The notes below the pieces were generated by a model that was not told the DNA's origin, ran no database searches, and saw nothing but the letters and a program-made list of their open reading frames with translations. Shown here in pieces: positions 1-32,164 of a stretch of DNA of 32,164 bases; position 1 is the stretch's first letter; every line of letters starts with the position of its first letter. The DNA is from an uncultured Prevotellaceae bacterium (GTDB taxonomy: Bacteria; Bacteroidota; Bacteroidia; Bacteroidales; Bacteroidaceae), in assembly GCA_947167835.1 (NCBI GenBank), contig CAMVJO010000010.1, positions 1 to 32,164 on the forward strand, written 5' to 3'. The translations under genes and the position numbers were made by a program.

Positions 1-54
1 AATCGTATATTTTATTGATAATCAAATATTTAACATATATTTAAGGGATGACTA

Positions 55-207
55 ATTAGTGTCGAGCTATTTTTATTTTGCTCGGAGATAAATTTTGATA
101 TCTCCGAGCTTATCAACCCCATATTGCCCAAACAGCCCATTTTCCCACATAAAAATAATCTCAAAGCCTTCGTTATAACGGAATAACGTCATCCCGTTAT
201 AACGAAG
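55..207 (+). repeat. Dispersed CTCGGAG-type intergenic repeat, copy L1
   Basis: AGTGTCGAGCTA...CTCGGAG...CTCCGAG...CCCCATATTGCCCAAACAGCCCATT...CTTCGTTATAACGG-N12-CCGTTATAACGAAG; co-linear with copies near 5.4, 25.4 and 32.0 kb. Confidence 0.8.
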
Positions 208-240
208 AGAGGCGATGCAAAAAATTTGCATCGCCTCTCT
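208..240 (-). terminator. Hairpin downstream of TPR gene
   Basis: AGAGGCGATGCAAA/TTTGCATCGCCTCT near-perfect inverted repeat just past the stop at 272. Confidence 0.6.
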
Positions 241-271
241 AAAATTTATCTCTTAGGAAACAGTCCGTTAC

Positions 272-1789
272 TTACTTGCCCTGTGCTTTAAGGTAGCCAT
301 CAGCTTTTTTACCGAGGCTGTCTTCAGGATCGCGCTTGAGCAATTCGTCGCAACTCTTGCGGGCTGCATCGAGATCGTCCTTCTGAATAGCGTAGAACAG
401 GAGGTATTTGTAGGCTTCTATCTCATAGTCAGTCATACCGTCCTTGCCTGCTGCGCGAGAGAGGACTTCTTCGTAGAGAGTCTTGACATCATCCTGAGGA
501 ACTGAACCATCCATGATGTGGAGACGGGCACGCTGGCTGGCAATACCGACATTTCCCGGGTTAAGTTTCTCTACGCGGTCGATAGTCTCGTCAATCTTCT
601 GAACAAGTTCGTTCTGACGGGCGGTATCGCCAGCCTTGAATGCCTTAACAGCGGCAGCACCATACATACGTGCCAGGCGCAGGATGTCAGCGTTGCGGGC
701 ATTATCGCCAAGTTTCTCCAAATAGGTGCTATATACCGTCAAAGCCTCGTCACTCTGGTTAGCTTTTGCCAGATTGTCGGCCAAGATTTTGTAACCCTCG
801 GGCTTTTCAGGATTAAGTTTCACAGCACGACGCATATATACCACAGCGCTATCGTATTGTTCCATCTCGCTCATCAGGTTGGCGATGTTCAGATAGTCAA
901 GGAAGAGGTACAGACTATCTACGTGCTCATTGTTGAGGATATATGAAGCAGAATTCTGAGCAGTCTTGAGCGCACTAGAAGTAGGTACGGAATTATATTG
1001 CGCCATGTTAGCAAAGAAACGCATACGTTTGAACACGAGGTTGTCAGTCTCGAAGGGCTGAACGGTTTCTACGACCTCAACCATCTTTGCAGCATACTCG
1101 TCAGACTTAGAACCGTCTGCAGCAGCCACAGCATAGAGAGACTGCAGATAGTTCTCGCAAGAACGCAAGTCTATTTCGTCGGCAGTTTTAGGTACATTCT
1201 TGTAATAAGAATCATAGTAGGCAACTGCATTGGTATATTCGCTCAATTCGTAAGCGATGTCACCCATATTCTTATCTGCCTCGAAATTATTGGGTTCGAT
1301 TTCCTTAATTCTCTTCAGATAATCCATAGCTGCGTGCGGATTGATGCGCTTATACACACGCGCACTGTTGCGCAAAGCGTAGATATTGTTGGGATCTTTT
1401 TCGAGAATCTGGTCGAATTTCTGACCGGCCTTACCATAACTGCGACCAAACATGTAGATTTCTCCCTGAAGCATCAGGACATCCACATTTTCTGGGTCGT
1501 TTTTGTAAGCCATCTCAGCGCACTGATTGGCGCAAGGGTAGATTTCGTTGTCAAGGAAGTATTTGGCCAGAGTAAGCTGGTCGGAAGTTTTCTTTGCCTT
1601 CTTCAGAATATTCTCAAACGCCTTGTTTGCCTTGTCGATATCCGTGAGATTGTTATCAACAACAGTCTGTGCAAGAGCTTGCAACTTGGGATCAAGATTT
1701 TCAAACGACGTCTGAGCCATTGCCTTGTTCATTCCACTTGATAGGAACAGGAATAAGGCGACAAAACTGAATAAAAATTTCTTCATCAT
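272..1789 (-). CDS. Exported tetratricopeptide-repeat protein
   Basis: 505 aa ORF with signal peptide (MMKKFLFSFVALFLFLSS...AMAQ) and repeated TPR-like helices. Confidence 0.85.
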   Translation of the reverse strand: MMKKFLFSFVALFLFLSSGMNKAMAQTSFENLDPKLQALAQTVVDNNLTDIDKANKAFENILKKAKKTSDQLTLAKYFLDNEIYPCANQCAEMAYKNDPENVDVLMLQGEIYMFGRSYGKAGQKFDQILEKDPNNIYALRNSARVYKRINPHAAMDYLKRIKEIEPNNFEADKNMGDIAYELSEYTNAVAYYDSYYKNVPKTADEIDLRSCENYLQSLYAVAAADGSKSDEYAAKMVEVVETVQPFETDNLVFKRMRFFANMAQYNSVPTSSALKTAQNSASYILNNEHVDSLYLFLDYLNIANLMSEMEQYDSAVVYMRRAVKLNPEKPEGYKILADNLAKANQSDEALTVYSTYLEKLGDNARNADILRLARMYGAAAVKAFKAGDTARQNELVQKIDETIDRVEKLNPGNVGIASQRARLHIMDGSVPQDDVKTLYEEVLSRAAGKDGMTDYEIEAYKYLLFYAIQKDDLDAARKSCDELLKRDPEDSLGKKADGYLKAQGK

Positions 1790-1844
1790 GTCTGTTTTTT
1801 TCTTTATGTTATTTTTCTATTATTTCGCTTGATTATTCGTCGTG

Positions 1845-1852
1845 CAAAATTA
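1845..1852 (-). promoter_or_regulatory. Bacteroidetes-type -7 box (TAATTTTG) for TPR gene
   Basis: CAAAATTA on + strand, ~55 bp upstream of the start; matches TAnnTTTG. Confidence 0.55.
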
Positions 1853-2045
1853 GTTATTTTTTTTGAACACGCGCTATGTTTTGTTCGTTTTTAATAATAA
1901 TTATTGTTTTAGCGCCACTTTGTCATCTTTTTGTAACAACTTTTATCATTTTTGCATCATCATGTTTGCAAAATCGGGAATACAACGAGCAAAATGTCAG
2001 CGCCACATATTTTTACGCGCACCATAACCCGTATTTAGTCCACAA

Positions 2046-2080
2046 AAAAACACTGCAACTCCGTCAGAGTGCAGTGTTTT
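2046..2080. terminator. Intergenic hairpin with A/T flanks
   Basis: AAAACACTGCA...TGCAGTGTTTT inverted repeat. Confidence 0.6.
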
Positions 2081-2131
2081 ACAGAGCATTTCGTCGTAAT
2101 GACGCAACTATATTCTATTTTCGAGGATGAA

Positions 2132-2345
2132 ACTTCTTTTATCCTTACTCCTATAATATATAAGGAAGGATTTTCGGTTTTCCTAACTCCTTTAATTATA
2201 TATTAGGAAGGATTTTCTGGTTATCCTACTCCTATTATATATATATATTCGGGAGAAATATGCCTTTATCCCACTCCTATAATTTTATTTACGGAAGGGA
2301 AATCTATTTATCCCACTCCTAATAATATATATAAGGAGGGCAATC
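2132..2345 (-). repeat. Five tandem ~42 bp hairpin units (ACTCCT-AT-rich-AGGAGT)
   Basis: Five imperfect repeats of TCC(C/T)ACTCCTATAATATATAAGGA(A/G)GG directly after the stop of the 2346-4124 gene. Confidence 0.85.
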
Positions 2346-4124
2346 TTAATTTTCCGGGCGCTGGATGTAGGCAAGTACGTCACCTTTGCTGACGTGTGCG
2401 CCTTGTTTTGCAACTATCTCGACCAACTGACCGCCGAGAGCGGCAGGAATTTCGATGATCTGCCCGAAATTATTTTCGATGTAGCAGAAACGTTGTCCTT
2501 CCTCGAAGCTTTGTCCGATATACGGCTCGATAGCTTTCACTGCCTCGCCGTCTCCACCGATTTCATACAGTACTATTCCATTTTCAGTTGCCACTAATGC
2601 ATCGGCTTTGGCGTGTTTGAAAGCAGTAGCTTCCTCTAAACTCAAACCAGTGTCGCCCATTGCTTTGTCTTTGGCGGCCTGCAAATCGGCAAGGAAGCGT
2701 TTTTTTGCTTCACCGCTCTTATAATCGCGGTATTGACGTTCGTGCATCGCAAATTCGTAGAGCTCTTCATCGTCAGGTCCGAGATCCCATCCATTTTCCT
2801 CCATTTCTTTGCGGAATTTATCGAGGTTATCTGGATAAAGTGCCTGCGGATCGTCGGTATAGAAGGCAAAACCTTTTTCTTTTGCCAGGGCAATAATTTC
2901 GGGTGCCACTTCGCCAGGAAGTTTTCCGCTCTTACCGAGAATCATGCCCCACATATTGTCGTCCATCATGGAGAAACGCGGTTTATCCATGGACTCGCAG
3001 AGCAAATTCATCAAGGCAATATTTTTTACGTACTGGCTAAACGGCGTTACGAGTGGGGGATATCCCACGCGCGGCCAGACATATCCCACTTCGTCGAAGA
3101 GACGGATGAGTAGTTCGTCTTCGCTGAGAGCTTCCTCGCCTTTTCTTTCACGATTCATGTTGATTGCGCCCATTGCTCCCTTCAAATCTGCCATCATACT
3201 GCCCATCATTCCGCCAGGAAGTCCGCATCCGAGAAGTAAAGATGACTCCAAATGATTATTAGGATTGACAAAATAGCCGAGGAAGTCGTCTAAGAATTCC
3301 TGAGTCAGCTTGCGGGCTTCCATATATGCCTGCATATTTATTTCGGGCACGTCGAAACCATAGGCTTTCAGCATGCTCTGAACAGATATGATGTCGGCAT
3401 GTCCTTTTCCCCATGAGAGCGGTTCCATTGCCGTGTCGATAATATCCACTCCGTTCTTGGCAAGTTCGAGTATGCTTGCCATTTGCAATCCGGGACCGCT
3501 ATGTCCGTGATATTCCACGATAACATCGGGGTGATTTTTCTTGATGAGTCCGCAAAGCTTACCGAGTAGCGCGGGTTGTCCGATACCTGCCATATCTTTC
3601 AGGCAAATTTCCGGAGCACCGGCCGCAATTAGTTGGTCGGCTATGGCGCTATAGTATTCGGCTGTGTGGATAGGCGAATTGGTAATGCAGAGCGTTGCCT
3701 GCGGAGTCATGCCTGCTTCGAGAGCCCACTTGATAGAAGGGATGATATTGCGCACATCGTTCAGTCCACAGAAGATGCGCGGGATATCTACTCCTTGCGC
3801 GTGTTTTACTTTGTACTGCAATTTACGGAGATCGGCCGAGCACGGAAACATGCGCAAGGCATTCAGTCCGCGATCAAGCATGTGTGTCTTGATGCCTGCT
3901 TCGTGATATATTTTAGTGACGGCACGCACGGCCTGATTGGGGTTTTCGCCGTAGAGGAGGTTTACTTGTTCAAAAGCGCCTCCGTTAGTTTCTACGCGTG
4001 CAAAGCATCCCATTTTTACAATGACGGGAGCGATACGTTCCAACTGGTCTTTTCGTGGCTGGAACTTGCCATAACTCTGAAACATGTCCCGATAAACGAG
4101 ACTGAATTGTATTTTTCTTCCCAT
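2346..4124 (-). CDS. Pyruvate carboxylase subunit B / oxaloacetate decarboxylase alpha-like carboxyltransferase with degenerate biotinyl-like C-terminal domain
   Basis: 592 aa; VYRDMFQSYGK, FCGLNDVRNI, EICLKDMAGIG, VEYHGHSGPG motifs; C-terminus folds like a biotinyl domain by alignment pattern but lacks AMKM. Confidence 0.8.
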   Translation of the reverse strand: MGRKIQFSLVYRDMFQSYGKFQPRKDQLERIAPVIVKMGCFARVETNGGAFEQVNLLYGENPNQAVRAVTKIYHEAGIKTHMLDRGLNALRMFPCSADLRKLQYKVKHAQGVDIPRIFCGLNDVRNIIPSIKWALEAGMTPQATLCITNSPIHTAEYYSAIADQLIAAGAPEICLKDMAGIGQPALLGKLCGLIKKNHPDVIVEYHGHSGPGLQMASILELAKNGVDIIDTAMEPLSWGKGHADIISVQSMLKAYGFDVPEINMQAYMEARKLTQEFLDDFLGYFVNPNNHLESSLLLGCGLPGGMMGSMMADLKGAMGAINMNRERKGEEALSEDELLIRLFDEVGYVWPRVGYPPLVTPFSQYVKNIALMNLLCESMDKPRFSMMDDNMWGMILGKSGKLPGEVAPEIIALAKEKGFAFYTDDPQALYPDNLDKFRKEMEENGWDLGPDDEELYEFAMHERQYRDYKSGEAKKRFLADLQAAKDKAMGDTGLSLEEATAFKHAKADALVATENGIVLYEIGGDGEAVKAIEPYIGQSFEEGQRFCYIENNFGQIIEIPAALGGQLVEIVAKQGAHVSKGDVLAYIQRPEN

Positions 4125-4287
4125 AGTCTGAGTGTTTCTGATAATTCTTTCGTTTTACAGAGGACAAACAGGTGCCTTTCTGCCATTATTGCCGCGAAAT
4201 TACGAAAAAAACGTGCAAAAAATGCACTTATATGCCTAAAATCTATTTTTAGCGGGGCAAAGACTTGTGATTTTAGGTTTTTTTTGT

Positions 4288-4295
4288 AATTTTGG
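4288..4295 (+). promoter_or_regulatory. -7 box (TAATTTTG) for nucleotidyltransferase gene
   Basis: TAATTTTG ~65 bp upstream of ATG at 4361. Confidence 0.5.
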
Positions 4296-4360
4296 GCAGA
4301 CAATTCGTACAATACACTTGGTGTAATTCCTTAAATCATCATAAAACAATTTTTTTACAC

Positions 4361-5275
4361 ATGAAACCAACTCTTTACTTGCTCGCTGCCGGTATGGGAA
4401 GCCGTTACGGTGGCTTGAAGCAGCTTGACAAACTCGGTCCTCACGGCGAAACTATCATGGACTACAGCATCTACGATGCTATCAACGCAGGTTTTGGCAA
4501 ATTGGTCTTTGTTATCCGCAAGGACTTCGAGGAAGACTTCCGCAAGGTGGTGCTTTCAAAATATGAAGGCCACATCCCATGCGAAGTAGTGTTCCAATCG
4601 CTTGATGCCCTGCCCGAAGGATTCACTTGCCCCGAGGGACGTACGAAACCCTGGGGAACAAATCACGCTGTGATGATGGCAGCAGATGTTATCAAGGAAC
4701 CTTTTGCAGTTATCAACTGCGACGACTTTTATGACAGGGATGCCTTCCGCGTTATGGGCAAGTTCCTGAGCGAACTCCCCGAGGGAAGCAAAGGTAAGTA
4801 CGCTATGGTAGGTTTCCGCGTGGACAATACGCTTTCTGAAAGCGGAACTGTGAGCCGCGGTATCTGCGAAAACGACGAACACCACCTGCTTACTAGCGTG
4901 GTAGAGCGCACTAAGATCCAGCGCTTCGACGGTGTGGTGAAATACCTCGACGACGACAACGAGACATGGGTAAGTATTCCTGACACAACGCCTGTTTCGA
5001 TGAATTTCTGGGGCTTCACTCCCGATTACTTTGCACATTCCAAGGAGTTCTTCAAGTCTTTCTTGAGCGATCCGAAGAATATGGAAAACCTGAAGAGCGA
5101 ATTCTTCATTCCTCTCATGGTTGATAAACTCATCAAGGACGGTGTTGCAACTTGCGAGGTACTTGACACCACATCTAAGTGGTTTGGCGTGACATATCCC
5201 GAGGATCGTCCCGAGGTTGTGGCCAAATTCGAGAAACTGCACGCCGATGGCGTTTATCCTGACAAGATGTTCTAA
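4361..5275 (+). CDS. NDP-sugar pyrophosphorylase-like nucleotidyltransferase family protein
   Basis: MKPTLYLLAAGMGSRYGGLKQLDKLGPHGETIMDYSI; start chosen downstream of the ORF-track start. Confidence 0.85.
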   Translation: MKPTLYLLAAGMGSRYGGLKQLDKLGPHGETIMDYSIYDAINAGFGKLVFVIRKDFEEDFRKVVLSKYEGHIPCEVVFQSLDALPEGFTCPEGRTKPWGTNHAVMMAADVIKEPFAVINCDDFYDRDAFRVMGKFLSELPEGSKGKYAMVGFRVDNTLSESGTVSRGICENDEHHLLTSVVERTKIQRFDGVVKYLDDDNETWVSIPDTTPVSMNFWGFTPDYFAHSKEFFKSFLSDPKNMENLKSEFFIPLMVDKLIKDGVATCEVLDTTSKWFGVTYPEDRPEVVAKFEKLHADGVYPDKMF

Positions 5276-5298
5276 GAAACATACACACTATTCTATTT

Positions 5299-5330
5299 CA
5301 GGGAGGCAGATCATGCGATTTGCCTCCCTG
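5299..5330 (+). terminator. Rho-independent-like terminator
   Basis: CAGGGAGGCA...TGCCTCCCTG perfect stem 24 bp after stop. Confidence 0.75.
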
Positions 5331-5339
5331 ATTGCATTT

Positions 5340-5520
5340 GGATTCTATGGGGAAAATGGGGTTAATGGGCGATTTGGGGTATTTGGGGGGAATATAAAAT
5401 CGAACAGTTCGGAGATATCATTTTTTTGCTCGGAGATAAAAAAATTTAGCTCGACACTTTTTCAAAATAGCTCCGAGCAAAAAAAATTTAGCTCGGAGCT
5501 ATTTGCCCGTTTTTCTGGAG
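5340..5520 (-). repeat. CTCGGAG-type repeat, copy L2
   Basis: Reverse complement co-linear with L1/L3/L4 for the GTGTCGAGCTA...CTCCGAG...CCCC(A)AATCGCCCATT modules; CGTTATAACG module absent. Confidence 0.75.
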
Positions 5521-5684
5521 GTATAAATCCGCACCTCCCAATGCCCCGAAAAAACCGATGAATAAAGGACGTATAGCAATGGGCGATTTTCCGCTTCCTA
5601 AAACTTCTTGGGAGATAAAAAGAATTAGCTCGGACTTATTTCCCAGAGCGTTTTCCGAGGTGCGGACTATTATTCCGACGTTAG

Positions 5685-6623
5685 CTATGTAAGGGCGCGG
5701 AATACCTTGTTAATACATCTTTTCTTCTGCTCATTATTGGGATGCACGTAGAGATTGAGCGTTGTCGCGATATCTGCATGGCCCAGAATGACACTAACGG
5801 TTTTGTAGTCGCAGCCCGATTCTATGCAGCGCGTAGCAAACGAATGGCGCAGGCCATGAAATGTGAGCATAGGCAGGTGTAATTCGCGCAAAAGTCGGTG
5901 ATAGTAGTTGCGATATACGCGCGGCTCGGTGGGAACGCTTCGGTTTGTTATCACAAAGTGGGAGTCGCAACACTTCTTGCCGTATGAACGCAGGATTTGC
6001 ACAAGGAAATTGCTGATAGGTATCTCGCGATGCGAACTTTCCGTCTTCGGTGTGCTCTCAATCAGCATCGTAGCGCGCCTGTCTCCGTTGAAAACATAAA
6101 TACGTTCGATGGTGCGATTGACTGTGATGACGGAATTATCAAGATCTATGTCACTCCATTTCAATCCGCAGACTTCGCCGATGCGCAGTCCGGTGCTCAT
6201 GCAGATGAGTACGCCCAGGTTCTTGAAACTGAAGTGCTCTTTCACATGATTCAGGAGGGTTCTGTATTGTTCCAGGCTGAAAACCTTGAGCAACCCTTTG
6301 CTATTCTGACGGGGATAGTGGATAGTCAAATCGTGGTGCGGCCAACCGTGATAACGCTCCGCAAAGCGTATGATCATCCGCAAGACCATGATCGTGTCCT
6401 GCACACTTTTCACCGAAAGGCCCGAAAGAAGTTTGTCGTAAACATACTTCTGCACACTTTTCTCGCTCAAACTCTCGCATCGTCCGAAGGCCGGATTCAG
6501 ATGCTTCTCGACAATCAGAAAATAGACCGCCCAAGTAGAGCGTTTCACACACATACGCTTCTCTTCAAGCCAGCATTTGGTAACGAAATCGAAGCAAACC
6601 GATGAATTGTTGGTAGCCATCAT
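5685..6623 (-). CDS. Tyrosine-type site-specific recombinase/integrase
   Basis: 312 aa; catalytic motifs TGLRIGEVCGLKW, FHGLRHSFAT, LGHADIATTLNLYVH intact. Confidence 0.9.
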   Translation of the reverse strand: MMATNNSSVCFDFVTKCWLEEKRMCVKRSTWAVYFLIVEKHLNPAFGRCESLSEKSVQKYVYDKLLSGLSVKSVQDTIMVLRMIIRFAERYHGWPHHDLTIHYPRQNSKGLLKVFSLEQYRTLLNHVKEHFSFKNLGVLICMSTGLRIGEVCGLKWSDIDLDNSVITVNRTIERIYVFNGDRRATMLIESTPKTESSHREIPISNFLVQILRSYGKKCCDSHFVITNRSVPTEPRVYRNYYHRLLRELHLPMLTFHGLRHSFATRCIESGCDYKTVSVILGHADIATTLNLYVHPNNEQKKRCINKVFRALT

Positions 6624-6670
6624 AGTTTTAAGGAATTAAAAAGGTTAGAAAAAGTAAGTGATTTATTAAA

Positions 6671-6750
6671 GGTTGTTCTAAAAAACAGCTTCTGTAACGG
6701 GAAATTTTATTTTCCCCGTATGCTTTGCTTTTTCTCCTTAGAACAACGCT
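6671..6750. repeat. Short/decayed element sharing MITE terminal motif
   Basis: GGTTGTTCTAA at 6671 and TTAGAACAACG at 6738-6748 in inverted orientation around a GGGAAATTTTATTTTCCC hairpin. Confidence 0.55.
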
Positions 6751-6832
6751 CAAAAATACACTTTTTCTAAAGATTCCTGCTAAATCAAGGCATAATTATC
6801 AAGGCATAACAAACAGATGTATTAACTTTGCA

Positions 6833-6840
6833 TCGCTAAT
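6833..6840 (+). promoter_or_regulatory. -7 box (TAACTTTG) for menA
   Basis: TAACTTTG 21 bp upstream of ATG at 6861. Confidence 0.5.
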
Positions 6841-6860
6841 ACACACATTGCAGAAAATAT

Positions 6861-7775
6861 ATGGCAGAAAACAACAGTTTGAACGTACGGAAAAATTCCC
6901 TGCGCGCCTGGATTTTGGCCTCGCGCCCCAAGACTTTGTCGGCAGCCCTCGTTCCCGTAGTAGTAGCCACAGCTATGGCATGCGAAGCCCACACCCTAAG
7001 ATGGCAGACGGCACTTCTCTGCATCTTGTTTGCCGCTGTGATGCAGATTGCCGCCAACCTCATCAACGACCTCTTCGACTTTCTGAAAGGAACCGACGGC
7101 GAAGACCGTTTAGGCCCGCAACGCGCCTGCGCTCAGGGATGGATTTCGCCAAAAGCCATGAAATGCGGCATTTTCGTCACACTCCTTGTGGCAGCAGTCA
7201 TAGGTATGCTCATGTTGCTCTACGTCATCGAATGGTTTGGCACAGGTCTGCTGCTCACCCTCCTATGTATCGGCGCCATGTGCATCGTCTTTTCATTCCT
7301 CTACACCACTATGCTCAGTTATATCGGACTGGGCGACCTGTTGGTATGGGTATTTTTCGGCTTCGTCCCCGTCTGTGGCACATACCTCGTGCAAGCCGGA
7401 GAATTAAAGCCCGAAGTGTGGTGGTGTGGCGCAGCCTGCGGAATGTGCATCGACGCCCTTTTGGTTTTGAACAACTATCGCGACCGCGATACCGACCGTA
7501 TGAGCGGCAAACGCACACTTATTGCCGTTTTGGGCGAACCTTTCGGACGATGGTACTACCTTTTTGTAGGATTGGCAGCCGTCATTCTGGCCGTTGTCGT
7601 CACTTTCCCGAAATATGCCACAGCCTTTATGCTCATCTACGCACTCTTTCATTTCCAGACCTGGCATAAAATGGTGGAAATCAACCACGGGCATGAATTA
7701 AACCGCATCTTGGGACAGACTTCGCGCAACATCCTGATTTTCGGTCTGTGTCTTTCCTTGGCTGTGCTGATGTAA
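6861..7775 (+). CDS. menA: 1,4-dihydroxy-2-naphthoate polyprenyltransferase
   Basis: 304 aa UbiA-superfamily membrane protein; WILASRPKTLSAALVPV, NLINDLFDFLKGTDGEDRLGP. Confidence 0.88.
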   Translation: MAENNSLNVRKNSLRAWILASRPKTLSAALVPVVVATAMACEAHTLRWQTALLCILFAAVMQIAANLINDLFDFLKGTDGEDRLGPQRACAQGWISPKAMKCGIFVTLLVAAVIGMLMLLYVIEWFGTGLLLTLLCIGAMCIVFSFLYTTMLSYIGLGDLLVWVFFGFVPVCGTYLVQAGELKPEVWWCGAACGMCIDALLVLNNYRDRDTDRMSGKRTLIAVLGEPFGRWYYLFVGLAAVILAVVVTFPKYATAFMLIYALFHFQTWHKMVEINHGHELNRILGQTSRNILIFGLCLSLAVLM

Positions 7776-7839
7776 AAATTCATATTGCTGGCAATAAAAT
7801 GAGTTTACTTGGGCAAACGAAACGGAGGCCGACAATTAA

Positions 7840-8027
7840 GGGTTGTTCTAAAAATTAGGCTGTTTTGATTTTTCAAAGATTTTTGAGTGATTTTGTTTTT
7901 AATGCCGCAGAAGCATAGCGAGCTATGGTTCAAGGTATTAAAGACAATGGCGCCAAAAAGATTGAAAAAGCATACAGACAAAAAAAAAGCTTCACAAAAT
8001 TTTAAAACCTAATTTTTAGAACTACCC
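7840..8027 (+). mobile_element. MITE-like element, family 1, copy 1
   Basis: GGGTTGTTCTAAAAATTAG...CTAATTTTTAGAACTACCC; TTAA flanks at 7836-7839 and 8028-8031; ~188 bp imperfect palindrome. Confidence 0.85.
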
Positions 8028-8142
8028 TTAAACAAGAATACTCGGACAAACGAGGCATATTGCCGTCAATAATACGAGGCTACGCGAATAAATAAAACGG
8101 ACTGCCAGCAAATAAACAAGACTGCACGGACAAACAAAATAA

Positions 8143-8182
8143 AGGCGTCGGGCAAACAAATGTTTACTCGACGCCTTTTTAT
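8143..8182. terminator. Bidirectional terminator hairpin
   Basis: AAAGGCGTCG...CGACGCCTTTTT between convergent menA and the 8242-9870 gene. Confidence 0.75.
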
Positions 8183-8241
8183 GATAGCCTGAAAGCAAAA
8201 AGGCAGGATGCCCAGATACTTCCGACTATTCCGGACAAAGT

Positions 8242-9870
8242 TTATTTCTTAGCCTTACCAGCTTTTTTTGCAGCCTTGGCAGCAGCTTTCTGAGCGGCTT
8301 TAGCGGCTTTTTCCTTAGCCTTGTCGTATTTTTCCCAAGCTTTATCTTTTTCGGTCTTGGCCTTTAATTCCTCTGTGAACTGACGTGCTGCAGCTTCGGT
8401 CTTAGCTTCTTCCTCGGGAGAGGCAAAAGCGTGACGATAGCCCTTCACCTTGTTCCATTCGCCACGAGTAAAGTCGGGGAAGGCTACGCTTGCGCAGTTG
8501 TTATCCATGGAGAGTGTGCCGAGTTCGGCGAGGCAGCACCATTCAGCCAGGTCGTAAACGTCCATATCGAGGGGCAAACCATTCTGAAGGCAGTAAACCA
8601 GACGAGCATCCATGATGAAATCCATACCGCCGTGGCCTCCTACTTCTTTAGCCATCTCTCCATATTTTTTAAGTATGGGGTGCTGATAGCGCTGTACGAG
8701 AGCCTGGTGTTCGGCTGCGGGCATAAATCCGTGAGAGCTGAGGTTATCCACCTTTGGTGCGTGACCTGTAGCTTTAAGCTGGGCAGCATCAACGGCATAG
8801 TGCTCTTCGGGATATTTAGTGGCGTAACCGCGAGTACCGGTGAGCTTATACAGACGGTTATATGGCTGCGGATTCATCACATTGTGCTGGATTTCTACAA
8901 CCTTGCCGTTCTGTGTGCGCATAAGTGTGGTAGTCTGGTCGCCATTGCGGTATTCCTTGCAAGGCTTGCCTGTCTTTTTCTCCACATATTCCTTTCCGTG
9001 AGCGCTTTTGGTGTCCATTGCAACAAGCGTGGTGAAGCGGTCGCCGCGATGTATGTCAAGAGCCTGGGCAACGGGGCCTAAACCGTGGGTAGCATAGACG
9101 TCGCCGCGGTTTTCCATGTTATACTTCATGCGCCATCCGAGTTTGTCGGGATCGCTGCCGTCAGGATTTTTCCAATAGAAGTCCCAAAAATCGTCAAGGT
9201 TGTGGATATATGCACCTTCTGCGCGGAGCACTTCGCCAAATACGCCATGCTGAGCCATATTGAGCGTATTCATTTCGTACCAGTCGTAGCAGCAGTTTTC
9301 AAGTATCATACAATGCTTGCGTGTCTGCTCAGAAAGGTTGATGAGTTCCCAGCACTGTTCCAGATTCATGGCAGAAGGAACTTCGATAGCCGTGTGCTTA
9401 CCATTGAGGAGCGCACATTTTGCAACTGGGAAGTGGTGATCCCAATCGGTTGCGACATAAACGAGGTCGATGTCAGGGCGTTTGCAAAGTTCCTCGTAGC
9501 CCAGAGCGCCACTATAGACGTCAGCAGGCGGCAGACCGGCCTTACGCAAAGTTTGCTGCAAGGCTTCGGCACGCGGTGCCTCGAAATCGCACAATGCCTT
9601 GATTTCAACACCGGGGATATGGGTGAAACGCTCTACGGCACCAGGGCCACGCATACCCAAGCCCACGAAAGCTACGCGTACGACGGGGAGTTTATCCGCC
9701 GTGAGGCCGAGAACAGATTTCTGGCCGGCAGCACGAGCTGGTGTGTCGATGACAATTGTACCTTTTTCCCAATGCCATTTAGTAGATGGCGACAGCGATT
9801 GTGCCTGAAGCGAACCAGTGGCTGCAAACAGGGAGACAAAAGCCAAAATCAGAAGATTCTTGATTTTCAT
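8242..9870 (-). CDS. Exported Gfo/Idh/MocA-family oxidoreductase, GH109 alpha-N-acetylgalactosaminidase-like
   Basis: 542 aa; signal peptide, Rossmann VRVAFVGLGMRGPGAVERF, EVPSAMNLEQCWELI, CCYDWYEM, RGDVYATHGLGPVAQ; Lys/Ala-rich C-terminal tail. Confidence 0.75.
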   Translation of the reverse strand: MKIKNLLILAFVSLFAATGSLQAQSLSPSTKWHWEKGTIVIDTPARAAGQKSVLGLTADKLPVVRVAFVGLGMRGPGAVERFTHIPGVEIKALCDFEAPRAEALQQTLRKAGLPPADVYSGALGYEELCKRPDIDLVYVATDWDHHFPVAKCALLNGKHTAIEVPSAMNLEQCWELINLSEQTRKHCMILENCCYDWYEMNTLNMAQHGVFGEVLRAEGAYIHNLDDFWDFYWKNPDGSDPDKLGWRMKYNMENRGDVYATHGLGPVAQALDIHRGDRFTTLVAMDTKSAHGKEYVEKKTGKPCKEYRNGDQTTTLMRTQNGKVVEIQHNVMNPQPYNRLYKLTGTRGYATKYPEEHYAVDAAQLKATGHAPKVDNLSSHGFMPAAEHQALVQRYQHPILKKYGEMAKEVGGHGGMDFIMDARLVYCLQNGLPLDMDVYDLAEWCCLAELGTLSMDNNCASVAFPDFTRGEWNKVKGYRHAFASPEEEAKTEAAARQFTEELKAKTEKDKAWEKYDKAKEKAAKAAQKAAAKAAKKAGKAKK

Positions 9871-9949
9871 AAAGTATATAATTATTGATTAGAATTAGAT
9901 TTCAAAGGTTTCCTTGCCGATAAAAACCTATAGCAAGTGCTTATCGTGG

Positions 9950-9957
9950 CAAAATTA
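9950..9957 (-). promoter_or_regulatory. -7 box (TAATTTTG) for GH109-like gene
   Basis: CAAAATTA on + strand ~80 bp upstream of start at 9870. Confidence 0.5.
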
Positions 9958-10116
9958 CAAACAATTTCATAATAGACGAAATAATCTCCCCGTTTTTTGG
10001 CAGAGACACGCAGAAAAAGCATAAACCCATCCCAAAACCACCATACTACACACTGTTGCACCCACAGCAAAACCGAAGAGCACGCAGAAACTCCAGACCA
10101 TCTGCGCAAAAAAAGA

Positions 10117-10200
10117 TTCTCCTCGCGTTGAGAAAACTTTCTCATCGCCATGAGAAAACATTCTCTTCGCGATGAGAAAATTTTCTCACGGCGAAGAGAA
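10117..10200 (+). repeat. Palindromic tandem array A (4 units, 22+22+22+18 bp)
   Basis: TTCTCCTCGCGTTGAGAAAACT TTCTCATCGCCATGAGAAAACA TTCTCTTCGCGATGAGAAAATT TTCTCACGGCGAAGAGAA. Confidence 0.9.
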
Positions 10201-10238
10201 TGATAATACAAGAGGAAAACCACTATTATACACGCAAA

Positions 10239-10274
10239 AAAGGCACCGATGCCAACACCGATGCCTTTTTTATC
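10239..10274 (-). terminator. Terminator of nuo operon
   Basis: Minus strand AAAAAAGGCATCGGTG-TTGG-CATCGGTGCCTTTTTT just after nuoN stop. Confidence 0.8.
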
Positions 10275-10288
10275 ACGTCTGGAATATC

Positions 10289-11749
10289 CTATAGGCTGGG
10301 GATATAACTAAAACCGTCGATGTAAGTATAAACGCTTCCCACGATACCGAGCAATACTACGCCGGCGGTGCACAGCAGGAGCGCAGCACGACTGTAGTTG
10401 TCGCTACGGAAAGATGCTATGGGCGTGTCGTTCTTGCTGATATACATGGCCTTGACAATAAGCAGGTAGTAGTAGAGTGATACGATGGTGTTTACCAACG
10501 CAATGAAGACCAGAAGTTTGGCTTCTTGGAATGCGGCCATAAACACGAAGAACTTACTGAAGAAACCTGCGAACGGTGGAATACCGGCCAAGGAGAACAG
10601 GCTGAGAGTCATGAGGAAAGCCAATTTAGGATTGGTTTCGTAAAGACCATTGTAGTCGGAAATGCCGAGTTTGCCGCTATTCTGCTCAACAACGTTGATA
10701 ACGGCAAAAACGCCGAAGTTGGCTACAAGATACACCAGGAGGTAATAAACCAGAGATGTCATACCCTGAGCCGATGCCGGCATAATAGCCAAAACAAGAT
10801 AGCCTGCCTGCGAGATAGCCGAGAACGCCATGAAACGCTTGAGGTTTGTCTGACGGATGGCAAAGAGGTTGGCCAACGTAATGCTGGCAACAATAATCCA
10901 GAACAGGAGGATGCGCCATTCATTGACGAGGGCAGCCGTATCGAATACCTTTCCGAGCACGATAAGCATTACGAAAGCTGCAGCACCCTTGGATATGACA
11001 CTGAGATATGCGGTGACAACAGTAGGAGCTCCTTCGTAGGTATCGGCTGTCCAGAGGTGGAAGGGAACAAGGGATATCTTGAAACCCATACCTGAGATAA
11101 ACAGTACCATACCGACGAGTGTGAGCAGACTGTCGCCGGGCAACTGACTGAACATATCCTTGAAATAGAGCGTTCCGCTGGCACCGTAGATGAACGACAG
11201 GCCATAAAGAAGCAATGCGCTGGAGAAAAGTGCCAAAAGGATGTATTTGGCAGCAGCTTCTGCACTTTCATAACGGTATTTATCGAAGGCCACAAGCGCA
11301 CACATGGGGATGCTGGCCAGTTCCAACCCGATAAAGAACATCAGGAAGTGACCACTTGAAATCATCAGGTACATACCCAACAATGTGAACAAGGTAACCA
11401 TATAGAACTCGCCCTGTTTGACAAGGTTCTCGGGACGCGAGAGCCATTTGTTTGCCATCAGGAAAACGATGAGCGTACCGACGTTGAGTACCGACTTGAC
11501 AATCGTCATCATCGGGGTATATTGATACATACCTCCGAAAGCCTCGGCATCGGTGGCGCCACAACAGGGAATTAAATTGCACAATGTCATCACAGAGAGC
11601 AGGATGACAGGAAGTGGGGAGTTATAAATGCCCTTACCACTCTTTTTGTCGGGACAGAATAAGAGGTCGGCAACAAAAAGTATGAGAATGACTGCAAGCA
11701 AGGATAGCTCCTCACGCATAACCAGAAATTGAGAATAATCTAAATTCAT
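10289..11749 (-). CDS. nuoN: NADH-quinone oxidoreductase subunit N
   Basis: 486 aa polytopic; [11 protein letters not shown]..., [18 protein letters not shown]; position in operon. Confidence 0.92.
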
Positions 11750-11765
11750 ATCGTTTTACGTATAT

Positions 11766-13262
11766 TTATCCGGCCACAGCCAAAATATGTTGAACAATAG
11801 GAGTTACGCCACCTGTTACCAGATTGCTCACAAAGAACGGAGCAAGACCGATAGCTGCGATGCAGCAAATCAGGACGATAACGGGGAAACGCTCAATAGG
11901 CTTGGCATCTGTCAGCTGCAAATGATGCTCGTCTGTACATGTTCCGAAAAGGATCTTACCCACCATGCGGAGAATATAGACAGCCGTTGTAACAATGCTG
12001 GAGCAAGCCAAGATAGTGAGGAAGCGGTGGAAGGTATCGGCGTGCTGGAATGAACCAACGAAGATCGTCATTTCGGCAACGAAGCCGCTAAGACCGGGAA
12101 GTCCGAGGTTTCCGAGACCGGCTATCACATAACAAACGGCAAGGAAAGGCATAATGCGCATTAAACCGTTGAGTTCGCGAATGTCACGCGTATGCGTTCT
12201 TCCATAAATCATACCTATCAACGCAAAGAACAGGGCTGTCATCAAACCATGGCTGAGCATCTGAATCACAGCACCGGTTGCAGCCGTCTGATTCAGCATT
12301 AACAATGCAAAAAGCACGAGACCGCAGTGAGATACGCTGGAATATGCATTGATATACTTCATATCGGTCTGTACACATGCCGAGAATGCACCATAGACAA
12401 CCGAGATACCCGTGAGTATAAGGAAGATCCAAGCCAAATCATTGGCAGCCTGTGGCATCAAGTACATAGCTATGCGGAAACAGCCGTAGCCTCCGAGTTT
12501 CATGAGCACACCTGCGTGAAGCATTGACACAGCTGTGGGCGCAGAAGCGTGACCATCGGGAGACCAAGTATGGAATGGGAACAAAGCACCCAGCACTCCG
12601 AAGCCGATAAACGTCATAGGGAACCAGATATATTGCTGTCCCAAATCAATAGCATGGGCTCCGTTGATCTGATGTGCGATTTCCGTGATATTCATCGTCT
12701 GACCGCCAGCACCAAAGAAGATGCCGAAAATGCCACACATGAGGAATGCTGAACCACCCATGAGCATCAATGTGAGTTTCATGGCAGAATATTCTTTCTT
12801 GCCCGTGCCCCAGACACCAATGAGGAGATACATAGGAATCAAGGCCACCTCGTAGAACATAAACATGGCAAACATGTCAATGGAAATGAAGAAGCCGAAA
12901 ACTCCCAGGCTCAAAAGCGTGAACCACAGGAAGTATTCCTTGCACATGTCCCAGGAAACAAATGTTCCCGTAAAGACAATGATGCCGGAAAGCAACAGCA
13001 TTGCGACAGATATGCCATCAACGCCAACAGAATAGTATATATGCAGAGGTTCAAACCAGACAAACGATGCAGTATATAGCATTTCTGCATCGGCACCTGC
13101 GGCACGATCCAAAAGGAACTGGACTGTCAGATAGATAGACATGCCTAATAAGGCCGTACTTCCGACCGTCATGACCGCACGTATCCCATTTTGCCCCTTA
13201 ACTAACCACAAGGCCAAAAGCATGACCAAGGGAATAATTACGAATATTGATAAGAAATTCAT
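11766..13262 (-). CDS. nuoM: NADH-quinone oxidoreductase subunit M
   Basis: 498 aa; FMFYEVALIPMYLLIGVWG, PFHTWSPDGHASAPTAVSMLHAGVLMKLGGYG. Confidence 0.93.
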   Translation of the reverse strand: MNFLSIFVIIPLVMLLALWLVKGQNGIRAVMTVGSTALLGMSIYLTVQFLLDRAAGADAEMLYTASFVWFEPLHIYYSVGVDGISVAMLLLSGIIVFTGTFVSWDMCKEYFLWFTLLSLGVFGFFISIDMFAMFMFYEVALIPMYLLIGVWGTGKKEYSAMKLTLMLMGGSAFLMCGIFGIFFGAGGQTMNITEIAHQINGAHAIDLGQQYIWFPMTFIGFGVLGALFPFHTWSPDGHASAPTAVSMLHAGVLMKLGGYGCFRIAMYLMPQAANDLAWIFLILTGISVVYGAFSACVQTDMKYINAYSSVSHCGLVLFALLMLNQTAATGAVIQMLSHGLMTALFFALIGMIYGRTHTRDIRELNGLMRIMPFLAVCYVIAGLGNLGLPGLSGFVAEMTIFVGSFQHADTFHRFLTILACSSIVTTAVYILRMVGKILFGTCTDEHHLQLTDAKPIERFPVIVLICCIAAIGLAPFFVSNLVTGGVTPIVQHILAVAG

Positions 13263-13330
13263 ATATGTATGATACTATCTTAAAGGATTATCTAAAAATA
13301 TTATTCTAATCTATCAAAATCCTCAAATTC

Positions 13331-15331
13331 TTATATAAGCAAAATGAAGAACAAGATAACGATACCCAAGAAGAACACGTAGGCATATTGCTGAACACGA
13401 CCGCTCTGCAATGGGCGTATCTTCTCGCCAATGTAGTGGGCACCATCTGCAAGGCCGTTGAGCGTACCATCTACTATGTGGCGGTCGAACCATGCTATGG
13501 GGCGACTGATATATGCAAAGATGATACGATGCGTTACAAACTGGTAAACTTCGTCAATGTAGAAGCGATGATATGCCCACTGGTGCAAATTGGGGAATGT
13601 AGCCTTCATACGTTCTGCAACCGGCTGACTGCTTCCTTTATATATATAGGTAGCAAGTCCTATGCTGACGAGAGCGATGACTACGCTGGTGATAGCAATC
13701 TGCGGATCAAGGTGAATGGTATATTCCGTGCCGGTAGCACTTACGTATGCACCGAAACCACCAGGAAGTGTCCAACCCATAAACACTGTAAAGAGGGTTA
13801 AGAATACCAATGGGGCAGTCATTACCAACGGAGCCTCACCAAAATGTCCATGGTGGCGCAGTTCTTCATGATACTCCTTGTTTTCTGTACCCCAGAAGAT
13901 ACCGAAATAAACACGGAACATATAAAATGCCGTCATTGCTGCGATGCCCGTCATAATCCATCCCATTATAGGACTGTAATTAAAGGAGGCAGCAAGAATT
14001 TCGTCCTTACTAAAGAAACCTGAGAACGGAGGAATACCTGAAATAGCCAAAGTAGCAATCAGGAATGTCCAGTTGGTGACCGGCATATACTTGCGCATTC
14101 CACCCATTGCCGACATTTCGTTGCTGTGGACGGCATGAATGATACATCCTGCGCAAAGGAACAGCGTTGCCTTGAACATAGCGTGCGTAAAGAGATGGTA
14201 CATAGATGCCATGTAGCCAAGACTACCATGATTGTCTATCGTAGCTTCGTGTCCGGGGATGCAAACGCCTAATGCCACCATCATAAACGCAATTTGCGAA
14301 ATAGTAGAGAAAGCGAGTACACGCTTAATATCACTTTGTGCACAGGCAACAGCAGCAGCATAGAAGGCAGTGAACGCTCCTATCCAAGCAACGTAATGCA
14401 AGGTCTCGGGAGCATACTGTATCCACAAGGGAAACATACGTGCCACCTGGAAAACACCTGCTACAACCATAGTAGCAGCGTGAATCAAGGCACTGACTGG
14501 CGTTGGGCCTTCCATAGCATCTGGAAGCCAGATATGCAATGGGAACATCGCACTCTTACCGGCACCGCCAAGGAACATAAGGAATAATGCCGTAGGAAGA
14601 ATGAATCCGCCTGCCGCAACAGCCTTAGCACAGTCGGGAGCTACGCCATGAAGTGCGCCAACTGCGTATGTTGCGCTCTCAGTAAAGTCAAAACTAAACG
14701 AACCTGTGTAATAACCAAACACCAGAATACCTACAAGGAATCCGAGGTCTGCAAAACGAGTGACGATAAACGCTTTCTTTGATGCCGATACTGCCGGAGC
14801 CGTGGTATAGTAAAAACCGATAAGAAGGTAGGAACAAACACCTACGAGCTCCCAGAACATATACATCTGGAAGATATTTGTTGCTACAACCAAGCCAAGC
14901 ATGGACATCGTGAACAAACTCAGAAAAGCATAATAGCGCTGGAAACCGCGTTCGCCGTGCATATATCCAAATGAGTAGATATGCACCATTAGCGAAACAG
15001 TAGAAATAACTATGAGCATCATAACCGTAATCGGATCGAGCATAATACCCATATCAAAGTGGAGGTTTCCAATGTAGAACGGGAGCCATTCAAAATTGTA
15101 AGGAACAAATGTGGCAAACGTGCCATCGGCCAAACGATCTGCGGTGAAATAAACAAATGCCGTGTAGTAAGACATTACAGCTACCGCACCGAGCGTAAAT
15201 GTGCCAATGAGACCGGCCACTTTATGGCTCAGCCATTTTCCGCAAATCCCTAAAACGAGGAATGAGAGGAAAGGCAATAACAATATCAGTAAGGTATATT
15301 GAAAATCCATTGTTATAAAATTAGATTGCAT
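13331..15331 (-). CDS. nuoL: NADH-quinone oxidoreductase subunit L
   Basis: 666 aa; FWELVGVCSYLLIGFYY, PLHIWLPDAMEGPTPVSALIHAATMVVAGVF, SGIPPFSGFFSKDEI. Confidence 0.94.
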   Translation of the reverse strand: MQSNFITMDFQYTLLILLLPFLSFLVLGICGKWLSHKVAGLIGTFTLGAVAVMSYYTAFVYFTADRLADGTFATFVPYNFEWLPFYIGNLHFDMGIMLDPITVMMLIVISTVSLMVHIYSFGYMHGERGFQRYYAFLSLFTMSMLGLVVATNIFQMYMFWELVGVCSYLLIGFYYTTAPAVSASKKAFIVTRFADLGFLVGILVFGYYTGSFSFDFTESATYAVGALHGVAPDCAKAVAAGGFILPTALFLMFLGGAGKSAMFPLHIWLPDAMEGPTPVSALIHAATMVVAGVFQVARMFPLWIQYAPETLHYVAWIGAFTAFYAAAVACAQSDIKRVLAFSTISQIAFMMVALGVCIPGHEATIDNHGSLGYMASMYHLFTHAMFKATLFLCAGCIIHAVHSNEMSAMGGMRKYMPVTNWTFLIATLAISGIPPFSGFFSKDEILAASFNYSPIMGWIMTGIAAMTAFYMFRVYFGIFWGTENKEYHEELRHHGHFGEAPLVMTAPLVFLTLFTVFMGWTLPGGFGAYVSATGTEYTIHLDPQIAITSVVIALVSIGLATYIYKGSSQPVAERMKATFPNLHQWAYHRFYIDEVYQFVTHRIIFAYISRPIAWFDRHIVDGTLNGLADGAHYIGEKIRPLQSGRVQQYAYVFFLGIVILFFILLI

Positions 15332-15345
15332 TAGAGGGTTTTACA

Positions 15346-15660
15346 CTACCACTTCATTTTCTGAAGTTTGTCAATAGAAATATCCTTGAGATGACGGTAG
15401 ATATTAATCATAATAGCAATGGCTATAGCACTTTCTGCTGCAGAAATTGCAATAGAGAAGAGCGAGAAGAAATAGCCTTCGTGAGCGCCCGAAGCATTCC
15501 ACATGAATCGATTGAATACTGCGAAGTTGATATCGGTAGCATTGAGCATCAATTCAATAGAAAGCAGGATTGCCAGAGTACTGCGGCGTGTCAGGAAACC
15601 AAATATGCCGGCAAACATCATAATGGCGGACAAGATGAGGAAATATTCCATTTGTATCAT
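15346..15660 (-). CDS. nuoK: NADH-quinone oxidoreductase subunit K
   Basis: LAILLSIELMLNATDINFAVF, AISAAESAIAIAIMINIYR; internal start MIQMEYFL preferred over ORF-track start. Confidence 0.9.
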   Translation of the reverse strand: MIQMEYFLILSAIMMFAGIFGFLTRRSTLAILLSIELMLNATDINFAVFNRFMWNASGAHEGYFFSLFSIAISAAESAIAIAIMINIYRHLKDISIDKLQKMKW

Positions 15661-15682
15661 TTTATGTATCTCCTTTCCTTTA

Positions 15683-16216
15683 TTATCGCTTACGCGCAAT
15701 TAATAAACTGCCCACTATGCAGGCCAATAACAACACACTGACAGCCTCGAAGGGCAAAATATATCCGCCTTCGGCAGATGAAAGCATATTCTGACCTATC
15801 TGCGACATAGTCATGACACTTTCGTCTGGAGCGGTAAGGGCTAAATTGCCGGGCTGCGACAATAATTCCATGAAGTTCTGCTTCAAAATGATGTAAACGA
15901 AGATGCCCAATCCGACAAGTGAGAGCAAAGCGCTCATTACTATCTTGTTCTTGGTATTCTCGCTCAGTTTGTCTTGCGTTCCACGGGTTAATAGGATTGC
16001 AAATACGTACAGAACGATGATACCTCCGGCATAAACCATCACTTGAACGGCTCCAAGGAACGTATAGCCCATCAAAAAATACAAACCTGCCGTACCCAGA
16101 AGGGTAAAGAACAGATATGTGGCTGAACGCATGATGCTGCGGCTGACAACTGTCAGAACCGAGCAAGAAGCTATGATTACAGCCAAAACGATGAACATTA
16201 TATTAAATGAATCCAT
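15683..16216 (-). CDS. nuoJ: NADH-quinone oxidoreductase subunit J
   Basis: 177 aa; FTLLGTAGLYFLMGYTFLGAVQVMVYAGGIIVLYVFAI. Confidence 0.9.
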   Translation of the reverse strand: MDSFNIMFIVLAVIIASCSVLTVVSRSIMRSATYLFFTLLGTAGLYFLMGYTFLGAVQVMVYAGGIIVLYVFAILLTRGTQDKLSENTKNKIVMSALLSLVGLGIFVYIILKQNFMELLSQPGNLALTAPDESVMTMSQIGQNMLSSAEGGYILPFEAVSVLLLACIVGSLLIARKR

Positions 16217-16281
16217 TTCTGTTTTTAGTATAATAGACGTTGAAAATTATAAATATCTATTGTATTCAGAGTTGCCAGGTA

Positions 16282-16971
16282 TTATTCTGCAGCTTTTTCC
16301 GTTTCAGGTTGCTCTACCTTGGTTGTTTCTTCCTTTGGAGCAGCAACAGCCTCAGGCTTCGGCTGCTCAACTTCTGTTTTAGCAGCGACAGCTTCAATTC
16401 TTGGCTGCTCTTCTGCCGTTTTAGGGGCAACAGCCTCGGGTTTCGGAGCCTCAGCAGGAGTTTCCGCAGGTTTAGCAGCAGGAGCTGGCGCAGTTTTTTT
16501 CACTACCGGCTTTTCTTCTACTTTGCTTCCTGGCTTGTTCAATACTTTGATGAGTTTACTGCGATCGAAAACGGCATTCTCGAAACTTTGATCAAATGTA
16601 ATGGCTTTGTGAGGGCAGGCAGTAACACAGAGCATACAGAACATGCACGATCCGAGGTTATATTCATAACGTACCAACTGCTTTTTCTTTTTTCCATCGA
16701 CTTCCACCATTTCGCTTACGACGTTAATGGTATCATTCGGGCACTGCATTTGACATATACCGCAGGCAACACACTTATGTTCGTTCTTTTCGTTATGAGG
16801 CATGACGAGCGAACCACGGAAACGGTCGAACATTTTCAGTTCTTTGCGGTTTTCGGGATATTGCTCGGTAATCTTTTTGGTAAAGAACTCACGCATGGTT
16901 GTTTTCAAACCGATGCAAATGGACTTCACGCCACAAAAGAGGCCTTCAAAATAATTTTTATCTTTATACAT
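16282..16971 (-). CDS. nuoI: NADH-quinone oxidoreductase subunit I with extended Ala/Pro/Glu-rich tail
   Basis: Two [4Fe-4S] motifs CVACGICQMQCP and CMFCMLCVTACP; ~85 aa low-complexity C-terminus. Confidence 0.9.
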   Translation of the reverse strand: MYKDKNYFEGLFCGVKSICIGLKTTMREFFTKKITEQYPENRKELKMFDRFRGSLVMPHNEKNEHKCVACGICQMQCPNDTINVVSEMVEVDGKKKKQLVRYEYNLGSCMFCMLCVTACPHKAITFDQSFENAVFDRSKLIKVLNKPGSKVEEKPVVKKTAPAPAAKPAETPAEAPKPEAVAPKTAEEQPRIEAVAAKTEVEQPKPEAVAAPKEETTKVEQPETEKAAE

Positions 16972-17014
16972 AGTTATATTTCTTAATTATGTGTCAGAAT
17001 TAAATAAAAGTTAC

Positions 17015-18094
17015 TTAGAAATAAAGTCCATAGGCTACCAAAAGAGCCATTAAAACGAGATTGAGCATACTGATCGGCATCAGGTATTTCCATTCAAGGG
17101 TAAGGATATTGTCAATCCTCAGACGCGGCAAAGTCCAGCGTTCCCACATGAGAAGGAATACCACAAAGAATGTCTTACCTAAGAACCAAACGATACCAGG
17201 TACGGCATCCATCACACCATTGAAGCCATCCAAACCTGATATATGCAAGGGAGCCCAACCGCCAAGGAAGACAGTCGTAGCGATACCGGCTGAAATAAAT
17301 AGGTTCAGGTATTCTGCCAAATAGAAATAGCCGAAATGCATACCGGAATACTCTGTATGATAACCTGCCGTCAATTCACTTTCGGCTTCCGGCAAGTCAA
17401 ACGGACCGCGGTTGCACTCTGCATTTCCTGCAATCAGGTAAATGATAAAAGCAATGACCATAGGCAGATGGCCGCGGAAGATATTCCAACCGAGTTCGGA
17501 CTGCTGCTGCACTATTTCGGAAATCTGCATCGTTCCTGTCAGGCAAATCACGGTGAGCATGGTTAAACCGATGGAGAGTTCGTAACTGATAATCTGTGCA
17601 CCGCTACGCATAGCGCCGATAATGGGATATTTACTGTTACTACCCCATCCTGCCAACAGAATACCGACAACACTCACACTTGACACGGCAAGGATAAAGA
17701 ATATACCGATATTAAAATCTATCATGTGCCCACCTTTGTTCCAAGGCAAGCAAGCAAATGTCACCATCGAGGCCGTTACCACAAAGAAGGGCGCCAAATC
17801 GTGCAGAAAGCGGTCGGTCTGACGCATTTTGATGATTTCTTTCTGCAACATTTTGAACACATCGGCAAAAACCTGTAGGAGTCCCCATTTACCAACTCGG
17901 TTCGGTCCGAGGCGACATTGGAAGAATCCGCAGATTTTGCGCTCCATGTAAATCAAGACGATAGCAAAAACGGCATAAAGCGTGATGATGACTAAGGCTA
18001 CAATGACACTTTCCACCAATATCGTGGCCCATTCAGGCAGAAACGACAGGAGCAGCGTGTGCAGCCATTGAGATATTACACTGAAGTCAAACAT
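17015..18094 (-). CDS. nuoH: NADH-quinone oxidoreductase subunit H
   Basis: 359 aa; [62 protein letters not shown]. Confidence 0.95.
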
Positions 18095-18122
18095 ACTTTT
18101 TGTTATTACTTTAAGAGTTTCT

Positions 18123-18153
18123 CATCACTCCTATATAATATATATAAGGAGTA
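18123..18153. repeat. Solo ACTCCT-AT-rich-AGGAGT hairpin in nuoCD-nuoH gap
   Basis: ACTCCTATATAATATATATAAGGAGT; same unit as tandem array at 2132-2345. Confidence 0.7.
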
Positions 18154-18178
18154 TGTAACTCTTGAATATTCTTTTGTT

Positions 18179-19744
18179 TTATCTGTCTATATCGGGAACA
18201 ACGTAGTCAAACGTACCACCAATTGTCACCAGGTCGGCAATCAGATTTCCGCGGCAGGCAGTATCCATAGCATATACCAGAGGAAGTCCCGTAGAGCGGT
18301 AGTGCACACGATAAGGTGACTTGTCGCCCTTACTTTCGAGGAACACACCGAATTGTCCGCGGCTTCCTTCAACGGCAGCGTAGAATGTTCCTTCAGGTAC
18401 TTTGATGATGGGTTTCATCTTTTCCTGATAGTTTCCTTCGGGTATGTTATCAATGAGTTGTTCGATGATTTTCAGACTTTCTTCTATCTCTAACATACGA
18501 ACCATGTAGCGGGCAAAACTATCACCTTCGGTAAAAGTAATTTCTTTGAACTCTACACGATCGTAAGCGTCGTACGGACGAAGTTTTCTCAAGTCATTAT
18601 GCCATCCTGATGCGCGGCCAGTACCGCCGGTGCAACCCATTTTGATGACTTGCTCCTTGCTCAGTACGCCTACGCCTTCCATACGGTTATGGGCAATGAC
18701 ATTACCTGTAAAGATGTCGTGGTATTCTTTCAGTCCCTTACGCATAACGGGAATAAACTCCTTCACACGCTTTACGAAGTTGGGATGAATATCTGCCATC
18801 ACGCCACCAATGGTATTGTAGTTCAGGATTAAGCGTCCGCCGCAGGTTTCTTCAAAGATGTCAAGCACCTTTTCGCGATCACGGAAGCCGTAAAGGAATG
18901 CTGTCGTGGCACCAAGGTCCTGACAGAGGCAAGAGAAATAAAGGATGTGCGAGTCGATACGTTGGAGTTCGTCCATAATAGTACGTATCACCTTCACACG
19001 GTCGCTTACCTCCACGCCCATGGCTTCTTCTATGACTTTACAGAGTGCATGTCGGTTCTGCATAGCGCCCAGATAGTCCATACGGTCTGTCAGCGCCAGC
19101 ATCTGCGGATATGTCATGCTCTCATTCATCTTTTCTATACCACGATGTATATATCCCAGCACAGGATCCACGCGTTTGATGCGTTCACCGTTCAATGCCA
19201 CGCGGAAATGCAATACTCCGTGCGTAGAAGGGTGCTGAGGTCCCATGTTTACCACATAGTCTTCGGGTTCAAAAATCGTATTCTTGTGCGAAGTCAGCGT
19301 TCCGTCCGGCTGCAATTCATAGCAAGTGGTGTCATCACTCAACGGAGCGTTGTCCATTTTCAACGGATTCTGCTCTTCGGGCTTGTCATCTTTACGCAAA
19401 GGGAATCCCACCCAGTCTTCACGCAGGTAAATGCGGCGCATATCGGGATGTCCCGTAAAGATAATACCGAAGAAGTCGTAGGCTTCGCGCTCGTATATGT
19501 GGGCAATGTCCCAGATGTCGGAAACAGTAGGCAGTGTCGGCTGCTCACGGTTAGGACATACGGACTTAATGTTTACTTGCTCGCCTGTTTCGGTAGATTC
19601 CAGTTGGTAAACTACTCCGAAGCCTTCCTCACCCAGATCTTCTGCGGTGAGGAGAACGAGAAAGTCCATTTTCTTTTCTTGGCGCAGGCGCAGCATCTCC
19701 TGATGCAGTTCGGCCGGCGCAATGGTTTGAAATACTAAATTCAT
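18179..19744 (-). CDS. nuoCD: NADH-quinone oxidoreductase fused subunits C/D
   Basis: 521 aa; NuoC-like DIAHIYEREAYDFFGIIFTGHPDMRRIYL then NuoD NMGPQHPSTHGVLHFRVALNGE. Confidence 0.93.
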   Translation of the reverse strand: MNLVFQTIAPAELHQEMLRLRQEKKMDFLVLLTAEDLGEEGFGVVYQLESTETGEQVNIKSVCPNREQPTLPTVSDIWDIAHIYEREAYDFFGIIFTGHPDMRRIYLREDWVGFPLRKDDKPEEQNPLKMDNAPLSDDTTCYELQPDGTLTSHKNTIFEPEDYVVNMGPQHPSTHGVLHFRVALNGERIKRVDPVLGYIHRGIEKMNESMTYPQMLALTDRMDYLGAMQNRHALCKVIEEAMGVEVSDRVKVIRTIMDELQRIDSHILYFSCLCQDLGATTAFLYGFRDREKVLDIFEETCGGRLILNYNTIGGVMADIHPNFVKRVKEFIPVMRKGLKEYHDIFTGNVIAHNRMEGVGVLSKEQVIKMGCTGGTGRASGWHNDLRKLRPYDAYDRVEFKEITFTEGDSFARYMVRMLEIEESLKIIEQLIDNIPEGNYQEKMKPIIKVPEGTFYAAVEGSRGQFGVFLESKGDKSPYRVHYRSTGLPLVYAMDTACRGNLIADLVTIGGTFDYVVPDIDR

Positions 19745-19749
19745 AACGG

Positions 19750-20388
19750 TTAAGCCTCCTCCTGCGTTGCTAATATTTTTTCTGTTCTTTCCTTGTATGC
19801 TTCCTTATAGGGGTCTTTCTGCTTGCGGTTGGTGGTACCGAAGAAGTTTTCTACCTTCACGATGCGTTGAAGTTGCATCATTCCATAAAGGAATGCCTCG
19901 GGGCGCGGCGGACATCCGGGCACATATACATCTACGGGGATGATTTCATCCACTCCGCGAACTACATGATATGATTTGCGGAAGGGACCGCCTGAAATGC
20001 TGCAGCCGCCGATGGCTATCACGTACTTCGGATCTGCCATCTGGTCGTAAAGACGACGTAGCACGGGAGCCATTTTGTTTACTATGGTACCGCTCACCAG
20101 AATCACGTCAGCATGGCGTGGACTGTTACGCGTTACCTCAAAACCGAAGCGGGCTATGTCATAACGGGCAGCACATACTGCCATAAATTCTATGCCGCAG
20201 CAACTGGTAGCGAAGGTCAATGGCCAAAGACTGTTGCTTCTTCCCCAGTCGAACAGGTCATCCAGACTTTTTACTACGACATTCACTCCGTTTTCGTTGA
20301 GTTTAGCAACCAACTCCTCGTATGTTTCGTTGTCGTTAAACTCTTCGTAGGGAATAGACTTGATTTTTGCTTTTTTCATCAGTGCCAT
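19750..20388 (-). CDS. nuoB: NADH-quinone oxidoreductase subunit B
   Basis: 212 aa; TFATSCCGIEFMA, IAIGGCSISGG, VPGCPPRPEAFLYGM. Confidence 0.94.
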   Translation of the reverse strand: MALMKKAKIKSIPYEEFNDNETYEELVAKLNENGVNVVVKSLDDLFDWGRSNSLWPLTFATSCCGIEFMAVCAARYDIARFGFEVTRNSPRHADVILVSGTIVNKMAPVLRRLYDQMADPKYVIAIGGCSISGGPFRKSYHVVRGVDEIIPVDVYVPGCPPRPEAFLYGMMQLQRIVKVENFFGTTNRKQKDPYKEAYKERTEKILATQEEA

Positions 20389-20729
20389 TTCAACGCTCCT
20401 TTCCTCCAGGCGTATGCCAAGCCCAGAATTAAAATAAACAGGAAGAATAGCACACTGAAAAGTCCGGCCGGTCCGAGACTACGCATGACGACGGCCCAGG
20501 GAAACAGGAACATCGTTTCTACGTCGAACATCAAAAAGAGAATGGCAAAGAGGTAATATCCCACTCTGAACTGCATCCATGAGCGTCCTCGGGTTGGAAT
20601 ACCACATTCATAAGGCTCCTCTTTCTGAGGGTTGAAACTGCGGGGCGATAGCAGCGTTGCCAATATCGTTACCACAGCCACAAATCCCACACCGGTCAAC
20701 AATGCTGTGACAAACAAGGTAAAATTCAT
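20379..20729 (-). CDS. nuoA: NADH-quinone oxidoreductase subunit A
   Basis: 116 aa; EPYECGIPTRGRSWMQFRVGYYLFAILFLMFDVETMFLFPWA. Confidence 0.93.
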   Translation of the reverse strand: MNFTLFVTALLTGVGFVAVVTILATLLSPRSFNPQKEEPYECGIPTRGRSWMQFRVGYYLFAILFLMFDVETMFLFPWAVVMRSLGPAGLFSVLFFLFILILGLAYAWRKGALKWH

Positions 20730-21069
20730 TGCTCTTGTGTGTTTTGTGTTTATTGATTAATACTTATTATTTGATTCTCACGTTTGTTCGTAGGGCAAAA
20801 AGTGTTAAGCAGAGATGTATGCGACGCCGGAACAAAGGAAGAGAGGTATGCTCTCTTATTGCGTCAGGCGGACAATACATTGTCAAGGCATAAAGATGCG
20901 AAGATGGCCCGAACAAGCGTAAGATACGTCACAGTCATACGCAAAAGCCACACATATAGCAAACAACCCACGAAAACACACTTGTTTCCGCGAGTATTAA
21001 GGGTTATTCACCTAAATACTCTCGAATAAGAAGTATTGCCCTTTTTCACATCTTTTGCTTTAACGTCTG

Positions 21070-21077
21070 CAAAAATA
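21070..21077 (-). promoter_or_regulatory. Candidate -7 box (TATTTTTG) for nuo operon
   Basis: CAAAAATA on + strand; nearest TAnnTTTG upstream of nuoA, implying a ~330 nt leader. Confidence 0.35.
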
Positions 21078-21234
21078 CAAAATAAAAGTTAATCCGCTGC
21101 ACGATGATTTAATATTTTTTCTATTATCCAGTATTATAGGGCTGTTCATTGTTATTGTGTACAGCGGATGTGGCACATGGCGGCACATGTCTCCGCATGG
21201 GCTGCAAACAGAAGAAATATGGCACATCGTCAGA

Positions 21235-21318
21235 TTCTCCTCGCGATGAGAAAGTTTTCTCTACGCGTTGAGAATATTTTCTCTTCGCGATGAGAAAGTT
21301 TTCTCACGGCGAAGAGAC
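21235..21318 (+). repeat. Palindromic tandem array B (4 units, 22+22+22+18 bp)
   Basis: TTCTCCTCGCGATGAGAAAGTT TTCTCTACGCGTTGAGAATATT TTCTCTTCGCGATGAGAAAGTT TTCTCACGGCGAAGAGAC; same unit order as array A. Confidence 0.9.
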
Positions 21319-21421
21319 AAAATTTGAAGCGCCACTATACAAAACCCTTGACGATTCCATGCGTAGCGGTGTGCTAAAAGTTAAAATAACTGAAACTAAT
21401 ATGTTTATTTGTCTGATATTC

Positions 21422-21430
21422 GTAATTTTG
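21422..21430 (+). promoter_or_regulatory. -7 box (TAATTTTG)
   Basis: GTAATTTTGCAA ~30 bp upstream of ATG at 21460. Confidence 0.5.
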
Positions 21431-21459
21431 CAACACAGAAACATGATTTTTATCGCATT

Positions 21460-22098
21460 ATGAGAAAAATATTGCTTTGCCTCTTTTCCCTGCTGCTGAT
21501 GATTCCTGCCATAGCTCAGCAGAGTCAGGAAACGAAACGCATCAACAGAGCGGTGATATACCCGGAATTTCGTCATGCCAAGATACTTCAGACTTTTGGC
21601 CGCTACGTAATGGGCGATGTCAATATCTATGTGAAAGATGCCTCGCTGCTTTTCATAGATAAGGACAAGACAGTGCGTCAGGCTGCCAACAAAAATATCA
21701 TCGGTGTGCAGTTTGACGACACTACCAAGTATATGCGCGTGGATGACACAGCGATGGGACTTGTTCTGGCCGAGAGCAAAAGCAATGCCTTGCTCTGCGT
21801 GACTGTCTTGGACGAGGAAAAACACAAGACCGAGACACTTTCGTTTGCGGATATCGACCTGGGAACGACGAATATCCTTGTAGAACTGAATACCGACAAC
21901 GAGGGACGGCTTGGTGTGCCGCTGAAAGATACTTTCTACTTCAGCATCAAAGGGCGCATCGTACAAGCAAACGAGACGAACCTGAAAAAAGAAATCCGTC
22001 CGGAGATGAAGAAGGAATTCCGCGAACTGATGGAAGACCGCTGGTGGAGTTGGAAAGATCCCAAGAACCTAAAAGATATTTTACGCTTTTTACCCTAA
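21460..22098 (+). CDS. Exported hypothetical protein
   Basis: Signal peptide MRKILLCLFSLLLMIPAIAQ; no recognised domain; start moved to MRKIL. Confidence 0.7.
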   Translation: MRKILLCLFSLLLMIPAIAQQSQETKRINRAVIYPEFRHAKILQTFGRYVMGDVNIYVKDASLLFIDKDKTVRQAANKNIIGVQFDDTTKYMRVDDTAMGLVLAESKSNALLCVTVLDEEKHKTETLSFADIDLGTTNILVELNTDNEGRLGVPLKDTFYFSIKGRIVQANETNLKKEIRPEMKKEFRELMEDRWWSWKDPKNLKDILRFLP

Positions 22099-22099
22099 A

Positions 22100-22285
22100 G
22101 GGTTGTTCTAAAAATTAGGCTGTTTTGAGTTTTCGAAGATTTTTGAGTGATTTTGTATTTAATTTCGCAGAAGCATAGTAACCTATGGTTCAAGGAATAA
22201 AAGACAAAAGCGCCAAAAAGATTGAAAAATCATACAGACTTAAATGGACTTCCCAATATTTATAAACTAATTTTTAGAACAACCC
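22100..22285 (+). mobile_element. MITE-like element, family 1, copy 2
   Basis: GGGTTGTTCTAAAAATTAG...CTAATTTTTAGAACAACCC; TAAA direct repeats at 22096-22099 and 22286-22289. Confidence 0.88.
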
Positions 22286-22291
22286 TAAAAC

Positions 22292-23431
22292 ATGAACAGG
22301 AAAAATAAATGGATATATATGCTTGCGGGCTGTATATCCATATTTTATTTGAGTTGCACGCAGCAGGCACGCACGGCTACGCAGTCGGATGCCGCCACTG
22401 CCGCGCCCGATAGTATTTCACCAGAGGAATCGGCTGCCGACTCCGCCATACAGAGAAAAGACACGCTGACATTTGCCTTTTGCGGCGACATTATGATGGG
22501 TACTACCTTCCCCGATATCATGCTGCCGCCACAAGATGGTGCGAACCTCCTGAAAGATTGCAGCAAGTTCACGCTTTCGGCTGATATGGCGCTGGGAAAT
22601 CTCGAAGGCACGCTTTGCGACGGAGGCAGGACGGACAAAAAACAGGGTAAGTACTGCTATGCGTTCCGCACTCCGGTAAAATATGTCAAAAACCTGACGG
22701 ATGCGGGCTTCGACTACCTGAGTATGGCGAATAATCACGCCAACGATTTCGGACAGGAGGGCATTCTCTCCACAGAACAGGCACTCACGGAAAACGGCAT
22801 CGCCTTTTCGGGTATTTCGGGCCGCAGGGAATATGCCGTTGTCGAACGTGCGGGCTATCGCATCGGCGTCTGCGCTTTCGGACACAACAATTATACGATT
22901 CGCCACCTCGATACCGTTCGCGTAAAGGACATTATCCAACGTTTGCGCGACACAGAAAAGGTGGATATCCTCATCGTTTCCTTTCATGGCGGAGCCGAAG
23001 GGCGCGACAAGGCACATTTGCCTATGGGACACGAGACTTTTCTGGGCGAAGACCGCGGAAATCTGCGCACCTTCGCACATCTGTGCATAGACCTCGGAGC
23101 TGACATCGTTTATGGGCACGGTCCGCACATTCCGCGCTGCATAGAAATGTATAAAGACCGCCTTATTGCCTATAGTCTGGGAAATTTCTGCACGCCCTAC
23201 GGCATCAGTCTCACGGGCATCTCGGGTTATGCTCCCTTGCTCGAAGTTAAAACTATGGGCGACGGCACTTTCGTCAGCGGACACATACATTCCATGACAC
23301 AGGTGCGGGGAATCGGACCGCGCATCGACCAAACGCATGCGGCTGCCCAACTTATCAGAAGTCTTACGGAGGCAGATATCAAACCTTCGCACATCAATAT
23401 CAGCACATCGGGGATAATCACCAGAAAGTAA
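22292..23431 (+). CDS. CapA-family (PGA_cap metallophosphoesterase-like) lipoprotein
   Basis: Lipobox FYLSC; LTFAFCGDIMMG, GNLEGTLCD, MANNHANDFGQEG, VVSFHGGAE, GHGPHIPRCIEMYKDRLIAYSLGNF. Confidence 0.85.
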   Translation: MNRKNKWIYMLAGCISIFYLSCTQQARTATQSDAATAAPDSISPEESAADSAIQRKDTLTFAFCGDIMMGTTFPDIMLPPQDGANLLKDCSKFTLSADMALGNLEGTLCDGGRTDKKQGKYCYAFRTPVKYVKNLTDAGFDYLSMANNHANDFGQEGILSTEQALTENGIAFSGISGRREYAVVERAGYRIGVCAFGHNNYTIRHLDTVRVKDIIQRLRDTEKVDILIVSFHGGAEGRDKAHLPMGHETFLGEDRGNLRTFAHLCIDLGADIVYGHGPHIPRCIEMYKDRLIAYSLGNFCTPYGISLTGISGYAPLLEVKTMGDGTFVSGHIHSMTQVRGIGPRIDQTHAAAQLIRSLTEADIKPSHINISTSGIITRK

Positions 23432-23524
23432 CCTCAAACATCACATTCCGGCCGGATAAACGACTGAAACTCCGTATTTTTGAAAAAAAACGGCACAAAA
23501 TATTGCACATTAGCCAATAATGTG

Positions 23525-23532
23525 TAATTTTG
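23525..23532 (+). promoter_or_regulatory. -7 box (TAATTTTG) with TTG ~19 bp upstream, for tetR-type gene
   Basis: TTGCACATTAGCCAATAATGTGTAATTTTG matches TTG-N19-TAnnTTTG. Confidence 0.6.
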
Positions 23533-23558
23533 CAGGAAACAAACAAATATGAAGTCTT

Positions 23559-24146
23559 ATGTCGGTAAGTAAAACACGCCAGAAATTAGTGGAAGTAGCC
23601 CGCGATCTCTTTGCACGTAAGGGAATGGAAGAAACAACCATGAACGATATTGCAGTAGCTTCGGGACGTGGACGCAGAACGCTTTACACTTATTTCCGCA
23701 ACAAGGAGGAACTCTATCGTGCCGTCATAGAAAACGAATTGGACGGCCTGTCAGAAGTAATGGACGAGGTGGCATCGGCAAATATTGCGCCGGAGCGCAA
23801 ACTCTTCATGCTGGCATACACCCATCTCAACGCGATAAAAGAAACTGTTGCCCGCAACGGTAGCCTGCGTGCCGAATTCTTCAGGAATATCTGGACCGTA
23901 GAGAAAAGTCGCCGTGCTTTCGACCGCGAAGAGCGCGACATACTGCGCCGCATCATGGAGGAAGGTGTGCGTAGCGGCACATTCAAGATAGACAGTGTGG
24001 TGCTCATGGCCGATATCTTCCACTATTCCCTGCGCGGACTGGAGGTACCGTATATTTACGACCGACTTGGTCCTGGTATCTCCGAGGCACAGGCAGAACC
24101 CTTCGTGATGAAACTCATTAACCGCGCCATGGGCGTTGCGGAATAG
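23559..24146 (+). CDS. TetR/AcrR-family transcriptional regulator
   Basis: 195 aa; ARDLFARKGMEETTMNDIAVASGRGRRTLYTYFRNKEELYRAV helix-turn-helix. Confidence 0.88.
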   Translation: MSVSKTRQKLVEVARDLFARKGMEETTMNDIAVASGRGRRTLYTYFRNKEELYRAVIENELDGLSEVMDEVASANIAPERKLFMLAYTHLNAIKETVARNGSLRAEFFRNIWTVEKSRRAFDREERDILRRIMEEGVRSGTFKIDSVVLMADIFHYSLRGLEVPYIYDRLGPGISEAQAEPFVMKLINRAMGVAE

Positions 24147-24212
24147 CACAGAGTTCAGTACAAGAGTCAATTAGAAAATTTTTACTCGCAACAAGAATAA
24201 ATTTACACAAAT

Positions 24213-24959
24213 ATGAAATTACTTGAAGGAAAGACAGCACTCATTACCGGTGCTGCACGCGGCATTGGCAAGGCCATTGCTCTGAAATTTGCAGAAGAAG
24301 GCGCAAATATCGCCTTTACCGACCTCGTTATTGACGAAAACGGCAAACAGACCGAAGCAGAAATAGCAGCCAAAGGCGTGAAATGCCTGGGTTATGCCTC
24401 GAACGCCGCCGATTTTGCACAGACAGAAGAAGTGGTGCAGAAGGTAAAAGAAGATTTCGGCAGCATCGACATTCTTGTGAACAATGCAGGAATCACCAAG
24501 GACGGTCTGATGATGCGCATGACTGAGCAACAATGGGATGCCGTGATAGCAGTAAATCTGAAGTCGGCATTCAATTTCATTCATGCCTGCACTCCGATCA
24601 TGATGCGCCAACGTAGCGGTTCTATCATCAACATGGCCAGCGTTGTCGGCGTACATGGAAACGCAGGACAGAGCAATTACGCAGCTTCCAAGGCAGGCCT
24701 CATCGCTTTGGCCAAGAGTGTGGCACAGGAAATGGGCAGTCGCGGCATTCGCGCCAACGCTATCGCCCCGGGCTTCATCGAAACAGCCATGACAGCCGCA
24801 CTTCCCGAAGAAGTTCGCAAGGAATGGTGCAACAAGATTCCACTTCGCCGCGGCGGACAGGTAGAAGACATTGCAAATGTCGCCACTTTTCTCGCCAGCG
24901 ACATGGCTTCCTACGTCACTGGCCAGGTTATCCAGGTGGATGGCGGTATGAATATGTAA
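24213..24959 (+). CDS. fabG: 3-oxoacyl-[ACP] reductase
   Basis: 248 aa SDR; TGAARGIGKAIA, NNAGITKDGLMMRM, YAASKAG, PGFIETAMT, YVTGQVIQVDGGMNM. Confidence 0.92.
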   Translation: MKLLEGKTALITGAARGIGKAIALKFAEEGANIAFTDLVIDENGKQTEAEIAAKGVKCLGYASNAADFAQTEEVVQKVKEDFGSIDILVNNAGITKDGLMMRMTEQQWDAVIAVNLKSAFNFIHACTPIMMRQRSGSIINMASVVGVHGNAGQSNYAASKAGLIALAKSVAQEMGSRGIRANAIAPGFIETAMTAALPEEVRKEWCNKIPLRRGGQVEDIANVATFLASDMASYVTGQVIQVDGGMNM

Positions 24960-24980
24960 AAACATCCGCATCTAAGAATA

Positions 24981-25025
24981 AAGAAGGGCGCAGCCGATGA
25001 TTTGGCCGTGCCCTTCTTTGTTTTT
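24981..25025 (+). terminator. fabG terminator
   Basis: AAGAAGGGC...GCCCTTCTTTGTTTTT. Confidence 0.8.
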
Positions 25026-25082
25026 CCCGCATCTACAACCGAAGATATTCGCGGAATCTTCACAAAACTCCCAACTCCAAAA

Positions 25083-25490
25083 AACTACCCCGGAAACAAG
25101 GGAAATTAGCTCGGAGCAAAAAAAAATTAAATCCGAGCTAATTTTAGGGTTGTTCTGAAAATTAGTTTATAATTATAGGGAAGTCTTGTTTGGTCTGTAT
25201 GCTTTTTCATTCTTTTTGGCACTTTTGTCTTTAATTCCTTGAACCATAGAAGACTATGCTTCTGCGAAACTAAAAACAAAATCACTCAAAAATCTTTGAA
25301 AAATCAAAACAGCCTAATTTTTAGAACAACCCTTTAAATAGTGTCGAGCTAATTTTTTATACCTCCGAGCTAATTTTTTATACCTCCGAGCCCATTATCC
25401 CCATATTGCCCAAATCGCCCATTATTCCCCATAAAATCACCTTCAAAAACCTCGTAATAACACAATACCGTCATCCCGTTATAACGAAAA
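25083..25490 (+). repeat. CTCGGAG-type repeat, copy L3, interrupted by MITE
   Basis: AGCTCGGAGC...CCGAGCTAATTTTA before the MITE; AATAGTGTCGAGCTAATTTTTTATACCTCCGAGC...CCCCATATTGCCCAAATCGCCCATT...CCCGTTATAACGA after it. Confidence 0.8.
25147..25332 (-). mobile_element. MITE-like element, family 1, copy 3 (reverse orientation)
   Basis: GGGTTGTTCTGAAAATTAG...CTAATTTTTAGAACAACCC; TTTA repeats at 25143-25146 and 25333-25336. Confidence 0.88.
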
Positions 25491-25518
25491 ACGGGCTCAT
25501 CGAAAGTGATGAGCCCGT
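25491..25518 (-). terminator. gap terminator hairpin
   Basis: ACGGGCTCAT...ATGAGCCCGT. Confidence 0.7.
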
Positions 25519-25545
25519 AATTGGATTTTAGATACGAACAAACAA

Positions 25546-26586
<1,041 letters not shown>

Positions 26587-26692
26587 TTAAGATTTATACT
26601 TTTCACGTTCATACACCGCAAAAGCGGGGTGCTGTAAGGCGCTTTTTCAGGAAAAAATTGAGTTTATGTACACTTTTTTCCTTATAGCGTTG

Positions 26693-26700
26693 CAAAATTA
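26693..26700 (-). promoter_or_regulatory. -7 box (TAATTTTG) for gap
   Basis: CAAAATTA on + strand upstream of gap, with upstream TTGC on minus strand. Confidence 0.55.
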
Positions 26701-26881
26701 CAAATTACTTTTTATTTTTGCGCAAAGAAAATCCAAAATAATCTACATTTTGTCAGACTTTTATCCACTTTTTGTCAAAAAAAGCTGGATTTTGCAAGTC
26801 GAGTTGAAAAAAATGTAAGTCATTTTTCAGTTTTCCCCGTAAAAAAGAAACAATATTCATCAATTCTAAAAATTTTATACT

Positions 26882-27316
26882 ATGGGATTCGTAAAAGATT
26901 TCAAGGAATTTGCCATGAGAGGCAATGTTTTAGACATGGCTGTCGGTGTAATCATTGGCGGCGCGTTCGGAAAAATCATCAGCAGCATGGTTGATGACGT
27001 TATCATGCCGGTAGTCAGCAAACTCACGGGCGGAATAGATTTTACCAACCTCTATCTGCCGCTTTCAGAGAACGTAGAAATGGGACTCTCGCTGGAAAAA
27101 GCACGCGAAATGGGATCTGTGCTTGCTTACGGTCAGTTCTTGCAGAATACCGTGGACTTCCTCATCGTGGCCTTCTGCATATTCCTCATGATCAAGGGCA
27201 TTGCAAAACTTAACCGCAAGAAAGAAGAACCCGCTCCCGAAGCTCCTGCCGCTCCCGAGCCATCTGCAGAAGAAAAGTTGCTCACCGAAATTCGCGACCT
27301 TCTGAAAAACAAATAA
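26882..27316 (+). CDS. mscL: Large-conductance mechanosensitive channel
   Basis: 144 aa; [39 protein letters not shown]. Confidence 0.95.
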
Positions 27317-27337
27317 TACTGACAGAATCATTTAAAA

Positions 27338-27377
27338 CGAGTTGGCAGATTCCTCGCAATTTGCCAACTCGCATTTT
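27338..27377 (+). terminator. mscL terminator
   Basis: CGAGTTGGCA...TTGCCAACTCGCATTTTT. Confidence 0.8.
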
Positions 27378-27518
27378 TAAGGGTAGCAGCAAAATTCAGA
27401 TTATCGGTACTGAATAAAAAGGACCTCCCAGAAATAAGATTCTATTTCCCGACAATAAGATTTTAAGCTCTAAAACAAACCAAAAAGATTCCCCTGGATT
27501 TCACAAGAGCCCCGCTTC

Positions 27519-28259
27519 ATGAATTACAAACAGGAACATATAAAACCCTACGACGCACAACGCGAAAAAGGAGAGCAGGTTGAAGAAATGTTTGACAACA
27601 TTTCCCATTCCTACGACCTACTTAATCATTTCCTTTCCCTGGGTATCGATCGCAAGTGGCGCAAGGCTGCCATCAACTCCCTGAAAGCTTTTCATCCCCG
27701 CCACATACTTGATGTTGCTACGGGCACAGGCGATTTTGCCTTGCTTTCTGCTTCGATGCTTGAGCCGGAAAAACTTTTAGGCGTGGATATTTCAGAAGGT
27801 ATGATGCAGGTAGCGCGAAAAAAAGCGGCAGAACAACATCTGGATGCCGTCGTAAGTTTCCAGAAAGAGGACTGTATGCAACTCAGCCTCGACGATAATT
27901 CCTTCGATGCCGTAACTGTGGCGTATGGTGTGCGCAATTTTGCGGATTTAGAACGGGGACTGCGCGAAATGCTTCGCGTATTGCGTCCGGATGGCCGACT
28001 TGTCATCATAGAGCTCACCGCTCCCAAGTCTTTTCCCATGAAACAATTATTTTGGCTCTACTCCCATATTTATATGCCCCTGATTGGACGGTTAATCTCC
28101 CGAGACAATAAAGCATATTCCTACCTTCCCGCCACAATGGAGGCGTTTCCGCAAGGAGAAGTGATGCAGCAAATTCTGCAACGTTGCGGCTATGCCGACG
28201 TTTCGTTCAGGCGTTTCACATTTGGTCTGAGCACGCTTTATACAGCTCGGAAGCCATAA
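27519..28259 (+). CDS. menG: Demethylmenaquinone methyltransferase (UbiE/MenG)
   Basis: 246 aa; ILDVATGTGDFALL, VTVAYGVRNFADLERGLREMLRVLRPDGRLVIIELTAP, FGLSTLYTARKP. Confidence 0.9.
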   Translation: MNYKQEHIKPYDAQREKGEQVEEMFDNISHSYDLLNHFLSLGIDRKWRKAAINSLKAFHPRHILDVATGTGDFALLSASMLEPEKLLGVDISEGMMQVARKKAAEQHLDAVVSFQKEDCMQLSLDDNSFDAVTVAYGVRNFADLERGLREMLRVLRPDGRLVIIELTAPKSFPMKQLFWLYSHIYMPLIGRLISRDNKAYSYLPATMEAFPQGEVMQQILQRCGYADVSFRRFTFGLSTLYTARKP

Positions 28260-28324
28260 TCGTTTCTGTCGGACTATCAACAGATTTCCACACAATAAAT
28301 AATTTTTGCAAGGATTACTCTTAA

Positions 28325-28509
28325 GGGATGTTCTATAAATTACGTTTTTAAGAAACTGGTCTCTATTTTATTCTGCTTGTTTTTGAAATCTTTTTGCCGT
28401 CTTTAGCTTTAATTCCTTGAACCGTAGCTCGCTACGCTCCTTCGTCATTAAAGCTAAATCCAATCAAAATCTAAACAAAAACAATGCAGCCTAATTTATA
28501 GAACATCCC
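28325..28509 (-). mobile_element. MITE-like element, family 2, copy A
   Basis: GGGATGTTCTATAAATTA...TAATTTATAGAACATCCC, 185 bp; TTAA at 28321-28324 and 28510-28513. Confidence 0.9.
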
Positions 28510-28541
28510 TTAAAATAGATACACTTCAATTATTCCCCACT

Positions 28542-29315
28542 ATGAGCAAACGCGCATTTGGTCTGCTTGGCTATCCGTTAGGTCACTCTTTTTCTGCACA
28601 ATTCTTTGCAGAAAAATTCGAGCGTGAGCACATCGACGCTGTTTACACGAACTTTGAAGAGACCGATGCCGCACAACTGTGTCGTATCGTGACGGAACAC
28701 AATAATCTGGAGGGACTGAATGTCACGATTCCGCACAAAGGTGCTGTGATCCCGATGCTAAACGATATCAGTACGGAGGCAAAAAGCATTGGTGCCGTAA
28801 ACGTGATAAAAATCGTGCGCAACAGTCGCGGTACGTTCCTGAAAGGTTTTAATACCGACGTCATCGGATTTACCAGAAGCCTGCAACCTTTACTTAAACC
28901 GCACCATCGTCGCGCTTTGGTGCTGGGAACAGGCGGTGCATCGAAGGCTGTTGTTTTTGGCTTGCGGAAACTGGGAATTACACCACAGTACGTAAGCCGT
29001 AAGGCTAGAGAAAACATCCTTACCTACGAGGAAATCACGCCAAGTGTGCTGCAAGATTATACTGTCGTCGTGAATTGTACTCCGCTCGGCATGTTTCCGA
29101 AAATTGACGCGGCACCTTCCCTGCCCTATTCGGCACTAACGCCCCGACACCTGCTTTTCGATTTGGTTTACAACCCACTTGAAACGCAATTCCTCGCATT
29201 TGGAGCAAAACAGGGCGCCACTACCAAAAACGGGCTCGAGATGCTGCACTTACAAGCCTTGGCTGCCTGGGAAATATGGAACGACAATGAAGCATACTGC
29301 CCAGATTGCATTTAG
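28542..29315 (+). CDS. aroE: Shikimate dehydrogenase
   Basis: 257 aa; FGLLGYPLGHSFSAQFF, GLNVTIPHKGAVIP, GAVNVIKI, LVLGTGGASKAV, VNCTPLGMFP. Confidence 0.92.
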   Translation: MSKRAFGLLGYPLGHSFSAQFFAEKFEREHIDAVYTNFEETDAAQLCRIVTEHNNLEGLNVTIPHKGAVIPMLNDISTEAKSIGAVNVIKIVRNSRGTFLKGFNTDVIGFTRSLQPLLKPHHRRALVLGTGGASKAVVFGLRKLGITPQYVSRKARENILTYEEITPSVLQDYTVVVNCTPLGMFPKIDAAPSLPYSALTPRHLLFDLVYNPLETQFLAFGAKQGATTKNGLEMLHLQALAAWEIWNDNEAYCPDCI

Positions 29316-29499
29316 GGATGTTCTATAAATTAGGCTGCATTGTTTTTGTTTAGATTTTGATTGGATTTAGCTTTAATGACGAAGGAGCGTAGCGAGCTAC
29401 GGTTCAAGGAATTAAAGCTAAAGACGGCAAAAAGATTTCAAAAACAAGCAGAATAAAATAGAGACCAGTTTCTTAAAAACGTAATTTATAGAACATCCC
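29315..29499 (+). mobile_element. MITE-like element, family 2, copy B (inverted relative to A, identical by eye)
   Basis: GGGATGTTCTATAAATTAGGCTGCATTG...GTAATTTATAGAACATCCC; TTTA at 29311-29314 and 29500-29503. Confidence 0.9.
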
Positions 29500-29537
29500 T
29501 TTAGTATTGTCGCGATAATTACAAAAATCTGCGTTTT

Positions 29538-29650
29538 AAAGACAGATTTTCCTTGGTAAAACAGAAGACTCCTTAACATTAAGAGAGCTTTTCCTTGGAA
29601 ATAAAAGAACACCCCATAGCATAAAGAAAGACACTCCTTGATATAATATA
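29538..29650 (+). repeat. Degenerate ~43 bp tandem repeat upstream of argR
   Basis: AAAGACAGATTTTCCTTGGTAAAACAGAAGACTCCTTAACAT / TAAGAGAGCTTTTCCTTGGAAATAAAAGAACACCCCATAGCAT / partial AAAGAAAGACACTCCTTGATAT. Confidence 0.6.
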
Positions 29651-29654
29651 TAAT

Positions 29655-30140
29655 ATGAACGACTCATACAAGCGCCAGTCCACGATACGGATGTTGCTCA
29701 CGCACATGGAAGTTTCTTCCCAGCACATGTTGCTGGGTTTGTTGAAGCAACGCGGATTTGAGGTGTCACAACCCACGCTTTCAAAGGACCTAACCCAAAT
29801 GCATGTGGCGAAAGTACATACTAATGGGAAGCAAAGATACGTTTTGCCCGAAAATCCGCTCTACCAGCGCGAGGTAAGCCGCAATAACGTGCCGCCGGCA
29901 TGTGCCGATGCCTATATTTCCTGTGAACGCTCGGGCAATATGGCTGTTATCCACACGAAACCCGGATATGCTGCGGCAGTTGCCACCGAGATAGACCGAG
30001 CAAAATTCTCAAGTGTGCTGGGTACTGTGGCAGGATACGACACTATCATGCTCCTGCTACGCGAAAACACGCTGCCGGAGGCTTTCAATGAAGAATTGTC
30101 CACACTTTTCGTCACAGACGGCAAGGATAACTGGCAATAA
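29655..30140 (+). CDS. argR: Arginine repressor family protein
   Basis: 161 aa; N-terminal wHTH VSQPTLSKDLTQMHVAKV; C-terminal GNMAVIHTKPGYAAAVATEIDRAKFSSVLGTVAGYDTIMLLL. Confidence 0.9.
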   Translation: MNDSYKRQSTIRMLLTHMEVSSQHMLLGLLKQRGFEVSQPTLSKDLTQMHVAKVHTNGKQRYVLPENPLYQREVSRNNVPPACADAYISCERSGNMAVIHTKPGYAAAVATEIDRAKFSSVLGTVAGYDTIMLLLRENTLPEAFNEELSTLFVTDGKDNWQ

Positions 30141-30186
30141 TCCGGACTTACAAGACAAGAGAGCCGACGAAATTCTAACTAATACC

Positions 30187-30228
30187 ACAAAAAATGTTCA
30201 ATTTCCCATGATTGAGCATTTTTTTATG
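30187..30228 (+). terminator. argR terminator
   Basis: AAAAAATGTTCAAT...ATTGAGCATTTTTTT. Confidence 0.7.
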
Positions 30229-30260
30229 CTTTTTATGCAGGTTATTCTAACAGAAAACAC

Positions 30261-30268
30261 TAATTTTG
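30261..30268 (+). promoter_or_regulatory. -7 box (TAATTTTG) for AraC-type gene
   Basis: TAATTTTG 20 bp upstream of ATG. Confidence 0.5.
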
Positions 30269-30287
30269 CAGGAAATAAAGAAAAGGA

Positions 30288-31214
30288 ATGGATAAGAAGA
30301 ATACTTTTGAGGTGACATTGTCGATGATGCCCGACACTATTACGAAATTATCGTATGCAAACTTTTTTCATCTTGACGACAATTTCGAGCATACGTGGCA
30401 TCGCGCAAGTTATGACGGCGAGCCTGTGAAACTGATGTTCGCCACATTGTTGTTTTGTACCGAGGGCAGCGGTATTTTGCGCATCAATCTGCAAGATTAC
30501 CGTATGCAACCCAACGATATCCTGATTATTCCGCCTGGTAGCATCGTAGAACGATTCCATTTGGGCGACGATATGAAAATCGGCTTCATCAATATCACGG
30601 GAAAGTCGGACCAAAACTTCATGTCGAACGGCAATATCCAACTATACATGGCCAGTGTCATCAAAAACGACCCCATGCTGGTGCATTGCCGCCCTCAAAC
30701 GATGGAGCAACTGGTAAAAATCTACCACATGCTGCGTAGTGTGGTGAGCGATGACCAACTTACGTTCAAGGACAACTTGATTTCCTACTTTTTGCAGGCC
30801 ATGGTGACCTACTGGATGAATGATTACGAAAACAACAACCGCGAACAGCAGGTGCAACTCACCAGAAACGAACAGATATTGAGCGAATTTATCAATTTGG
30901 TGCGCAATAACTACAAAGAGCACCGCGAAGTGAACTTCTATGCCAACCAAATGTGCATCACCCCCAAGTATCTGGGCGTTGTCGTGACACACACCAGCGG
31001 TAAGAGGCCGATAGAATGGATTCGCGACTTTGTAATACTCGATGCCAAGGCGATGATCATAAGTCGCAACTACACAATGCAGCAAATCAGCGAGATTCTG
31101 AATTTTGCCAACCCGAGTTTCTTTGGTAAGTACTTCAAAGAAGCCGTTGGCTGCTCACCCGGGACATACGCCTCGAAGAATAAAAAACGCAGAGCGGAAG
31201 AAAATGCTGAATAA
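30288..31214 (+). CDS. AraC-family transcriptional regulator
   Basis: 308 aa; cupin-like N-term, C-terminal FYANQMCITPKYLGVVVTHTSGKRPIEWIRDFVILDAKAMI...NPSFFGKYFKEAVGCSPGTYA. Confidence 0.9.
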   Translation: MDKKNTFEVTLSMMPDTITKLSYANFFHLDDNFEHTWHRASYDGEPVKLMFATLLFCTEGSGILRINLQDYRMQPNDILIIPPGSIVERFHLGDDMKIGFINITGKSDQNFMSNGNIQLYMASVIKNDPMLVHCRPQTMEQLVKIYHMLRSVVSDDQLTFKDNLISYFLQAMVTYWMNDYENNNREQQVQLTRNEQILSEFINLVRNNYKEHREVNFYANQMCITPKYLGVVVTHTSGKRPIEWIRDFVILDAKAMIISRNYTMQQISEILNFANPSFFGKYFKEAVGCSPGTYASKNKKRRAEENAE

Positions 31215-31229
31215 GGGGAGAAAAAAATA

Positions 31230-31865
31230 TCAAATCTCCTCTACCTTCACCAAGCCGTGAGCAACGGCATACATAGTCAGGGCGCTGACGGATTTCAGTC
31301 CTAACTTGCCGATCAGATTCTTGCGATGCGAAATGACAGTCGTCATTTCCACGCCCAGATGGTCGGCTATTTCTTTATTTGTAAACCCCTTCACAATTTC
31401 TTGCAGCACCAATTCCTCGCGCGGTGTGAGCAAAGGTTTGAAATGTGGCATCGCCGTGTCTTTTTGCCGCGATGCCATTTCTGTATGTCCGTGTCCAGTG
31501 CCGTGTGCTGCGTGGTGCAGACCGACAAGTGTGCGAATCAATTCTTCCTGCGGCAGACAAACATTGATAGTATGGAAGTGCGACGGCAAGGTGTTGGCAT
31601 TTCCGCCTTCAAGCAGGACTATCGTCTTGTGCGACCGCTCAATGAAATACATAGCGTGCTCCACCACGATTCTACCTGCCACAAAATAGTGGAAAAACTG
31701 CCCCTTGTCCGCATTCGTGAGCATATCAAACGAGGTAAACACGCAAGTTCTAACCATAGGTATCATCTCGCGGATAATAGAGGCGAGTCCTATGGCAGAA
31801 AGTGTGTTCGGTTCTATAATAGCTATCTGCGGCTGATCAAAAGGATACGGAAAATTCTCTTTCAT
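31230..31865 (-). CDS. LuxR-type HTH regulator with degenerate receiver-like N-terminus
   Basis: 211 aa; LTPREELVLQEIVKGFTNKEIADHLGVEMTTVISHRKNLIGKLGLKSVSALTMYAVAHGLV. Confidence 0.85.
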   Translation of the reverse strand: MKENFPYPFDQPQIAIIEPNTLSAIGLASIIREMIPMVRTCVFTSFDMLTNADKGQFFHYFVAGRIVVEHAMYFIERSHKTIVLLEGGNANTLPSHFHTINVCLPQEELIRTLVGLHHAAHGTGHGHTEMASRQKDTAMPHFKPLLTPREELVLQEIVKGFTNKEIADHLGVEMTTVISHRKNLIGKLGLKSVSALTMYAVAHGLVKVEEI

Positions 31866-31880
31866 AACGGTTTACGACTG

Positions 31881-31888
31881 CAAATATA
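31881..31888 (-). promoter_or_regulatory. -7 box (TATATTTG) for LuxR-type gene
   Basis: CAAATATA on + strand 16 bp upstream of start. Confidence 0.45.
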
Positions 31889-31944
31889 CACAGATTTATG
31901 CGATTCTTGCCGTAAATTTGCAAAAACAAAGCATAAAAATGGTT

Positions 31945-32117
31945 TTTATTCCCCATTTCGTCATACCGTTAGTTCGATATACCGTTATTACGACCTCTTT
32001 GAGAGTGATTTCTGGGGAAAAAATGGGCGATATGGGCAATATGGGGTTAATGGGCTCGGAGATAACAAAATATAGCTCCGAGAAAAATCAAATTAGCTCG
32101 ACACTATTTAAAATTAT
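31945..32117 (-). repeat. CTCGGAG-type repeat, copy L4
   Basis: Reverse complement TAAATAGTGTCGAGCTAATTTG...CTCGGAGC...CTCCGAGCCCATTAACCCCATATTGCCCATATCGCCCATT...GTCGTAATAACGG... co-linear with L1 and L3. Confidence 0.8.
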
Positions 32118-32164
32118 TGGTGTCCGGTAAAAGTTGAGAATCGCTAAATTATGTGTCCGCAGTG

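Follow-up and report, generated by a model that had tools for sequence, protein, structure and literature searches.

The window, i.e., the whole analysed stretch of 32,164 nucleotides from an uncultured Prevotellaceae bacterium, harbors an aroE gene enclosed by two copies of a 185-bp miniature element (MITE). These copies, designated A and B (Table 1), are two independent and recent insertions of one IS5-type MITE. Very probably they represent an ordinary pair of such elements, presumably moved in trans, with a body that amounts to a mobile cassette of structured RNA, comparable to ERIC and NEMIS. MITEs are usually defined by their ends; here the body appears conserved at the level of RNA structure, and the ends vary between families.

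Table 1. Position of the MITE copies, related elements and neighboring genes within the window.
Feature	Position	Strand	Evidence and remarks
188-bp element of a sister subfamily	7840..8027	+	TTAA/TTAA; hairpin 7858-7979, 99.9 bits
186-bp element of a sister subfamily	22100..22285	+	1 bp past an ORF; hairpin 22118-22239, 77.1 bits
186-bp element of a sister subfamily	25147..25332	-	TTTA/TTTA; hairpin 25193-25314, 85.2 bits
ubiE/menG-type methyltransferase, ancestral upstream neighbor of aroE	27519..28259	+	Pfam PF01209, 201.9 bits; synteny in 24/29 relatives
Left target duplication of copy A, TTAA	28321..28324		Flank reading
Copy A, 185-bp MITE	28325..28509	-	Minus is the hairpin strand, antisense with respect to ubiE and aroE
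Conserved hairpin core of copy A	28371..28491	-	Covariance model R1, 92.6 bits
Right target duplication of copy A, TTAA	28510..28513		Flank reading
aroE, shikimate dehydrogenase, 257 aa	28542..29315	+	Pfam PF08501 (Shikimate_dh_N) above cut-off
Left target duplication of copy B, TTTA, within the aroE stop	29311..29314		Flank reading
Copy B, 185-bp MITE	29315..29499	+	Plus is the hairpin strand, in the sense direction of aroE
Conserved hairpin core of copy B	29333..29453	+	Covariance model R1, 92.6 bits
Right target duplication of copy B, TTTA	29500..29503		Flank reading
argR-type repressor, first gene past copy B	29655..30140	+	PF01316 and PF02863

Comparison of the two arms within the window revealed exact reverse complements over all 185 bp, which are spaced by approximately 800 bp; once the flanks are counted in, the inverted repeat comprises 194 nt at 99%. 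Copy B begins with the G that completes the aroE stop codon, whose TA comes from the duplication. The empty site likewise reads TAG, and the gene product ends with ...DCI*. The aroE start codon lies 32 bp past the end of copy A. The gap between ubiE and aroE amounts to 282 nt, corresponding to 93 nt after subtraction of the element and one duplication. A preliminary description, made from the letters of the window, had reported arms without mismatch, duplications which differ between the copies and match within each, the start of copy B in a stop codon whose empty site is TAG and a distance of about 32 bp to the ATG, all of which proved accurate. Its view of the elements as MITE-like and inserted independently, not as a composite unit, is supported by the 18-bp ends, the 4-bp duplications and the many genomic copies, and by the separate matching duplications with unlike outer flanks. 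A special tie of the pair to aroE was not supported, and the hairpin, the orientation rule and the antisense status of copy A were absent from it.

The aroE gene is present in single copy, with one match in the own genome; against TIGR00507 its product scored 163.7 bits, which is under the cut-off of 200.2. Relatives of AroE occur in Proteiniphilum (57%), Muribaculaceae (52%) and Prolixibacteraceae (52%), which puts the host among the Bacteroidales. In 24 of the 29 genus relatives inspected, ubiE is located on the same strand just upstream of aroE and in 22 of these 24 it is directly adjacent. As none of these relatives carried an element in the ubiE-aroE gap, the insertions look young and lineage-specific. 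Because aroE still sits behind ubiE in the ancestral position and direction, it has not been turned, which together with the matching duplications agrees with the earlier statement that no net inversion took place. A flip of aroE had nevertheless been regarded as plausible; the assembly, a consensus in which minor orientations are invisible, contains no sign of it. That an aroE promoter must lie in copy A or read through it follows from the position, and in view of the ancestral ubiE-aroE operon read-through of copy A is the simpler case. Consensus scans for Sigma-70-type and Bacteroidetes-type promoter patterns gave nothing above chance in the elements, copy A included, and no intrinsic terminator was found at the elements.

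In the own genome (G000; 2.25 Mb on 157 contigs, 89.6% complete) 24 exact copies of the 185-bp element were detected and six more with 99% identity over the full length, while the covariance model of the hairpin core (R1) yielded at least 150 matches. The ends are 18-bp inverted repeats (GGGATGTTCTATAAATTA), and the 18-bp terminal pattern GGGWTGTTCTAWAAATTA gave 286 exact matches versus 0 for the reversed-pattern control. Among the 28 185-bp copies with both flanks readable, 24 are bordered by identical 4-bp flanks, which take the form TNNA in 23 cases (T first in 23/24, A last in 24/24). The element is thus short, multi-copy and without transposase coding capacity, and it combines inverted ends with target duplications, as is characteristic of MITEs. 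Three elements of sister subfamilies with 186-188 bp are located in the window, and of 301 family-level genomes, 19 contain the end pattern. Plasmid and phage records contained no match to the element; where the end pattern matched in viral contigs, the ends were single and unpaired, and these matches were rejected as probably due to chance.

Several variants were observed beside the regular form. Four exact 185-bp copies possess unlike flanks (L121/L012, L005 and L016, i.e., C46, C78 and C24 of the own genome, and L002). Three of them form the closed set TTTA/TTAA, TATA/TTTA and TTAA/TATA, as exchange among three copies or a chimeric assembly would give. Versions of 270-271 bp from two different subfamilies (L028, L029, L031 (501-770); L041, L046, L049, L060, L065) carry an extra stem-loop module of about 85 bp, ACTCTGTTTGTYGTC..GAACAAAC, ahead of the same AAATC site, and elements of other species include different extra stem-loops (L107, L123, L222, L248). 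The elements therefore look modular. Nested insertions also occur, with a 187-bp element inside a 185-bp element and a TTTA duplication (L030:501-876), as do several copies of very short forms of 58-79 bp which extend barely beyond the two ends (G012 C22:33760-33828, C188:90968-91025, L163:3141-3219).

The search of family-level genomes identified a full insertion sequence of 1371 bp with TAAA on both sides in another genus (G288, L209:2342-3712). Its left end equals the MITE end at 18 of 18 bases and its right end is degenerate. The encoded protein of 372 aa belongs to the IS5 family (NF033581, 270.9 bits versus a cut-off of 140) and comprises DUF772 and DDE_Tnp_1; no sequence relative of this transposase was found in the PDB. 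Two relatives of the insertion sequence are flanked by the 4-bp duplications TTTA and TTAT. In G188, deletion derivatives of the IS5 element keep the start and/or the end of the transposase gene (L208:1098-1576, L207:2211); the one on L208 retains both, which indicates a route to non-autonomous forms. Given these shared ends and duplications, an IS5-family transposase presumably mobilizes the MITE in trans. The own genome contained no transposase of the G288 type at E<=1e-20 in an assembly of 157 contigs and 89.6% completeness, an incompleteness that makes this absence weak evidence. The only DDE_Tnp_1 gene matched there (L160) adjoins a MITE, is not inside one and is not bounded by these ends; the DDE_Tnp_1 loci of the genus considered as partners were likewise not bounded by them.

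Among the 150 listed hairpin matches of the own genome, nine neighboring pairs within 1.2 kb were counted versus 9.7-11.5 expected for a uniform distribution, and two of the nine are inverted. Since close pairs occur at chance rate, the bracket needs only a high copy number as explanation: the bracketing of aroE is a coincidence. This also bears on the idea of an invertible switch, in which the identical inverted arms recombine and flip aroE together with its expression. Exact inverted arms at this spacing, and mismatched flanks at some other copies as expected from recombination between copies, would suit such a switch; we regard it as very unlikely, given the matching duplications of A and B, the ancestral orientation of aroE beside ubiE and the chance frequency of close pairs, and joins made during assembly may account for the mixed flanks at other copies. 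Similarly, A-aroE-B could form a composite unit that mobilizes aroE as its cargo, and its outer ends are indeed IS5-type ends, namely those of the single elements. This is hardly credible for an interval whose outer flanks (TTAA versus TTTA) share no duplication and whose aroE is a single-copy gene at its ancestral place. The fragmented short-read assembly might also have produced the identical copies artificially, as several of the 157 contigs end inside elements and 4 of the 28 copies show mixed flanks. An artefact of this kind appears most improbable, because 24 of the 28 copies, A and B included, have their own matching duplication and the end pattern recurs in the 19 genomes mentioned above.

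In 27 distinct elements, drawn from many species, the inner part adopts one common hairpin of about 120 nt with the apex TAG-CGRG-CTA, which is more stable than its complement in 26 of the 27. For the 185-bp element the fold z-score is -9.8 on the hairpin strand (plus in B, minus in A) and -7.9 on the other strand. In an alignment of 21 cores, 78.7% of the pair cells hold standard pairs; shuffling lowers this share to 62.8% and sliding to 48.2% or less. Compensatory changes on both sides are seen in 31 of 44 pairs. Since a single member, L249, supplied the structure and the cores share descent, these figures are not probabilities. When the arms were aligned with G.U and A.C scored alike, a strand-neutral procedure which removes the fitting bias, 96 G.U versus 29 A.C mispairs were counted, which by shared ancestry are not 125 independent events; G.U prevails in 23 elements, A.C in two. 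The elements lie on both chromosome strands, so that a mutational strand bias is an unlikely cause, and the excess suggests that selection acts on the RNA, or else on one single strand. Base pairing of the hairpin body on one strand appears to be under selection, the body being a stem-loop conserved at the RNA level as in RNA-acting MITEs of the ERIC/NEMIS type. Searches against Rfam gave no match in the window at the gathering score, and in the elements of seven loci none reached it either.

Elements are restricted to intergenic regions (0 of 112 inside ORFs) and often inserted just past a stop codon. Between co-directional neighboring genes of the own genome, 33 elements have the hairpin strand in sense and one has it in antisense. 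Genes were called by a codon-usage score with the window as training set, so that single calls may be wrong. The one antisense element among these 34 is copy A. The orientation to genes is hence non-random in the own genome, whereas in other genomes the bias is weak, with 25 sense versus 14 antisense elements in co-directional contexts.

We infer that the element transposes in trans, that its hairpin is transcribed and that it influences 3' ends or stability of the mRNA, the latter by likeness to what is reported for ERIC and NEMIS. A short element with 18-bp inverted ends would be inserted by an IS5-family transposase acting in trans, creating the 4-bp TNNA duplication. Insertions persist only between genes, in the own genome with the hairpin nearly always in sense, so that in the transcript it would form a 3'-UTR or intercistronic structure that may act on mRNA 3' ends or stability. 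Copy B would supply such a hairpin to aroE. Copy A stands antisense between ubiE and aroE, and transcription of this ancestral operon probably runs through it. Should the hairpin function as a 3'-UTR element, a post-transcriptional module would have been distributed to at least 150 sites within one genome, and the almost uniform sense orientation there would let RNA-seq test this directly.

Palindromic centers are common in MITEs. The elements could accordingly be plain selfish MITEs, with the hairpin as a relic of foldback formation and a sense bias caused by selection against antisense insertions or by asymmetry of the transposase. The weak orientation bias in other species would be in line with this explanation, and repeats downstream of genes may be merely tolerated; such neutral tolerance, argued for pneumococcal repeats (PMC3049150), would give the same placement. 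The compensatory changes across species and genera, the G.U excess on one strand and the recurrence of the core within elements of unlike ends speak against it, and we lean slightly away from the selfish explanation while taking it seriously.

This recurrence was found with R1, which at E<=1e-4 matched in 10 of 246 other genomes of the order, in eight other families. In the window's family the core lies between GGGRTGTTCTATAAATTA ends with 4-bp TNNA duplications. In other families it is enclosed by GAGCCTGTTTAAATTTTA ends (L314 and L334-L336 of G639; L338 of G441) or GAGCTTGTTTAATAATAA ends (L325-L329 of G655), each with 3-bp TTA or TAA on both sides; further end types are GTAACTGGTCAAAATT in G560 and TGAGGTCATCCTGACTTTTAGA in L316. 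The layout is kept across end types, with the hairpin near one end and a longer spacer to the other. We read this as a core that changed its ends; A/T-rich hairpins might converge, yet apex and arm sequences are alike. Rather tentatively, one RNA hairpin core would be the selected payload of several MITE families with unlike ends throughout Bacteroidales, a mobile 3'-UTR cassette that changed transposases. The core was also detected with 80-85 bits in IMG/VR contigs classed as viral (L344:12980-13100, L345:11465-11585, L340:8610-8731).

Comparison with known systems places the element near several of them. Insertion sequences of the IS5 family (NF033581) share the 18-bp left end, identical in G288, and TNNA-like 4-bp duplications; the MITE differs in lacking a gene, and its core is not recognizably part of the transposase gene. 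The MITEs of P. gingivalis (BrickBuilt, MITEPgRS, MITE239/464/700; PMC4596501) are likewise intergenic Bacteroidales elements near genes with IS5-family ends, but their ends are GAGACCTTCGCA and others, and BrickBuilt contains a 23-nt minisatellite and not the present hairpin. ERIC and NEMIS/Correia elements (PMC2229807) are MITEs located between genes, with long stem-loops in their RNA; the effect of ERIC on the upstream mRNA depends on orientation, and for NEMIS RNA cleavage by RNase III has been proposed (PMC2229807). They belong to other phyla and have TA-type targets and unrelated sequences, whereas the present fold spans elements with different ends. Pneumococcal RUP, BOX and SPRITE repeats (PMC3049150) are also numerous, modular and enriched between convergent genes, with RUP tied to IS630; host, ends and structure are different. 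GTAG/CGTC-tagged REPs (PMC3733652) are palindromic repeats whose stems show compensatory changes and G.T pairs, which have been interpreted as an indication that they function as RNA. They are 20-40 bp long, lack inverted ends and duplications and are tied to tyrosine (RAYT) transposases, and an assignment of the element to them is ruled out by its 185 bp, inverted ends and duplications. In the literature searched, no Bacteroidales MITE with such a hairpin was found.

Further repeats are present in the window. A family of about 155 bp with 77-79% identity and TAGCTCGGAGC-type units is located at 53-206, 25335-25488 and 31956-32112, and MITEs often adjoin such units. Two arrays of the 22-bp unit TTCTCnTCGCGATGAGAAAn (10092-10221 and 21210-21339) are 83-87% alike and can also be read as inverted repeats. 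An ORF at 5685-6623 reads like a tyrosine recombinase (HGLRHSFATRCIESG...LGHA) and adjoins an end-like remnant at 6666-6691.
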